From positions 1-59,120 of the forward strand of contig JAGBZD010000127.1 of NCBI GenBank assembly GCA_017628395.1: a DNA stretch of 59,120 nt, in the 5' to 3' direction. The stretch comes from Paludibacteraceae bacterium (GTDB taxonomy: Bacteria; Bacteroidota; Bacteroidia; Bacteroidales; Paludibacteraceae). Made by a program: the position numbers and the translations under genes. Below the pieces are notes generated by a model, which was not told where the DNA came from, made no database searches, and saw only the letters and a list, made by a program, of their open reading frames with translations. Below, in pieces: positions 1 through 59,120 of the stretch. Each line of letters opens with the position of its first letter. Position 1 is the first letter of the stretch.

Positions 1-43
1 GTTGTTGTTTATGTTGTCGTTAATATCAATATCCTTGTAATAT

Positions 44-76
44 TTGGTAATTTTGGTTTAATTGTATATAATTTTG
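44..76 (+). promoter_or_regulatory. Promoter-like block before the GH3 gene
   Basis: An AT-rich block holds two overlapping TAnnTTTG-type boxes, TAATTTTG at 48-55 and again at 69-76, with a TTTG at 43-46 about 22 nt before the second. Transcription would begin only a few bases before the ATG at 85, so the message would be almost leaderless. Nearly the same block recurs at 9481-9515 before the GH81 gene, differing by two single-T insertions, which suggests common control of the two glucan enzymes. The sequence is seen directly; its promoter role is inferred. Confidence 0.5.
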
Positions 77-84
77 GTTTAAAT

Positions 85-2349
85 ATGAAACGCCTTATTC
101 CTTTAATAGCCCTTTTCGTCCTCGTTTCCTGCCAACCTAAGGATCCTATAGAGCAACGCATTGACTCCCTTCTCGCTCAGATGACCCTCGCGGAGAAGAT
201 AGGTCAGATGAACCAACTCGACCCTTCGTGGAGTGCCGAAGAGAAGGAAGCACAAATTCGTGAGGGCTTGGTGGGCTCGATTTTCAATATCGTTGATCCC
301 AAAGAGGTGAATCGCCTGCAACGCATGGCGGTCGAGGAAACGCGTTTGGGTATTCCTTTGCTGGTAGCGCGCGATGTCATTCATGGTTTCCGCACCATCT
401 ATCCTATTCCATTAGGACAAGCTGCCACTTTCAATCCCGAGTTGGTAGAAGAGGCCGCTCGTCTTACTGCTGACGAGGCTGTGCAAACGGGTGTGCGCTG
501 GACCTTCTCCCCTATGGTGGATGTGGCGCGTGACCCTCGTTGGGGACGCGTAGCAGAGGGGTATGGCGAAGATACCTATCTCACTTCCGTCATGGGTGCT
601 GCTGCGGTACGCGGTTATCAGGGGAGCGACTCTATTGTTCGCCTTGCTGCTTGCGTAAAGCACTTTGCTGGCTACAGCGTATCCGAAGGCGGACGCGACT
701 ACAACTCCACATGGATTCCTGAGGTGCAACTCCGTGAGACTTACCTGCCACCGTTCAAGGCAGCTTTGGATGCGGGCTCACTCTCCATCATGTGTGCTTT
801 CAACGACATCAATGGTGTACCTGCTTCGGGCAACAAACACCTCAATGTAGATATCCTTCGCGACGAATGGCAGTTCGATGGCTTGCTCGTATCCGATTGG
901 GGCTCTATTGGCAATATGGTTGCACACGGTATCTCTACCGATCTCTGCCAGACTGCCGCCCAAAGTCTGGACGCGCAAGTGGATATGGATATGCAGAGCA
1001 ATGCGTACCTGTGGTATCTCGACGACCTCGTTGCGCAAGGCAAAGTCAGCGAGAAGCAACTCGACGCTTGCGTGCGCAATATCTTGCGCATGAAGTTCCG
1101 TCTCGGTCTATTTGATAATCCTTATGGCTATATGGAGGACAGCCCTACCTACTTCGCTCCCGAGGCTCTTGCAGCTGCCCAACGCGCTGCCGAAGAGTCC
1201 GCAGTATTGCTGAAAAACAACAATACCTTGCCTTTAACCTCTAACCTTTCACCTTTAACCTCTAAACCAACGGTTTTAGTCTGCGGACCATTATCTCACG
1301 CTCAGCACGACCAAAACGGTACTTGGTGCTTCGATAAGGTGGACTCCATGACTATCACTCCGCTGATGGCGTTCCGTGAACTGGCAAAGCAAGGTGAGAT
1401 TCGCCTTATTGAACAAACGGGCAAGCACTGGTCACGCGAGGTAAGCCCAAGCAATATCGCTTCTCTCACTCGTTTGGCTCGCCAAGCCGATGTGGTACTC
1501 TATTTCGGTGGTGAAGAGAGTATCTTGTCGGGCGAAGCACGCTGCCGTGCGCATCTCAATCTGCCTGGCGACCAAAGCGCTCAACTCCGTGCGCTCAAGG
1601 CTACGGGCAAACCTGTGGTGCTCACTGTCATGGCGGGTCGCCCATTATGCATAGGCGATGATATTGCTGCGGTGGATGCATGTCTCTATGCTTTCCACGG
1701 TGGCACCATGCAAGGTCCTGCGTTGGCTAATCTCATCATGGGTAAGGTAGCACCTTCGGGTCGCCTGCCTATCACTTTCCCTAACGCAGAAGGTCAGATC
1801 CCATTGTATTATAACAAGAAGAACACAGGTCGTCCTACCGACCACCCTGTGTTGATTGACGATATCCCTGTAGGCGCAGGTCAGTTCTCTATTGGCGAAT
1901 CCAGCTATTGGTTGGAGTATGGCGATCTGCCGCTCTATCCATTCGGCTATGGCTTGACCTATACCACCTTCGAGTACGGTCCCGTTGTCCTCTCCGATAG
2001 CCTTATTACCTCATCGCCTCATCGCCTTATCGCCTCCTGTGAGATTACGAACACAGGCAATCGCGAAGCAGTAGCCGTCCCTCAGCTCTATATCCGCGAC
2101 CTCGTGGGTTCGCTCACACGCCCTGTTCGCGAACTCAAGGGTTTCCAACGCGTGAGTATTCCTGCAGGTGAGTCGCGTACAGTGACCTTCACGCTTACTG
2201 AAGAAGATTTAGCTTATTGGCATTTGGCTGAAGGTATAACCTTAGGTGCGGACGGTACTTATGCGCATAGTGCAGAACTCGGCGACTTCCATGTATGGAT
2301 TGCACCCAACGCTGCCGAAGGTCAACCTGCAAAATTTACATTAAAATAA
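85..2349 (+). CDS. bglX: Glycoside hydrolase family 3 beta-glucosidase, lipoprotein
   Basis: Exo-acting beta-glucosidase expected to cut glucose from the non-reducing end of oligosaccharides in the periplasm or on the outer membrane. The first residues MKRLIPLIALFVLVSC form a lipoprotein signal with its lipobox Cys at residue 16. Residues about 35-350 are the GH3 barrel, with KHFAGYS and the nucleophile motif LLVSDWG (Asp271). Residues about 370-620 are the GH3 C-terminal sandwich, with GEARCR and MAGRPL, and about 655-745 is the usual Fn3-like domain. The length of 754 residues is normal for BglX-type enzymes. GH81 downstream would supply beta-1,3-gluco-oligosaccharides, so laminarin- or callose-type glucan is the likely substrate (inference). 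Two repeat-derived stretches are built into the reading frame (1231-1265 and 1996-2037). Family assignment is secure; exact linkage preference is not. Confidence 0.93.
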   Translation: MKRLIPLIALFVLVSCQPKDPIEQRIDSLLAQMTLAEKIGQMNQLDPSWSAEEKEAQIREGLVGSIFNIVDPKEVNRLQRMAVEETRLGIPLLVARDVIHGFRTIYPIPLGQAATFNPELVEEAARLTADEAVQTGVRWTFSPMVDVARDPRWGRVAEGYGEDTYLTSVMGAAAVRGYQGSDSIVRLAACVKHFAGYSVSEGGRDYNSTWIPEVQLRETYLPPFKAALDAGSLSIMCAFNDINGVPASGNKHLNVDILRDEWQFDGLLVSDWGSIGNMVAHGISTDLCQTAAQSLDAQVDMDMQSNAYLWYLDDLVAQGKVSEKQLDACVRNILRMKFRLGLFDNPYGYMEDSPTYFAPEALAAAQRAAEESAVLLKNNNTLPLTSNLSPLTSKPTVLVCGPLSHAQHDQNGTWCFDKVDSMTITPLMAFRELAKQGEIRLIEQTGKHWSREVSPSNIASLTRLARQADVVLYFGGEESILSGEARCRAHLNLPGDQSAQLRALKATGKPVVLTVMAGRPLCIGDDIAAVDACLYAFHGGTMQGPALANLIMGKVAPSGRLPITFPNAEGQIPLYYNKKNTGRPTDHPVLIDDIPVGAGQFSIGESSYWLEYGDLPLYPFGYGLTYTTFEYGPVVLSDSLITSSPHRLIASCEITNTGNREAVAVPQLYIRDLVGSLTRPVRELKGFQRVSIPAGESRTVTFTLTEEDLAYWHLAEGITLGADGTYAHSAELGDFHVWIAPNAAEGQPAKFTLK
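1231..1265 (+). repeat. Heptanucleotide repeats inside the GH3 gene
   Basis: Five consecutive 7-nt units of the form CCTYTMA (CCTTTAA, CCTCTAA, CCTTTCA, CCTTTAA, CCTCTAA) lie within the GH3 reading frame and encode a Leu/Ser/Thr/Pro-rich linker ([13 protein letters not shown]) at the junction before the second GH3 domain. The same units form intergenic arrays at 55217-55272 and 55845-55886. Confidence 0.85.
1996..2037 (+). repeat. Octamer-type repeat inside the GH3 gene
   Basis: Units like CCTCATCG and CCTTATCG run in tandem and encode SLITSSPHRLIAS near the start of the Fn3-like domain. The first 29 nt match 10023-10051 in the GH81 gene with three differences and in the same reading frame, giving the shared peptide DSLIxSSPHR in two unrelated enzymes. 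Confidence 0.8.
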
Positions 2350-2361
2350 TAACTAATAACC

Positions 2362-2410
2362 CATAATTTATAATTCAAAATTCATAACTCATAATTCAAA
2401 ATTCATAATT
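2362..2410. repeat. Heptanucleotide array (CATAATT type)
   Basis: Seven consecutive 7-nt units (CATAATT, TATAATT, CAAAATT, CATAACT, CATAATT, CAAAATT, CATAATT) directly follow the GH3 stop codon. The unit length equals that of the CCTTTAA arrays although the sequence differs. Confidence 0.85.
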
Positions 2411-2444
2411 ACCTATAGTATGCCTCTCATTTGCCCCTTATCTC

Positions 2445-2534
2445 CATTGGAACCTCATTGGAAGCTCATTGGAACCTGATTGGAACATCGCCGAGAGATG
2501 ACCGAGAGATCACCGAGTGACGACCGAGAGAAAA
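2445..2534. repeat. Two adjacent arrays with 11-nt units
   Basis: Four units of CATTGGAACCT type (2445-2488) are followed by four units of CCGAGAGATGA type (2491-2534), each exactly 11 nt with one to four substitutions. They lie 43 nt before the start of the 1717-residue protein. Other 11-nt arrays with unrelated sequence occur at 49947-50081 and 53670-53713. Confidence 0.85.
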
Positions 2535-2576
2535 GCAAGAAAAAAACAGATAATACTAACTTAAAATTAAATTAAT

Positions 2577-5500
2577 ATGAAAAAACATTTCTTAAAATCA
2601 TTCGCACTACTCGCGATGCTGTTTAGTGCGCTAACCCTCTCCGCACAATCAGGTGTGGACTGGAGTATGTATGAATTCCTCGGCGATGGCGCTGGTGGAG
2701 GTGCTTATTCCAATAAGTACAAAGTAGCAAAAGTAGATGGTATGAATGTTGTTAATATCCAAACAGGCGGTGTTTGGGGGGCTTCTATCGGAATATATAC
2801 AAATTTCCCAGCTGCAGGTATTACATGTGATTTATCTGATTATTCTGTAGATGGAGCAGGTATGCTTATGCACTTATCTTCATTTACTGCTAAAGAAACT
2901 AAAGTAAATGTAACATATGCAACGGGTTCATGCACTTTCTGGGTATATTACGCGGATGGAATCGATGGCGGTAGTGACACTCCTGCAACTCCTACTGAGA
3001 TCTTAGATGTAAACTTCGCTCTTACATCCAATGGATCTTCAGCAGAAGCAACATCAGGTGATGCTACTGCTGCTATTGACAATAACGCAGGTACTCGTTG
3101 GGAATCTGCACAAGCAGATCCTCAAACTTGGATATTGGACTTGGGACAATTACGTATCTTCAATACTCTTGAAATCGTTTGGGAAGGTGCGTATGGAAAA
3201 ACATTTACCGTTTCTGCAAGTGATGATAAGGAGAATTGGACACCTATATGGACTGTTGAAGGTCAAGCATTAGCAGGTTTCCCTTATACACAAACACAAA
3301 AGATAGATAAAACTACTGCACGTTATATCCAATTCCATGGTACAGAACGTGGTACAGGATATGGCTATTCATTCTGGGAGTTCCGTGTATATCTTGCAGG
3401 TGAAAGTACATTTACTTCATTGGAAGCAACACCAACTACCAATCTCTCAAAGGTAGGCGAAGGTAATGCTATCACTCTCACTCCAAAAGACCAAAATGGT
3501 AAACCTATGGCTGATGTAGGTGAAGTAACCTATACTATCACTCCTGCTGGTGCTGGTACTATCACCAACAATGTATATACTCCTGCAAGAATTGGTTTGG
3601 CTTCTATTGTTGCGACTATAGGCGAAGTAAGTGCTCCTGCATTTGAAGTATTTGCTTATGATGGAGAAAATGTGGCTTTGAGTCCAGATATCAATAATAG
3701 CAAAATCATTGCTCAATCCGAATTCGCTCCAAGCGGTACAGATGCTTGGCATGCAATTGATGGCAACGAAGGTAGCGTATGGCAAGGTTCTGCTACCAAT
3801 GGTGGTGCTGGCGATGAGGCTGCCCGTACATACGATTCTTGGTTTATTGTGGATTTCGGTGGCTACTACGACATTAACCTTGTTACTATCCAATTCGAAG
3901 GTGCTTGCTCACAAGAATATCATGTGGACTTCTCTGCGGATAATGCGACTTGGAATCAGGCATACAATTATGTTGGTGCCGCCAATGTAAATCCCCACAC
4001 CCAACTAATCTATGGCGCAGACCTCCAAAATACTACCAAAGTTCGCTATGCTCGTTTCTACAGCACTAAGGCTGCGACACAATGGGGTATGAAGATATTT
4101 GAGTTCAAAGTATTTGGAACACCATGGGTTGCACCTGAAGATGATGTAAAACCAGTTATGGGAATGGCATCACTTGTATCGAAAAACGGAAATAGTGTGG
4201 TAATTGCGGTATCTGCTACCGATAATACCAATATCAAAGGATACCGTGTAAAAGAAGGAACATACAATAAAATAGTACTACCTAATGGAGAAGGAAACAT
4301 TACTGTTGATAATCTCGAATATGGCAGTCATACTCTTACAATTACCGCAATAGATGAGGCTAACAATGAATCAGACAATAATGCTTCTGTGGAATTTACT
4401 TTAGAGGTTCCAGAGATTACTGATGTGAACTTTGCCCTTACAACCCAAGGATCTTCTGCTACTGCATCAGAAGGAAATGCAGTAGAGGCTATAGATGATA
4501 ATATGGCTACTCGTTGGGGTACAGGACAAAGCGATCCTCATTGGTGGGTAGTTGACTTAGGACAATTACGCATATTCAATACTATCCAAATTGTGTGGGA
4601 AGGTGCATATGGTAAGACATTCACTATCGAAACAAGTTCCGATAATTCCGATTGGGATTTGGCAGCTACCATTACGGATCAAGAATTAGCTGGATTCCCA
4701 TATACACAAACTATCAGTATTGATAAAACCACCGCTCGCTATGTGCGCTTTAATGGTACAGCTCGTGGAACACAATGGGGCTATTCATTCTGGGAGTTCC
4801 GCGTATATCTCGCAGGTGCAAGTATCTTAACATCATTAGCAGCACAGCCTGCATCCAATCTCACCAAATTAGGAGAGAGCAATGCCATTACTATTACTCC
4901 AAAAGACCAAAATGGTACCATAATGGCTGATGCGGGCGAAGTTGTTTACACCATCACTCCTGCTGATGCGGGTACCATCACCAACAATATTTACACACCT
5001 GCAAAAGTAGGTATTGCAACTATCGTGGCTGCTATTGGAGAGGTGAAAGCAGAGGCATTTGATGTCATTGCATACGAAGGAGAGAACATCGCGCTCAGTA
5101 CAAATATGGCAACCGATAATAAGATCTATGAACAATCTTCACCTTCAGAAGGAGCTGCTAATGCATTCTTTGCTATAGATGAAAATGATAATGGTGTGTG
5201 GCGTGGTGCGCCAACAGAAGCAAATACTGGCGCAGATGAAGCATCTCGCACATATGATGCATGGTTCGTTGTTGATTTTGGTGCGTACTATGACATCAAT
5301 TTAGTGACTATTAAATTTGAAAATGCTTGCTCACAAAAATATCATGTAGATTTTTCAGAGGATGCAACAACTTGGAATACTACATACAATTATGAGGGTA
5401 ATGCAGGATGGAACGCTCATACAGCCTGTATAGCAGGTAGTGATTTGCAAAATGCTACAAAAGTACGCTATGCTCGTTTCTATAGTACAATGGCTGCAAC

Positions 5501-7730
5501 AGAGTTTGGTGTGCAAATCTACTCTTTCAAAGTATTTGGTACACCATATGTAGCTGCAGGTGATACAGAAAAACCAGTAATGGGAACGGCTACACTCGTT
5601 TCAAAAACACATAAGAGTGCGATTATTGCTGTGTCTGCAACTGACAACGATGAAGTGGGTTCATATCATGTAGTATGTACCAATCCTGCTTACGAGCAAA
5701 CGCTAATACCTACCGAGGGACAAATTACACTCACAGGCTTAACTGCTGCTACAGCTTACAACTTCACCATTACTGCTATTGACCTCGCAGGTAATGAGTC
5801 TGAAAATGCAGCTACAGTGGAATGTACAACCAATATATACAATGCAAAACCAACTTCTGCTCCTACCCCTCCAACCCATGACGCAAAGCAAGTAAAATCC
5901 GTATTCTCTGATGTTTATGGTGGTACCTTCTCTGCAATGGAAGGTTGGGGACAAGCTACACAATTCGAGGAGTTGAATTTTAATGGTGATTATGTACGCT
6001 ACTATACCAACCTAAATTATCTTGGTTGGGCAACAGGTTCTCCTATCAATGCTTCTGTAATGGAGAAATTGCATCTGGACATTTGGGCAGCAGAAGATGC
6101 TACAATAATAATCGTACCTATTTATGGAGGTCCTGGATTAGTTACGGATGATCAAAAAACAAAAACTGTCACAGTTAAGGGACAAGAATGGAATAGTATT
6201 GATTTGACCCTTGCTACAGACTTTGCAGGTTTGAATTTGTCATCTATTTACCAATTCAAGTTCGATGCACCTCAAGGAACTGACAAATTCGCAATTGATA
6301 ATGTCTATTTCTATACCACACAAGTTTCTTCTGATGTAACTCCTCCTGCTAACTTGACCGTTACTGCTGTTCCTTCATTTACAACTGCGGTAATTAACTG
6401 TCAAGCAACGGATGAATCAGGTAGCATTTCCTATGAGGTTTATTTTGGCGCAGAACTCAAGGGTACAGGTAGTGCAGATTCTGGCGCAACTGCATCTATT
6501 ACTGTTACCAACCTCCAACCAAACCGTGAGTTCACCATGACCGTGATTGCTACTGATGTATATGGCAACAAGTCTCCCGAGACTGTGGATGTGACCTTCA
6601 CTACATTAGCATATCCTGATCCTGCTCCAACACCTATTTGGAAAGCAGAAAATGTATTCTCTATCTACTCTGATGCATACGCATCACAAGCTAATCGTGC
6701 ATTCGGTTGGTGGGGAGCTTCTACCGTAGAAGCAGTGGCAGAGTTGGCCATAGGCGACGATGCTTTGCAATATACCACAAGCACCTATCTTGGATGGTCG
6801 CTTAATAATGACAACACTATCGGTGATGTTAGCGCATACCCATACCTCCATATGGATATTTATGTAGAGAATGCTGGTTCTATTCAGTTTACTCCTATTT
6901 GGGGTGCAGAGGCATTGAAGACATATACTCTCGATGCTGGTTGGAATTCTATTGATATTGACCTAACAGCAGAATTTGCAGGTATCAACCTCGCGAATAT
7001 TTATCAACTTAAATGGGCTGCTATGCCAGCTACCTGCTTCATAGACAATGTATATTTCTACAGAGTTGTCATAGATGAAGATGTTGATTTGACTCAACTG
7101 AATAATGGTATGGTTTATGATGTCACACTCAAACGCAACTTCGCTATGGGCGATGATGGTTGGAACACCATATCTCTGCCATTTGCTTTGAATGCGCAAC
7201 AAATTGAAGACATCTTTGGTACTGGTACTAAAGTCACCAAATTGACTTCTTCTAATCTAATTTCTTCAACAGAAATAGATTTGCAATTTGTTGAAGTAAC
7301 TGCTATGGAAGCAGCCACACCTTACCTGATTCATCCAACAAATAATGTGGATGCAGGCGCTTTGGTTGAAGATGTTGTAATCAATGTAACACCTAACATT
7401 ATTGAAGCTGGCATTACCCAAATGATACCTGTGCTCAAAACAGAGAACTTTACAGGTAAAGATAATGCCTTCTTCTTGGGCCCAAATGACAATCTCTACA
7501 ACCAATCAGGTGATGGTAAGATTATGGGATTGCGTGCATACTTCAAATTCTCCACATTGACCCCTGCGCAATTGAATAATCTTCGCGCTCGCGTGGTATT
7601 CAATGAGAATACAGAAACAGGTGTGGACAACCTCATAACAGACGAAGCACCAACCAAGATGATTCAAAATGGTCAACTCGTCATCATCCGCAATGGCATT
7701 AAGTATAATGTACAAGGACAAAAACTATAA
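2577..7730 (+). CDS. Large secreted multi-domain binding protein (F5/8C, Big-like, Fn3)
   Basis: Secreted protein of 1717 residues with signal peptide 1-24 and no recognisable catalytic domain. Approximate modules: F5/8 type C-like 140-275, Big-like 277-360, F5/8C 362-517, Fn3-like 522-611, then the whole set again (F5/8C 613-748, Big 750-835, F5/8C 835-990, Fn3 995-1083). Next come a beta-sandwich module with the signature DAKQVKSVFSDVY (1092-1248), Fn3 (1252-1343), a second such module with ENVFSIYSDAY (1345-1495), and a C-terminal region that includes GWNTISLPFAL and ends in NGQLVIIRNGIKYNVQGQKL. F5/8C modules often bind sugars, so a cell-surface glucan-binding role beside GH3 and GH81 is likely but inferred. 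The second sandwich module closely resembles that of the neighbour at 8196. Function otherwise unknown. Confidence 0.85.
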   Translation: MKKHFLKSFALLAMLFSALTLSAQSGVDWSMYEFLGDGAGGGAYSNKYKVAKVDGMNVVNIQTGGVWGASIGIYTNFPAAGITCDLSDYSVDGAGMLMHLSSFTAKETKVNVTYATGSCTFWVYYADGIDGGSDTPATPTEILDVNFALTSNGSSAEATSGDATAAIDNNAGTRWESAQADPQTWILDLGQLRIFNTLEIVWEGAYGKTFTVSASDDKENWTPIWTVEGQALAGFPYTQTQKIDKTTARYIQFHGTERGTGYGYSFWEFRVYLAGESTFTSLEATPTTNLSKVGEGNAITLTPKDQNGKPMADVGEVTYTITPAGAGTITNNVYTPARIGLASIVATIGEVSAPAFEVFAYDGENVALSPDINNSKIIAQSEFAPSGTDAWHAIDGNEGSVWQGSATNGGAGDEAARTYDSWFIVDFGGYYDINLVTIQFEGACSQEYHVDFSADNATWNQAYNYVGAANVNPHTQLIYGADLQNTTKVRYARFYSTKAATQWGMKIFEFKVFGTPWVAPEDDVKPVMGMASLVSKNGNSVVIAVSATDNTNIKGYRVKEGTYNKIVLPNGEGNITVDNLEYGSHTLTITAIDEANNESDNNASVEFTLEVPEITDVNFALTTQGSSATASEGNAVEAIDDNMATRWGTGQSDPHWWVVDLGQLRIFNTIQIVWEGAYGKTFTIETSSDNSDWDLAATITDQELAGFPYTQTISIDKTTARYVRFNGTARGTQWGYSFWEFRVYLAGASILTSLAAQPASNLTKLGESNAITITPKDQNGTIMADAGEVVYTITPADAGTITNNIYTPAKVGIATIVAAIGEVKAEAFDVIAYEGENIALSTNMATDNKIYEQSSPSEGAANAFFAIDENDNGVWRGAPTEANTGADEASRTYDAWFVVDFGAYYDINLVTIKFENACSQKYHVDFSEDATTWNTTYNYEGNAGWNAHTACIAGSDLQNATKVRYARFYSTMAATEFGVQIYSFKVFGTPYVAAGDTEKPVMGTATLVSKTHKSAIIAVSATDNDEVGSYHVVCTNPAYEQTLIPTEGQITLTGLTAATAYNFTITAIDLAGNESENAATVECTTNIYNAKPTSAPTPPTHDAKQVKSVFSDVYGGTFSAMEGWGQATQFEELNFNGDYVRYYTNLNYLGWATGSPINASVMEKLHLDIWAAEDATIIIVPIYGGPGLVTDDQKTKTVTVKGQEWNSIDLTLATDFAGLNLSSIYQFKFDAPQGTDKFAIDNVYFYTTQVSSDVTPPANLTVTAVPSFTTAVINCQATDESGSISYEVYFGAELKGTGSADSGATASITVTNLQPNREFTMTVIATDVYGNKSPETVDVTFTTLAYPDPAPTPIWKAENVFSIYSDAYASQANRAFGWWGASTVEAVAELAIGDDALQYTTSTYLGWSLNNDNTIGDVSAYPYLHMDIYVENAGSIQFTPIWGAEALKTYTLDAGWNSIDIDLTAEFAGINLANIYQLKWAAMPATCFIDNVYFYRVVIDEDVDLTQLNNGMVYDVTLKRNFAMGDDGWNTISLPFALNAQQIEDIFGTGTKVTKLTSSNLISSTEIDLQFVEVTAMEAATPYLIHPTNNVDAGALVEDVVINVTPNIIEAGITQMIPVLKTENFTGKDNAFFLGPNDNLYNQSGDGKIMGLRAYFKFSTLTPAQLNNLRARVVFNENTETGVDNLITDEAPTKMIQNGQLVIIRNGIKYNVQGQKL

Positions 7731-7748
7731 TAACAAACGAAGGGCAAG

Positions 7749-7778
7749 GGAAGAACAGCGGCGAAAGCCGCATCTTCC
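7749..7778 (+). terminator. Hairpin after the large binding protein
   Basis: GGAAGA and TCTTCC close an inner GCGGC-GAAA-GCCGC tetraloop hairpin, 19 nt after the stop codon at 7730. No long T run follows, so it may mark a processed 3' end rather than a classical intrinsic terminator. Confidence 0.5.
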
Positions 7779-7855
7779 TCGCCTTTACACCCTACACTTT
7801 CCGCTATACTCTATAGTTATTAGTAATATAAACTTATAAAAAATATTAATGAATT

Positions 7856-7966
7856 ATGAAAAAAGAATATTCAGCGCCTCAATCTGAGATTGTTAAATTG
7901 GAAGGAACCAACATCATGTACAATATAAACACTGGCTCCGGAGCAGATAGACCCATCCCACAATAA
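7856..7966 (+). CDS. Small peptide of 36 residues
   Basis: ATG at 7856 to TAA at 7964-7966 encodes a peptide starting MKKEYSAPQSEIVKLEG and ending SGADRPIPQ. It resembles short Bacteroidales open frames that begin MKK(E/N)Y..P..E(I/V)..(L/I)E, usually annotated as hypothetical. There is no signal peptide or membrane segment. It lies between hairpins at 7749-7778 and 7973-8009, so it could have its own short transcript. The reading frame is seen directly; that it is translated is inferred from family resemblance only. Function unknown. Confidence 0.5.
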   Translation: MKKEYSAPQSEIVKLEGTNIMYNINTGSGADRPIPQ

Positions 7967-7972
7967 TTGACA

Positions 7973-8009
7973 CCTCCTCTCCGCAGGGCATACCCCTGCG
8001 GAATGGAGG
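7973..8009 (+). terminator. Strong hairpin after the small peptide gene
   Basis: CCGCAGGG pairs perfectly with CCCTGCGG across a 5-nt loop, and outer CCTCC and GGAGG pair across symmetrical 3-nt internal loops. It starts 6 nt after the peptide stop codon. No T tract follows on either side, so termination is plausible but not certain. Confidence 0.5.
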
Positions 8010-8026
8010 AAATTAAACAGTTTTGC

Positions 8027-8054
8027 CATCCGCATTTACTGAAGATAGCGGATG
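8027..8054. other. Inverted repeat in the 7967-8195 gap
   Basis: CATCCGC (8027-8033) and GCGGATG (8048-8054) form a 7-bp stem with a 14-nt loop, followed by a GC-rich stretch reading GAGCGAAGCGAGTGTTAGCG. No convincing TAnnTTTG promoter for the next gene was found in this gap, so this may be part of its leader. Confidence 0.35.
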
Positions 8055-8195
8055 AGCGAAGCGAGTGTTAGCGTATGGTAATTTATTACGGAGTACGCTG
8101 CAAAATAAGATTAGTTTAGATTTCTCGCGCTCTGCGCGTAGGAGTTTTACACTAATACTATATAATATTTATTAACCTTTCAAATCATTACATGT

Positions 8196-9305
8196 ATGAA
8201 AAAGATCTTTTCTCTTTTCGCTGTTGCGTTATTCGCAATCAGCGCCGTAGCACAAACCGAGTTGTTCAACCCTGCTACAGCTTTCATTCCTGAAGGCGGT
8301 ACCTATTTTGCCCCTAACTGGGCACAAGAGTTCAACAGTACTGCTGCTTACGATGCAGCTACTGGCACAATCACCGTTGACCTCAAGAGCCAATTCTATG
8401 GTCAATGGCAAGCACAAGTGAAACTCCAACACGATGTCACCTTCAGTGCTGCTAAGCAATACACTTTCTCTGCGAAATTCAAATCCAATGTAGCTATTGG
8501 GGGTATCACCGCTAAGATGGACGACAATGCAGAAGTGGCTTTTGCTAACCAAACCATTAACCTCGCAGCTAACGAAGAATTTGTTTACACATCTGCACCT
8601 GCTAATGGCGTAGAGGGCAACAACCACATCCTTGTCTTCGACTTCGGTTGGGCTGTTCCTGCACAAGTGACTATCTACGACATCTCTATCAAAGAGGTAG
8701 GCGGCGCCGTAGCTCCTCCTGAGGTAGAGCACCCTGCTGCTGCTCCTGCTCCTGCTCACGATGCTGCACAAGTGTTCTCTATCTACTCCGACGCTTACAC
8801 CACCACCGTCACTCGTGGCATGGGCGGCTGGGGACAAACTACCCGTGAGGAAGAGGTACAACTCGCTGAGGGTGACCATGCTTTCTACTACAGCACTTGC
8901 AACTACCTTGGCTGGGAACTCAATGGCAACACCACTATCGGCGACCTTAACGCTTACCCAATGCTTCACATGGATGTATATGTAGCTGAAGCTGGTTCTA
9001 TTGGCTTTACTCCTATCTGGGGTGGCGAAGCAGAGAAGGCTTACGCATTGCAACCAGGTTGGAACGCCCTCGATATCAACCTCACCGCTGACTTCGTAGG
9101 TATCAACCTCACTAATATCTTCCAACTCAAGTGGGCGAACATGCCTGCTACCTGCTACATCGACAATGTATATTTCTATGGCGAAGGTACTGGTGTGGAC
9201 AATATCACTATTGAGAAACATGCAGTAAAACGCATTGAAAATGGCCAACTCATCATCATCCGCGATGGCATAAAATACGACATCACTGGTAGCGTAATAC
9301 GCTAA
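8196..9305 (+). CDS. Secreted CBM-like protein with SIYSDAY beta-sandwich module
   Basis: Protein of 369 residues with signal peptide 1-20 (ends AVAQT). Residues about 25-170 look like a CBM4/9-type jelly roll. An Ala/Pro linker follows, then a second module (about 190-330) with AQVFSIYSDAY, GGWGQTT, LHMDVYV, TPIWGG and ATCYIDNVYFYG. That module is highly similar to residues 1345-1495 of the protein at 2577. The C-terminus VKRIENGQLIIIRDGIKYD plus TGSVIR carries the locus tail motif. No catalytic domain was recognised. Its place between the large binding protein and GH81 suggests a glucan-binding or sensing surface protein (inference). Codon choice is more GC-rich and regular than in its neighbours, which may mean high expression. 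Confidence 0.8.
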   Translation: MKKIFSLFAVALFAISAVAQTELFNPATAFIPEGGTYFAPNWAQEFNSTAAYDAATGTITVDLKSQFYGQWQAQVKLQHDVTFSAAKQYTFSAKFKSNVAIGGITAKMDDNAEVAFANQTINLAANEEFVYTSAPANGVEGNNHILVFDFGWAVPAQVTIYDISIKEVGGAVAPPEVEHPAAAPAPAHDAAQVFSIYSDAYTTTVTRGMGGWGQTTREEEVQLAEGDHAFYYSTCNYLGWELNGNTTIGDLNAYPMLHMDVYVAEAGSIGFTPIWGGEAEKAYALQPGWNALDINLTADFVGINLTNIFQLKWANMPATCYIDNVYFYGEGTGVDNITIEKHAVKRIENGQLIIIRDGIKYDITGSVIR

Positions 9306-9317
9306 TCTATATCTCAG

Positions 9318-9344
9318 GTTAGGGAGGATGACTACCTCCCTAAC
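9318..9344 (+). terminator. Hairpin after the 369-residue protein
   Basis: GTTAGGGAGG and CCTCCCTAAC form a perfect 10-bp stem with a 7-nt loop (ATGACTA), 13 nt after the stop codon. A T run is absent. Confidence 0.6.
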
Positions 9345-9366
9345 TTACTGAAATCCAATTCCTCGA

Positions 9367-9391
9367 GCGCGTGCTGTGTTGTTGCACGCGC
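9367..9391. other. Second hairpin in the 9306-9620 gap
   Basis: GCGCGTGC pairs perfectly with GCACGCGC across a 9-nt loop (TGTGTTGTT). The remainder of this 315-nt gap is AT-rich, with TTGTT-type runs, up to the promoter-like block at 9481. Confidence 0.45.
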
Positions 9392-9480
9392 AATGTTGTT
9401 GGATTAAGTTGTTTAAGTTGTTGATTTAAACAATCTTTGTTGTTATGTCGTAGTCAATTCGCACATACTTCAAAAAATAG

Positions 9481-9515
9481 TTGGTAATTTTTGGTTTAAT
9501 TGTATATAATTTTTG
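9481..9515 (+). promoter_or_regulatory. Copy of the GH3 promoter-like block before GH81
   Basis: This block repeats 44-76 with two extra T residues, so the -7-like box reads TAATTTTTG instead of TAATTTTG. It lies about 105 nt before the GH81 ATG at 9621. Conservation in an otherwise divergent leader suggests a shared regulator or promoter for GH3 and GH81. Which bases act is unknown. Confidence 0.5.
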
Positions 9516-9620
9516 TTATTGACATAATGCCGTTTCATTTTTGCCACATAATCCTTTAGCAAGCGCAATGTTGGCGCGCGGCAGAAGTTGTCTATGTTGT
9601 CTTTAATTAATCCCCCCACT

Positions 9621-12600
9621 ATGCGTAAATCCCTCTTTCTCATCCTTGCCTTTAACCTCATAACCTTATCGCCTCATCACCTCCTCGCCCAATCGCCCAT
9701 AGCGATTGGCAGTGGCTCCTACGCCTCCTTTCCTCCACTCGAAGAGAGCCGTTCTTCCCTTCACGGCGGTTGTCAAGCCTATCAGATGGAACATCGAGAG
9801 ATTTATGCAGTGGATTCCCTGCTGAATCGTCCTCTGCCTTCCAACGACTGGTGGACCTATGCCCTCGTCAACCCATGGACAGGCAAACTATGGGCATACC
9901 CAGCCCTCGTATGGGCAGATGCCACTGGCATATCCATTGCCAAACCCTCCTACTGGGAACCCACTGGCTGTGAGATGAAGTGGAACGACCCACTCACTAT
10001 CACTACTCTCGCTTTCTCGCCTGATAGCCTTATCGCTTCATCGCCTCATCGTCCCTTCTCACCTCAATCTGCTCTTATCTCCCACTGGAGCGATTATATG
10101 ATTGCCTTCGTACTCCAAGACGGCAATGCCGAAGTACGCGTCACCCTCATGCAGGGCTCACCTCTCGTATGGCTGGAGTTCACCAATGCCGAACCCACTA
10201 TCACCAACCCCGATCCGAATGCCTTAACCGTATTCCAGCATACCGCTGGCAATACCACCACCCTCGCTGTGGCTGTCCTGACCGATAACCTCACCGCCGA
10301 GGACCTACAACCCTATGCCTTCCGTATCCCACGCAATACACAAATCACCTACGATTACCTATCCCAGCAATCACTCCTCCGCACGCAGTTTCATATCTCC
10401 TACCAAGATATAGTCCCCACCACCGCCAATGGCATATGGCAGGGATTCCTTCCTCATCACTACTACAACACCCACACCGACATCGCTTTTGCTCCTGCCA
10501 CCTACGATACACCTCGAGGCGAGATGCGCCTCGCGCAGGGCAACGACTTCATCATCGACTATCCCGTACACGGCATGCTGCCATTCTTCCCCATACCTTA
10601 TGATACGCTACAGGGCTACGACCCCGAACTCATGCGTACCCTCTGTGCCGAATACGCCTTGGCGGGTTCCTTCGGTGCCGACACCTATTGGGGAGGCAAA
10701 GGCCTTACCCAAATGGCACACTATATGACCACCGCCTACCAACTGGGCGATACTGCCACTTTTGAACTCGCCAAATCACGCCTCCGTGCCACACTCATCG
10801 ACTGGTACACCTATACCGTAGGCGAAGACCAATACTATTTTGCGCGCTACGACCGTTGGGGCGCACTTGTGGGCTTCGACCCCTCCTACGACTCCGACAC
10901 CTTCAACGACCATCATTTCCACTATGGATACTTCGTCTATGCCTCTGCATTGCTCTGCATGCTCGACGATGACTTCCGCCAGCAATACGGACCCATGGCA
11001 CGCCTCGTCGCCCTCGACTACGCCAATCCGTACCTACCAACTACAGCGCAGCGATCTACAGGCGAAGCCGATCTTCCATCTTCAGCGCAGCAATCTTCCA
11101 TCTTCAAGCGCAGCGATCTTCCATCTTCAGCGCAGCGATCTATCTCCTTCCCCTCCTTCCGCACCTTCAACCCTTATCTCGGACACTCCTTTGCTGGTGG
11201 AATGGGCAATGAGGGCAATGGCAACGGACAAGAATCCAGCTCCGAGTCCATGCAGGGCTGGGGTGGTGTATGGATGCTCGGCGCTGCCCTTGGCGATGAA
11301 GACCTCATGGAAGCAGGTATCTATGGCTATACCCTCGAAGCACGCGGAACAGCCGAGTACTGGTTCGACCGCGGACGACGCAATATCGACTATACCAAAT
11401 ACCTTCACCCTTACTGCTGCAACCTCACTATGCAGGGTGTCGGCTGGTGGACATGGTTCTCGGGCGACCCCGTTTGGATGCACTCCATCCAGTGGCTACC
11501 TATCTCGCCTATCCTCCAGAACTATCTCACCGAAGACCGCGCCTTTGCGCGTTGGGACTACACCCAGATGTATGCCACCAAAGAGGTGGGCAACTACGAA
11601 GCGCCCACAGGCGGCTTGGGCGATGAGTCAGGCTTAGGCAATGTCTGCCTCTCCTACCTCGCACTCTTTGACCCCGACTCCGCTGCCCATGTCTGGACAC
11701 GCATGCGCCAGATGGGCAAAGCCCTCGCTAAGAACCCCGACACAGGTGGTATCACCTACCTGCTTGCCCATTCGCTCCGTGCCTATGGGCACCAAGACCA
11801 CTCAATCCAAGCCGACTATCCCCTCGCTGCGGCATTCACCGACTCCCTAACAGGCAAGACCACCTACGCTGTCTATAACGCCACCAACGAGGAACTGACC
11901 ATTACTTTCTCCTCCTCTACAGGCGCAGCCAATCTTCCAACTACAGCGCAGCGATCTTCCATCTTCAAGCGTAGCGATCTTCCATCTTCAGCGCAGCGAT
12001 CTATCTCCTTCACCGCTCCCGCTCACCGCTTAACCCTCTTCACCGATTCACCGACATTAACCGAAATCCGTCTTGAAGGGCCAGCTGTAGTACTACCTAA
12101 CTCCACCAACGAATATCTACTCCGTTTCCTCGACCAGTACGGCGCTACCTTCCGCGCAGATAGTATCATCCATTATACTGCACCTGCCACTGCCCAACTC
12201 ACCGAGATACGCGCCACCTACCAATCGCTGGAAACAGCCCTACCTATCCGCGTAGGTGCATTACCCTACATGGCTACTGCCACTATCCAACCAACTATCG
12301 ACTATCTCGCTTTGGGCAACACAGTGGACTTTACTGTGGTTGCTACCGACCAATATGGCGAGGCATATCCTGTGGATTGGACCTACCACTTTGCGCCTAC
12401 TACCCCGGGGCAATACATCATCGCTTATGAGGGCGAACACATAGTGCGCGATACCGTAGTGGTACTCCCTCCATATCCTAATATCGCATTGGGCAAACCC
12501 GTCACAGCCAGCAGTTACGAGAATGCAGGCACACTGCCCGAGGGCATCAACGACGGCGACCTATCCACCCGCTGGGGCTCCGCGCACAAGGACAACGAGT

Positions 12601-13874
12601 ATATCACCATCGACCTACAACAGCCCTGCTTCATTGACCATATCACCCTCCGTTGGGAAGCCGCCTACGCTAACTCCTTTGCCCTATTAATCACAGACAC
12701 CATCCCCCTTTCCTTTACACCTTACACTTTACACCTTACACCTTTTACCTCCTCAGGCGGTGTCCAAACCATCGAACTATCTCAGAAGGGACGCTATATC
12801 ACATTAGTGGGACTCACGCGCGCTACACAGTACGGCACATCGCTCTACGAACTGGAAGCATATGGTATGCCTATCGCGGGGGATAACGACGCCCTCTTTG
12901 GTCTTGCCATTTATGCCGACCGCGATGCGCTCACACAAAGCGAAGAACTGCTCTTCGAAGTAAAGGGTTACAATCGTTTGGGCGAGGAAGTCAGTTGCCA
13001 ACCTATGCTTACTGCCGAAGGTGCAACCATACATGGCAACCGTCTCCAACCGACCACTACAGGCACTATTCGCCTCACGGCCACCGTTGGTAGTATCACT
13101 GCCTCACGCACATTCATCGTCATGGAGTCGGAGCAAATCACCGCTACCTCCGTATCGCCTAAGTATGTCACCCTACCATTAGGCGATACCCAACGCTTCA
13201 CCGTATCTGCTATCAATCAGTTTGGTATCACCGAAATCGAATCATCCGAATACTACGAAGCTATTGCCTTAGGCGATCATCAGTTCATCGTCTCCTTGGG
13301 TGGCTTCACCGATACTGCCTATATCCATGTTGTGGACTTTGCCGACCTCAACTTGGCACTGGGTAAACCTACCACCTGCTCGGGTAGCGAGAACGGAGGT
13401 ACCAGCAGCGACAAAGCCACCGACGGACTATTAGACACCCGTTGGTCGTCCCGCTTCCAAGATGGCGAATGGCTCGTTATTGACCTACAACATACCTATG
13501 CTGTCAATCGTGTCAAACTCTATTGGGAAGCCGCCTACGCTACGCATTTCGACATACAACTCTCCACCGACGGCGTTCAGTACGAGACAGTTTATACCGC
13601 TACCAATGCAGAAGGTGGCACACAGGATATTCTTCTACCTGCGGGTGCTACCGAAGCGCGCTACGTGCGTATCCTTTGCCACGAACGCAACACGGGCTAT
13701 GGTTCATCACTTTACGAAGTAGAAGTATATGGCATCCGCCAATCGGATATGACCAATGTCGAAGCACCTAATAGTAACACAGAGGTTGTGAAACGAATAG
13801 AGAATAACCGCCTCGTCATTCTCTATCATGGCGTAAAATACGATACGACAGGTCAGGTAATAGGGGCTTGGTAG
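9621..13874 (+). CDS. GH81 endo-beta-1,3-glucanase with F5/8C domains
   Basis: Secreted endo-acting beta-1,3-glucanase of 1417 residues, expected to cut laminarin-, callose- or curdlan-type glucans outside the cell. The ATG at 9621 is chosen because MRKSLFLILAF begins a clear signal peptide ending LLAQS; an in-frame TTG at 9588 is less likely. GH81 hallmarks are PLPSNDWWT near the N-terminus, DHHFHYGYF (Asp430) and GQESSSESMQGW (Glu538 and Glu542), matching the Asp plus two Glu four residues apart known for the family. After the catalytic region (to about 800) come Big-like segments and F5/8C domains at about 953-1080 and 1240-1370. The tail VKRIENNRLVILYHGVKYD matches the locus motif. Unusual points are two copies of a 32-residue repeat-derived insert (11055-11150, 11916-12011) and further short-repeat stretches, including in the signal peptide. 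Confidence 0.92.
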   Translation: MRKSLFLILAFNLITLSPHHLLAQSPIAIGSGSYASFPPLEESRSSLHGGCQAYQMEHREIYAVDSLLNRPLPSNDWWTYALVNPWTGKLWAYPALVWADATGISIAKPSYWEPTGCEMKWNDPLTITTLAFSPDSLIASSPHRPFSPQSALISHWSDYMIAFVLQDGNAEVRVTLMQGSPLVWLEFTNAEPTITNPDPNALTVFQHTAGNTTTLAVAVLTDNLTAEDLQPYAFRIPRNTQITYDYLSQQSLLRTQFHISYQDIVPTTANGIWQGFLPHHYYNTHTDIAFAPATYDTPRGEMRLAQGNDFIIDYPVHGMLPFFPIPYDTLQGYDPELMRTLCAEYALAGSFGADTYWGGKGLTQMAHYMTTAYQLGDTATFELAKSRLRATLIDWYTYTVGEDQYYFARYDRWGALVGFDPSYDSDTFNDHHFHYGYFVYASALLCMLDDDFRQQYGPMARLVALDYANPYLPTTAQRSTGEADLPSSAQQSSIFKRSDLPSSAQRSISFPSFRTFNPYLGHSFAGGMGNEGNGNGQESSSESMQGWGGVWMLGAALGDEDLMEAGIYGYTLEARGTAEYWFDRGRRNIDYTKYLHPYCCNLTMQGVGWWTWFSGDPVWMHSIQWLPISPILQNYLTEDRAFARWDYTQMYATKEVGNYEAPTGGLGDESGLGNVCLSYLALFDPDSAAHVWTRMRQMGKALAKNPDTGGITYLLAHSLRAYGHQDHSIQADYPLAAAFTDSLTGKTTYAVYNATNEELTITFSSSTGAANLPTTAQRSSIFKRSDLPSSAQRSISFTAPAHRLTLFTDSPTLTEIRLEGPAVVLPNSTNEYLLRFLDQYGATFRADSIIHYTAPATAQLTEIRATYQSLETALPIRVGALPYMATATIQPTIDYLALGNTVDFTVVATDQYGEAYPVDWTYHFAPTTPGQYIIAYEGEHIVRDTVVVLPPYPNIALGKPVTASSYENAGTLPEGINDGDLSTRWGSAHKDNEYITIDLQQPCFIDHITLRWEAAYANSFALLITDTIPLSFTPYTLHLTPFTSSGGVQTIELSQKGRYITLVGLTRATQYGTSLYELEAYGMPIAGDNDALFGLAIYADRDALTQSEELLFEVKGYNRLGEEVSCQPMLTAEGATIHGNRLQPTTTGTIRLTATVGSITASRTFIVMESEQITATSVSPKYVTLPLGDTQRFTVSAINQFGITEIESSEYYEAIALGDHQFIVSLGGFTDTAYIHVVDFADLNLALGKPTTCSGSENGGTSSDKATDGLLDTRWSSRFQDGEWLVIDLQHTYAVNRVKLYWEAAYATHFDIQLSTDGVQYETVYTATNAEGGTQDILLPAGATEARYVRILCHERNTGYGSSLYEVEVYGIRQSDMTNVEAPNSNTEVVKRIENNRLVILYHGVKYDTTGQVIGAW
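10023..10051 (+). repeat. GH3-like repeat stretch inside GH81
   Basis: These 29 nt match 1996-2024 in the GH3 gene with three differences and in the same frame, giving DSLIASSPHR. A related octamer stretch at about 9655-9700 encodes part of the GH81 signal peptide (ITLSPHHLLAQSPIA). Confidence 0.8.
11055..11150 (+). repeat. 96-nt in-frame repeat insert, copy 1
   Basis: The core is three units of CTTCCATCTTCAGCGCAGCGAT type with lengths 22, 23 and 22 nt, followed by CTATCTCCTTC. It encodes a 32-residue Ser-rich stretch containing SSIFKRSDLPSSAQRSISF, between catalytic Asp430 and Glu538. It matches 11916-12011 with a few substitutions and the same 1-nt expansion in the middle unit, so the two blocks are copies of each other. 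Confidence 0.85.
11916..12011 (+). repeat. 96-nt in-frame repeat insert, copy 2
   Basis: Second copy of the 11055-11150 block, again in frame, ending SSIFKRSDLPSSAQRSISF, near the C-terminal edge of the GH81 catalytic region. Both copies begin with TCTACAGGCG and end with CTATCTCCTTC. The flanking sequence differs on either side, which fits insertion or gene-conversion-like copying rather than ordinary domain duplication. Confidence 0.85.
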
Positions 13875-13911
13875 AACCATTATGCCCCCATCAATAACCG
13901 TATTCGTTTTC

Positions 13912-13931
13912 GCTATCGTTATCGCGATAGC
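13912..13931 (+). terminator. Hairpin after GH81
   Basis: GCTATCG and CGATAGC form a 7-bp stem with a 6-nt loop, 38 nt after the GH81 stop codon. No T run follows, so the terminator call is tentative. Confidence 0.4.
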
Positions 13932-13964
13932 CATTCATATACTCCGACCAGCACAATCTTTACC

Positions 13965-14036
13965 CCCAAATCGGTCGATTTTGTACATGTTTACATCCAA
14001 TTTTGAAATAGATTATGGTCTAATGACCGATTTGGG
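13965..14036. repeat. Perfect 12-bp inverted repeat with 48-nt spacer
   Basis: CCCAAATCGGTC (13965-13976) and GACCGATTTGGG (14025-14036) are exact inverted copies flanking an AT-rich 48-nt spacer. It lies in the 490-nt gap between GH81 and the first leucine-rich repeat giant. It could be a long-loop RNA structure, an operator, or the remnant of a small mobile element. No open frame is present. Confidence 0.6.
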
Positions 14037-14062
14037 TTAAATCTTCTACCAACTATATAGTG

Positions 14063-14082
14063 CTCGGCGCTAACTCGCCGAG
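14063..14082. other. GC-rich hairpin in the 13875-14365 gap
   Basis: CTCGGCG and CGCCGAG form a 7-bp stem with loop CTAACT. The gap continues as AT-rich DNA with a weaker TTTACTA/TAGTAAA inverted repeat near 14115-14150, then the promoter at 14234. Confidence 0.45.
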
Positions 14083-14233
14083 TAAATCACTCACAACTAT
14101 AAAATGTTGATGAATTTACTATAATATACTACAATTTTGGTAGTAAACTATCCATTTTGTCAATGTATAGTTTAATATTTGTTCTATAGTTTTTAGTGAA
14201 CAGTAGTGAATTTTTGTTTTTTACTTATCTCCG

Positions 14234-14265
14234 TTTGCGTATATCAAAAAAATGTAGTACCTTTG
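14234..14265 (+). promoter_or_regulatory. Bacteroidota promoter for the leucine-rich repeat cluster
   Basis: TTTG at 14234-14237, a 20-nt spacer and TACCTTTG at 14258-14265 match the Bacteroidota sigma-ABfr consensus exactly. Transcription would begin near 14272, leaving a leader of about 95 nt to the ATG at 14366. The spacer begins CGTATATCAAAAAAA, as at the rho promoter. Confidence 0.85.
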
Positions 14266-14365
14266 CGGTCGGAATGTTTTGATTTATTTTGGTAGATTTA
14301 TTTCACCTGCCAATAGAGGTCGTAGGGAAACAGTTACTCACTCGTAAATACACAATTACAACAAT

Positions 14366-17300
14366 ATGAAAACAAATAAACTCCTATCGTTAATCGTATT
14401 TTTACTTTGCTTCACACTCAACCTGCGTGCACAGAGCGGCACCTGTGGTGCAAACCTCACATGGGAATTGACCGACAGCACCCTGACCATCTCTGGCTCA
14501 GGTGCTATGGACAACTCCCACCCTTGGAGTTCGTATAGTTCTCAAATCGCCCGTGTCTCTCTCCCCGAAGGACTGACCAATATTTGTGACGATGCTTTTG
14601 ATAGCGCCAGCAAACTCCAATCTATTGTTATCCCCAATACGGTCACATCGATAGGTAAGGATGCGTTTTATAGCTGCACCTCCCTAAAGCAGATAACAAT
14701 GAGCAATGCTGTGGAAACAATCGGCTCATACGCATTTTATAAAACTGCTATTACTTCTATTACACTTCCTTCTACCCTTATTTCTCTTGGCACTTATGCT
14801 TTTAACAACTGTACCCAATTAGCCGAAATTACGATTCCTAGCAGTTTGTCCTCTATTGCGGATTACACTTTCCAAAAATGTACCAACTTACGCAAATTGG
14901 TCATAGAAGAAGGTGTCAAAACGATAGGTGCTTATACTTTTGAAGGTTGCTCTAAGTTAAACGACATTACCATTCCAGAGGGAGTCATTTCTATAGGCGA
15001 TCAAGCATTCCATGCGTGTACAAGTATAACAGACATTTCACTACCTACATCAATCCTTAGTATTGGTAATTTTGCTTTTCAAACTTGTTCTTCTCTTGCT
15101 TCTATTGTCATTCCTGAGACTATTACAACTATTCCATCATCTGCTTTTTCGTATTGTTCCTCGCTTAAGGATGTAACGCTTCCCAACAACCTACAAACCA
15201 TAGGAACTTATGCTTTCGAAAAATGTGCTTTTACACATATTGACATCCCCAATACTGTCACACACATTAATTCCTACGCTTTTACACAATGTCAAAATTT
15301 AACAGAGGTGACTATTCCTGACGGAGTAACAACCATTGGAAACTATGCATTTTCAAGTTGTAGTAACTTAACATCAGTTGCAATCCACGAAGGTGTAACT
15401 TCAATAGGATATGGTGCTTTTTGTAGTTGTAACTTACAAAGTTTATCCCTTCCCAATTCTCTTCAAACAATTGGAAATGGCAGCGTTTCTAGTTATGAAG
15501 ATGGTGCTTTTGAAAACAATGTAAACCTTACCGAAGTTACTATCTCCTCTAATTTGACTAAGATAGGTGACGTGGCTTTCAGAGGGTGTACATCTCTTAA
15601 CCGTGTTACGCTTCCTGAAGGACTTACTACCATAGGTAAACACGCTTTTAGAGATTGTTCTAAACTGCAAGAAATAACCTTCCCTGAATCGTTGATTACG
15701 ATAGATGCGGCAGCGTTTTATAACTGCGACTTGAGAGAATTATCATTTCCAAAATCTTTACAAACAATAAGTGATGGTATCTCAGAAGGTCGTTCTCCTT
15801 TTTATGACCCATATGGTGTATTCGGAAAAAATATACACCTGACAAAAGTTGTTTTTCAAGGTAGTTCTACTGCAATAGGCACTTACGCTTTTCATGGTTG
15901 CTCCGCATTATCTCAAGTAACGCTACCTAAAGGAATAACTACAATTAATGTAGCCACATTTTTGGGATGTAGCAGTTTATCTTCTATTGCCCTTCCTGAG
16001 AGTTTAGCGGTCATCGAGGGTGCAGCGTTTTTCGGCTGTGGTTTAGAAAGTATAGTGTTCCCTCAATCCCTTCAAATAATAGCAGATGGCGTAAGTATAA
16101 TTGGTGCTACGACGGGCTCGTATTATGGTGCTTTTGAAAACAATTACAAACTTACCAAAATTACAATCCCGAATAAAGTAACAAGTATTGGCTCTTGGGC
16201 TTTTGATCAATGTACTTCTCTTTCTGAAGTTATTCTTCCAGAAGGACTTACTACGATTGGAGGTAGTGCATTTAGATATTGTTCTTCATTAAAAATGATT
16301 CAACTGCCTAAAACAGTTTCTTCAATTAGCACCGCCTTTGCATATAGTGGATTAGTCGAAATTGAAATTCCTGAAAATGTTACCACTCTAAGTGGCGCAT
16401 TCAATGGCTGCTCTCAATTAAAAAATGTAATACTACCACCTACTATCGTGAGTATTGGCGAAAACACCTTCAAAGACTGCAAGAGTTTGCCTACTATTGC
16501 GCTACCTCAGAGTTTGACTACCATCGGCAAATCTGCATTCGAAGGATGTGCTTCGTTGGATAATATTGTGTTACCTAAACAAGTAAAAACTATTGGCTCA
16601 ACTGCGTTTAAAAATTGTCGTATTTTACGAGAAATTACTATTCCAGATAATGTAACAGCAATTTCGTCATCTTTATTCCAGGGCTGTACATCTTTAACGA
16701 CTATAAATTTGCCAAGTTATTTAACTAGTGTTGGATATTGCGCATTTCAAGATTGCAACTCATTGAAAGAAATCCTTTTACCCGAAGGTATTACCAATAT
16801 AGGTTATTACGCATTTGAAAATTGCTACGCATTGCATTCTCTAACAATTCCAAGTACAGTTGTCACATTAGAACATTACATGTTTAGTGGGTGTACGGGA
16901 CTAAACACATTGAATATGCTCCCAACTACACCTCCTACCATAGACCGAACTTTCTCGGAAGCCCCCTCCAACCTACTAATCAACCTCCTATGCGGAGCAA
17001 AAGAAGCGTACATGGCAAATGCCAACTGGGCAAAACTATCTTATCCAATAAACGAAATATCTTCTAATATACTCACCGTCAAGTCCAACGACAACCGCAT
17101 GGGAGAGGCGTATATACCTACTCCAAACACCTGCGATAACGATACCGCCATCATCGAGGCTCTTCCTCGCGAAGGCTATCAATTCGCACATTGGCACGAT
17201 GGTAACACCGACAACCCACGCACCATCACCATGGATAGTGATACCACCTTTACCGCTATCTTCGAGCCACTAACCACCTACCAACTCACAGTGAACTACG

Positions 17301-20300
17301 ACAGCAAGCAAGGTCACATAGCAGGCGTAGGCGAATATTATCCAAACGAAGAAGCTACTCTGACCGTGACTGCATTAGGCGGTTATCGTTTCAAACAATG
17401 GGGCGATGGCAACACCGACAACCCTCGCACCATTATTATGACCCAAGACACTACATTAGAAGCCCTCTTCATCATGGGCGACTATTGCGGTGACGACATT
17501 CTCTACACTTTCCTCAACGACACTCTCGCCCTCAATGGTACAGGCGACATGTGGAACCTCAGCCAATATGGTTGGAATATGTACGCAGATGAAGTCTCTG
17601 CGCTCACACTGAGCAATGGCATCACCTCAATAGGTACTAATGCCTTTATGAACTTGATGTTCTTACCCGAAGTCACCATTCCTGCCTCCGTGAAGACCAT
17701 TCACAAACGCGCCTTCGAGAACTGCCGTAGCCTGTCTTCCGTCACGTTTGCAGAGAACAGCCAACTCCAGACCATTGACCATTGGGCATTCTACGAATGT
17801 ATTAATCTGAAAGCTTTGGAGATACCAGAAGGTGTGACCACTATCGGTAATGGTGCCTTCTATGGTTGTGCATACCTCGACTCCATTGTATTGCCTGCCT
17901 CTATGATGAGCATTGCAGACAATGGCTTTGCGCAATGTACCAAGTTGAGTGCCATGACCGTTCATGCTATCACTCCTCCAGCGGTGGACAGCAAGACTTT
18001 TGAGAGCGTCAATCGCGCTATCCCAGTCTATGTGCCATTCGGCACAGGTGCCACCTACCGCGCCACCCCTATCTGGCAAGAGTTCAATATCCAAGAAATG
18101 GAAGCAATAGATGACCCATGCGCAAATGCTATAGAAGTCAATTGGGACATGGGTCTTGAATTGAGCCAATTAAGTGCAGGTTGGTATAAACTATATGTGG
18201 GCGATATTCATGCTAATCAAGCAGATTTTACATCTACCATTATCAATGATTTGGCTTGCCCCGCAACAATAACAAGGGCATTTTACGCTCATTGTGAGGA
18301 TGAAGAACCACTATTCGAAGGTTCTGCCACTTATGAATTAGGCAAAACCATACAAACAATGAGTTATGCAGATTTTGCAGACATAGTAGCTCCACATGTA
18401 GACTACTTGTATCTGAATATCACAGATATAGTTGAAGACTGCCAGAAAGATACTATCATCGAAAATATAACTGATTGGGTTTGCGATGGTGGTACCTATG
18501 AGGACATTTTAGGAGAGGAGCATGTCATATCTTCTTATGTCCCAGATACGCATACATGGTCTAATACTATCGAAACAGACACCACAATTACCATATACAA
18601 TTATACAATAACTCCTATTGTACCGCCCACTATAATGACTAATGAGTTATTGGCTACTATCCATGGCGCAACACCAGTCTTGATAGCAGGCAAAAAAGTG
18701 GATGTGACTGGTACTTTGGAGGCTATCATGAACTACTACAAGATGAATGATACAGAGGCTGTTGCTGATGTTGAAAGTGTAGTTTGGGCAGCTGGCGCTA
18801 ATGTTACTTTGGCTTGCGATGCAGAGTCTCATACTATGATTTTAAAATTGACTGCAGGCTGTGATTTTGAATTGAATGTCGAATTGTTATTCGAGGTGGC
18901 ACCTATAGAGGTTATGACAACAACTGAAGCTGCAATTATTTGCGAGGGCGAAACTTACCAATGGCAAGGTATCTCCTGTTCAGAGACTGGTAGTTATACT
19001 TACGAAATTTGGAATGAGGAAGGTTGTGTAGTTGAGATTAAGGTTCTTGAGCTGACCGTCATTCCTGCAGAAATAGTTACAACGGCTGAGACTGCAACTA
19101 TCTGCGAAGGTGAATCGTACACATGGGCAGTAAATGGCATAACATATGAGAACCTTACTACAGGTGTTTACAGCTATAAGGATACTACAATGTATGATTG
19201 CACCATGGAGATTAATACCCTCCAACTAACAGTTGAAGACTGTGCCCCCCCTTGCGAAGATGTTGATACGGAAGAGTACGCAACCATCTGCTACGGCGAG
19301 ACATTCACGTGGAACGGTCAAAGTTACTCGACTACTGGCGAGTACACCCAAACCCTTTTCACCACTACTGGCTGCGATAGTATAGTTACGCTCTACCTCA
19401 CCATACTGCCAGAAACAATCATCGTGGAAGAGAGTGTTACCATTAACGAAGAATACCTTCCATACACTTGGCGCAACCAACAATGCTATAGTGCAGGTAC
19501 TTACAATGAGAGCATACCATTCGCCAACTACCCATACTGCGATAGCGTGATATATGTACTCAATCTCACTGTTGAAGCACCTAACAAGTGTGGTGACAAT
19601 CTCTACTGGCACTACAGCAACAACACCATGACTATCACTGGTTACGGTGCTATGTACGACGACCCTGAGTTGCTTTCTTATCGAACACAAGGGTGGTATC
19701 CATCGCGTGTGACTCATGTGTCATTGTCAAACGAGATTACCCATATCGGTAATGTGGCTTTTGCGGATTGTGCGAACCTCACTAATATCGACATACCAAC
19801 CAGCGTAACCAGCATTGGCGACGGAGCCTTCTCTTGGACGGGATTGCAGTCTATCACCATACCTGCTTCCGTTACCGAACTGGGCGAACAAGTCTTTGAA
19901 GCATGTAACGACCTCCATACCATTCTCTATGAGGGTAATCCTATCGCTATCAACAACCAAACCGTGCATCCGCTCATCGGTTGCGTTCATCTTGACACCG
20001 TCATTACTCCTGCTGCCCTCTGGCACTGCACCGCCGCAGACCCAGCCCTCGAGGCTCGCTATGGCGTTCCGCACAAAGCACACTACATCGAAGTAACCGA
20101 TGGTGAACTCACCGACCAAGCCGTTAAGTATATCGCTCAAAACGCAACGACTTTGGAGATACTTGACCTCACCAATGCTACGAACACCACTTTGCCTTAC
20201 GGCGCATGGAGCAATTGTTACCAACTCACCCAACTCTATCTACCAGAGGTGATAGAAACGCTTCCAGAGAGTATGATTGAAGGTGGTTGTCGTCTATTGG

Positions 20301-20629
20301 AGCTTGCCATCCCTGCTACGGTTACGGAGATTGGCAACTATGCTTTCGCGGGTTGTGTCAATGTATGGCGCATGACCGTAGATGCTGTCATTCCACCTAA
20401 GGTATATGAGAATACCTTTGATGGTATCAGTCGTTCTATCTCAGTACAGGTTCCTGCAGGTAGTGAGGAATTGTACCGCGAAGCGGAGTATTGGCGCGAG
20501 TTCTTTGTGGAAACTGACGCACAGCAGTCCCCACAAAAGGCACAAAAGATCCTCCACGAAGACCAAATCCTCATCCTTCGCAATGGCAAGGTATATACTA
20601 CCATGGGACAATTGATAACAAATGAATAA
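14366..20629 (+). CDS. Giant BspA-like leucine-rich repeat surface protein
   Basis: Secreted protein of 2087 residues with signal peptide 1-22 (ends NLRAQS). Residues about 25-850 are dozens of 23-residue BspA/TpLRR (LRR_5) repeats of the type LxxIxIPxxVxxIGxxAFxxC. About 905-1040 are two InlB-like/Bacteroides repeats with GDGNTDNPRTI. A second LRR block spans about 1042-1240, an unassigned region follows, and about 1520-1740 holds GETYxWxGxxYxxxGxYT and GCDSIVTLYLTI repeats. A third LRR block (about 1742-2042) is duplicated in the next gene. The tail is QILILRNGKVYTTMGQLITN. BspA-family proteins bind host proteins or other microbes, so an adhesin role is likely; the ligand is unknown. The same 5' leader motif, ATTACAACAATATGAA, precedes both giant genes. 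Confidence 0.88.
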   Translation: MKTNKLLSLIVFLLCFTLNLRAQSGTCGANLTWELTDSTLTISGSGAMDNSHPWSSYSSQIARVSLPEGLTNICDDAFDSASKLQSIVIPNTVTSIGKDAFYSCTSLKQITMSNAVETIGSYAFYKTAITSITLPSTLISLGTYAFNNCTQLAEITIPSSLSSIADYTFQKCTNLRKLVIEEGVKTIGAYTFEGCSKLNDITIPEGVISIGDQAFHACTSITDISLPTSILSIGNFAFQTCSSLASIVIPETITTIPSSAFSYCSSLKDVTLPNNLQTIGTYAFEKCAFTHIDIPNTVTHINSYAFTQCQNLTEVTIPDGVTTIGNYAFSSCSNLTSVAIHEGVTSIGYGAFCSCNLQSLSLPNSLQTIGNGSVSSYEDGAFENNVNLTEVTISSNLTKIGDVAFRGCTSLNRVTLPEGLTTIGKHAFRDCSKLQEITFPESLITIDAAAFYNCDLRELSFPKSLQTISDGISEGRSPFYDPYGVFGKNIHLTKVVFQGSSTAIGTYAFHGCSALSQVTLPKGITTINVATFLGCSSLSSIALPESLAVIEGAAFFGCGLESIVFPQSLQIIADGVSIIGATTGSYYGAFENNYKLTKITIPNKVTSIGSWAFDQCTSLSEVILPEGLTTIGGSAFRYCSSLKMIQLPKTVSSISTAFAYSGLVEIEIPENVTTLSGAFNGCSQLKNVILPPTIVSIGENTFKDCKSLPTIALPQSLTTIGKSAFEGCASLDNIVLPKQVKTIGSTAFKNCRILREITIPDNVTAISSSLFQGCTSLTTINLPSYLTSVGYCAFQDCNSLKEILLPEGITNIGYYAFENCYALHSLTIPSTVVTLEHYMFSGCTGLNTLNMLPTTPPTIDRTFSEAPSNLLINLLCGAKEAYMANANWAKLSYPINEISSNILTVKSNDNRMGEAYIPTPNTCDNDTAIIEALPREGYQFAHWHDGNTDNPRTITMDSDTTFTAIFEPLTTYQLTVNYDSKQGHIAGVGEYYPNEEATLTVTALGGYRFKQWGDGNTDNPRTIIMTQDTTLEALFIMGDYCGDDILYTFLNDTLALNGTGDMWNLSQYGWNMYADEVSALTLSNGITSIGTNAFMNLMFLPEVTIPASVKTIHKRAFENCRSLSSVTFAENSQLQTIDHWAFYECINLKALEIPEGVTTIGNGAFYGCAYLDSIVLPASMMSIADNGFAQCTKLSAMTVHAITPPAVDSKTFESVNRAIPVYVPFGTGATYRATPIWQEFNIQEMEAIDDPCANAIEVNWDMGLELSQLSAGWYKLYVGDIHANQADFTSTIINDLACPATITRAFYAHCEDEEPLFEGSATYELGKTIQTMSYADFADIVAPHVDYLYLNITDIVEDCQKDTIIENITDWVCDGGTYEDILGEEHVISSYVPDTHTWSNTIETDTTITIYNYTITPIVPPTIMTNELLATIHGATPVLIAGKKVDVTGTLEAIMNYYKMNDTEAVADVESVVWAAGANVTLACDAESHTMILKLTAGCDFELNVELLFEVAPIEVMTTTEAAIICEGETYQWQGISCSETGSYTYEIWNEEGCVVEIKVLELTVIPAEIVTTAETATICEGESYTWAVNGITYENLTTGVYSYKDTTMYDCTMEINTLQLTVEDCAPPCEDVDTEEYATICYGETFTWNGQSYSTTGEYTQTLFTTTGCDSIVTLYLTILPETIIVEESVTINEEYLPYTWRNQQCYSAGTYNESIPFANYPYCDSVIYVLNLTVEAPNKCGDNLYWHYSNNTMTITGYGAMYDDPELLSYRTQGWYPSRVTHVSLSNEITHIGNVAFADCANLTNIDIPTSVTSIGDGAFSWTGLQSITIPASVTELGEQVFEACNDLHTILYEGNPIAINNQTVHPLIGCVHLDTVITPAALWHCTAADPALEARYGVPHKAHYIEVTDGELTDQAVKYIAQNATTLEILDLTNATNTTLPYGAWSNCYQLTQLYLPEVIETLPESMIEGGCRLLELAIPATVTEIGNYAFAGCVNVWRMTVDAVIPPKVYENTFDGISRSISVQVPAGSEELYREAEYWREFFVETDAQQSPQKAQKILHEDQILILRNGKVYTTMGQLITNE

Positions 20630-20724
20630 TGGAATAATGCAAAAGGAATTTCGAGAAACAAAACAACTGATAAATAACAATAATGAACAATGTTATTCAT
20701 TAAAACATACACGATTACAACAAT

Positions 20725-23700
20725 ATGAAGAAAAAAATTATTACTTTGTTCTTGGTACTGATGTCAACTGTTAGCCTGCATGCAGCAATAACCTACGAAC
20801 TTAATGGAGGTATAACTAATGATTATGGTTGGATGAGCAAGAACGACATGTTTACAACTTGCATCGCCGATGCAATAGGATATGATTTGGGTATATCACT
20901 TGATGAATTTAAACGCTCTAATACCCCATTTGATGACCTGTTTCCATTCTTTAAGGTCAATCACTGCCAAAATATCCTTAATAATGCCCGCTGGGATTGG
21001 TTAGAGAACTATCTTATAAAAGTACAAGAGGAGGACCAACTTGCAGCTCCACTGGTTGAAGGAGTTGCTTCTAAAGATTGGCGCTATGCTATAGCTGCGT
21101 TCTTCTTTGAGAGCCAATACAGCACATCGCTGGATTACTCACAAGCAGGCAAAGATGAGGCATATATCTCCTATTGGAAGCATGGTTATGACAATCCAAC
21201 CAACCCAACCAAAGAATTTACCCTTAATGCCCCTTACAAAGAAGGCGCAGTTTTCGAAGGTTGGTATGCTACATCCAATTTCTCTGGCTCGCCAATAACT
21301 ATAGTAAATTCTTCTACCACAGGCGCATTGTATGCCAAATGGCAAGAAGACCAAGTTGTTATTGATATTGTAATAGAAAATGCTACTGTCACTATTGACT
21401 CTATGCTTTTATTCGCGGATACCTACGATTATGCATTGAAGATGACTGCCGAGTGGACATACAAGGCAGATGGAGTCACTTATCCAATATTAGTTGAGAT
21501 TCCTACTTACTATCCTTATTCAGAAGATTCTTACGAAATTATGTCAACCGTGACTGTAGGTGGTTGGGGCGACAATGACCCATGGCTTGGCTTTGGCGAA
21601 GGTACTCTTGCTATATTTACCTCTGATGGAATTGTTACATCTCAAGGTTCCGTTCAAAACCCTTATAAAAATTTTATTGCTAATATCACTATTTCGGGTA
21701 AGTTGCCAATACCTGAAGTTTCTTGCGAAGCCATATATGCAGAAGAAATGGTTAGTGCTTGCGATTCCTATGCGTGGAATGGTCAAACCTACACTCAAAG
21801 TGGCGAGTATACCTACACCACCACTGCTGCCAATGGCTGCGATAGTATCGTTACATTACATCTAACGATTAACTATACAGAAGTAGTTGAAACAGAGTAT
21901 GTTACTATTAATAGTGGCGAGACATACACATGGAACGGTCAAACCTACTCGGCTGAAGGCGAGTATAGTATCACCCTATCCAACGCCAATGGTTGCGATA
22001 GTGTTGCTACGCTTCATCTTACCGTAGAAGAACCAAAAGAAGTCAGTCGCACCGAGGAGGCAATCTGCTATGGTGATTCGTACTTATGGGATGTTGATGG
22101 CGAGGTGTACGATGAGGCAGGCACCTATTATGCATATGATGAAGTAGGCAAACATGTATTAGTATTGACAGTATATCCTCTAACGAAAGACACAGAGGAG
22201 AGCGCAACAATAACTAAGGGTAGTACCTATTGGTGGAATGATATGGAGTACACCGAGGCAGGTACATATACCGAAACACTAACCGATGAGAATGGTTGTG
22301 AATACACAGCAACTTTGCATCTCACAGTCGAAGAACCAGAGGAGGTTAGTCGTACCGAGGAAGCAATCTGCTATGGTGAGTTTTATGTTTGGGATATTAA
22401 TGAAGAGTGGTATGATGAATCTGGCACCTATTATGCATATGATGAGGATGGTAAGCATGTATTAGTTCTAACTGTATATCCTCCCACGGAAGATACAGAG
22501 GAATACGCTACAATAGAAATTGGTGATACCTATTGGTGGAATGATATGGAGTACACCGAAACTGGAACATATACCGAAATATTAACCGACGAGAATGGTT
22601 GTGACTACATAGCCACCTTGCATCTCACAGTAGAAGAACAAGGCCAAAGTCTTAGAACGGCATGCTCTGAGTCAGAAGTGATAGACATCTTCACGCCTGT
22701 TGTTGTAGAAGGAGTGACGGATGCATGGTATCAGTTGGATGTATCTTCGTTGCATCACAACAAGCAAAATGTAGAGTTCATAGTTAAGCAGTCTGGTCTA
22801 ACGAATGTGTCGTGTGACATCTATTTGTACAAAGACTGTGAACTGACAGAGGTTTTGGCGCACATTGCTCACTATCGAGTGGATTCTGTGTCCAGAACAT
22901 TATCGTATGAGAGTTTTGTAGATGGCGATGATGCGCGATATATGCATGTTGTAACAGAAGGAGATTTTACCATCACATTTGAACCTATCAACACGGAGCT
23001 ACAGTGTGGCGATAGTCTATATTGGAGTTTCCAGGATAAGGTGCTATCTATATACGGCACTGGAGATATGTATGACTTTAGTGATGCTCCATGGAGTACG
23101 ATCCAGTCTCAAATAGAATCAGTTGTTATTCAAGGGGCGCGCACTATCACGAGTTATGCGTTCGAGCATTGTACGAATCTACAATCTATCAGTATTCCTC
23201 AAACTGTAGAAGTTATTGAGACTGGCATATTGTACGATTGTCCATCACTGGTGTCTATAATAATTGAAGAAGGCAATGCGTACTATGATAGTCGCGATAA
23301 CTGTAATGCGATCATCGAAACGGCTACGAACAAGTTAATCTGTGCTTGCCAGAATACGACAATCCCAAATTCGGTAAATATCATTGGTGAATATGCGTTT
23401 AGATATGTTGCAACTCTCAAAACTATTTTTATTCCAAAGAGTGTTGTGGCTATTGAACAACGTGCGTTTTGGGACTGCGATGCATTGACATCCATTTATA
23501 TCTCAAATGGTGTCTTAACAATAGGGGATGACGCTTTTGCGGACTGTGATGCATTACAGTATCTCGTTATCCCAGAGAGTGTAAAAAGCATTGCTGGAAA
23601 TATTGTAGAGGGATGTGATTCCCTCATTTCGCTTGTGGTGAAGAAGGGTAATGAGCGATACGATAGTCGATATAATTGTAATGCGATTATTGATTCGAAA

Positions 23701-26397
23701 ACCAATACACTGATTGCTGGTTGCTCTGCGACTTATATACACGATGGGGTGGAAATCATTGGAGATTACGCCTTTTCGGACTGCTCTACATTGGAGAATA
23801 TTACCTTACCTAATTCTATTAAGCGAATTGGCGAGTATGCTTTCCATGCATGTAGCAATTTGTACAATATGGAAATTCCAAGTAGCGTGATGAGTATTGG
23901 TACATCTGCATTTTCTTGGTGTACTTCACTATCTTCTGTGGAACTATTGTGTACTACTCCACCTATGCTTGGTGAAAACGCTTTTTCTTCATCTGTTGAT
24001 TGTACCATACCATGTAATACCTATGATATATACGCAGCATCCGGTTGGATCGAACAAGTTGGATCTTTGAACGAAGATTGTCCAACCCAACTCGATTGCG
24101 AGGAATTGGAGATTGGATACATGGGAGTAGCAGGTTGGAATGACCAATTGCACCCTCGTGATGATTGGTATGCATTAGAGTTCAATGAATATGTAGAGAA
24201 AGGTATAGAATGTCGATTGGTCATTAACAACTCATCGAATGAGCCCGCCAATGTCTCCTTACAAGGTTTCCACTCTTGTACGGCTACGCAAAGTGTCTTT
24301 TCTTATGAGAATACACTGGAACCTCATAGCAGTGATGTGATCACCTTCAATCCTGCTTTGTTTGATGTATGCTATTTGCATGCGGTATCTTCTGCTGATG
24401 TACTGTTAGAATGGCAACCTGCTAAATGTGGCGAAAACTTGTATTGGGATTTTCAAGATGGAGTCCTGTCTATCACAGGAAGTGGCGATATGGATGACTA
24501 TTTTCTGGTGCCGCCATGGGGAAATATTCATAATATCACAAGTGTTTCACTGCCTGAGGGATTGACCAGTATCGGGGCGTTTACTTTTTTTGGTGCCAAT
24601 ATCAGAACGATTGATATCCCAACAACCGTGAAAAAAATTGCTACTTGCGCATTTGTTTATTCGGCATTGGAGTCATTGACTATCCCAGCAGGAGTACATG
24701 ACATAGAAGGCGGAAGTTTTCTGCATTGTCCATATCTTGCTTCTATCGTAGTTGAAGAGGAAAATCCTGTGTATGATAGTCGCGACAATTGCAACGCTAT
24801 TATTCATACCGAAACAGACTCTTTGATACTGGGATGTAAAAATACCACTATACCAGAGAGTGTGGTTAGTATCGGCAGTTATGCGTTTTATCTTATTGAG
24901 GATTCAGTAACGCCACTCAATTCGTTCACTATACCGAAAAGTGTAATATCGATAGCTGAAGGTGCTTTTGCAGAAAGTATGATTGATACTATGTACATAG
25001 AGTCATTCACACCTCCAACTATTGGTGAAAACGCATTTACGTATGCATCCACATATAGTGTCCCTTGTGGAACGGCAATAGCATATCGGGCATCTGATTG
25101 GGGAATGTATATGGCTGATGTGATTGAATATGTGCCATTTGACCTAATCACACAGATGAATGATACCAGCATGGGAATGGTGGTCGTTCTGCAAAAACCA
25201 TCATGTGATCAGGATGCAATGATTCAGGCATGTCCTAAGGATAAGCATAAATTCCTGTATTGGCATGATGGCAATACAGAAAACCCTCGACGATTATCTA
25301 TCAATTCCGATACGCTTATGTTGGCAGTATTTGAGTCTATTATATATCCGAACATGTGCGGCGATGACCTCTTGTGGTATTATTCCAATGACACCCTCTC
25401 TATCACTGGCTCAGGCGCTATGTATGATGACCCTGATATGCTCTCATATCGCCAAGAACCCTGGTATCCTGAGCGCGTGAAAAACATCGTGCTTCCTAAT
25501 ACCATTACCCACATCGGTAACATAGCTTTTGCAGACTGCGAAAACCTCACCGCTATTGACATTCCAAGCAGCGTGACCAGCATTGGCGATGGCGCTTTCT
25601 CTTGGACTGGCTTGCAGGCAATCACGATTCCTACTTCCGTCACCGACTTGGGCGAACAAGTCTTTGAGGCATGCGCTAACCTCCGCACCATCCTCTACGA
25701 GAGCGAACCGCGGAGCATAAACAACCAAGCCATTCATCCGCTCATCGGTTGCGTTCATCTTGACACTATTATTGCTCCTGCTGCCCTTTGGCATTGCACG
25801 ACCGCTGACCCTGCCCTCGAGGCGCGCTATGGCGTACCACACCAAGCACGCTACATTGAGGTGACAGATGGTGAACTTACTTTCCAAGCCATGATGTATA
25901 TTGCCAACAATCGCAATGCTGTGGAGGTGCTTGACCTCACCGCAGCGACCAATACCACGCTGCCGATGGGAGCACTCCTAAATAGCTACAACTTATCCAC
26001 ACTCTATCTGCCTCAGCAGATGGAACTTGTTCCAGAGATGTTGGCAGAGGGTTGCTTTAATCTTATGGAGATTATCATACCTGCCAGTGTTAAGGAGATA
26101 GGTAACAAAGCTTTCTCAGGTTGTGTCAATGTATGGCGCATGACCGTAGAGGCTGTCATTCCACCGAAGGTGTATGAGAACACCTTTGATGGTATTAGTC
26201 GTTCTATCTCGGTGCAGGTACCTGCAGGTAGCGAGGACTTGTACCGCGAGGCGGCATATTGGCGTGAGTTCTTTGTGACGGAGGATGCACAGCAGTCCCC
26301 TTCAAAGGCACAAAAGATCCTCTGCGAAGACCAAATCCTCATCCTCCGCAATGGCAAGGTATATACTACCATGGGACAATTGATAACAAACGAATAA
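20725..26397 (+). CDS. Second giant BspA-like leucine-rich repeat surface protein
   Basis: Secreted protein of 1890 residues with signal peptide 1-20. The N-terminal region (20-215) starts ITYELNGG and ends FEGWYATSNF...LYAKW, a Listeria-Bacteroides repeat interrupted by a long insertion. Residues about 335-640 hold WNGQTYxxxGEY and GCDSxxTLHLT repeats, including a perfect-length tandem duplication of 101 residues (22027-22632). LRR_5 blocks lie at about 755-1110 and 1235-1460, and the final block at about 1540-1850 is closely related to the C-terminus of the preceding protein. The tail is QILILRNGKVYTTMGQLITN, identical to its neighbour. It lies 95 nt downstream of the first giant and is probably co-transcribed. 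Adhesin role inferred. The two proteins share C-termini but differ in N-terminal modules, as in families that swap binding domains on a common anchor. Confidence 0.88.
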   Translation: MKKKIITLFLVLMSTVSLHAAITYELNGGITNDYGWMSKNDMFTTCIADAIGYDLGISLDEFKRSNTPFDDLFPFFKVNHCQNILNNARWDWLENYLIKVQEEDQLAAPLVEGVASKDWRYAIAAFFFESQYSTSLDYSQAGKDEAYISYWKHGYDNPTNPTKEFTLNAPYKEGAVFEGWYATSNFSGSPITIVNSSTTGALYAKWQEDQVVIDIVIENATVTIDSMLLFADTYDYALKMTAEWTYKADGVTYPILVEIPTYYPYSEDSYEIMSTVTVGGWGDNDPWLGFGEGTLAIFTSDGIVTSQGSVQNPYKNFIANITISGKLPIPEVSCEAIYAEEMVSACDSYAWNGQTYTQSGEYTYTTTAANGCDSIVTLHLTINYTEVVETEYVTINSGETYTWNGQTYSAEGEYSITLSNANGCDSVATLHLTVEEPKEVSRTEEAICYGDSYLWDVDGEVYDEAGTYYAYDEVGKHVLVLTVYPLTKDTEESATITKGSTYWWNDMEYTEAGTYTETLTDENGCEYTATLHLTVEEPEEVSRTEEAICYGEFYVWDINEEWYDESGTYYAYDEDGKHVLVLTVYPPTEDTEEYATIEIGDTYWWNDMEYTETGTYTEILTDENGCDYIATLHLTVEEQGQSLRTACSESEVIDIFTPVVVEGVTDAWYQLDVSSLHHNKQNVEFIVKQSGLTNVSCDIYLYKDCELTEVLAHIAHYRVDSVSRTLSYESFVDGDDARYMHVVTEGDFTITFEPINTELQCGDSLYWSFQDKVLSIYGTGDMYDFSDAPWSTIQSQIESVVIQGARTITSYAFEHCTNLQSISIPQTVEVIETGILYDCPSLVSIIIEEGNAYYDSRDNCNAIIETATNKLICACQNTTIPNSVNIIGEYAFRYVATLKTIFIPKSVVAIEQRAFWDCDALTSIYISNGVLTIGDDAFADCDALQYLVIPESVKSIAGNIVEGCDSLISLVVKKGNERYDSRYNCNAIIDSKTNTLIAGCSATYIHDGVEIIGDYAFSDCSTLENITLPNSIKRIGEYAFHACSNLYNMEIPSSVMSIGTSAFSWCTSLSSVELLCTTPPMLGENAFSSSVDCTIPCNTYDIYAASGWIEQVGSLNEDCPTQLDCEELEIGYMGVAGWNDQLHPRDDWYALEFNEYVEKGIECRLVINNSSNEPANVSLQGFHSCTATQSVFSYENTLEPHSSDVITFNPALFDVCYLHAVSSADVLLEWQPAKCGENLYWDFQDGVLSITGSGDMDDYFLVPPWGNIHNITSVSLPEGLTSIGAFTFFGANIRTIDIPTTVKKIATCAFVYSALESLTIPAGVHDIEGGSFLHCPYLASIVVEEENPVYDSRDNCNAIIHTETDSLILGCKNTTIPESVVSIGSYAFYLIEDSVTPLNSFTIPKSVISIAEGAFAESMIDTMYIESFTPPTIGENAFTYASTYSVPCGTAIAYRASDWGMYMADVIEYVPFDLITQMNDTSMGMVVVLQKPSCDQDAMIQACPKDKHKFLYWHDGNTENPRRLSINSDTLMLAVFESIIYPNMCGDDLLWYYSNDTLSITGSGAMYDDPDMLSYRQEPWYPERVKNIVLPNTITHIGNIAFADCENLTAIDIPSSVTSIGDGAFSWTGLQAITIPTSVTDLGEQVFEACANLRTILYESEPRSINNQAIHPLIGCVHLDTIIAPAALWHCTTADPALEARYGVPHQARYIEVTDGELTFQAMMYIANNRNAVEVLDLTAATNTTLPMGALLNSYNLSTLYLPQQMELVPEMLAEGCFNLMEIIIPASVKEIGNKAFSGCVNVWRMTVEAVIPPKVYENTFDGISRSISVQVPAGSEDLYREAAYWREFFVTEDAQQSPSKAQKILCEDQILILRNGKVYTTMGQLITNE
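22027..22632 (+). repeat. Tandem duplication of a 303-nt coding unit
   Basis: Units 22027-22329 and 22330-22632 are both exactly 303 nt and encode two highly similar 101-residue blocks beginning EEPxEVSRTEEAICYG and ending ATLHLTV. Few substitutions separate them, so the duplication looks recent. Confidence 0.85.
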
Positions 26398-26421
26398 TAA
26401 AATAATTAATGCAATACGACA

Positions 26422-27882
26422 ATGAAAAATGTTAAACGATTATTAAGTGTCTGCTTACTCTTCCTCTGCGCTATGCCTCTCTGGGCACAGCAGTTGATGA
26501 TTATGCAAGAGTTTCAAGAAGTACCATTTTCAAATGTGTTGGCTTTATACAAGAATGAGTTTGGCGAACACGAGAAACCCGACATGCACGACACCTTCCC
26601 ATATGCACTATTCCAAGTGCAATTGGAGGGCAATGCCACCGAGGTTAAGAAAGCCAAAGAGCTTCTCCGCTTCTATTTAGGGCGTATGACTGCCGTACAA
26701 GAGATGCATTTGGATAACCCCAATGAAATGCTATTTCTGATACCATCAACCGCAAAATATATCTATCTTACATGTGGCGATGGTTGCGAGCAACAGACTA
26801 TCATGGAGAATGCACGACTCAAGTCCAACCGAGTGTATCGCGGTCGTGTGCACTATATCCCAGAGGAGAGCATGCAACAGGTGGAGAAACAGGTCATCCG
26901 CAAACAGGTATTTACCTTTGAGGTATATCCTACCCATGCGCAAGTGGAGATAGTTCACAATGGCGAGAAAATACCTTTCACACTAACCGATGGCAAGGGA
27001 TCTATGGAACTCAACGAAGGCAAATACTTCTACTCCGTATATGCCGACAATCACCACACGGCAGAAGGAACAATAGAAGTCTCCAGCAACGAACGCAAGA
27101 AAATTGTCCAATTGGTGCAAACCAATGGCTGGCTCAGCGTGCGCATGCCCGTTGCCATCGAGCAACAAGAGCATATGCATATGAGCAAAATAACTGGGCA
27201 ACCATGGAAGAATACCATTGCCATACCAGTGGATAGTTTGCCACTGGATAGCGGGCTATACGAAGTGCTCGTGCGCAAACCTCGCTATTACGACTATTTG
27301 GACACACTCACCATACAAGATGGTCATCTAACCACCATCGTCCCTGAATTAAACAAGGACGAGCGAATGGTGATGAAGACATTCATTCTGGGCGAAGTGG
27401 GCTACTCACTAACCCCACAACTCAGTTATGGTTTGACGGTAGGGCAGACATACAACGGACTGGGTTGGTTTGTGAACGCACGATCTAATTTCAAAGCAAC
27501 TGTATCTACCAACGGATTAGTCTGTGACAAAGGAGGAGTGATTGAAGGCGTACTGCCTTTCTATAACCCAGAAAAAAAGACATCATCTACCGCTTGGCAT
27601 ATCAATGCTGGTCTGGTAATAGATGTGTTGGAGTTATCCGTAAAACCAGACCACTACTTTGACACCTTCGGCTTCTATGTGGGTGCAGGTTATGGCGTAT
27701 ATCAACACGCATGGCAACTCAACAACGGCAACTGGGTAGAGTACGGACCTACATCAGCAAAAGGCGTCAGTGCCACAGCTGGTGTGATTGGCAGTATCCA
27801 TGGCTTTACACTGAAAGCAGGTGTCAGCACCATCGGTTTCAAATACATGGAGATTGAAGCGGGTATAGGTTGGATGTTTTAA
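26422..27882 (+). CDS. Secreted protein with shared N-terminal module and outer-membrane-like C-terminus
   Basis: Protein of 486 residues with signal peptide 1-22 (ends PLWAQQ). Residues about 23-155 form a module also present in the proteins at 39495 and 40266, marked by FPYALFQVQLEG, NEMLFLIP, CGDGCEQQTIMENARL and RVHYIPEE. Residues about 170-310 are PEGA-like beta segments. The last 170 residues alternate short Gly/aromatic strands and finish IGWMF, with a terminal Phe like outer-membrane barrels. It starts 24 nt after the leucine-rich repeat giant and 16 nt before the next lipoprotein, so an operon is likely. Function unknown; an envelope anchoring or assembly role is a guess from architecture. 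Confidence 0.75.
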   Translation: MKNVKRLLSVCLLFLCAMPLWAQQLMIMQEFQEVPFSNVLALYKNEFGEHEKPDMHDTFPYALFQVQLEGNATEVKKAKELLRFYLGRMTAVQEMHLDNPNEMLFLIPSTAKYIYLTCGDGCEQQTIMENARLKSNRVYRGRVHYIPEESMQQVEKQVIRKQVFTFEVYPTHAQVEIVHNGEKIPFTLTDGKGSMELNEGKYFYSVYADNHHTAEGTIEVSSNERKKIVQLVQTNGWLSVRMPVAIEQQEHMHMSKITGQPWKNTIAIPVDSLPLDSGLYEVLVRKPRYYDYLDTLTIQDGHLTTIVPELNKDERMVMKTFILGEVGYSLTPQLSYGLTVGQTYNGLGWFVNARSNFKATVSTNGLVCDKGGVIEGVLPFYNPEKKTSSTAWHINAGLVIDVLELSVKPDHYFDTFGFYVGAGYGVYQHAWQLNNGNWVEYGPTSAKGVSATAGVIGSIHGFTLKAGVSTIGFKYMEIEAGIGWMF

Positions 27883-27898
27883 TTAGGAGAACAAGATT

Positions 27899-29152
27899 AT
27901 GAAGAAGATATTATCATACATACATATCGTAATCATCGCGCTCGGCTTCGCGCTGGTGGCTTGTGAGCGCAACGAAGAGGTAATCGTTAGCACAATAAGC
28001 ATAGAAAGTGAAAAAGTAGTGACACAATATCCGATTGCCACCATCACATGTGTTCTACAAACTCAAGCAACTATAGAAGAGGTGGTTGCGCAACTATCAC
28101 AAACACAAGACTTTGCAGACTGTATTTCCCAAGCTATGACTCTGCAAGAGGACGGCAGTTATACGACGCAGTTCACCGACCTGCCCGAAGATGTATTATA
28201 CTACATTCGCTACGATGTCCGTAATAGATACAGTTCGCAACATGTTAGCCAATTCACGACACTTGTTGTTACATCTAAACCAGTCCTTATTACCACTGAA
28301 CCAGAAAAGATTACCATGTCCTCCGCTTGGGTAGGTGGCAATGTGAAGAATGATAATGGCTATGATGTTACTACGCGTGGCGTATGCTATAGCACCACAG
28401 AAAACCCGACTGTTGACAATCAAACGATATATCGTGGCAAAGGGTTAGGAACCTTCACATGTGAACTGACGGGCTTATTACCCGAGACAGTATATTATGC
28501 ACGCGCCTTCGCAACAAACGCCAACGGAACCGCATACGGTCAGCAGGTGACATTTACCACCAAGATAGCCCCCGCAGTATACACTATTGACCCTGCTATG
28601 GCAATTACTGCACACTCCGCTATCGTCAGTGGAGGTTATACCTCTGATGGCGGTGAGACCATTACCGACTGCGGTATATGCTATAGTTTCTCACCGAACC
28701 CAACTACTGCCGACATGGTCATGGCACACACTGTAAGCCCATCCTTTGACTGTACTCTCGCTGACCTGCGTCCCAATACCACCTACTACGCTCGTGCCTA
28801 TGTGACCAATAAGAACGGTACCGCCTACGGCAATGAGATAAGTTTCACCACGACAACCACCTTGCCCGTAGTAGAAACAATATCCGCCCAAGCGGTATCA
28901 GCGACCAGCATATTGGCAAAAGGAATGGTCATTTCGGACGGAGGATATACCGCTACCGAACGCGGCATATGCTACAGCACCAATGCTGAGCCTACTATAA
29001 ATCTTAGCAGCAAGGTGACATGCGAGGTGGGTATAGGTAGCTTCTCATGTGCCATTAATAACCTCAAAGAGGCTACTACCTATTATATCCGCGCTTACGC
29101 TATTAACTCCGAAGGCATAGGATACGGCGAAACGATTGAAGTTAAGTTATAA
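27899..29152 (+). CDS. Lipoprotein with Fn3-like repeats
   Basis: Protein of 417 residues. The N-terminus ends ALVACERNEE, a lipoprotein signal with lipobox Cys at about residue 22. Residues about 140-415 contain three Fn3-like repeats of about 90 residues with RGVCYSTTENP, LxPxTxYYARAFATN and GTAYGxxxxFTT, a very common pattern in Bacteroidales surface lipoproteins. It is last in the run that starts at 14366 and is followed by a 13-bp inverted repeat. Its role is unknown; binding or display on the outer membrane is plausible. Confidence 0.8.
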   Translation: MKKILSYIHIVIIALGFALVACERNEEVIVSTISIESEKVVTQYPIATITCVLQTQATIEEVVAQLSQTQDFADCISQAMTLQEDGSYTTQFTDLPEDVLYYIRYDVRNRYSSQHVSQFTTLVVTSKPVLITTEPEKITMSSAWVGGNVKNDNGYDVTTRGVCYSTTENPTVDNQTIYRGKGLGTFTCELTGLLPETVYYARAFATNANGTAYGQQVTFTTKIAPAVYTIDPAMAITAHSAIVSGGYTSDGGETITDCGICYSFSPNPTTADMVMAHTVSPSFDCTLADLRPNTTYYARAYVTNKNGTAYGNEISFTTTTTLPVVETISAQAVSATSILAKGMVISDGGYTATERGICYSTNAEPTINLSSKVTCEVGIGSFSCAINNLKEATTYYIRAYAINSEGIGYGETIEVKL

Positions 29153-29168
29153 CTGTTTACAAGTAATC

Positions 29169-29213
29169 ATGTGCTATCTGTATCGCGACCATTTCGCAAC
29201 ACAGATAGCACAT
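29169..29213 (+). terminator. Long inverted repeat ending the leucine-rich repeat cluster
   Basis: ATGTGCTATCTGT (29169-29181) and ACAGATAGCACAT (29201-29213) form a perfect 13-bp stem with a 19-nt loop, 16 nt after the lipoprotein stop. No T run follows directly. The rest of the 29153-29463 gap is AT-rich and contains the rho promoter. Confidence 0.6.
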
Positions 29214-29357
29214 CGCTTGCCATTCGCTATCTTTTCATGCAGCTTTGTACCTTTCATGGAAGACATAGCCATAGATAGTTTGCATCTTATATTCCATTTG
29301 TCTTGTACAAATATTTTACAAAAAAATACTATTTTTTGCATTTTTTCCTACTTTTTT

Positions 29358-29389
29358 CTTGCGTATATCAAAAAAAGGTTGTACTTTTG
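29358..29389 (+). promoter_or_regulatory. Promoter of the rho operon
   Basis: CTTG at 29358-29361, 20 nt, then TACTTTTG at 29382-29389. The spacer starts CGTATATCAAAAAAA as at 14234. Transcription would begin near 29396, leaving a leader of about 68 nt before the rho ATG. Confidence 0.8.
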
Positions 29390-29463
29390 CACCGTCTTTG
29401 TAGAGACGAGGGCAATTCTTTCTTATTTTTTTTCATAAAACGAAATTCTTACATACATTTTAT

Positions 29464-31545
29464 ATGCAATACGATATGCAAAAACTCGGGCGTATGACGC
29501 TCGAACAATTGACGGAGATTGCGCAGACTTTCGACATCAAAGTCGGAAGGAATGCTGATACTCAATCTGTTATTTACCAAATACTTGATGCACAAGCCGA
29601 TAAACATGGTGCGGAAGTGCAAGCACGCGCTGACGCTCGCGAAGAAAGACGCAAAGGAAAACGAGCACGCATCCAAAATTCACCACAAAAAGTGAATACC
29701 GATAACCTCAAAGGCAACCGCGTCCTCGCTACCGTTGGAAGCAAGGAAGAAACACTCGGACAGATCAAAGAGGAACAAGCTAAACAACCACAACCCAAGC
29801 CTGTGGTTTCTGCCTTACAACCAGGGCTGTTTGATGAATCAATAATCGGAAATCAAGAAACACAGAAAGAAGAGGCTGTGGTTACTGTCGCAGAAACAGT
29901 TGGTGCAGGCGAAAAGAGCAAAAAGAAAAAAGGTCGCAAGGCAAAGAAGGCCGTTGAAGCAGAGATTCTCGTTGAAGCAGAGCCAGGTGTTGAGGGGAAT
30001 AATGTTGTAGAGACGATGAATACCGCAGAAGTGAATAATGCAGTTGAATCCGTACCTGTTGCCGAAAAGAGCAAAAAGAAAAAGGGTCGTAAGGCGAAAA
30101 AAACGGAAAACGGGGAACTGGAAGCAACAGCTACCATTGAAATAGTTAATGATGCTGACTCAGTGCCAGTAACTGAAACCGAGAACGGTGAGGTGAAGAA
30201 CGGAAGCAATCTTCCTGCAACACCCAGTCGTAAGAACGAAACACAAGAGGAACGCCAAGCACGAGTGAATGCTCGTATTGCACAAATCACTCAACAGATT
30301 GCTAAACGAGAAGAACAAATAGCTAATGGAGAGGATATTACGCCAATCAACGAGAAACCACAACCCAAACCTCAACTCGCACCAGAAGACGAAATGCTTA
30401 ACAAAGGTGCAGAGGCATTCGGCGACACGATAACAGCAATCGGAACATTGGAGTGCGCCCCCGATGGATATGGATTCTTGCGCAGTGCGGATTATAACTA
30501 TATTTCTTCGCCAGATGACATTTATGTATCGCAACAACAGATTCGTCAGTATAGTTTGAAAACAGGCGATACAGTGGAATGTACAATCCGTCCTCCTAAA
30601 GATACCGACAAGTACTTCCCAATGAAAGAAGTACTTAAAATCAATGGTATATCGCCAGCTTTGGCAAAAGAACGCATTGCATTTGAGAACTTAACACCGC
30701 TGTTCCCCGATGAGAAATTCAAACTCTGCAAAGGCGACAAGAGCGATCCCCTATCTGTCCGAATAATAGACTTTTTTGCTCCTATCGGCAAGGGACAACG
30801 CGGATTGATTGTAGCACAACCAAAAACAGGTAAGACCGTTCTGCTCAAGCATATAGCAAATGCCATTGCTGCTAATCACCCAGAGGTGTATATGATTGTA
30901 CTCCTCATAGATGAACGCCCAGAGGAGGTAACCGATATGGCGCGTTCGGTAAATGCAGAGGTGATTGCTTCTACCTTTGATGAACCCGCAGAAAACCATG
31001 TGAAAGTGGCGAATATCGTGCATGAAAAAGCAAAACGATTGGTGGAGTGTGGACATGATGTCGTCATATTATTGGATAGTATCACGCGTCTCGCACGCGC
31101 CTACAATACAGTGGCTCCTGCCAGCGGAAAAGTATTGTCGGGTGGTGTGGAAGCACAAGCCTTGCACAAACCAAAACGCTTCTTTGGTGCTGCTCGTAAT
31201 ATAGAGAATGGTGGTAGCCTAACCATTATTGCCACTGCATTGACAGAAACAGGAAGCAAGATGGATGATGTGATTTTCGAGGAGTTCAAAGGTACGGGCA
31301 ATATGGAGTTGCAGTTGGACCGCAAACTCAGCAACAAGCGTATATTCCCTGCTGTAGATATTCCTGCTTCTTCTACGCGTCGTGATGACTTGCTCCTTCC
31401 TGCAGATGTGCTGAGCCGCATGTGGATGATTCGCAAGGAACTGACCGATATGAACAGCGTGGAGGCTATGGAAAAACTCAAATCCTATATGGAACGCACG
31501 AATGACAACGATGAGTTCCTATTGGCTGTAACGGGAGCAAGGTAA
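29464..31545 (+). CDS. rho: Transcription termination factor Rho with long basic insertion
   Basis: ATP-dependent RNA helicase that ends transcription. The 693 residues compare with about 420 in E. coli Rho. After a short N-terminal helical domain ([15 protein letters not shown]), residues about 55-310 are a low-complexity charged region with two copies of [13 protein letters not shown]. The RNA-binding cold-shock-like domain follows (about 320-395, DGYGFLRS). The ATPase core has Walker A QPKTGKT near 452-458, Walker [31 protein letters not shown] and the Q/R-loop region to [14 protein letters not shown]. Long Rho insertions are known in Bacteroidota, where the disordered region of the Bacteroides thetaiotaomicron protein has been linked to phase separation. 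A second ATG 12 nt downstream could be the true start. First gene of an operon with aroQ. Confidence 0.96.
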
Positions 31546-31568
31546 AATAGTTGTTGGGTGATATTGAT

Positions 31569-32042
31569 ATGAAAATAGTGATACTGAATGGTCCAAACCT
31601 GAATCTGCTGGGCAAAAGGGAACCAGCAATTTATGGTACTCGCTCTATGGAGCAAGTGCTATTGGACATTCAGCGCGCCTATCCGAATGTGTATTTTCAA
31701 TACCATCAGTCCAACCATGAAGGTGACTTGATTGATTGGTTGCAATACTATGGAGGGGGGAGAGAGAATGTTTTAGAAGAGGAAGAATATGCTGATGTCA
31801 AGGGGATTATATTGAATGCTGGAGGATATACGCATACCAGTGTGGCACTACGCGATGCGGTAGTGTGTAGTCAAGTGCCTGTGGTAGAAGTACACATCTC
31901 GAATATTGCTGAGCGCGAAGAGTTTAGACGCGTTAGTCTATTGACAGATGTGTGCCAACACACCATTATGGGGCAGGGTACGGATGGATACATACATGCT
32001 GTGGCATGGATTTTGAGGCAAATAAATAAAGCAAATGCATAG
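31569..32042 (+). CDS. aroQ: Type II 3-dehydroquinate dehydratase
   Basis: Cytoplasmic enzyme of the shikimate pathway, converting 3-dehydroquinate to 3-dehydroshikimate. MKIVILNGPNLNLLGKREP is the classic N-terminus with the catalytic Tyr in the following IYG. Later motifs are QSNHEGDLIDWL, ILNAGGYTHTSVALRDA and VEVHISNIAEREEFRR, including the catalytic His. The 157 residues are normal for the family. The ATG at 31569 is preferred to a TTG at 31551 because the family starts here. It begins 23 nt after rho and its stop overlaps the next start by 8 nt, so it is translationally linked to the porT-like gene. Confidence 0.95.
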   Translation: MKIVILNGPNLNLLGKREPAIYGTRSMEQVLLDIQRAYPNVYFQYHQSNHEGDLIDWLQYYGGGRENVLEEEEYADVKGIILNAGGYTHTSVALRDAVVCSQVPVVEVHISNIAEREEFRRVSLLTDVCQHTIMGQGTDGYIHAVAWILRQINKANA

Positions 32043-32787
32043 CACATTAAAGCACATATTTTTGACATTCTGTGTCGCGTTCTTAATGGCATTAATAACG
32101 CCATTAAAAGCACAACACAATCCCTATGTGGATGACAAACTCATTCATTTTGGCTTTTCATTGGGAGTGGACTTCTTGTCGTATAGTGTGGAGGGAGCGG
32201 ATAGCCTGATGCAGATGGATAAATATCAAGCGGTTTATCATGCCCGCACAACTGCTCCCGGAGTCGGATTCTCGGTAGGCTTTATTGCTGACTTGCGATT
32301 AGCACGACATTTGAATCTACGCTTCTGTCCTGGTATGCACTTTGGTGAACGAACATTAACCTATATGAGTTATCAAGATACGGATATATCAGGTACGAAT
32401 TGCACAAATAATCGACCATCTGTATTATGCTTGCCAATAGATATTCCTCTGTATCTCAAATGGTCTGCCGAGCGCGAAGTCAATTATCGCCCCTATGTCA
32501 CATTGGGTGGCGGTGTTAGCTTTGACTTGGGAAGAAGCAAAGATAAAGTCTTATTGCAGCAAACAATGGACTATTTTTTGGACATCGGCATAGGTTGTGA
32601 CTTGTATTTCCGATGGTTTAAGTTGGCACCTGAAATCCGCTATCGTATTGGATTTAATAATGTGCTTACTCCTATAGCAGATGCTGAAAAAGAGGATTGG
32701 AAATTGCCAGCGGGCGACTTCTTCTATACCGATGCACTCTCTAAACTAACCAATCAACAAATCTCATTGATCTTTAACTTCGAATGA
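32035..32787 (+). CDS. porT: PorT-like outer-membrane beta-barrel protein
   Basis: Protein of 250 residues with signal peptide 1-26 (ends PLKAQH). The mature start, YVDDKLIHFGFSLGVDF, resembles the PorT family, whose members begin with a D.K..HFG.S.G segment. Alternating aromatic/Gly strands (GVGFSVGFIADLRL, LNLRFCPGMHFGER, RYRIGFNNVL) and a C-terminus ISLIFNFE fit an 8-strand barrel. PorT is needed for type IX secretion in Porphyromonas gingivalis, where it is part of the envelope machinery. If correct, this organism has type IX secretion, relevant to the many large surface proteins nearby. Other PorT-like outer-membrane families look similar, so the symbol is tentative. Confidence 0.65.
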   Translation: MHSTLKHIFLTFCVAFLMALITPLKAQHNPYVDDKLIHFGFSLGVDFLSYSVEGADSLMQMDKYQAVYHARTTAPGVGFSVGFIADLRLARHLNLRFCPGMHFGERTLTYMSYQDTDISGTNCTNNRPSVLCLPIDIPLYLKWSAEREVNYRPYVTLGGGVSFDLGRSKDKVLLQQTMDYFLDIGIGCDLYFRWFKLAPEIRYRIGFNNVLTPIADAEKEDWKLPAGDFFYTDALSKLTNQQISLIFNFE

Positions 32788-34268
32788 GAAAACCACGACT
32801 TTGCATATCATCCATGTCGTATAACTTAGTGCTGGGGTGTTTGCTCTTGCTACTTGGTTGCTTGGTTTCGTGTCAGTCAGAGATTGTTTCTAACGATCCG
32901 TTATTGCAACTTCGATTCTCTCATGACTCTTTGCTGTTTGATACCGTTTTTACAAAGATGGGATCTTCTACAAAACGCATGATGGTGTATAATCCGAACC
33001 AAAATGCGTTGCTAATTGATCGAGTGGAAATGGCGAATGGTAAGTCGTTCTATATCAATTTAGATGGCGAAAATCAATTAGAGAATCTACACGATATTAC
33101 ATTGCGCGGAGGAGATAGTCTTTTCCTTTTTGTGCGTGCAGAGATAGATCCGTTACAGTCGAATAATCCTGTGCTGGTAGAAGATACAATCTCGTTCTAT
33201 GTCGGTAGTAATCAGCAACAAATATATTTGCAGGCATATGGACAAAATGTGCATGTCCTTGACAGCGAGGATAAGTTCATGCAGTACAATACATACGAAT
33301 TTCAAAACGATAAGCCCTATCTTATTTACGACACAATGGTTGTGAAGGGTGATTTGACTATTCAAAAGGGGGCTACACTTTATATGCACACAGGGGCAAT
33401 GATTTATGCCTATGGCAATGTCCTCGCCAAAGGTACTTTAGAAGAACCAATAGTGATTCGTGGCGATAGAATGGACATGCTATTTGACTCCGTACCATAC
33501 CGTGTCGCTTCGGGACAATGGAATGGTTTGTATTTGATTCATTTAGAAGGCTGGGCAACGCCTACATATGAGTTTGATTATGTAGATGTGCTCTCGGGTT
33601 CTATAGGTATCTATGCCTTGTCCGAAAATCCTACCCAACGCCCACAATTATCGCTGACCAATGCACGAATTCATAACCATTCTATATATGGATTGGTCCT
33701 CCAAAATGTAGATGCAGATGTAGCGAACTGTGAGATTAGCAATTGCGCTTCGTATTGCGTGTATTTAGCAGGAGGCAAACACAATTTTGTACACAATACC
33801 ATAGCATCCTATTTTGGATATCCCTATACAACGATTAATATTCATAACAATATTTTGCGTGAGGATGTGGCGGCGGTATATATCAATAACCTCAGCAAAA
33901 ATAATGCACCAACAACAACTTCCTTTTACAATTGTATCATAGAAGGTGCACGAAAAAATAATTTGGTGCTTGCTACACCATTGCCTGAATATTATGAGGG
34001 AAAATTTGTTGGAAATTATTTGCGTGCAGACTCCTTGTCTAATGCATTTGCAACGAATAATGTATATGCCAGTGATTCCGATACGGTAGTATTCCGAAAT
34101 ATATATTATCTCTACAAAGAATACAAGTACTATGATTTTCAACTGGATTCGCTATCGCCAGCTCGTGGTATAGCAGATTCCGCTACTGCTTTGCTGTATC
34201 ATTACGATCATTTGGGTGTGCGCCGAAAACCGCATCCAGATGCAGGGTGCTATGAGTTTGTAGAGTAA
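32784..34268 (+). CDS. Right-handed beta-helix lipoprotein
   Basis: Protein of 494 residues starting in an ATGA overlap with the porT-like gene. The N-terminal hydrophobic stretch ends LLGCLVSCQSE, a lipoprotein signal with Cys near residue 30. Residues about 40-150 are beta-rich with FDTVFTKMGS. Residues about 170-400 are parallel beta-helix-like (GATLYMHTGAMIYAYGNVLA, GTLEEPIVIRGDR, SIYGLVLQNVDA). The C-terminus has DAGCYEFVE. This is a conserved hypothetical type in Bacteroidales; the helix could bind polysaccharide but no catalytic residues are apparent. Its tight coupling to porT suggests an envelope role. Confidence 0.75.
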   Translation: MRKPRLCISSMSYNLVLGCLLLLLGCLVSCQSEIVSNDPLLQLRFSHDSLLFDTVFTKMGSSTKRMMVYNPNQNALLIDRVEMANGKSFYINLDGENQLENLHDITLRGGDSLFLFVRAEIDPLQSNNPVLVEDTISFYVGSNQQQIYLQAYGQNVHVLDSEDKFMQYNTYEFQNDKPYLIYDTMVVKGDLTIQKGATLYMHTGAMIYAYGNVLAKGTLEEPIVIRGDRMDMLFDSVPYRVASGQWNGLYLIHLEGWATPTYEFDYVDVLSGSIGIYALSENPTQRPQLSLTNARIHNHSIYGLVLQNVDADVANCEISNCASYCVYLAGGKHNFVHNTIASYFGYPYTTINIHNNILREDVAAVYINNLSKNNAPTTTSFYNCIIEGARKNNLVLATPLPEYYEGKFVGNYLRADSLSNAFATNNVYASDSDTVVFRNIYYLYKEYKYYDFQLDSLSPARGIADSATALLYHYDHLGVRRKPHPDAGCYEFVE

Positions 34269-34302
34269 AATCCTGTATTTATGAACAAATTTTATAAAAA
34301 AG

Positions 34303-34333
34303 TTGCACATTTGTAAAAAAATGTGTAACTTTG
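34303..34333 (+). promoter_or_regulatory. Promoter of the LPP20/PEGA/FGE operon
   Basis: TTG at 34303-34305, 20 nt, then TAACTTTG at 34326-34333. Transcription would start near 34340, giving a leader of about 80 nt before the ATG at 34419. Confidence 0.7.
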
Positions 34334-34418
34334 CAGCGTAATAGTGTACGATGGTATAGTCGTCGCTATTGGAGTATAGATTTTCGCAATCAATAATCAT
34401 TAAATATCACAATAAAAG

Positions 34419-36920
34419 ATGAAGTTATTTTACACCGTTTCTCGTATTGCTCGTTACTTTGTATGTCTTACACTGCTATTGTTGACTATATCAATAAATG
34501 CGGCACCTCCGCGCTGGATTCGTATGGTACCTAAGGCAGATAAACCTACTTTTTATTATGTGGTGGAAGATGCCACGAGCTCTGATGAGGAAACTGCTCA
34601 TAATAAAGCTGTTGGAGAAGTCTTACAACATGCAATCATGTCATTGGGATTGCCTTTTAGTTCTACACAAGTGGCTACAGCCATTAATACTGGTACATTA
34701 GTAAGTAAAATGGCGGAATGGAAGATTCCTATTAATGAGGTGTGTCGATATACGCAGGAGTATGAGGGAGGCGTGCGCGTGTATGTACTCTTTCAAGTGG
34801 CTAAGGCGGGCAATATAGATCCCGATTTTTCACAATTCCGAGCTTGTGGTAGTACACGCGATAAAATAGATGACCAAATGAATCTTAGACCAGATAAGTG
34901 GCGCCTTTACGAAACAGAAACATATTTCTCAACATTCGAGGAAATGGATGTTGATACAAAAATTGATGCACACGAGTTTAAGGCTTCTATGGAAGAAATG
35001 GCTAAACAGGCATTGGCGGAGGATCTGAACTTGTCGGATAGTTCATTGCTGCCGTTGATACATGTTGACTATTATAGCACAAAGAAAGTCGGATTTGCTG
35101 TGGCGTACATAGAACGCAGAGTTATATTAGATAAATACGAAGACGATATCATGTCGGAATTAACCACTTGCTTTGATTGGATGGAGGCAGTAGATTCGTA
35201 TCTAACAAGCGATAATCCTGATGGTAAACTATCGGAAAGAAACATCAATAATGCAAAAGCATTTATCACGCGTGTGAAAGATAAATTAGGACAAATAGAG
35301 CCGAAAATCAATTTTATGAATGCTTATGCCACTTCCAGATCCATTACGCGTTCTATGGAAGATGTGAAAGACCTCAAAAAACAAATCAATGATAAGACAA
35401 TGCTCACTTTGGGGAGCACACAAAAAGCAAAAGAAGGTAAGGTCTATGAGTTTATAAACTTGGGCAAGAATGCTATACAGAAGCAAATGGTGGGTGACGC
35501 ATTGCGCTACTTCTACGCTGCACAACTGTTTTTGGCAAATATTCCAGATAACGATTACATTGTCGTAGAAGACGAAGTCTTGCAACAAGAGATGAGAGCT
35601 AATTTGTATTTACAGAATAAGATTACTCATATCCTCAAACATGTACAAGTGACTTGTGATGGCTTTGTGCCTGATAATGAGGAGCAGCTTAAACTCAGTT
35701 TCCGCTACGAAGGAGCGCCTGTTACCAACATGAATTTTTCATATAATCTCAATGAGGGATGGAGTGATGTGACATCAGTGATAAACGGATGGGGACTGGT
35801 GGAGTTACCGCGGTTAATGAAACCGAATATAGTCCATATCCGCTTAGAATATCGCTATGCTGATGAAGCTAATTTTGATGCCGAATTGCCTCTCTTAATG
35901 AAGACATATTCTTCGGCTTATGATTATGATACGCATGCAAAAAGCGAAGTTTCCATTGTTCATAAGCCCGTACAAGTAGCGATTGCTTCACAGAGAGCAG
36001 ATACAAGATTATCTACCAATATATCTCAAAACTATGTAGCCAATAGAATTCGGGAAGAAGGACACAAGGTTTCCATGATGGATGCCTCTGCTTATCATGA
36101 CCGCATACGACAGGTGTGCAATGCGATTAAGAAGCAGACTTATGATAGTGTGCTATCGCTTTTTACAATGGAAGGCTTTCAGCAGTTTGAAGCCTTAATC
36201 AAGTATGGCAAAGCACGGGTAGTATCTCTCGAAGGAGTCAAATATATTCGATTGGGTACGGATGTGCAGTGCCGAAGCATTCCAATGAACTTCTCGTTCT
36301 CTAAGGGAAAACAACAATTGGAGAATGTGGTGTTTACCTTTAATAAGCAAGGCAAAATAGACGGTATTCAGTTTGCTTTGGAGGAGAGCTCGGCGCGTAG
36401 CGTAATGGCAAATACGGATGTGGATGAGACTTCGCGTTTGACATTGATTAACTTCTTGGAGAATTATAAAACGGCTTATGCCCTCAAACGAATTGACTAT
36501 ATCGAATCCATTTTTTCGAATGATGCGGTGATTATTACGGGACGCGTCTTGCACCGTACAGAGCAAGATGTGGAAACAAAACAAAATCAAATGTTACTAG
36601 ATAATGTGTTGTACACGCGTATGTCCAAAGGGCAATATATCAAACGCTTAAAAACATCCTTTGCATCGAAAGAGTGGATTAATGTGAAGTTTGGAGAGAC
36701 TATGATAGATCCAAGTCTGCAAGAAAATACATTTGGCATTCGTTTAGTACAAGATTATTATTCGTCTAATTATGGCGATCATGGCTATCTATTCTTGTTG
36801 GTTGATGCCAGCGATAAGGCGCATCCTGTAATCCGTGTCCGCACTTGGCAACCTAATCTGGATAGCGCAACACCATTTACATTAGACGACTACGATCGCA
36901 TGACCAGTGGACAATTCTAA
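34419..36920 (+). CDS. Secreted LPP20-like protein with C-terminal NTF2-like domain
   Basis: Exported protein of 833 residues; the signal peptide ends near SINAAP. The N-terminal part (about 28-260) contains PRWIRMVPKADKPTFYYVVE and a helical alternating region resembling LPP20-type proteins, which typically act in the outer envelope. The middle is helical (about 270-400) followed by beta-rich sequence. Residues about 680-800 look like an NTF2/SnoaL fold (LINFLENYKTAYALKRIDYI then IFSNDAVIITG). No enzymatic motif is evident. It heads an operon with an LPP20 lipoprotein, a transglutaminase-like protein and PEGA proteins. Function unknown. Confidence 0.6.
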   Translation: MKLFYTVSRIARYFVCLTLLLLTISINAAPPRWIRMVPKADKPTFYYVVEDATSSDEETAHNKAVGEVLQHAIMSLGLPFSSTQVATAINTGTLVSKMAEWKIPINEVCRYTQEYEGGVRVYVLFQVAKAGNIDPDFSQFRACGSTRDKIDDQMNLRPDKWRLYETETYFSTFEEMDVDTKIDAHEFKASMEEMAKQALAEDLNLSDSSLLPLIHVDYYSTKKVGFAVAYIERRVILDKYEDDIMSELTTCFDWMEAVDSYLTSDNPDGKLSERNINNAKAFITRVKDKLGQIEPKINFMNAYATSRSITRSMEDVKDLKKQINDKTMLTLGSTQKAKEGKVYEFINLGKNAIQKQMVGDALRYFYAAQLFLANIPDNDYIVVEDEVLQQEMRANLYLQNKITHILKHVQVTCDGFVPDNEEQLKLSFRYEGAPVTNMNFSYNLNEGWSDVTSVINGWGLVELPRLMKPNIVHIRLEYRYADEANFDAELPLLMKTYSSAYDYDTHAKSEVSIVHKPVQVAIASQRADTRLSTNISQNYVANRIREEGHKVSMMDASAYHDRIRQVCNAIKKQTYDSVLSLFTMEGFQQFEALIKYGKARVVSLEGVKYIRLGTDVQCRSIPMNFSFSKGKQQLENVVFTFNKQGKIDGIQFALEESSARSVMANTDVDETSRLTLINFLENYKTAYALKRIDYIESIFSNDAVIITGRVLHRTEQDVETKQNQMLLDNVLYTRMSKGQYIKRLKTSFASKEWINVKFGETMIDPSLQENTFGIRLVQDYYSSNYGDHGYLFLLVDASDKAHPVIRVRTWQPNLDSATPFTLDDYDRMTSGQF

Positions 36921-37011
36921 TGAATACAATATCTAACTGAATAGGAGTTGGCCGAAAATCCTAAGAAGTGAGTAGGCAATAATTAAGTATAATTTCATAA
37001 ATACTAAAAAC

Positions 37012-37572
37012 ATGAAAAAGATTCTTTTATCAATGCTTGTTGTAGCATTATGCGCATCTTGCGCTACCAAGAAAATTGAGAAGTATGGTTATGCACGCGT
37101 AGAGTTGGAGGTTCCATGCTCAAAAGAGGGCTTTGATGATGCTGAGTATTTCCGAGGAACAGGAACTGCTTCTGCTATCAATCAACAAAATGCTCGTCGT
37201 GCTGCATTAGAAAATGCAAAGTCTATGGTGCATGAGAAATTAGGCGGTTTCGTAGCTGGCTTGACTTCTGACTATAGCAACAATATGCGTGGAGCAGCTC
37301 AAGCATCGGATGTAGAAGGTGTATTCGAAAGCGAATTTGAAACACTCATCGAAAAACATTTGAATGATGCACAACAAATCTGTGAGAAAGGTTTCATGCT
37401 CAAAGATGGATTGTTTGAATATTGGATTTCTATTGAGATTCCAAAAAAACAACTCATCGAGGATATTGCTCAACAATTGGATGAAAACCAAAAAGAAGGC
37501 GTGAAATTCAATCGTGATGAGTTCCGTAAGTATGCAGAGAAAAAGGCTGCGGAGATGAAGAGTGCACAATAA
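37012..37572 (+). CDS. LPP20-family lipoprotein
   Basis: Protein of 186 residues; MKKILLSMLVVALCASCATK is a lipoprotein signal with Cys at residue 17. The mature region (YFRGTGTASAINQQNARRAA, LENAKSMVHEKL) is the LPP20 pattern: a G-x-G strand, then a helix rich in Ala/Arg with NQQNARRAA. In proteobacteria LPP20/FlgP proteins build outer-membrane discs; here flagella are not indicated, so the partner is unknown. The C-terminus is a charged helix (KYAEKKAAEMKSAQ). It starts 91 nt after the preceding gene and is followed by a strong hairpin. Confidence 0.75.
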   Translation: MKKILLSMLVVALCASCATKKIEKYGYARVELEVPCSKEGFDDAEYFRGTGTASAINQQNARRAALENAKSMVHEKLGGFVAGLTSDYSNNMRGAAQASDVEGVFESEFETLIEKHLNDAQQICEKGFMLKDGLFEYWISIEIPKKQLIEDIAQQLDENQKEGVKFNRDEFRKYAEKKAAEMKSAQ

Positions 37573-37590
37573 TAATTGATAACTTAAGTC

Positions 37591-37621
37591 AAGGGAGGGG
37601 AGGTACTTTGTCCCCTCCCTT
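37591..37621 (+). terminator. Strong hairpin after the LPP20 lipoprotein
   Basis: AAGGGAGGGG and CCCCTCCCTT form a perfect 10-bp GC-rich stem with an 11-nt loop, 18 nt after the stop codon. It lies inside an otherwise co-oriented gene run, so it may partly separate or stabilise messages. The next hydrophobic start is at 37685. Confidence 0.6.
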
Positions 37622-37684
37622 ATGACCATAAAAGTAAATAATAAATGGGGAAGTGATGTTGAGGATAAAAACAAAGTACAGAAT

Positions 37685-39487
37685 ATGAAAAAGTTTTTCG
37701 CACTATTATTGGTGATGTGCGTGCTCGTGGCTGAAGTGTATCCTCAAACGGATTTTAAGAAGCGTTTTGAGGATTTGCGTACACGCCAAAAAGAACGCTA
37801 TGAGAAAAAACGCTCTGAACAACAAAAGAAATTTGATGAGTTCAGACGCAAGCAAAACGAACGCTATGTGGGACAACTGCGTAAGCGTTGGAAACAATAT
37901 GATGCTGCAGAAACATTGGAAGAGAAAAATATAAAACGCGCTCAACCAATAGAATATAAGGAAGATAGTGTTTCTTCTAAAATACGAACAGAATCACAGG
38001 ATTGGTTTTCTATGGATGTTACATCTGTACTTCCAACTCCAACTGATACCAATGCTACTATACAGGTGGATACCAATATTATAGAGATCGTAGAGGTAGA
38101 TTCTGTGATAGTGCCAATACCAGAGTTGGATACGATTGTTATAGTAGATACAACTCGCATTCAGCCTGATACAATACAAGTTCTACCTGACACAATTCCT
38201 GTTCTGCCAGATACAATGCAAGTTCTACTTGATACAATTCCTGTTCTGACAGATACCGTAATGAGTGATAGTGTCTCAAGTGTGTTTGTTGTCAACGAAG
38301 ATATCATCTATCTTCCAGAGCCAGAAGAACAGCCCCAACCAATGGTTCCCATAGTACCCTTAATGCAAGAACGCGATTATGTGAGCGTTTCGTTGTATGG
38401 CACTTTGGTTTCTGTGGCTTTTCCCAAGGAAGCAGACTTATATTTGAATTCGGTAGATGAAATGGGGATAGCTGATTTGTGGGAGCAAATAGCAGATACG
38501 GTAGTACCAAGTAGGTTTGATATCACGCTTACTTCATGTCTGAAACATCGTGAAGATATGAATCTATGTGATTGGGCATACCTGCAATTAGTACAAAGTG
38601 TTGCTCAAAGACGCTATGGAGATACCAATGAAGCTACGATTTTTGCTTCCTATATCATGGCACAATCGGGCTATAAAATTCGCTTGGCATATACTGAGGC
38701 GTATGTGTATATGCTTTTTGCCAGTCATCATGAAATCTATCGTATGAGCAGATACTTGTTAGATGGTGAATACTATTATCGTGTAGGAGGTAGAGGCGAA
38801 CATACATGCTATATCAGTGATGTGGGATACGATAAAGAGCAAAAACTATCATTATGTATCACCAAAGAACAGATGATAGATTACGAATTGTCTGATACCA
38901 TTAGCATTACATCCAACAAGGGATGGACACTCAACTTTCAAACAAATATGAATCTCATTTATTTCTACGAAGATTATCCTACGGGTAATCTGTTTGGTGG
39001 TGAAGAGTATAGCAAATGGTTAGTGGGGGTTAATACACCATTAGATGCAGTGACGAAGAACACATTGTATCCACAACTTAAGGATTCAATACATAATCTT
39101 ACTCATTGGGAAGCCGTCTCAAATATATTGAATTGGGTACAAACAGGATTTACCTATGCCTTGGATAATGAGGTATGGGGTAGTGATCGTATTTTCTTTG
39201 CCGATGAGACCTTGTACTATCCAAATTCAGATTGTGAAGATCGAGCTATTCTCTTTTCTATATTGGTTCGTGATATTCTTGGATTGGATGTGATATTGAT
39301 TTATTATGACAATCCCGCTCATTTAGCGGTTGCGGTACATTTTCCAGAAGTAGAAAAAGAGGGAGTCTATTTCACATATAACGACAAACGATATATCCTT
39401 TGTGATCCCACATACAAGGGAGCTCCGATTGGCAAACAAATGCCATATTATACTTTGGGACAAGGACGCATAATCGTAATAGATTAG
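37685..39487 (+). CDS. Secreted transglutaminase-like (papain-fold) protein
   Basis: Protein of 600 residues. The ATG at 37685 is chosen because MKKFFALLLVMCVLVAEVYP starts a signal peptide; the ATG at 37622 directly abuts a hairpin and adds a polar leader. Residues about 22-85 are a highly charged coiled-coil-like helix (KKRFEDLRTRQKERYEKKR). A Thr/Asp/Val/Pro-rich linker (about 115-215) includes a 14-residue repeat. The C-terminal third is transglutaminase-like with a plausible triad: Cys517 in NSDCEDRA, His546 in NPAHLAVAV and Asp574 in ILCDPTYKG. It may act as a cysteine protease or cross-linking enzyme on envelope proteins (inference). It is followed 7 nt later by the small PEGA-like gene. 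Confidence 0.78.
   Translation: MKKFFALLLVMCVLVAEVYPQTDFKKRFEDLRTRQKERYEKKRSEQQKKFDEFRRKQNERYVGQLRKRWKQYDAAETLEEKNIKRAQPIEYKEDSVSSKIRTESQDWFSMDVTSVLPTPTDTNATIQVDTNIIEIVEVDSVIVPIPELDTIVIVDTTRIQPDTIQVLPDTIPVLPDTMQVLLDTIPVLTDTVMSDSVSSVFVVNEDIIYLPEPEEQPQPMVPIVPLMQERDYVSVSLYGTLVSVAFPKEADLYLNSVDEMGIADLWEQIADTVVPSRFDITLTSCLKHREDMNLCDWAYLQLVQSVAQRRYGDTNEATIFASYIMAQSGYKIRLAYTEAYVYMLFASHHEIYRMSRYLLDGEYYYRVGGRGEHTCYISDVGYDKEQKLSLCITKEQMIDYELSDTISITSNKGWTLNFQTNMNLIYFYEDYPTGNLFGGEEYSKWLVGVNTPLDAVTKNTLYPQLKDSIHNLTHWEAVSNILNWVQTGFTYALDNEVWGSDRIFFADETLYYPNSDCEDRAILFSILVRDILGLDVILIYYDNPAHLAVAVHFPEVEKEGVYFTYNDKRYILCDPTYKGAPIGKQMPYYTLGQGRIIVID
38168..38251 (+). repeat. Tandem 42-nt coding repeat in the linker
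   Basis: Two 42-nt units (38168-38209 and 38210-38251) encode DTIQVLPDTIPVLP and DTMQVLLDTIPVLT; each unit is itself two 21-nt half-units. They extend a flexible linker between the coiled coil and the transglutaminase-like part. Confidence 0.8.
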
Positions 39488-39494
39488 TTTTTTT

Positions 39495-40208
39495 ATGAGA
39501 ATGCGTAGTTTATACTTGGCCTTGCTGCTTTTATTAGCACCACCGTTGTTTGCTCAGTCATTAACTATTACACAATCTTTTCGTGAGATTGCTAATAGTT
39601 CGGTATTAGCTTCGTTTAAGAATCAATTCGGCGCATGGGAAAATAATGGTGCCTTTCCATATGCTCTCATTCGTGTGCAGTTAGAGGGCAATGTGCATGA
39701 GGTCATCGCCGCTAAACAAACGCTGATGCTTGATTTGGGCGGAAAAGGGGAGGTCATGCATGTGTATAGAGAGATGGAAAATGAAATCATGTTCCTTGTT
39801 CCACAGAATGTACAGAAAGTGGATATCCTCTGTGGAGTGGATGGTGAAAGAAAAAATATATTGACTATCTCAAATGCACTACAAGCGAATACGGTATATA
39901 TGGGCAAGGTACATTATATACCATTTGTCGAAAAAAACATCACCATACAATCCGAATCTCAATATCGTCAGTTCTTTGTCTTCCGTCTTAATCCAGCAGA
40001 TGCACAGGTACATGTGATGGTAAATGGGATAGAGGAGATTTGGGAAAATAAAGATGGAATTGCCTATAAGATGCTCTGTTTTGGTGCATATCCTTATTCC
40101 ATTTCGGCAGATGGCTACTATTCGCAAGAAGGCATAATCAATGTGTCGGATCAATATCGAACGCTGGAAGTGACACTTACACCTTTGCCAACTAACAATG
40201 ATTATTAA
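39495..40208 (+). CDS. Small secreted protein with the shared N-terminal module
   Basis: Protein of 237 residues, signal peptide 1-20 (ends PPLFAQS). Residues about 21-150 are the module shared with 26422 and 40266: WENNGAFPYALIRVQLEGN, NEIMFLVPQN, ANTVYMGKVHYIPF. Here the CGDGC motif found in the two paralogues is changed to CGVDGE. The rest (about 150-237) is one PEGA-like beta segment with FRLNPADAQVHVMVNG and PYSISADGYYSQEG. It looks like a short form of the next protein. Function unknown. Confidence 0.72.
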   Translation: MRMRSLYLALLLLLAPPLFAQSLTITQSFREIANSSVLASFKNQFGAWENNGAFPYALIRVQLEGNVHEVIAAKQTLMLDLGGKGEVMHVYREMENEIMFLVPQNVQKVDILCGVDGERKNILTISNALQANTVYMGKVHYIPFVEKNITIQSESQYRQFFVFRLNPADAQVHVMVNGIEEIWENKDGIAYKMLCFGAYPYSISADGYYSQEGIINVSDQYRTLEVTLTPLPTNNDY

Positions 40209-40265
40209 AGTGTATATTCCTTCTGCCGTGTGCGTACTATCATAAATGTAGGATTACAAGTAGAT

Positions 40266-43200
40266 ATGGTAAAAAATCGTGTTATAATATCGTGTTTATT
40301 GCTTCTGTGTACGATGTTCTCGTATGCTCAAACGCTAACTATCAGCCAACCATTTGAACCTTTGTCCAATGTAACAGTGTTGGAGACATATCAAAGGCAA
40401 TTTGCTAAGTGGGAGAAATCGGATATGGATGATTCGTTCCCATATGTACTTGTTCGAGTAGGATTAGATGGTAGCGATGCTGAGAAAATGCAGGCTAAAC
40501 AGGTGTTGGGAATGTATTTGGGTACACAAACACCAGTAGAAGCTGTGGATAGGAGTTCTGATGATGAACTACTATTCTTAATACCGAAGCGTTCGCGGAC
40601 TATAATAATTACTTGTGGTGATGGCTGTGCGCGGCAAACCATTATGGAAAATGCTAATTTAGAGTCGAATAGGGTATATTATGGACGCGTACATTATGTG
40701 CCAATGACAGATTTTAATCCGTCCGTTTACTTGACCCGTCACTTGTTTCAACTCTTCGTTACGCCTCAACGTGCTTTGGTGGAGGTCATGGTGAATGGAC
40801 GCCGAGAATTATGGCCTGCCGTCAATGGAGTTGCAAGCAAGGTGTTAGCGCAAGGTACATATGCCTATAAGGTATCATCTGAACAATATTATCCAAAGGA
40901 AGGAAAATTCGTTGTTTCACCTACTTCTACGGCTCTACAGGTTGACTTGCATCCTAAATTTGGATGGTTATCCGTAGATGGAACTACGGATGTGTATGGC
41001 GCATATGTGTTTGCTGAACATCAAACGACAGGTGCAACATCGCTCATTGGCACCATTCCTATCGAGAAAGCGGAGTTAGCAACAGGACCATATACACTGA
41101 TTATTCAGCAAGAGAAATACAAGGAGTCATCTACCGTTGTAACGATTTACGAAGCTGAAGAAACAGAGATTTATCCTACTCTGGAGCCTAATTTTTCTCA
41201 TGTTGTTCTTACTGCAGCAGAGTATGCTGAAATCTATATTGACGGTCGTAAAGTCGGCAAAGGTGTGTGGGATGGAACATTGGAATATGGTAGTTATTTG
41301 GTAGAAACGCGTCAACAAGGTCATTTTTCTGCATACACATCTATTACGATTGCTCAAGGAGATGCCAATGTTTCTTATGCCTTGAATAATCCAAAACCCA
41401 AACACGGAACACTTATTGTAGATGGCAATCCTATAGATGCGTATATTTGGATTGATAATATACAGAGTGGTACCACACCTATGGTGTTTAATCAAATCTT
41501 GGTTGGTGAACATCGTATCCGTATTAGCAAAGACGGCTATGTGGATAGCAATCATGTGATTGCTGTTGAAGAAGGAAAAGATCATGTCATTTCGTATGCC
41601 CTACAGCAAACGGATACAGCTCAGGCGATGCTGACTTCACTTCCCAATATGTCGCTTGCAGACAATGTACATGTCTTTAATCTAAAAGATGTTAGTTTTG
41701 CTATGGTGAAAATACAGGGAGGTACATTCTATATGGGAGCGTCGGAGGAACAATTTGATGAGATGAATGATAATGAACTACCGATTCACCAAGTTTCTAT
41801 ATCCGATTTCTATATGGGACAAACCGAAGTGACACAGGCACTTTGGAAGTCAGTTATGGGGACTAATCCGAGTGCCTTCCCCTCTAATGCGTCCAATCCT
41901 GTAGAAAATGTAAGTTGGGAAGATTGTCAACGATTTATTCGTAAATTAAATCAATTGACAGGTCAAACCTTCCGTCTCCCCACAGAAGCCGAGTGGGAGT
42001 ATGCGGCGCGCGGAGCAAGGGATACGATTAGCTATAAATATGCAGGAGATAGTATTTCTACCAATGTAGCATGGTCAATGGAGAATAGTGGTGGTGCAAC
42101 ACATATGGTTGCACTCAAAGACCCGAACCAATTGGGCTTGTATGACATGAGCGGCAATGTTTGTGAATGGTGCCAAGATTGGTATAGTAACTATAGCATA
42201 CAGAACCAAAAAGACCCTAAGGGTCCTTCGGAAGGAGCATATAAAGTGTACCGTGGAGGAGGATGGTCCTTTATGGCATCATATGCACGGGTGGCGCAAC
42301 GCAATTACCACACACCTACTTTTAGCAATTCCAACATAGGATTGCGATTGGCACTATCTTCAATAGCAGAGGAAATGCCGATTGTTGAGCCTAAAGAGGA
42401 AGCTTCATCTTTACTTCCTTCAACGACAGATTCTGCTGGTATAGTCAATGTGTTGGGTATATCTTTCGGTATGATTACAATAGAAGGGGGAACATTCAAG
42501 ATGGGAGCTACACCAGAGCAAGGAAATGATGCAATGGGAAGTGAACGACCTGTCCGAGATATTACTCTCTCAGACTATCGTATAGGTCAAACTGAGGTTA
42601 CACAAGCTCTTTGGAAGATAATCATGGGTACTAACCCAAGTGCAGATACAACTTGTTTGCAAAATCCTGTTACCAATGTTAGTTGGGCTGACTGCCAAGT
42701 CTTTATTACTAAACTGAACGAAATGACAGGTAAACACTTCCGTCTTCCTACTGAGGCAGAATGGGAGTATGCGGCTCGTGGTGGTAAACTGACCAATCAT
42801 TTTAAGTATGCGGGTAGTGCTATGATGACTGAGATTGCTTGGTATAATGCTAATAGTAATGGTAAAGTTCAACCTACAGCTCAAAAGAAACCCAATGAGT
42901 TAGACTTGTATGACATGAGTGGTAATGTAAGTGAATGGTGTCAAGATTGGTATGGTACTTATGAAGGAAATGGACTTACTAATCCACAAGGTCCTGCCAC
43001 TGGTTCCTATCGCGTGGTACGAGGCGGAAGTGCGCTTACACCAGCACGATTGAATCGTGTAGCGTATCGTAATGGGTATGCTATTGATGATAAACACTCT
43101 GACTTAGGTTTCCGTTTAGTAGAAGTTATACAAGATAAAAATGCTTCTGTCGCTAAAATGGAGATACCGATGGATAAAGAACGGTTAGATTTTGAAGTAA

Positions 43201-43880
43201 AAGGAGTGGCGTTTACTATGATTAAAGTGGATAGTGGTTCGTGTCTTATGGGGGCCACTTCTGAGCATAAAGACCTTGCTTATGATTGGGAGAAGCCAAT
43301 GCATTATGTCACCTTGTCTGACTTCTTCATTGGTCAAACAGAAGTGACACAAGAATTGTGGAGTGCTATTATGGATTCTGTGCCAAGCAGATTCCAAAAC
43401 GACCCGACTAATCCTGTTGATAATGTTAGTTGGGAAGATTGCCAGTTATTCCTGACCAAACTAAATGCTCTTACAGGTGCCACATTCCGCCTGCCTACGG
43501 AAGCGGAGTGGGAGTATGCGGCACGCGGAGGTAAGAATGCACAGCGAAAACTGTATGCAGGTAGTGACAATCCAGATGAAGTCGTGTGGTATAGAGATAA
43601 TAGTTTGGGTAGTTCACATCCTGTTGGACTTAAGAAATCGAATGAATTGGGACTTTATGATATGGGGGGTAATGTGTGGGAATGGTGTCAAGATTGGTAT
43701 GGAGCATATAGTTCTATTTCCCAAATCAATCCCGTTGGACCCGATTCTTCAACTACCAATCGCCGTGTCGTACGAGGCGGTAGCTGGGCATATGACGCAA
43801 ATAACTGTCGTGTAACAGTCAGAAACGGACAAGTAGAAACGGATAAGAAGGTAGATATTGGATTCCGCTTAGCGTTGTGA
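40266..43880 (+). CDS. Secreted PEGA protein with three FGE/SUMF1-type domains
   Basis: Protein of 1204 residues. The ATG at 40266 precedes a signal peptide (MVKNRVIISCLLLLCTMFSY); a GTG at 40230 is less likely. Residues about 20-150 are the shared module (FPYVLVRVGLDG, CGDGCARQTIMENANL, RVHYVP). About 235-450 are PEGA-like repeats. Three formylglycine-generating-enzyme folds follow at about 470-698, 725-955 and 975-1204, each with GGTFxMGA-like, GQTEVTQxLW, FRLPTEAEWEYAARG and GNVxEWCQDWY. The catalytic cysteine pair expected near GGS(Y/W) is absent: the domains read RGGGWSFMASYARV, RGGSALTPARLNRV and RGGSWAYDANNCRV. They are therefore probably binding or structural domains, as in GldJ/GldK-like gliding and secretion proteins. 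Last gene of the operon; its stop abuts that of yifB. Confidence 0.85.
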   Translation: MVKNRVIISCLLLLCTMFSYAQTLTISQPFEPLSNVTVLETYQRQFAKWEKSDMDDSFPYVLVRVGLDGSDAEKMQAKQVLGMYLGTQTPVEAVDRSSDDELLFLIPKRSRTIIITCGDGCARQTIMENANLESNRVYYGRVHYVPMTDFNPSVYLTRHLFQLFVTPQRALVEVMVNGRRELWPAVNGVASKVLAQGTYAYKVSSEQYYPKEGKFVVSPTSTALQVDLHPKFGWLSVDGTTDVYGAYVFAEHQTTGATSLIGTIPIEKAELATGPYTLIIQQEKYKESSTVVTIYEAEETEIYPTLEPNFSHVVLTAAEYAEIYIDGRKVGKGVWDGTLEYGSYLVETRQQGHFSAYTSITIAQGDANVSYALNNPKPKHGTLIVDGNPIDAYIWIDNIQSGTTPMVFNQILVGEHRIRISKDGYVDSNHVIAVEEGKDHVISYALQQTDTAQAMLTSLPNMSLADNVHVFNLKDVSFAMVKIQGGTFYMGASEEQFDEMNDNELPIHQVSISDFYMGQTEVTQALWKSVMGTNPSAFPSNASNPVENVSWEDCQRFIRKLNQLTGQTFRLPTEAEWEYAARGARDTISYKYAGDSISTNVAWSMENSGGATHMVALKDPNQLGLYDMSGNVCEWCQDWYSNYSIQNQKDPKGPSEGAYKVYRGGGWSFMASYARVAQRNYHTPTFSNSNIGLRLALSSIAEEMPIVEPKEEASSLLPSTTDSAGIVNVLGISFGMITIEGGTFKMGATPEQGNDAMGSERPVRDITLSDYRIGQTEVTQALWKIIMGTNPSADTTCLQNPVTNVSWADCQVFITKLNEMTGKHFRLPTEAEWEYAARGGKLTNHFKYAGSAMMTEIAWYNANSNGKVQPTAQKKPNELDLYDMSGNVSEWCQDWYGTYEGNGLTNPQGPATGSYRVVRGGSALTPARLNRVAYRNGYAIDDKHSDLGFRLVEVIQDKNASVAKMEIPMDKERLDFEVKGVAFTMIKVDSGSCLMGATSEHKDLAYDWEKPMHYVTLSDFFIGQTEVTQELWSAIMDSVPSRFQNDPTNPVDNVSWEDCQLFLTKLNALTGATFRLPTEAEWEYAARGGKNAQRKLYAGSDNPDEVVWYRDNSLGSSHPVGLKKSNELGLYDMGGNVWEWCQDWYGAYSSISQINPVGPDSSTTNRRVVRGGSWAYDANNCRVTVRNGQVETDKKVDIGFRLAL

Positions 43881-45458
43881 TTACAACCAATCGCTACGAT
43901 CTAAGTTACGATAAGAAATTGCTTCCATCAAATGTGTGGAACAAATGTTTTCGCTACCGGCTAAGTCAGCTATGGTGCGTGCTACTTTCAATATACGGTC
44001 GTATGCGCGGGCGGATAGTCCCAATTTATCTATAGAATATGCTAATAGCTTGTCACCTGCCGCATCTAAAGCGCAGTAGGTACGCACCAACTTTGGTGTC
44101 ATTTGCGCATTGCAGTGGATTGGCGTTTTGGCGTTTTTGTTGTATTCTGCGAAGCGCTGTTGTTGTAGGGTGCGCGCTTGTATTACGCGTTCGCGAATGG
44201 TTGCACTACTTTCGCTGGGGGTTGTCTCTTTGAGCGTAGAGTAGGGAACAGGCTGTATGTCGCATTGTATGTCAATGCGATCTAATAAAGGTCCTGATAT
44301 GCGACTCATATAACGATGAATCTGTGCGGGGGTACAAGTGCAAGGGTGTGCAGGATTATTTTCTCCATAATGACCACAAGGACACGGATTCATAGCGGCA
44401 ACTAACATAAATCCCGCAGGATAATCCACACGCACTTTTGCTCGCGTAATGCAGATATGTCTATCTTCAAGCGGTTGGCGCATTACCTCTAACGCACTTC
44501 TTTTGTATTCTGGCAACTCATCCAGAAAAAGTACACCATTGTGCGATAAACTTATCTCTCCAGGCTGTGGGTTGCTACCTCCGCCTACTAAAGCGACATC
44601 AGTTATCGTATGATGTGGACTACGGAATGGTCGTTGTACAATCAAGGCACTGGTCATTCCATTCTGTTCTTTGCGTCTGCTCATCATACCTGCTACGGAA
44701 TAAATCTTGGTCGTCTCCAATGCTTCATCCAATGTCAGCGGAGGGAGAATGGATGACATGCGCTTAGCCATCATGCTTTTTCCTGCACCAGGAGGACCTA
44801 TCATTAGCATATTGTGCCCTCCAGCGGCTGCTACTTCCATCGCGCGCCGAACATTTTCTTGCCCCCTTACATCGGAGAAATCAAGGTCTGCGGAGAACGC
44901 ATGCATCTGAAATTCTGCTGCGGTATCTACCTGAGTAGCTGCAAATGTTTGTGTGCCATTCAAGAAATGCACCACTTCACGCAGGTGACTCAGCCCAAAC
45001 ACATTCAAACCTTCTACTACAGCCGCTTCGCGTGCGTTGCCTGCTGGTAAGATAACACCCTTAAATCCTGCTTTTTTAGCAGCTAATGCTATCGGTAATA
45101 CGCCTTGAATAGGTTGTAATGAGCCATCCAATGACAATTCGCCCATGATAAGATACTGTTCTAAAAGTTGTGTCTTGACTTCTTCTTCCGCAGCTAATAT
45201 ACCTATTGCCAATGGGAGATCATAAGAAGCTCCCTCTTTCTTAATGTCTGCAGGAGCCATGTTTATGGTTAGTGTATGGCGTGGTTTGCTATAGCCATTC
45301 ACGGTCAATGCTGCGATAATGCGCTCATGACTTTCCTTGACTGCATTATCAGGCAGACCTACCAATGTAAATTCGAAGCCAGGTACAGCATGCACTTCAA
45401 TAGTTACTATCACAGCATCTATACCATATGGCGCTGCTCCATAACATTTAATTAACAT
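43881..45458 (-). CDS. comM: YifB/ComM family AAA+ Mg-chelatase-like ATPase
   Basis: Protein of 525 residues from ATG 45458 (MLIKCYGAAPYGIDA); a TTG two codons earlier is not needed. Residues about 1-165 are the ChlI-like domain, with GLPDNAVKESHERIIAAL. The AAA+ core has Walker A GPPGAGKSMMAKRM and RPFRSPHHTITDVALVGGG, then GVLFLDELPEYKRSALEVMR and NPCPCGHYG with a cysteine-rich loop. The family includes ComM, a hexameric helicase that promotes branch migration during natural transformation. It begins 15 nt after tamB, which suggests co-transcription, and ends directly against the convergent PEGA/FGE gene with no spacer. Confidence 0.93.
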   Translation of the reverse strand: MLIKCYGAAPYGIDAVIVTIEVHAVPGFEFTLVGLPDNAVKESHERIIAALTVNGYSKPRHTLTINMAPADIKKEGASYDLPLAIGILAAEEEVKTQLLEQYLIMGELSLDGSLQPIQGVLPIALAAKKAGFKGVILPAGNAREAAVVEGLNVFGLSHLREVVHFLNGTQTFAATQVDTAAEFQMHAFSADLDFSDVRGQENVRRAMEVAAAGGHNMLMIGPPGAGKSMMAKRMSSILPPLTLDEALETTKIYSVAGMMSRRKEQNGMTSALIVQRPFRSPHHTITDVALVGGGSNPQPGEISLSHNGVLFLDELPEYKRSALEVMRQPLEDRHICITRAKVRVDYPAGFMLVAAMNPCPCGHYGENNPAHPCTCTPAQIHRYMSRISGPLLDRIDIQCDIQPVPYSTLKETTPSESSATIRERVIQARTLQQQRFAEYNKNAKTPIHCNAQMTPKLVRTYCALDAAGDKLLAYSIDKLGLSARAYDRILKVARTIADLAGSENICSTHLMEAISYRNLDRSDWL

Positions 45459-45473
45459 AGGCAATAAAGCTTT

Positions 45474-48400
45474 TTATGGTTGAATACTATCTGTTGGTTG
45501 GACAACCTGTTGTTGGATAGTGTCTTCTGCTTGGGGTGTTATTTTCCGTTTGGGGAGTTTCCAATTAAAGTCGTGTTTGAATACCAAACCTAATCCTTGA
45601 ACAGTATTTGCTTGTTTCAGGGAATACTTATCTACAGTATGCGTGTATGCTTTTGCTCGTAGTTTGCCATTCGGAGTCAGTAAGTATTCAATATCCAAAT
45701 CACCGAAAAATGGGCGATTACTTAAATCATTGTATCGATAGCCAAAATTACCATTGATAACCAACTGTCGTATAGGTTGAATTTGGAAGTTTGCTTCGTA
45801 TTCCTGAGAGGCGGTAGCGCCCTCGCCATCTGTTCGGAAATTAAAGCCCATAGTAAATATATCTGTCAGTTTACTCAACCAAGAATTAATTTGTCCTGTA
45901 ATTGTGGAAGATAGCAACGAATAGGTCTCGTTAAGACCTACGGTTTGTGTGTTTTGCAAGTAATCTGCTGTGTAGAAACGATTGAAAACAAGTAGGTATA
46001 TAACCTGTCGCATCAGCATCTCTTCGGTATTGATGATTGAATTTACTTGACTTTGTACCGATTCGTCCGATTGCGGTAATTCTACTGCAAATTTCAGTAG
46101 AGGATTAAACAATTGATCTGTCATGTATAACACACAATTGACAGGTACGGATGTACGATTGGTGGCAACTTGTGAGAACTCACTGCCAAACAAATCGCGC
46201 AAAGAAGCTGTGGTATGATAACGCCCAGTTATATCTACGGTAGGCGATAATGGATCGCCACTCCATACTACTCGACTGCCTTCTGCTATATCAAAATTAC
46301 GCCGAACGATATTTCCTAATGCATAAGAGAACAATCCAGATTGTAGCGTATAAGTACCTAACATTTGAATATCCTCTGAGGAATCATCATAAGTGATTTT
46401 TAAGTTGCCTTCGCCTCTACCACGAATACCGTCATCGCCACCTAATTTGATGTTGATATCCGCTGTGGGGGTTACTTCCAATTGTAATGAAAGCAATAAT
46501 TTAGCTCTATTAGGTATGTCTACGGAGGTGTTGGTGCTCGGCTTTTCGAGCAAATGCAGGATGTTATCGGCTTTTTTAGGTTCTTTGAAGTGAATAAATG
46601 AAGAACTGGATGCTACCGATGCTGTGTTTACACTCAAATAGAAACTGGTATTAGCTTCGCTGCGGGCTTTTACCGTTATTTTGCATTCGTGGTCATCTCC
46701 TTTGATATTCACATCTCCTGTGCCATGAACTTTACCATAGAATAATGCTTGCGGATCATATGGTAGATTCAGTGCAAGCATATTATCTACATGTGCATTG
46801 AGATTATATTGGAAATTCAAGAAATTGGTATGTGTGATATTTCCGCTGAATAAACCTTGATTACCTTCTTGATCATACAGTGTGACTTTTGGAATTCGTA
46901 TGGCTGTTGAATCCATGAATATGGAATCACTGAAATAGAATGTACTTCCTAATTGTGGTATTGTTAATTGTGCATCTTTTCCCAAGATAGCAGCTGTAAC
47001 CCATGTTTTGTGGTTTTGTCCAAACACCTGCAAGTCACCATAAGCTCGTCCTTGTGGATTGGTAAAGAAATCGTGTGTCCAAAAGTCAATCAGATGAATG
47101 TTTACGCTATCGCAGTGTATGTCCAATCCCCACCATTTGGTAGCAGGAATTACTTTTCCATCAACTTCAACCACCTTGTGATTAGTAGAATCAATGGCTT
47201 CACCATGGATAATGATAGTTTTTTCTTTTCGATCAAGATATGTTTGTGCTGTTAGGTCGCCTAAATAAGTACCATTTAGTCCAGCTTGTGGTATAGATAC
47301 TTCTGCTTCTACCATGGGTTGAGTAAACAAGCCATACAATGTAGCCCATCCCGTAAGCGGACCTTGTACTGAGATTGCCTCTCCTGCCAAAGTATAACTC
47401 AATAAATATTGCAAATCAATGTTGCGCAGTTCTACGGTTATTGAGTCTTCTATTTGCGGTGATGCTGTACCATGAGCAGCTATGGTTTGATAGTCCGTGT
47501 TAAGCGAGAAATTATTTATGTGAAGCTCTTTATCTGCAACTATGTATGAAACATCAGCTTCTGCAATGGTCCATGACGAATCATTAAGAACGATGTTTGT
47601 TGGATGGATATGCATGTCAAACAGAGGCTGCTTGGCGTATTGTTTTAGTTGGGAAGATACATGTATGACACCTTCATTGCGTACACTATCGGTGTTGTCC
47701 AATTGAATTTTCATGTCCAACGAGTCGTTCCTTGCATTGAGGTTCATTCTCAACTTTACATCACCAATTTTAGCAGCGGTCGGATTGTTTTTTGGCAAAC
47801 GATTATACATATAGACAGCCACTCCCAAATCCTCGTTAGCATTATCAATGGATACTGTCAAGTCTTCTATTTGTGTACCACTCGTTTTTATTTGAGGTAT
47901 ATGGGCTTGTAGCCCCAATTTGGCTATGTCTTCGTGAATAAATCCTTTTATGGTAGGATAGGATGGGAGAGATATAGGGAGGTCTAAAGCATGAGTAATA
48001 GTTTCTAATTCCCTAAAATAGGCATAAAAATCCAAATTGTTGGACTGTTTATTTGCCTTACTTGGTTTCTGTATGATGGATGGTAAATAGGTGTGTAGTA
48101 TATTTTGAATAGTATGGGGTAGGGTGGTGTATTGGAACTCTCCTGAGATGCTTGCTGTCAGATAATCTGACTGTAGGTGCATTTTGTGAGCAGGCTTGCC
48201 ATTTTCTAAGTAACTGTCAATGTTCAATTTCAGTTGCTCCATGACTGCTTGTTTCTGTCCGTTGATTACGCTCAATGTGTCAATAATCATGTATCCCGTC
48301 AGGTTGTCCAACATCTGTTTGGGAGCGCCAGAGGTGAATAGACTAATGTATGTCGTAGCGCCGATAGCCATATCGGGATATTGTTCTGTTAGGTGGATGG

Positions 48401-49712
48401 CATGCGGACGAAAATCGGCAAGTCGGGCTGTGATGTCCAAACGGGTGTCTTCTGAGGACCAGTCGGCTAAACCATTCATTTGTAGTGAAATGTTTTCGTC
48501 GTTGATGTAGAGTTTGCCGCTCACTTCTTCTACCCCCATCACGCCGTCAAAGTGTATGTCGTTGTAGGTATAACCACGATATTCTATGTGATGAATATCG
48601 GCTTGGGCAATACATTGTGTGAGTTGTGCCGTGTCGATTTTGCCATCCACATGGGCTTGTAGCGAAATCGAACCTAAATCTTTTTGGCTTAGTAGTTTTC
48701 CTATTTGAAATTTGTTTGTTGATAGATGTCCGACAAAGTCTATGTGTTGCAAAGTGGAGTCTGTTTCTAAATAGCCATTTACTTTCATAGAACCTAATGC
48801 TGAGGTAAAAGCACCATGCAAGTTCAAATGTTCTATTCTTCCATTTACTGCACCATGATAATGCACTTGACCTAATTGGGCAATATGTTTAGGGAGATGA
48901 ATAGGTTTGCTTTGCAATTGTGATAGGGCATCTTGGAGTAGGGCATAATTGCAATATAGGTCATTGCAATGTGCCTGCACATATAGCGAGTCTAATTTCG
49001 TAGGATGATAAACGGCTATGTCACCGTCAAAAATGCGTTGGTCTCTATACACCAACAACATCTCATCGGCGAAAATCGAATCAAGGTCGCCATGCAAAGT
49101 GGCTTTGAATTCGGCATCCAATTGGTCCAGTTGTGCATGCAGTGCAAGGTGATTGATGCGAATATCCAATGAGTCGCTATTGAATACGGGTAATGTCAAA
49201 TCTAAGTGCAGTTGATCTACCAGCAACTCGTTGTAGCGGAAGCGTACATCTGTTAGTTGTAGTTTGTCTATATTTACGCGCAGAGAAAAAGTGGCTGTGT
49301 CTGTCTGCTGCACCATATCTAACAGGAATTGGCAGTTGAGTGTCGAATCACTCATGGTTTGAAGGTTTATATAGGGGCGCTTCAATGCTATTTCGGTTAG
49401 GTCTAATCGGTCATCTACTAAACCCAGTAGGTTTATGCTAATATCGGCTTGTTCTACGAAAAGCAGGGTGTCACGCTGTTGATCGCTGATGTATAGACTA
49501 TCAACAGTTAAGTGGTTTAGCGGACGGTAATGAATGTGCTTAATGCTCACATCAGCACTAAGTTTTTCGGATAATTTTTCGGCTACTTGTCCTACGATGT
49601 AAGTCTGCACTTTGCTGTTGTACAGAGCCAAAAGTGTACCACCGATAAGCAGTGAAAGAGCAATCAATACCACAACCAACGGTGTCAACCATTTTTTTGT
49701 GTTGGTTGGCAT
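45474..49712 (-). CDS. tamB: TamB-type translocation and assembly module / AsmA-like
   Basis: Large inner-membrane-anchored, periplasm-spanning beta-taco protein thought to carry lipids or help insert outer-membrane proteins. An in-frame TTG at 49796 is possible, but ATG 49712 gives 1412 residues with the anchor (WLTPLVVVLIALSLLIGGTL) right at the N-terminus and about 90 nt of leader after the promoter at 49809. The long repetitive beta region fits AsmA/TamB (VDSLYISDQQRDTLLFVEQA). The C-terminal 350 residues match the TamB domain (GTYTLQSGLFSYALGNIVRR, FNPLLKFAVELPQSDE, RQLVINGNFGYRYND). Bacteroidota TamB proteins are normally of this length. First gene of the tamB-yifB pair. Confidence 0.9.
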   Translation of the reverse strand: MPTNTKKWLTPLVVVLIALSLLIGGTLLALYNSKVQTYIVGQVAEKLSEKLSADVSIKHIHYRPLNHLTVDSLYISDQQRDTLLFVEQADISINLLGLVDDRLDLTEIALKRPYINLQTMSDSTLNCQFLLDMVQQTDTATFSLRVNIDKLQLTDVRFRYNELLVDQLHLDLTLPVFNSDSLDIRINHLALHAQLDQLDAEFKATLHGDLDSIFADEMLLVYRDQRIFDGDIAVYHPTKLDSLYVQAHCNDLYCNYALLQDALSQLQSKPIHLPKHIAQLGQVHYHGAVNGRIEHLNLHGAFTSALGSMKVNGYLETDSTLQHIDFVGHLSTNKFQIGKLLSQKDLGSISLQAHVDGKIDTAQLTQCIAQADIHHIEYRGYTYNDIHFDGVMGVEEVSGKLYINDENISLQMNGLADWSSEDTRLDITARLADFRPHAIHLTEQYPDMAIGATTYISLFTSGAPKQMLDNLTGYMIIDTLSVINGQKQAVMEQLKLNIDSYLENGKPAHKMHLQSDYLTASISGEFQYTTLPHTIQNILHTYLPSIIQKPSKANKQSNNLDFYAYFRELETITHALDLPISLPSYPTIKGFIHEDIAKLGLQAHIPQIKTSGTQIEDLTVSIDNANEDLGVAVYMYNRLPKNNPTAAKIGDVKLRMNLNARNDSLDMKIQLDNTDSVRNEGVIHVSSQLKQYAKQPLFDMHIHPTNIVLNDSSWTIAEADVSYIVADKELHINNFSLNTDYQTIAAHGTASPQIEDSITVELRNIDLQYLLSYTLAGEAISVQGPLTGWATLYGLFTQPMVEAEVSIPQAGLNGTYLGDLTAQTYLDRKEKTIIIHGEAIDSTNHKVVEVDGKVIPATKWWGLDIHCDSVNIHLIDFWTHDFFTNPQGRAYGDLQVFGQNHKTWVTAAILGKDAQLTIPQLGSTFYFSDSIFMDSTAIRIPKVTLYDQEGNQGLFSGNITHTNFLNFQYNLNAHVDNMLALNLPYDPQALFYGKVHGTGDVNIKGDDHECKITVKARSEANTSFYLSVNTASVASSSSFIHFKEPKKADNILHLLEKPSTNTSVDIPNRAKLLLSLQLEVTPTADINIKLGGDDGIRGRGEGNLKITYDDSSEDIQMLGTYTLQSGLFSYALGNIVRRNFDIAEGSRVVWSGDPLSPTVDITGRYHTTASLRDLFGSEFSQVATNRTSVPVNCVLYMTDQLFNPLLKFAVELPQSDESVQSQVNSIINTEEMLMRQVIYLLVFNRFYTADYLQNTQTVGLNETYSLLSSTITGQINSWLSKLTDIFTMGFNFRTDGEGATASQEYEANFQIQPIRQLVINGNFGYRYNDLSNRPFFGDLDIEYLLTPNGKLRAKAYTHTVDKYSLKQANTVQGLGLVFKHDFNWKLPKRKITPQAEDTIQQQVVQPTDSIQP

Positions 49713-49808
49713 TGGTTGGGTGTTTTCGAGGGTGTTATTCGCACCGTCTTCACTCGTTATATGGACATTGTTTTCTTCTTGCACGAAAAATCCCAATTAA
49801 AAATCGCA

Positions 49809-49840
49809 CAAAAGTACAAAAAAAAATGCACATACGCAAG
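49809..49840 (-). promoter_or_regulatory. Promoter of tamB
   Basis: On the minus strand CTTG (49840-49837), 20 nt, then TACTTTTG (49816-49809). The -33 region reads CTTGCGTATG, like the CTTGCGTATA at the rho promoter. Transcription would start near 49802. Confidence 0.8.
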
Positions 49841-49946
49841 TAAAGCGAGCAATTTGTAAGAAAATAATAGATTTTTCCCCCTTCACACCATTATCTTCTC
49901 ACCCTTTCACCCCTCACCTTCCACGCCCTAATTACCCACACGCTAC

Positions 49947-50081
49947 GCGACCATTTTGTGACCATTTCGCGACCACTATAGCCCATTTATATCCTATCCT
50001 TATCCTATGTATATCTGTTTTTTTGCAAAAACAGGCATGCGACATCTTCGCTTACCACTCGGTTACCACTGGGACTTTCCA
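49947..50081. repeat. Three neighbouring arrays with 11-nt units
   Basis: GCGACCATTTT, GTGACCATTTC, GCGACCACTAT (49947-49979), then TATCCTATCCT and TATCCTATGTA (49990-50011), then CGCTTACCACT and CGGTTACCACT (50049-50070). All units are exactly 11 nt although sequences differ. The preceding stretch (49880-49930) holds CTTCACACC-type short repeats. No gene is present in 49797-50165. Confidence 0.75.
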
Positions 50082-50091
50082 GGCACCCCCA

Positions 50092-50135
50092 TGAAAAAAT
50101 CCGCATAACCGATTTCTATCTCGATTATGCGGATT
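50092..50135 (-). terminator. Intrinsic terminator of the minus-strand LPP20/CsgG operon
   Basis: On the minus strand, AATCCGCATAA and TTATGCGGATT form an 11-bp stem, followed by a run of T residues (the A run at 50094-50099 on the plus strand). It lies 31 nt past the stop codon of the gene at 50166. Confidence 0.85.
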
Positions 50136-50165
50136 GCTAAAAGTTAGTAATGTAACTTTCGGTTC

Positions 50166-51203
50166 TTAGAAATTCAACGCCAAACCGATACCATTTTGAC
50201 TGGTTTGTAGATTCAAAGACAAATCTGCTCTAACCATATTTTGTTTATTAAAGCGACGGGGGGTATTATTTACGATACCATGTCCTGCACTCAAAACAGG
50301 AATAGAAATGAAGGTTAATCCTGCACCTCCACAAATAAGTCCAAGTCCAGGTTCCCAATATTTAATATATTCGTGTTCTTTTTCAGGTGACCAATAGCCA
50401 TACATCAACGATTCTGCTTTTATCATTAGTACGCCACCTGCAACTGTTGCTGCTGCACCGAAGGCAAACATTGTCCATCCAGCTGATATACACGCTTTTC
50501 CACGCAAATAACGCTTAAAAACCTCAGGGGCGTTGTTACGCAAAAATGCTTCGTAAGCTTTTTTATCCATTTGGGTCTCACCGTACGAATAGGCCTGCAC
50601 ACCAAATAGTTTTTGATCTGTTTTAGAATTACGAACTAATTGTATTTCAGCGGGTACTAACTCTATTTTTGCTTTCTTTGGTTGGTCTTGCTTTTTAAAT
50701 ACTGATTTTTTCTCTGTTTCTACGGCAGAAGTTGTGTTTTCTTCATAAAACATTTTTTTTGCCAATGCAATACAACCTTTTTGAATGGCATCTGCTGTCG
50801 TTCCCATCATCATATTATCAGTCATAATCGTGCGTGCAGTTTCTACATCCAGTAGCTTAGCAGTAATAAACATAGTTCTTGCATCTACCACAACTGCCTC
50901 TGCTACAAGAATATAGTTAGCACCTGTCATTTCACCCAATCGTTTGATTTGGTCGTTGCTTACCAAACCTGTGCGTTGGAAATCTTGTTCACCCATAATC
51001 GCATCGATGTCTGTACGATCATACGCCTCATAACCTGAGGTTTGTGTAATCGCTTTACTCAAGTTCGCACGCAAAATCAATTTGTTAGCGTACGAAACTT
51101 TGTTTTCCTTGTCCACAGTTTCCAAAATTGCGACACGCTTTACTTGGGCAGACATCATTCCTGAAATCAACAGGAATAAGAATAAAATAGTTTTTGTTTT
51201 CAT
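50166..51203 (-). CDS. CsgG/LpoB-like exported protein with two C-terminal membrane segments
   Basis: Protein of 345 residues; signal peptide ends MMSAQV. Residues about 20-150 look like the CsgG/FlgO/LpoB fold (RVAILETVDKENKVSY, LRANLSKAITQTSGYEAYDR, IKRLGEMTGANYILVAEAVV), found in proteins that assemble outer-membrane structures or activate peptidoglycan synthases. The C-terminal part (about 235-320) holds two hydrophobic segments (AGWTMFAFGAAATVAGGVL and GLGLICGGAGLTFISIPVL), an unusual addition. It is last of three co-directional genes. Function within the cluster unknown. Confidence 0.72.
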   Translation of the reverse strand: MKTKTILFLFLLISGMMSAQVKRVAILETVDKENKVSYANKLILRANLSKAITQTSGYEAYDRTDIDAIMGEQDFQRTGLVSNDQIKRLGEMTGANYILVAEAVVVDARTMFITAKLLDVETARTIMTDNMMMGTTADAIQKGCIALAKKMFYEENTTSAVETEKKSVFKKQDQPKKAKIELVPAEIQLVRNSKTDQKLFGVQAYSYGETQMDKKAYEAFLRNNAPEVFKRYLRGKACISAGWTMFAFGAAATVAGGVLMIKAESLMYGYWSPEKEHEYIKYWEPGLGLICGGAGLTFISIPVLSAGHGIVNNTPRRFNKQNMVRADLSLNLQTSQNGIGLALNF

Positions 51204-51230
51204 TGTTATAATTGTTTAATTGTTTGTGTT

Positions 51231-52307
51231 TTAGTTATTTATAATTTCTTTAACTTTTGTGGCAACTTGCTGATAAACTTCTGCATATGCAACATAAGCC
51301 GCTTCTTCACGATTGAGCGTGTGTGAACCTTTTTCGCTAAAACTACCCTCGTATATCGTACTCTGCGTATTGCCTTTCACTATTTGCAATGCCACTTCTG
51401 CCATAACGAAGTAGGCAGTATAAGCGCCAGTCTGCAAGGTGTTATATTCGCGAGTTGTTCCATGCAACCAAATCACCCAATCCGCCTCTGCTTCGTTTTT
51501 GGTGAAAGTACAACCCATAGGAGAAATCTCCTGCTTAATCTGCTGAATCAATGTGGGGTATGTTTTTTCAAAAATAGTCACCTCTCCACCAATATATATA
51601 GCCACTCCATTTTTCAGTTGTTGATACAATGCAGTTGCTCGTTGTTTGAGTGCGTTACTCTCTGCAAAAGCAATATCTTCCATTTCGGTATTGCTATCCA
51701 CGCTTTGTACTACTTTTTGTTGCTCCAGTACTTGCTGCAAATGTTCAATGGCTTTGGCTATGGATTTGCGTGCTGCATTTTTCTCTCCTTCTGCCAACAA
51801 ACCCTCTGCTTCTTCTATTGCCATTTCAGCGCGAGTTACATGACTGATAATCTGCTTCTTTAGCGTGCGAACCAAGTCTGTTTTCTTTACCCATGCAAAA
51901 GCAAATATCTCGTTCGTTTTGGGATTATGCCAACTCTCAACAGATAAGTTGGGAATATCTTTTAGCGAACTGTGAATAGTGGTTGAAGTACTGAATAGTT
52001 CGCGAGTCATTTCGCTAAATCCCATTGTACCAGAATGTTGGTCGCTCTGCACAATAGAGGATGAAGTATATTCTACGCTGGTTGTGATGTTTTGTACTGC
52101 CTCTGCTTGTGCTTTCTCTTTTATGCGTTGAAGCGTTTGCTCAACGCTTTCGCCTGCTTGCACTTCGCCCATGACAAAGCCACAGACATACGATGTTCGT
52201 GGGTATGTTGCAGCTCGCCAATTGTCGTCACACCATAATGGTGCAGTACTTTGACCAAAAGCCAAAATACTACACCATACACTCAGTATCAAGATAGTCG
52301 TTCTCAC
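51231..52307 (-). CDS. LPP20-like secreted protein
   Basis: Protein of 358 residues beginning at a GTG that overlaps the TGA of the upstream gene (GTGA), which argues for coupled translation. The signal peptide ends LAFGQS. Residues about 25-135 are LPP20-like (YVCGFVMGEVQAGESVEQTL, KEKAQAEAVQNITTSV), residues 140-200 a helical hairpin, and the C-terminal 120 residues a CsgG-like beta/alpha segment (GGEVTIFEKTYPTLIQQI, AYFVMAEVALQIVKG). No enzymatic motif. It parallels the LPP20 proteins at 34419 and 37012. Confidence 0.7.
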   Translation of the reverse strand: MRTTILILSVWCSILAFGQSTAPLWCDDNWRAATYPRTSYVCGFVMGEVQAGESVEQTLQRIKEKAQAEAVQNITTSVEYTSSSIVQSDQHSGTMGFSEMTRELFSTSTTIHSSLKDIPNLSVESWHNPKTNEIFAFAWVKKTDLVRTLKKQIISHVTRAEMAIEEAEGLLAEGEKNAARKSIAKAIEHLQQVLEQQKVVQSVDSNTEMEDIAFAESNALKQRATALYQQLKNGVAIYIGGEVTIFEKTYPTLIQQIKQEISPMGCTFTKNEAEADWVIWLHGTTREYNTLQTGAYTAYFVMAEVALQIVKGNTQSTIYEGSFSEKGSHTLNREEAAYVAYAEVYQQVATKVKEIINN

Positions 52308-52939
52308 TCGGCACTACCATTACGGATAAATTCACTCACTTTCTCTGCGTACTTTTGTGCGACAGCAGACTCTTTGGCTGCATTTTCAAAAGCACGGATA
52401 CGAGCAGCAGAAGCGGCATCTATATCTACAATAAAGTATGCTTCAAACTCATAGGCAGGTACACCATTGTGTTTTATTTCACGATAAATGCAGAATGTGT
52501 TGTGTAATTCGCCCTTTATTTCGGCAGTTACATTATTTTCATACGCAGCGTAAAAGTGTTCAAACTCATCTAATTCTTCTGGAGTTAATCTGGAAGCCAT
52601 GTCTCCATTGATACGACCTTTGATGTTGCTGCCCATTTCTTGTGCGTACTTGGTGCAAGCATTCATTATCAGTTTATCTTTCGCGAGGTTTTTGTTTGTA
52701 GATATAGTTTGTGTGGTAATCTCCTTTACTCCATCATCAGTTAATTTCTCATAGTGCAGCAACAATGCTACTTCCAATGTGCGCGAAGTGCCAAATACTT
52801 TCCAATCGCCCTTGGCGTACTCCTTCATTTTGAGTTTGTACTCTTTTTTCAATTGTTTTTCCAACTGCTTGTTTTGTGCATTGGCGGGAACGGCTACAAT
52901 AGCCAAAGCCATGAGGGCTAATACGATTGTCTTTTTCAT
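52304..52939 (-). CDS. Secreted LPP20-like protein, first gene of the operon
   Basis: Protein of 211 residues with signal peptide 1-21 (ends VPANAQN). The mature protein starts with a basic helix (KQLEKQLKKEYKLKMKEY), then GDWKVFGTSRTLEVALLLHY and a long alpha-helical region with FENAAKESAVAQKYAEKV. The pattern of a short strand then Ala-rich helices resembles LPP20/FlgP relatives, but the match is weak. The gene follows the structured RNA whose terminator lies at 53002-53036, so expression needs either read-through or a promoter I could not find between 52940 and 53000. Confidence 0.65.
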   Translation of the reverse strand: MKKTIVLALMALAIVAVPANAQNKQLEKQLKKEYKLKMKEYAKGDWKVFGTSRTLEVALLLHYEKLTDDGVKEITTQTISTNKNLAKDKLIMNACTKYAQEMGSNIKGRINGDMASRLTPEELDEFEHFYAAYENNVTAEIKGELHNTFCIYREIKHNGVPAYEFEAYFIVDIDAASAARIRAFENAAKESAVAQKYAEKVSEFIRNGSAE

Positions 52940-53001
52940 TGTTGTAGTGTTTTAATAAGTTTGTATTTAATTGATTATTTACCAAACCGTTATACACATA
53001 C

Positions 53002-53036
53002 AAAAAAGCGTGAAACTTGCTGTTTGCCAGTTCCAC
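53002..53036 (-). terminator. Intrinsic terminator of the candidate RNA
   Basis: Minus-strand GTGGAACT (53036-53029) pairs with AGTTTCAC (53017-53010) across an 11-nt loop with one G-U pair, then GC and six T residues. Confidence 0.6.
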
Positions 53037-53345
53037 AACTTGAGGCTCTCGCATTGCCTAATCTCATCGAACCGACAACGCGAAGCCCACGCCGAATATA
53101 AACATTCTCCGTGCTATTTCTTAGTTAAGGTACGCGTGTGCGCATACGCATATACGCAAAAGGCGTACCAAAATAGGCACAAGAGGGATAATCTATATCC
53201 CGTAGGACATCTATCGTTGCTAAGTCCTGATGAGATTCTGAAATTTGCGAGATTTCAAGTTGTCAGAACAGAGCGCTAATAAACGCCTTTTTAATATGTC
53301 TGCAAAACCCTCCGCCGATGTGCAGACATCCCTTCGTTGGGTTTC
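53002..53345 (-). ncRNA. Candidate structured noncoding RNA of about 340 nt
   Basis: On the minus strand a consensus promoter (53352-53383) predicts a start near 53345, and an intrinsic terminator (8-bp stem with one G-U pair, then six T) ends at 53002. Between them no convincing protein frame exists but stems abound: ATGTCTGC/GCAGACAT (53322-53329 with 53296-53303), TGAAAT/ATTTCA (53239-53257), AGGAC/GTCCT (53204-53228), GGGATA/TATCCC (53185-53201), GGTACGC/GCGTACC (53129-53169). AAACCC at the 5' end (53344-53339) can pair with GGGTTT (53310-53305) inside the first loop, making an H-type pseudoknot, and GATGT/ACATC offers a competing hairpin. I could not match it to tmRNA, RNase P RNA, SRP RNA or 6S RNA. 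It may be a trans-acting RNA or a leader of the LPP20 operon. Confidence 0.55.
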
Positions 53346-53351
53346 GCGCTG

Positions 53352-53383
53352 CAAAGGTAGTAAAAAAAATGTATATGTGCAAG
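53352..53383 (-). promoter_or_regulatory. Promoter of the candidate RNA
   Basis: On the minus strand CTTG (53383-53380), 20 nt, then TACCTTTG (53359-53352). It matches the other strong promoters in the window, including CATATACA in the spacer and CAGC after the -7 box. Confidence 0.82.
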
Positions 53384-53460
53384 AAAAGTTTACTTTTTTT
53401 GCCATAGGCTACATTTTTTAGGGATTTATACCTATTGACACTATGTATTGTTTTCCCTGT

Positions 53461-53484
53461 CGCGCCAGGAAGTTGATTGGCGCG
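53461..53484. other. GC-rich hairpin between the RNA promoter and nth
   Basis: CGCGCCA (53461-53467) and TGGCGCG (53478-53484) form a 7-bp stem with a 10-nt loop. The surrounding 53384-53577 is AT-rich with no gene. Confidence 0.4.
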
Positions 53485-53577
53485 CCAGTTGTTTAAGATG
53501 TTTTTTTAATAAATAATTCTTGTTTTTTTAGTTGCCGTGTCAACTTGTATATAGTTCTCTTTTCTTGAATTGTACAA

Positions 53578-53602
53578 AAAAATCGCCGAAAAAGCGATTT
53601 TT
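53578..53602 (-). terminator. Bidirectional-type terminator downstream of nth
   Basis: AAAAATCGC and GCGATTTTT form a 9-bp stem with a 7-nt loop, with extra A residues on the left (a T run on the minus strand). It would stop the hslR-DUF4924-nth transcript, about 115 nt after the nth stop. Confidence 0.65.
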
Positions 53603-53669
53603 AGTTTATCCCGTTTTTATCCCTTGCTTTTTTGGAGCTTTTTGCGGGCTAAAATGACTGCCAGGAATT

Positions 53670-53713
53670 GTGCGGTTATTCTGCGGTTATTGTGCGGTAA
53701 TAGTGCGGTGCGT
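53670..53713. repeat. Array of four 11-nt units after nth
   Basis: GTGCGGTTATT, CTGCGGTTATT, GTGCGGTAATA and GTGCGGTGCGT follow one another exactly every 11 nt, ending 4 nt before the nth stop codon. Confidence 0.8.
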
Positions 53714-53717
53714 GTGG

Positions 53718-54365
53718 CTATTTTTTGCCTTGGTTTTGTTTCCAATACCTGCATAGTTTTTGCAAACTGCACTGCTTGCACTTCGGCGTGCGCGCTTGAC
53801 AGGTATAGCGCCCATGCAACAACAACCAATGATGGGCTTTGGGAATGATGTTTTCAGGTATATGTTTGATCAACTGCTTTTCGCTATCCAGCGGATTTTT
53901 TGCGTTGGTGGTCAGTCCGATACGCTCTGCCACACGAAAGATATGCGTATCGACCGCCATTGTGGGCTGGTTCCACCATACCGCACACACGACATTCGCC
54001 GTTTTCCTGCCCACACCTGCCAATGTTTGTAATGCTTCGCGTGTGTCGGGTATCTGACCGTCGTACACCTCCACCACACGCTTTGCCATGGCTACCAGAT
54101 GCTCCGCCTTGCTATTAGGATAACTCACCGATTTGATGTACGAAAACACCTCTTCTGCTGTTGCTTGTGCCAGTGCCTGTACAGTCGGGTATGCCGCAAA
54201 AAGCGCAGGCGTGACCATGTTCACGCGCTTGTCTGTACATTGCGCAGAAAGCATGACTGCCACCAACAACTGATAGGCATTCTCAAAATGCAGTTCGCTA
54301 TCTGCCGCAGGCCATTCTTTGGCTAATTGGCTCAATACGCCCTCATATCGTTCTTTGATGGTCAT
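53718..54365 (-). CDS. nth: Endonuclease III
   Basis: DNA glycosylase/AP lyase that removes oxidised pyrimidines. The ATG at 54365 gives MTIKERYEGVLSQL and 215 residues, the usual length, and overlaps the upstream stop in ATGA; an in-frame start 132 nt earlier would only add sequence overlapping the preceding gene. LLVAVMLSAQCTDKRVN is typical. The helix-hairpin-helix LAGVGRKTANVV supplies the catalytic Lys, and AVDTHIFRVAERIGL the catalytic Asp. Four Cys near the C-terminus (CQARTPKCKQCSLQKLC) bind the 4Fe-4S cluster. Final gene of a compact minus-strand operon with hslR and a DUF4924 gene. Confidence 0.96.
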   Translation of the reverse strand: MTIKERYEGVLSQLAKEWPAADSELHFENAYQLLVAVMLSAQCTDKRVNMVTPALFAAYPTVQALAQATAEEVFSYIKSVSYPNSKAEHLVAMAKRVVEVYDGQIPDTREALQTLAGVGRKTANVVCAVWWNQPTMAVDTHIFRVAERIGLTTNAKNPLDSEKQLIKHIPENIIPKAHHWLLLHGRYTCQARTPKCKQCSLQKLCRYWKQNQGKK

Positions 54366-54811
54366 TCTTGATTGCGGTAGGTCTTGCTCAGGTATTGCAG
54401 CACTTGAGTTGCTTGTTTTTGTGTTTCTTCGGTTTCTGCGCTGATTTCGCGTTGTTGCAAGCGTAGCAGCATGACTTGATAGAGTAGTGTCAAGCATGCT
54501 TCTATATCACTCATGGTGGGAGTGTTGGTCTTGGCTTTTAGTAGGTTGAGCGCGGGAGTTAGGCGAAGCATGGCTGCACGATAAGTGGCTTCTTGTTGAA
54601 GTATGTCGTCGTGCAGTTCTTCCAATTCGGATAGGGCGTTTTTTGCCAATTGCAAATGTCCACCTGCCATGATGTTTTCTTGGTGCATCATGTTGTATAG
54701 GTCCTGCAATTCCTGATTGGCTTCTGCCTGCTGCGGGAATGCGCGTAGGTAATCCTCTATCTGCCAGAGGTATAGGATATACTCGGCAATATTATTCTTC
54801 TTCAAAATCAT
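54362..54811 (-). CDS. DUF4924 family protein
   Basis: All-helical cytoplasmic protein of 149 residues starting MILKKNNIAEYILYLWQIED, the hallmark of a Bacteroidales family of unknown function (DUF4924). No signal peptide or membrane segment. It overlaps hslR by 20 nt at its start and nth by 4 nt at its end, so all three are translated from one message. No function can be given. Confidence 0.8.
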   Translation of the reverse strand: MILKKNNIAEYILYLWQIEDYLRAFPQQAEANQELQDLYNMMHQENIMAGGHLQLAKNALSELEELHDDILQQEATYRAAMLRLTPALNLLKAKTNTPTMSDIEACLTLLYQVMLLRLQQREISAETEETQKQATQVLQYLSKTYRNQE

Positions 54812-55208
54812 AGTCTTCGTCTAATAAATAATCGTAGTCGTCAGAGAAAAATTGTTCTATATCTCGTCTATCTTTTTTGGTAGGTCGCCCTGTACCTCTG
54901 TCGCGTCCGCTTTGTGCGGCGTAGCGTGCTAATTCCAAGAGTTCTAATTGTTCCTTAGGGGTAATGTCTTGCAAGTACTCAGGCACCATTTTTGCGCCTA
55001 AGCGGTTGCCACTGAGCTGCAGGATGCGATAGGTGTAGGTGATTGGTCCTTTGCGAACGGTAAAGACATCGCCAATATGAAAGACGCGGCTGGGCTTTAC
55101 TTCCACACCATTTATTTTCACGCGTCCGCATTTGCATGCGTCGGTAGCAATAGAGCGGGTCTTGTAAATCCGCATTGCCCATAAGTATTTATCTACTCGT
55201 ACTTCCAT
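54792..55208 (-). CDS. hslR: S4-domain RNA-binding protein (Hsp15-like)
   Basis: Protein of 138 residues with an N-terminal S4 domain (VRVDKYLWAMRIYKTRSIAT, CGRVKINGVEVKPSRVFHIG). In E. coli, Hsp15 binds stalled 50S subunits carrying peptidyl-tRNA and helps recycle them. Here the next gene upstream is peptidyl-tRNA hydrolase, a fitting neighbour. The C-terminus is a basic segment (GRDRGTGRPTKKDRRDIEQF) followed by an acidic tail (DDYDYLLDEDYDFEEE). Start ATG 55208; a heptanucleotide repeat array fills the gap to pth. Confidence 0.88.
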   Translation of the reverse strand: MEVRVDKYLWAMRIYKTRSIATDACKCGRVKINGVEVKPSRVFHIGDVFTVRKGPITYTYRILQLSGNRLGAKMVPEYLQDITPKEQLELLELARYAAQSGRDRGTGRPTKKDRRDIEQFFSDDYDYLLDEDYDFEEE

Positions 55209-55216
55209 ACTCCCTG

Positions 55217-55272
55217 CCTTTAACCTCTCACCTTTAACCTCTCACCTTTAACCTTTAACCTCTAACCTCTCA
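55217..55272. repeat. Heptanucleotide array between pth and hslR
   Basis: Eight consecutive 7-nt units of CCTTTAA, CCTCTCA and CCTCTAA type fill nearly the whole spacer and end at the pth stop codon (55274-55276). Confidence 0.9.
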
Positions 55273-55273
55273 C

Positions 55274-55837
55274 CTACTTCCCATTATACTGATTCATCGT
55301 TCTATCCATTCCTTGCAAACAGAAGGAGGGTATGATTTCGCTGACTATTTTCAGTCGGTCGGGTAGGGTTTTCTGCTCCTCGTCGCTCCATTGTCCGAGA
55401 ACGAAGTTGCATTGTGCGCCTTTGCTGAAATCGTTGCCAATACCAAAGCGCAGGCGTGCATAGTTCTGTGTACCAAGTATTTGCTGGATATGTCCCAATC
55501 CGTTGTGTCCTCCGTTGCTGCCCTGTTTGCGCATGCGAATACTGCCGAAAGGCAGATTCAAATCATCTACCAACACAAGCATATTCTCCACCGCAATTTT
55601 CTCTTGTTGCAACCAATAGCGCACAGCATTGCCGCTGAGGTTCATGTAGGTGGATGGCTTGAGTAAAATGATTTCTGCACTCTTTACGCGGCAGCGTGCT
55701 ACAAAACCATAACGCTTGTCTTCCCAAATAGCGTTTTTGCTTTCAGCAAAAGCATCCAGCATCATAAAACCAATGTTATGACGCGTATTGGCATACTCGC
55801 TACCTATATTTCCTAATCCAACAATCAAATATTTCAT
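55274..55837 (-). CDS. pth: Peptidyl-tRNA hydrolase
   Basis: Releases peptides from prematurely dissociated peptidyl-tRNA. The 187 residues are normal. [20 protein letters not shown] includes the conserved Asn and catalytic His, with FMMLDAF after it. Later motifs are [32 protein letters not shown] and [20 protein letters not shown]. Both flanks carry heptanucleotide arrays (55217-55272 and 55845-55886). It is probably read with rplY or hslR. Confidence 0.96.
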
Positions 55838-55844
55838 ATCCTTG

Positions 55845-55886
55845 CCTCTAACCTTTAACCTCTAACCTTTAACCTTTAACCTCTAA
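55845..55886. repeat. Heptanucleotide array upstream of pth
   Basis: Six 7-nt units alternating CCTCTAA and CCTTTAA, starting 8 nt before the pth start codon, so the array occupies the place of a ribosome-binding region. Confidence 0.9.
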
Positions 55887-55913
55887 CCTAATATATGCGC
55901 CGTCCTCTAAACT

Positions 55914-55949
55914 AAAAAGAGTGGAAAAGGGCTCTTTTCCACTCTTTTT
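55914..55949 (-). terminator. Terminator of rplY
   Basis: AAAAAGAGTGGAAAAG and CTTTTCCACTCTTTTT form a perfect 16-bp stem with a 4-nt loop and T runs on both strands, 24 nt after the rplY stop codon. Confidence 0.9.
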
Positions 55950-55972
55950 TCTACCGCTCTTGTGAGTGGTGA

Positions 55973-56566
55973 TTATTTCTTTTTGCCTTTTGGAGCAGCA
56001 GCTGCGGCAGCTTGTTGGCTTGCACGAGTTGCTTTTACTTGTGCAACGCAAGCGTCAGCTGGGTTCATGAGTTTGAGACCCTCTTCCAATTTTACTGCGC
56101 CTACATACAATTTCTTACCCAAGCCGAGGTCTGTAACATCGATCTCAACGCGGTTAGGAATTTGGGTGTAAATACCATTTACTTTCAGTTTCTTCATCTC
56201 CAAAGAGAGCTTACCACCGGCTTTCACACCTTCTGCGTGACCTGCCAATTGCACAGGGATTGCTACGGTTACTGGCTTATTCTCTGTTACCTCCAAGAAG
56301 TCAATGTGGAACAACTCCTCAGATACTGGGTGGAATTGCAACTCTTTTACTACAGCCATTTTCTTTGTCTCGCCGATAGTCAACTCTACTGCCATGGTGT
56401 CTGGAGTGTAGATGAGTTTGCGTACATCGTCAACAGTTACTGTGAAAGTTACATTCTCGCCATTGCCATACAAGTTGCAAGGTACGAGGTTCTCTTTGCG
56501 GAAAGTCTTTGCTGCTTTCTTGCCGTACTCGCTGCGTGGAGTACCTACCAATTCAAAAGTTTTCAT
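55973..56566 (-). CDS. rplY: 50S ribosomal protein L25/general stress protein Ctc
   Basis: 5S rRNA-binding ribosomal protein of the long Ctc/TL5 type, 197 residues. The N-terminal L25 domain (about 1-95) has SEYGKKAAKTFRKENLVPCN and LQFHPVSEELFHIDFLEV; the C-terminal TL5 beta domain (100-175) has GVKAGGKLSLEMKKLKVNG and RVEIDVTDLGLGKKL. The C-terminus is an Ala-rich tail ending APKGKKK. The L25-pth order is a common bacterial pairing. A strong terminator follows. Confidence 0.96.
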   Translation of the reverse strand: MKTFELVGTPRSEYGKKAAKTFRKENLVPCNLYGNGENVTFTVTVDDVRKLIYTPDTMAVELTIGETKKMAVVKELQFHPVSEELFHIDFLEVTENKPVTVAIPVQLAGHAEGVKAGGKLSLEMKKLKVNGIYTQIPNRVEIDVTDLGLGKKLYVGAVKLEEGLKLMNPADACVAQVKATRASQQAAAAAAPKGKKK

Positions 56567-56609
56567 TTTTTTTAATTAAAGTGTTACTCAATAATAGGGC
56601 AGAATTCCC

Positions 56610-56647
56610 AGCCTATAGCCTCATAGCCTTTCGCCTAATCGCCTTTA
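56610..56647. repeat. 7-8-nt repeats upstream of rplY
   Basis: CCTATAG, CCTCATAG, CCTTTCG, CCTAATCG and CCTTTATG follow in tandem with units of 7 or 8 nt, resembling the octamer stretches in the GH3 and GH81 genes. Confidence 0.7.
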
Positions 56648-56693
56648 TGCTGTTGGTGTGGCTGCCCGTATCCCATCACACATGAGATTTCTC

Positions 56694-56719
56694 TCAAAAA
56701 AAGCCCGACATGCGGGCTT
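56694..56719 (-). terminator. Terminator of tRNA-Gln
   Basis: On the minus strand AAGCCCG and CGGGCTT form a 7-bp stem with a 5-nt loop, followed by a T run, directly after the tRNA. Confidence 0.9.
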
Positions 56720-56724
56720 CTTTG

Positions 56725-56796
56725 TTGACCAACCTGGAATCGAACCAAGATTTTCAGAACCAAAATCTGACGTAATAGCCTTTATACCATTGGTCA
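56725..56796 (-). tRNA. tRNA-Gln (anticodon TTG)
   Basis: Minus-strand TGACCAA pairs with TTGGTCA as the acceptor stem. The anticodon arm is TCAGA-TTTTGGT-TCTGA with anticodon TTG, and the T arm CTTGG-TTCGATT-CCAGG. The 3' CCA is not encoded. It has its own promoter (56826-56857) and terminator. Confidence 0.95.
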
Positions 56797-56825
56797 CCGA
56801 TATACTTCCTTTTTGAAAGCGGGTG

Positions 56826-56857
56826 CAAAGGTACTGCTTTTTTTTGATATGACCAAA
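56826..56857 (-). promoter_or_regulatory. Promoter of tRNA-Gln
   Basis: On the minus strand TTTG (56857-56854), 20 nt, then TACCTTTG (56833-56826). The predicted start is about 20 nt before the mature tRNA. Confidence 0.85.
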
Positions 56858-56900
56858 TATTTCTGCAAAAAAGTGCAATTTTTCTGCATTTTTCTGCTTT

Positions 56901-56940
56901 TTCACCTCAAAATCCAGCCTTTCACCTCAAAATCCAGCCT
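56901..56940. repeat. Perfect 20-nt tandem duplication next to the tyrS stop
   Basis: TTCACCTCAAAATCCAGCCT occurs twice without a mismatch (56901-56920, 56921-56940) and is followed at once by a CCTCTAACCTC stretch that forms the tyrS stop and last codons. Confidence 0.9.
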
Positions 56941-58236
56941 TTAACCTCTAACCTCAACAATATAATAATTCTTCTTGCCTTTTTGGCAGAGCAGGTATTT
57001 GCCGTTGAGCAGCATGTCTGCGGTGATGGTCTTTTGTGGGTCGGTGAACTTCTCTTTGTTAATAGAGAAACCGTTCGCGATAATCATTTTGCGGGCCTCG
57101 CCTTTGGAAGGGAAGATATTGGTTTTCTCAGCCAGCAAGTCAAGGGGTGGAATACCTGCGTTCAACTCTTCGCGACTTACTTCGTGTTTCTCCACGCCGT
57201 CAAACACTTGCAAGAAAGTCTCTTCGTCAAGTTTGCTCAACGCATCTTTGGTCGCATTGCCAAAGAGGATATTGCTTGCCTCTACAGCTGCTTCGTAATC
57301 TTCGCGGCTGTGTACCATTACGGTCACCTCTTCTGCCAAACGCTTTTGCAATGCACGCATATGAGGAGCCTCATCGTGCGCAGCAATCAATGCATCAATG
57401 GTTTCTTTGTCGAGGCAGGTGAAGATACGAATATAGCGTTTCGCATCGTCATCGCTCACATTGAGCCAGAATTGGTAGAATCGATATGGGCTGGTGTATT
57501 TCTTGTCAAGCCATACATTGCCGCTCTCGGTCTTACCGAACTTGCCGCCATCGGCTTTGGTGATCAGTGGGCAGGTCAATGCGAATGCCTCGCCGCCACC
57601 CATCTTCTTAATGAGCTCGGTACCTGTGGTGATGTTGCCCCATTGATCGCTACCGCCCATTTGGAGTTTGCAGTTTTTGTGCTTGTTGAGATATACATAG
57701 TCGTAACCTTGCAACAGCTGGTATGTGAACTCGGTGAACGACATACCTTGGCTGCACTCGCCGTTGAAGCGTTTCTTCACAGAGTCTTTCGCCATCATGT
57801 AATTCACAGTGATGAGCTTACCTACTTCGCGTGCGAAATCAAGGAAGGTGTAGTCCTTCATCCAGTCGTAGTTGTTTACGAGCTCAGCCGCGTTCTCGCC
57901 CTCACCAAAGTTGAGGAAACGCTCTAATTGCGCTTTGATGCACGCTTGGTTATGGCGCAATGTCTCCTCGTCCAGCAAGTTGCGCTCGGCAGACTTACCA
58001 CTTGGGTCGCCAATCATACCTGTCGCACCACCAATCAAGGCGATAGGCTTGTGACCTGCGTTTTGCAAGTGCTTGAGCATCATGATGCCGCATAAGTGAC
58101 CAATATGCAAACTATCTGCTGTAGGGTCAATGCCCAAGTATGCAGCAGTAGGCTCTTTCATCAATTGTTCTTCTGTTCCAGGCATCATGTCTTGCAACAT
58201 ACCACGCCAGCGCAATTCTTCTACAAAATTCTTCAT
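56941..58236 (-). CDS. tyrS: Tyrosyl-tRNA synthetase
   Basis: Charges tRNA-Tyr. The 431 residues fit the bacterial TyrRS family. The class I HIGH motif is [10 protein letters not shown], and the KMSKS equivalent is [30 protein letters not shown] and [12 protein letters not shown] are typical of the Tyr-binding pocket. The C-terminal S4-like domain ends [14 protein letters not shown]; the final VEVRG is encoded by a CCTCTAACCTC repeat stretch. The promoter at 58304-58335 lies back to back with that of pnp. Confidence 0.97.
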
Positions 58237-58303
58237 TGCTATGTAATATATATAAGGTGTATAAATTCGCGAAAAAATAAATCACTTTCTTACAAAAAGC
58301 CTG

Positions 58304-58335
58304 CAAAGGTACAACAATTTTTGGAAATATGCAAA
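58304..58335 (-). promoter_or_regulatory. Promoter of tyrS
   Basis: On the minus strand TTTG (58335-58332), 20 nt, then TACCTTTG (58311-58304). Its -33 box lies only 4 nt from the -33 box of the divergent pnp promoter. Confidence 0.88.
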
Positions 58336-58339
58336 TTTT

Positions 58340-58371
58340 TTTGTGTATGTCAATTTTTTTTCGTACCTTTG
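58340..58371 (+). promoter_or_regulatory. Promoter of pnp
   Basis: TTTG at 58340-58343, 20 nt, then TACCTTTG at 58364-58371, with start near 58378 and a leader of about 60 nt. The leader contains GGGTACaaaaGGTACCC, GGGTACC-like half-sites at 58401-58417, possibly a small hairpin relevant to autoregulation. Confidence 0.85.
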
Positions 58372-58437
58372 CAGCGACATTTATGGTCTATAACTAACTT
58401 GGGTACAAAAGGTACCCGCTAAAACACATTAAAAAAG

Positions 58438-59120
58438 ATGAATATTGTAAAAAAGGAGATTATTCTTCCTGATGGGCGTGTGATCACGCTCGAGACTGGC
58501 AAGCTGGCTAAGCAAGCAGACGGCGCTGTAATGGCGACCCTCGGTAATACCATGGTTCTTGCTACAGTTTGCTCCGCTAAGACTGCGGTTCCTGGTACGG
58601 ACTTTATGCCGCTTACCGTTGAGTACAAAGAGAAGTTTTCTGCAGCTGGTCGTTTCCCAGGCGGTTTTACTCGCCGCGAGGGTAAAGCATCTGATTACGA
58701 GATTTTGATTGCTCGTTTGATTGACCGTGCTTTGCGTCCACTTTTCCCAAGCGATTATCACGCTGACACTTTCGTAAATGTAACGCTCTATTCTGCTGAC
58801 GGCATTGATATGCCAGAGTCTATCGCAGGTTTGGCTGCTTCAGCTGCACTTGCTTGCTCAGATATCCCATTCGAGGGTCCTATCTCTGAGGTACGCGTAG
58901 CGCGCGTGAATGGTGAGTTCGTCATCAACCCAACCTTCGAGCAATGCGAGAAAGCGGATATCGAGCTCGTTGTTGCTGCTACGCTCGACAACATCATGAT
59001 GGTTGAGGGTGAGATGAAAGAGGTTAGCGAGGCAGATATGCTCGAGGCAATCAAGGTGGCTCACGAGGCTATCAAACCACAATGCCAAGCTCAAATTGAG
59101 ATGATGGAGGCATTTGGTAA
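58438..59120 (+). CDS. pnp: Polyribonucleotide nucleotidyltransferase (partial)
   Basis: PNPase degrades RNA from the 3' end by phosphorolysis. Only the first 227 codons are in the window and the frame stays open to the last base, so the 3' part is cut off. [57 protein letters not shown] and [20 protein letters not shown] then RALRPLFP are the conserved first RNase PH domain. The start ATG at 58438 is the first in frame after the promoter. Confidence 0.97.

Follow-up and report, generated by a model that had tools for sequence, protein, structure and literature searches.

The window analysed here is the whole stretch of 59,120 nt taken from contig JAGBZD010000127.1 of a Paludibacteraceae bacterium. 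Its minus strand carries a Bacteroidetes-type promoter, an RNA (~53345-53002) and a three-gene operon of the LPP20/CsgG type, the first gene of which starts at 52939, 3' of the U-tract of the RNA (Table 1). Relatives of the protein encoded by this first gene were found in 2 of 61 genomes of the genus, namely its own and one other. In the latter genome (G030), a three-gene operon related to that of the window is again headed by the RNA with its gene order changed; the CsgG-like proteins of the two operons are 43% identical over 256 columns and the LPP20-like proteins 32%. The persistence of the RNA at this type of operon despite the change in gene order argues for an association between the two. 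The RNA is thus the leader of the LPP20/CsgG-type operon and, at the same time, a member of a Bacteroidales RNA family, two readings that the first-pass annotation of the sequence had offered as alternatives and that hold side by side.

Several properties proposed in the first-pass annotation were confirmed. The consensus promoter consists of the element TACCTTTG and an upstream TTG and was not listed by a generic sigma-70 scan. The intrinsic terminator is represented by a run of six U residues preceded by a GC stem. No credible open reading frame was seen by eye in the RNA region, where a 61-aa frame begins upstream of the promoter. The region from 53348 to 53002 folds with -134.2 kcal/mol (z -8.0), which none of 100 shuffled sequences equalled, and the minimum-energy structure is a rod devoid of the loop-loop contact described below because the fold is pseudoknotted. 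Independent transcription of the minus-strand RNA is plausible.

Table 1. Promoter, RNA and operon features on JAGBZD010000127.1 in window positions (x separates paired strands); the last row refers to other loci of the family.
Feature	Position	Strand	Remarks
Promoter, -33-like TTG	53380..53382	-	read directly
Promoter, -7-like element TACCTTTG (TAnnTTTG)	53352..53359	-	read directly
5' extension with H-type pseudoknot	53303..53345	-	read directly; without covariation
Conserved RNA core, GACATA to U-tract	53002..53302	-	common to otherwise unrelated loci; 111 copies aligned
Stem A, outer, 5' domain	53206..53287: 53287-53279 x 53214-53206	-	91.8% paired; 5/9 pairs with two-sided change
Stem mid, 5' domain	53224..53269: 53269-53264 x 53229-53224	-	77.5% paired; 5/6 pairs with two-sided change
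var1, 5' strand of hypervariable helix	53256..53263, partner 53042-53035	-	91.2% paired; 8/8 two-sided; top of covariation scan
Hairpin hp1	53241..53255: 53255-53253 x 53243-53241	-	94.9% paired
5' kissing strand (hp1 loop)	53252-53247	-	kissing helix 97.4% paired; 6/6 pairs with two-sided change
var2, 5' strand	53231..53234, partner 53066-53063	-	71.4% paired; 4/4 pairs with two-sided change
Helix B, 5' strand GTCC	53205..53208, partner GGGC 53088-53085	-	93.0% paired; overlaps Q and A
Stem Q, 5' strand GCGTGG	53087..53092, partner 53013-53008 adjoining U-tract	-	97.1% paired
Stem Hanti, 3' domain	53025..53077: 53077-53069 x 53033-53025	-	91.7% paired; 7/9 pairs with two-sided change
Hairpin hp2	53044..53058: 53058-53056 x 53046-53044	-	97.3% paired
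3' kissing strand (hp2 loop)	53052-53047	-	pairs with hp1 loop
var1', 3' strand of hypervariable helix	53035..53042	-	pairs with var1
Local terminator hairpin T	53010..53036: 53036-53029 x 53017-53010	-	alternative to Q + Hanti
U-tract (U6)	53002..53007	-	read directly; preceded by GC stem
Operon gene 1	52304..52939	-	211 aa, secreted by eye; no Pfam match
Operon gene 2, LPP20-like	51231..52307	-	358 aa; no Pfam match, name by eye and from first-pass annotation
Operon gene 3, CsgG-like	50166..51203	-	345 aa; no Pfam match, name by eye and from first-pass annotation
DUF805b RNA (RF02914)	L032 1968-2002; L041 1874-1908; L042 2346-2380; L066 1601-1635		

A search of the whole window against Rfam 15 (4227 families) at gathering score returned one tRNA and nothing over the RNA, where three chance-level matches (up to E 10) lay below the threshold. 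Neither the Rfam models nor ARAGORN found a tmRNA, RNase P, SRP or 6S RNA, in line with the earlier statement that the hallmarks of these classes are absent. Over the window and 20 family loci together, Rfam 15 recognised only tRNA, 5S and DUF805b RNA, none of them over the core. The structured RNA is real in terms of its fold and falls into no class known to Rfam 15, and the family is apparently uncatalogued there. The DUF805b RNA was located between the RNA and the start codon in 4 of the 20 scanned loci, forming two leader elements in tandem. It is a cis element by its Rfam type and adjoins the RNA on the downstream side, but it comprises 35 positions and is a separate element alongside the leader RNA.

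The literature provided no description of such a leader, within a search that covered neither preprints nor most subscription papers. No such RNA was found in the available parts of a Bacteroides thetaiotaomicron transcriptome paper (PMC7366714) and of a survey of 104 motifs (PMC2864571), and the main texts of two surveys of non-coding RNAs in 50 and 26 genomes (PMC11109978, PMC8632094), as far as accessible, contain no Bacteroides or Prevotella terms.

Homologues were sought using blastn with the RNA region against 61 genomes of genus and order, which returned multiple matches, both in the own genome and in relatives. A covariance model was built from 38 aligned copies of the 5' half, in which 15 of 24 pairs had changed on both sides. 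In the own genome this model matched 32 times, corresponding to 22 solid places, one weak one and nine echoes on the opposite strand, the latter arising because the 5' half is nearly palindromic. The genome accordingly carries about two dozen copies, of which that in the window is one. Across the genus sample the RNA was present in 58 of 61 genomes, and in all 26 with at least 90% completeness and at most 5% contamination; model matches reached 30 per genome, a figure that may include opposite-strand echoes. In the order it occurred in at least 89 of 393 genomes and at least 56 of 206 genera, both lower bounds since the scan scored 11 candidates per genome. The proposal of a new Bacteroidales RNA is thus borne out. 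Six of 395 genomes matched in the phylum sample, four of them from another order of the same class. By eye, the four forms outside the order are shortened but retain var1, kissing loop, var2, hp2 and Q. These minimal forms (L387-L390) each precede a different gene with a secreted-type start by eye, and would be useful to define the smallest working core.

A pattern made from the 3' half alone was found in at least 119 stretches of named genomes (80 listed) and in five viral contigs. Among the listed matches are records of Prevotella ihumii, Bacteroides caecigallinarum, Muribaculaceae, Phocaeicola and Paludibacteraceae. Of the 85 loci from the 3' pattern that were submitted to the 5'-half model (80 named, 5 viral), 78 matched, which indicates that both halves belong together. 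Non-Bacteroidales names are attached to three of the 80 listed named records (L192 Clostridium, L213 Firmicutes, L253 Lachnospiraceae); each of these is of MAG type or uncultured, and binning or naming errors are presumed. Searching phage and plasmid collections with the window copy as query gave no match. One copy (L045, 1972-2082) is truncated: beyond the mid stem of the 5' half it continues with unrelated sequence.

As read from the aligned sequences, the core of ~250-300 nt is composed of a 5' and a 3' domain that are joined by a three-part loop-loop interaction. The 5' domain contains stems A and mid with the apical loop var1-hp1-var2, the 3' domain stems Q and Hanti with the apical loop var2'-hp2-var1', and the two apical loops pair antiparallel via var1, a hairpin-hairpin kissing helix and var2. 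For the alignment, 136 model hits were reduced to 118 by a full-length filter (18 dropped) and to 111 non-redundant full copies by removal of seven redundant ones. The filter required hp2-, Q- and TTT-like motifs and biases the counts for these features upward, while var1, kissing loop and var2 are unaffected. Over the 54 proposed pairs, 90.5% of cells were paired, compared with 76.8% in shuffled and 35-49% in slid alignments, and two-sided changes numbered 945 versus 296 after shuffling. An unguided scan of all column pairs in the 111 copies, for which we used a G-test of our own, with 20 null alignments that preserve the tree and with a tail obtained by extrapolation, rather than R-scape, yielded 11 pairs with E<0.05, all in var1 or the kissing helix. 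The next ranks were taken by hp2, A, var2, Hanti, hp1 and Q, mixed with apparent clade noise. Of the outcomes that the first-pass annotation had named as refuting, an Rfam hit and a lack of covariation did not occur. The local hairpin T is weakly conserved, being 69.6% paired over all copies against 65.1% after shuffling.

Helix B draws on part of the 5' strand of stem Q and on part of the 3' strand of stem A. At the base common to B and Q, all eight copies with an A have U at both partners. Such a triple covariation is expected if the B and Q pairings both matter; by parsimony it amounts to about two independent changes.

The H-type pseudoknot at the 5' end, which the first-pass annotation had placed at the heart of the RNA, stood in part. 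Its strands exist, with AAACCC (53344-53339) facing GGGTTT (53310-53305) and ATGTCTGC (53329-53322) facing GCAGACAT (53303-53296), the last of which extends into the core. The complement for the second pairing (at least 6 nt) was present in 42 of 152 testable copies compared with 4.7 expected from shuffles. Among 40 listed copies, mostly from this genus, its sequence is nearly invariant, and for this reason covariation lends it no support. The pseudoknot is an optional extension. A pairing of the 5' A-run with the U-tract appeared inconsistent by eye among distant copies and was not counted.

The var1 helix is hypervariable. The 179 core columns are 95-100% identical in 21 pairs of copies, yet in these pairs identity falls to 37% over the six var1 bases, compared with 43% for var2 and 77% for the kissing strand; more distant pairs show similar var1 identities of 36-43%, with one intermediate band at 52%. 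Of 77 extractable copies (79 given) in seven genomes, 72 can nonetheless pair at all six positions, where G-U was counted as a pair and the var1' site was the best of several CCT sites. An automatic var1 search resolved all but 33 of 136 copies, with some accepted matches spurious by eye. Identical var1 sequences recur across genomes, partly in otherwise near-identical RNAs, and var1 therefore seems to be inherited along with the RNA rather than to mutate fast at each locus. The idea that var1 targets the leader downstream of it was rejected, as 29 matches compare with 24.9 +/- 4.5 for shuffled partners, a difference that is not significant.

How RNA loops keep their specificity among many paralogues is the question that such a redrawn yet complementary helix raises. 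As a tentative and rather doubtful answer, we consider a self-addressed module whose halves recognise each other by a loop-loop code particular to each copy, made up of var1, kissing loop and var2 and complementary yet redrawn, while the remaining RNA is kept uniform and exchanged among promoters and genes. An encounter of the halves in trans, as separate fragments or molecules, would call for such a code, and the module would then be a regulatory RNA of an undescribed kind. Speaking against this, equal var1 sequences are not avoided inside genomes, with 15 near-identical pairs against 14.7 expected.

The position of the RNA relative to promoters and genes is consistent throughout the family. 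The 160 nt upstream of the core contain TAnnTTTG in 219 of 240 copies, whereas a control stretch still further upstream has it in 12 of 195; after the U-tract it occurs in 11 of 152. Of 242 copies, 173 allowed the 3' domain to be placed, and 153 of these have a U-run of at least four T behind it. In 182 of 205 loci the next downstream ORF has the strand of the RNA; in 11 it has the opposite one and in 12 none was found, and the distance from the end of the model has a median of 225 nt. The corresponding values for the upstream ORF are 126, 59 and 20. The downstream genes are ORF guesses rather than annotation, and the promoter is recognised by its motif only. Given a same-strand gene and the rarity of a motif in between, the downstream gene seems to be expressed by read-through from the leader. 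The promoter motif ahead, the same-strand gene behind, the scarcity of promoter motifs between them and the covariation of the core are together those of a cis-acting leader.

The genes that follow are very diverse. The 181 downstream proteins form 118 clusters, 91 of them with a single member. Most common as first gene is a small HTH-like family by eye (68-86 aa, 10/181; downstream of L103, L114, L115, L140, L152, L174, L205, L207, L214 and L234), followed by lipoproteins that are LPP20-like by eye (7/181). Among 149 downstream proteins, six are BspA-type LRR proteins and five UpxY antiterminators; envelope lipoprotein, adhesin, capsule, restriction-like, defence-like, regulator and methyltransferase genes occur as well. 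Pfam, PADLOC and NCBIfam searches of the 149 proteins revealed no gene theme, nor did any common function among the downstream proteins point to a signal.

Comparison of copies shows that the RNA is portable between loci. Unrelated flanks surround RNAs that are 97-98% identical in different species (L355/L372 and L382/L078). In the first of these pairs, 98% identity extends from GACATA to ~40 nt past the U-tract, with nothing recognisable outside. The second pair has the -7 element, the 5' extension and the core in common but not the gene, whereas a further pair (L352/L385) shares core and gene but not the promoter. Sharp borders mark the exchange in the four pairs shown, one at GACATA and the other at the U-tract or a little beyond it. 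The exchanges could have come about through homologous recombination between copies. At one locus of another genus, represented in three genomes (L116, L117 and L118, ~1811-2108), flanks and RNA agree to ~98%; the RNA is immediately followed by an ORF of 84 aa in L116 and by an unrelated one of 98 aa (103 aa) in L117 and L118, and the LRR gene that comes next is kept.

Based on these sequence comparisons, we consider it probable that the window RNA belongs to a widespread family of cis-acting leaders, present in multiple copies, that control read-through into accessory and envelope operons. The triple covariation of B and Q leads us to propose that Q, or the local hairpin T, would form beside the U-tract, upon which RNA polymerase would stop and release a leader RNA of ~340 nt. 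Helix B could instead take the shared GUGGGC strand, and polymerase would then read on into the gene; alternatively, a bound factor may hold the RNA in another state and thus permit read-through. A stem and U-tract before the gene, as in an attenuator, are found in most copies (Q 97.1% paired in copies filtered for a Q-like motif, U-run as given above). Q and T both provide a stem beside the U-tract, and the antiterminated state is hence not clearly defined. The module is exchanged among operons, in some cases together with its promoter or gene and in others alone, so that many operons could answer to one signal.

Other explanations account for part of these observations. Their own promoter motif and U-tract, the diversity of the genes behind them and the existence of multi-copy sRNA families in Bacteroides such as FopS (available part of PMC11697453) would also suit free-standing, terminated sRNAs that act in trans, with the genes behind transcribed by unregulated read-through. 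We regard this as unlikely in view of the strong excess of same-strand genes at short distance, the rarity of a promoter motif in between and an association with the CsgG/LPP20-type operon that survives a change of gene order. Improbable as well, but deserving of mention, is a cis-acting RNA for processive antitermination, which could be put-like, EAR-like or a platform for a NusG-type factor, and for which the U-tract would be the first terminator overcome. A resemblance of the leader RNA to put and EAR is presumed here. The promoter-proximal position and the accessory, surface, capsule and defence-like genes among the downstream ones fit such a role, as do the five downstream UpxY proteins, which act in leaders of capsule operons (available part of PMC7315117). 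The genome of the window, however, lacks any UpxY match despite its 22 RNA copies, by which UpxY was rejected as a general partner, and among 22 UpxY genes above the cut-off in 25 genomes, at least one has an RNA copy directly upstream (G424 C19).

The near-identical RNAs between unrelated flanks, the pair that shares core and gene without the promoter, and the sharp borders could alternatively reflect a mainly mobile or recombining element, the core being a landing or exchange site and the RNA structure serving this purpose. This is very improbable in our view, since recombination between copies could account for the exchanges and the strict order of promoter, RNA and gene is unexpected of a selfish insert. 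An origin by chance or annotation artefact, in the form of a low-complexity inverted repeat, could be suspected from the nearly palindromic 5' half and its opposite-strand matches (9/32), but retains virtually no credibility, as it is refuted by covariation far above that of shuffles and slides and is at odds with the wide distribution.

The proposed cis-acting leader resembles attenuating leaders and riboswitches in its 5' location, its complex aptamer-like fold, the stem and U-tract before the gene and the overlapping alternative helices. It differs from them by the lack of a gene theme, by its up to 30 matches per genome and by the hypervariable complementary loop-loop helix. UpxY acts in the leaders of Bacteroides capsule operons, where termination takes place in the leader (available part of PMC7315117). 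Leader termination in operons of Bacteroidales and the UpxY genes behind some copies are common ground with the family; most RNA copies, in contrast, precede other genes. We would see in UpxY-dependent leaders a functional parallel only, set beside the RNA by description. The sRNAs FopS and GibS of Bacteroides are likewise multi-copy and have a sigma-ABfr promoter and a terminator, but act in trans and are built differently, FopS consisting of a single-stranded 5' stretch and a terminator hairpin; they are set apart here by description (PMC11697453, available part). GOLLD, ROOL and OLE are also large, elaborately folded RNAs (PMC12286853, available part), whereas the RNA studied here lacks an Rfam match, occurs many times in a genome and, as a leader, combines a promoter motif, a U-tract and a gene.

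Gut and rumen Bacteroidales thus carry numerous matches per genome to a folded RNA that is missing from Rfam 15. Its copies stand ahead of genes for envelope components, adhesins and capsules and of restriction-like and regulator genes, so that in this dominant group of gut bacteria the accessory genome could have one switch in common. Prevotella ihumii and Bacteroides caecigallinarum are named strains with copies in which the leader RNA can be put to the test.

Additional conserved segments were observed after the U-tract at some loci. L065 and L066 of one genome (G007) have a further leader segment in common (GGGATATATACATAG ... AAGCCCCCGATAATGCATCG) with no Rfam match at gathering score. 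In one subfamily (L034, L035, L038, L050, L355 and others), the U-tract is followed by a conserved tail of 30-40 nt (ACCAACGGGGCGTTTGGAGCCAACTTCCC and variants), and tails of this type precede unrelated genes.
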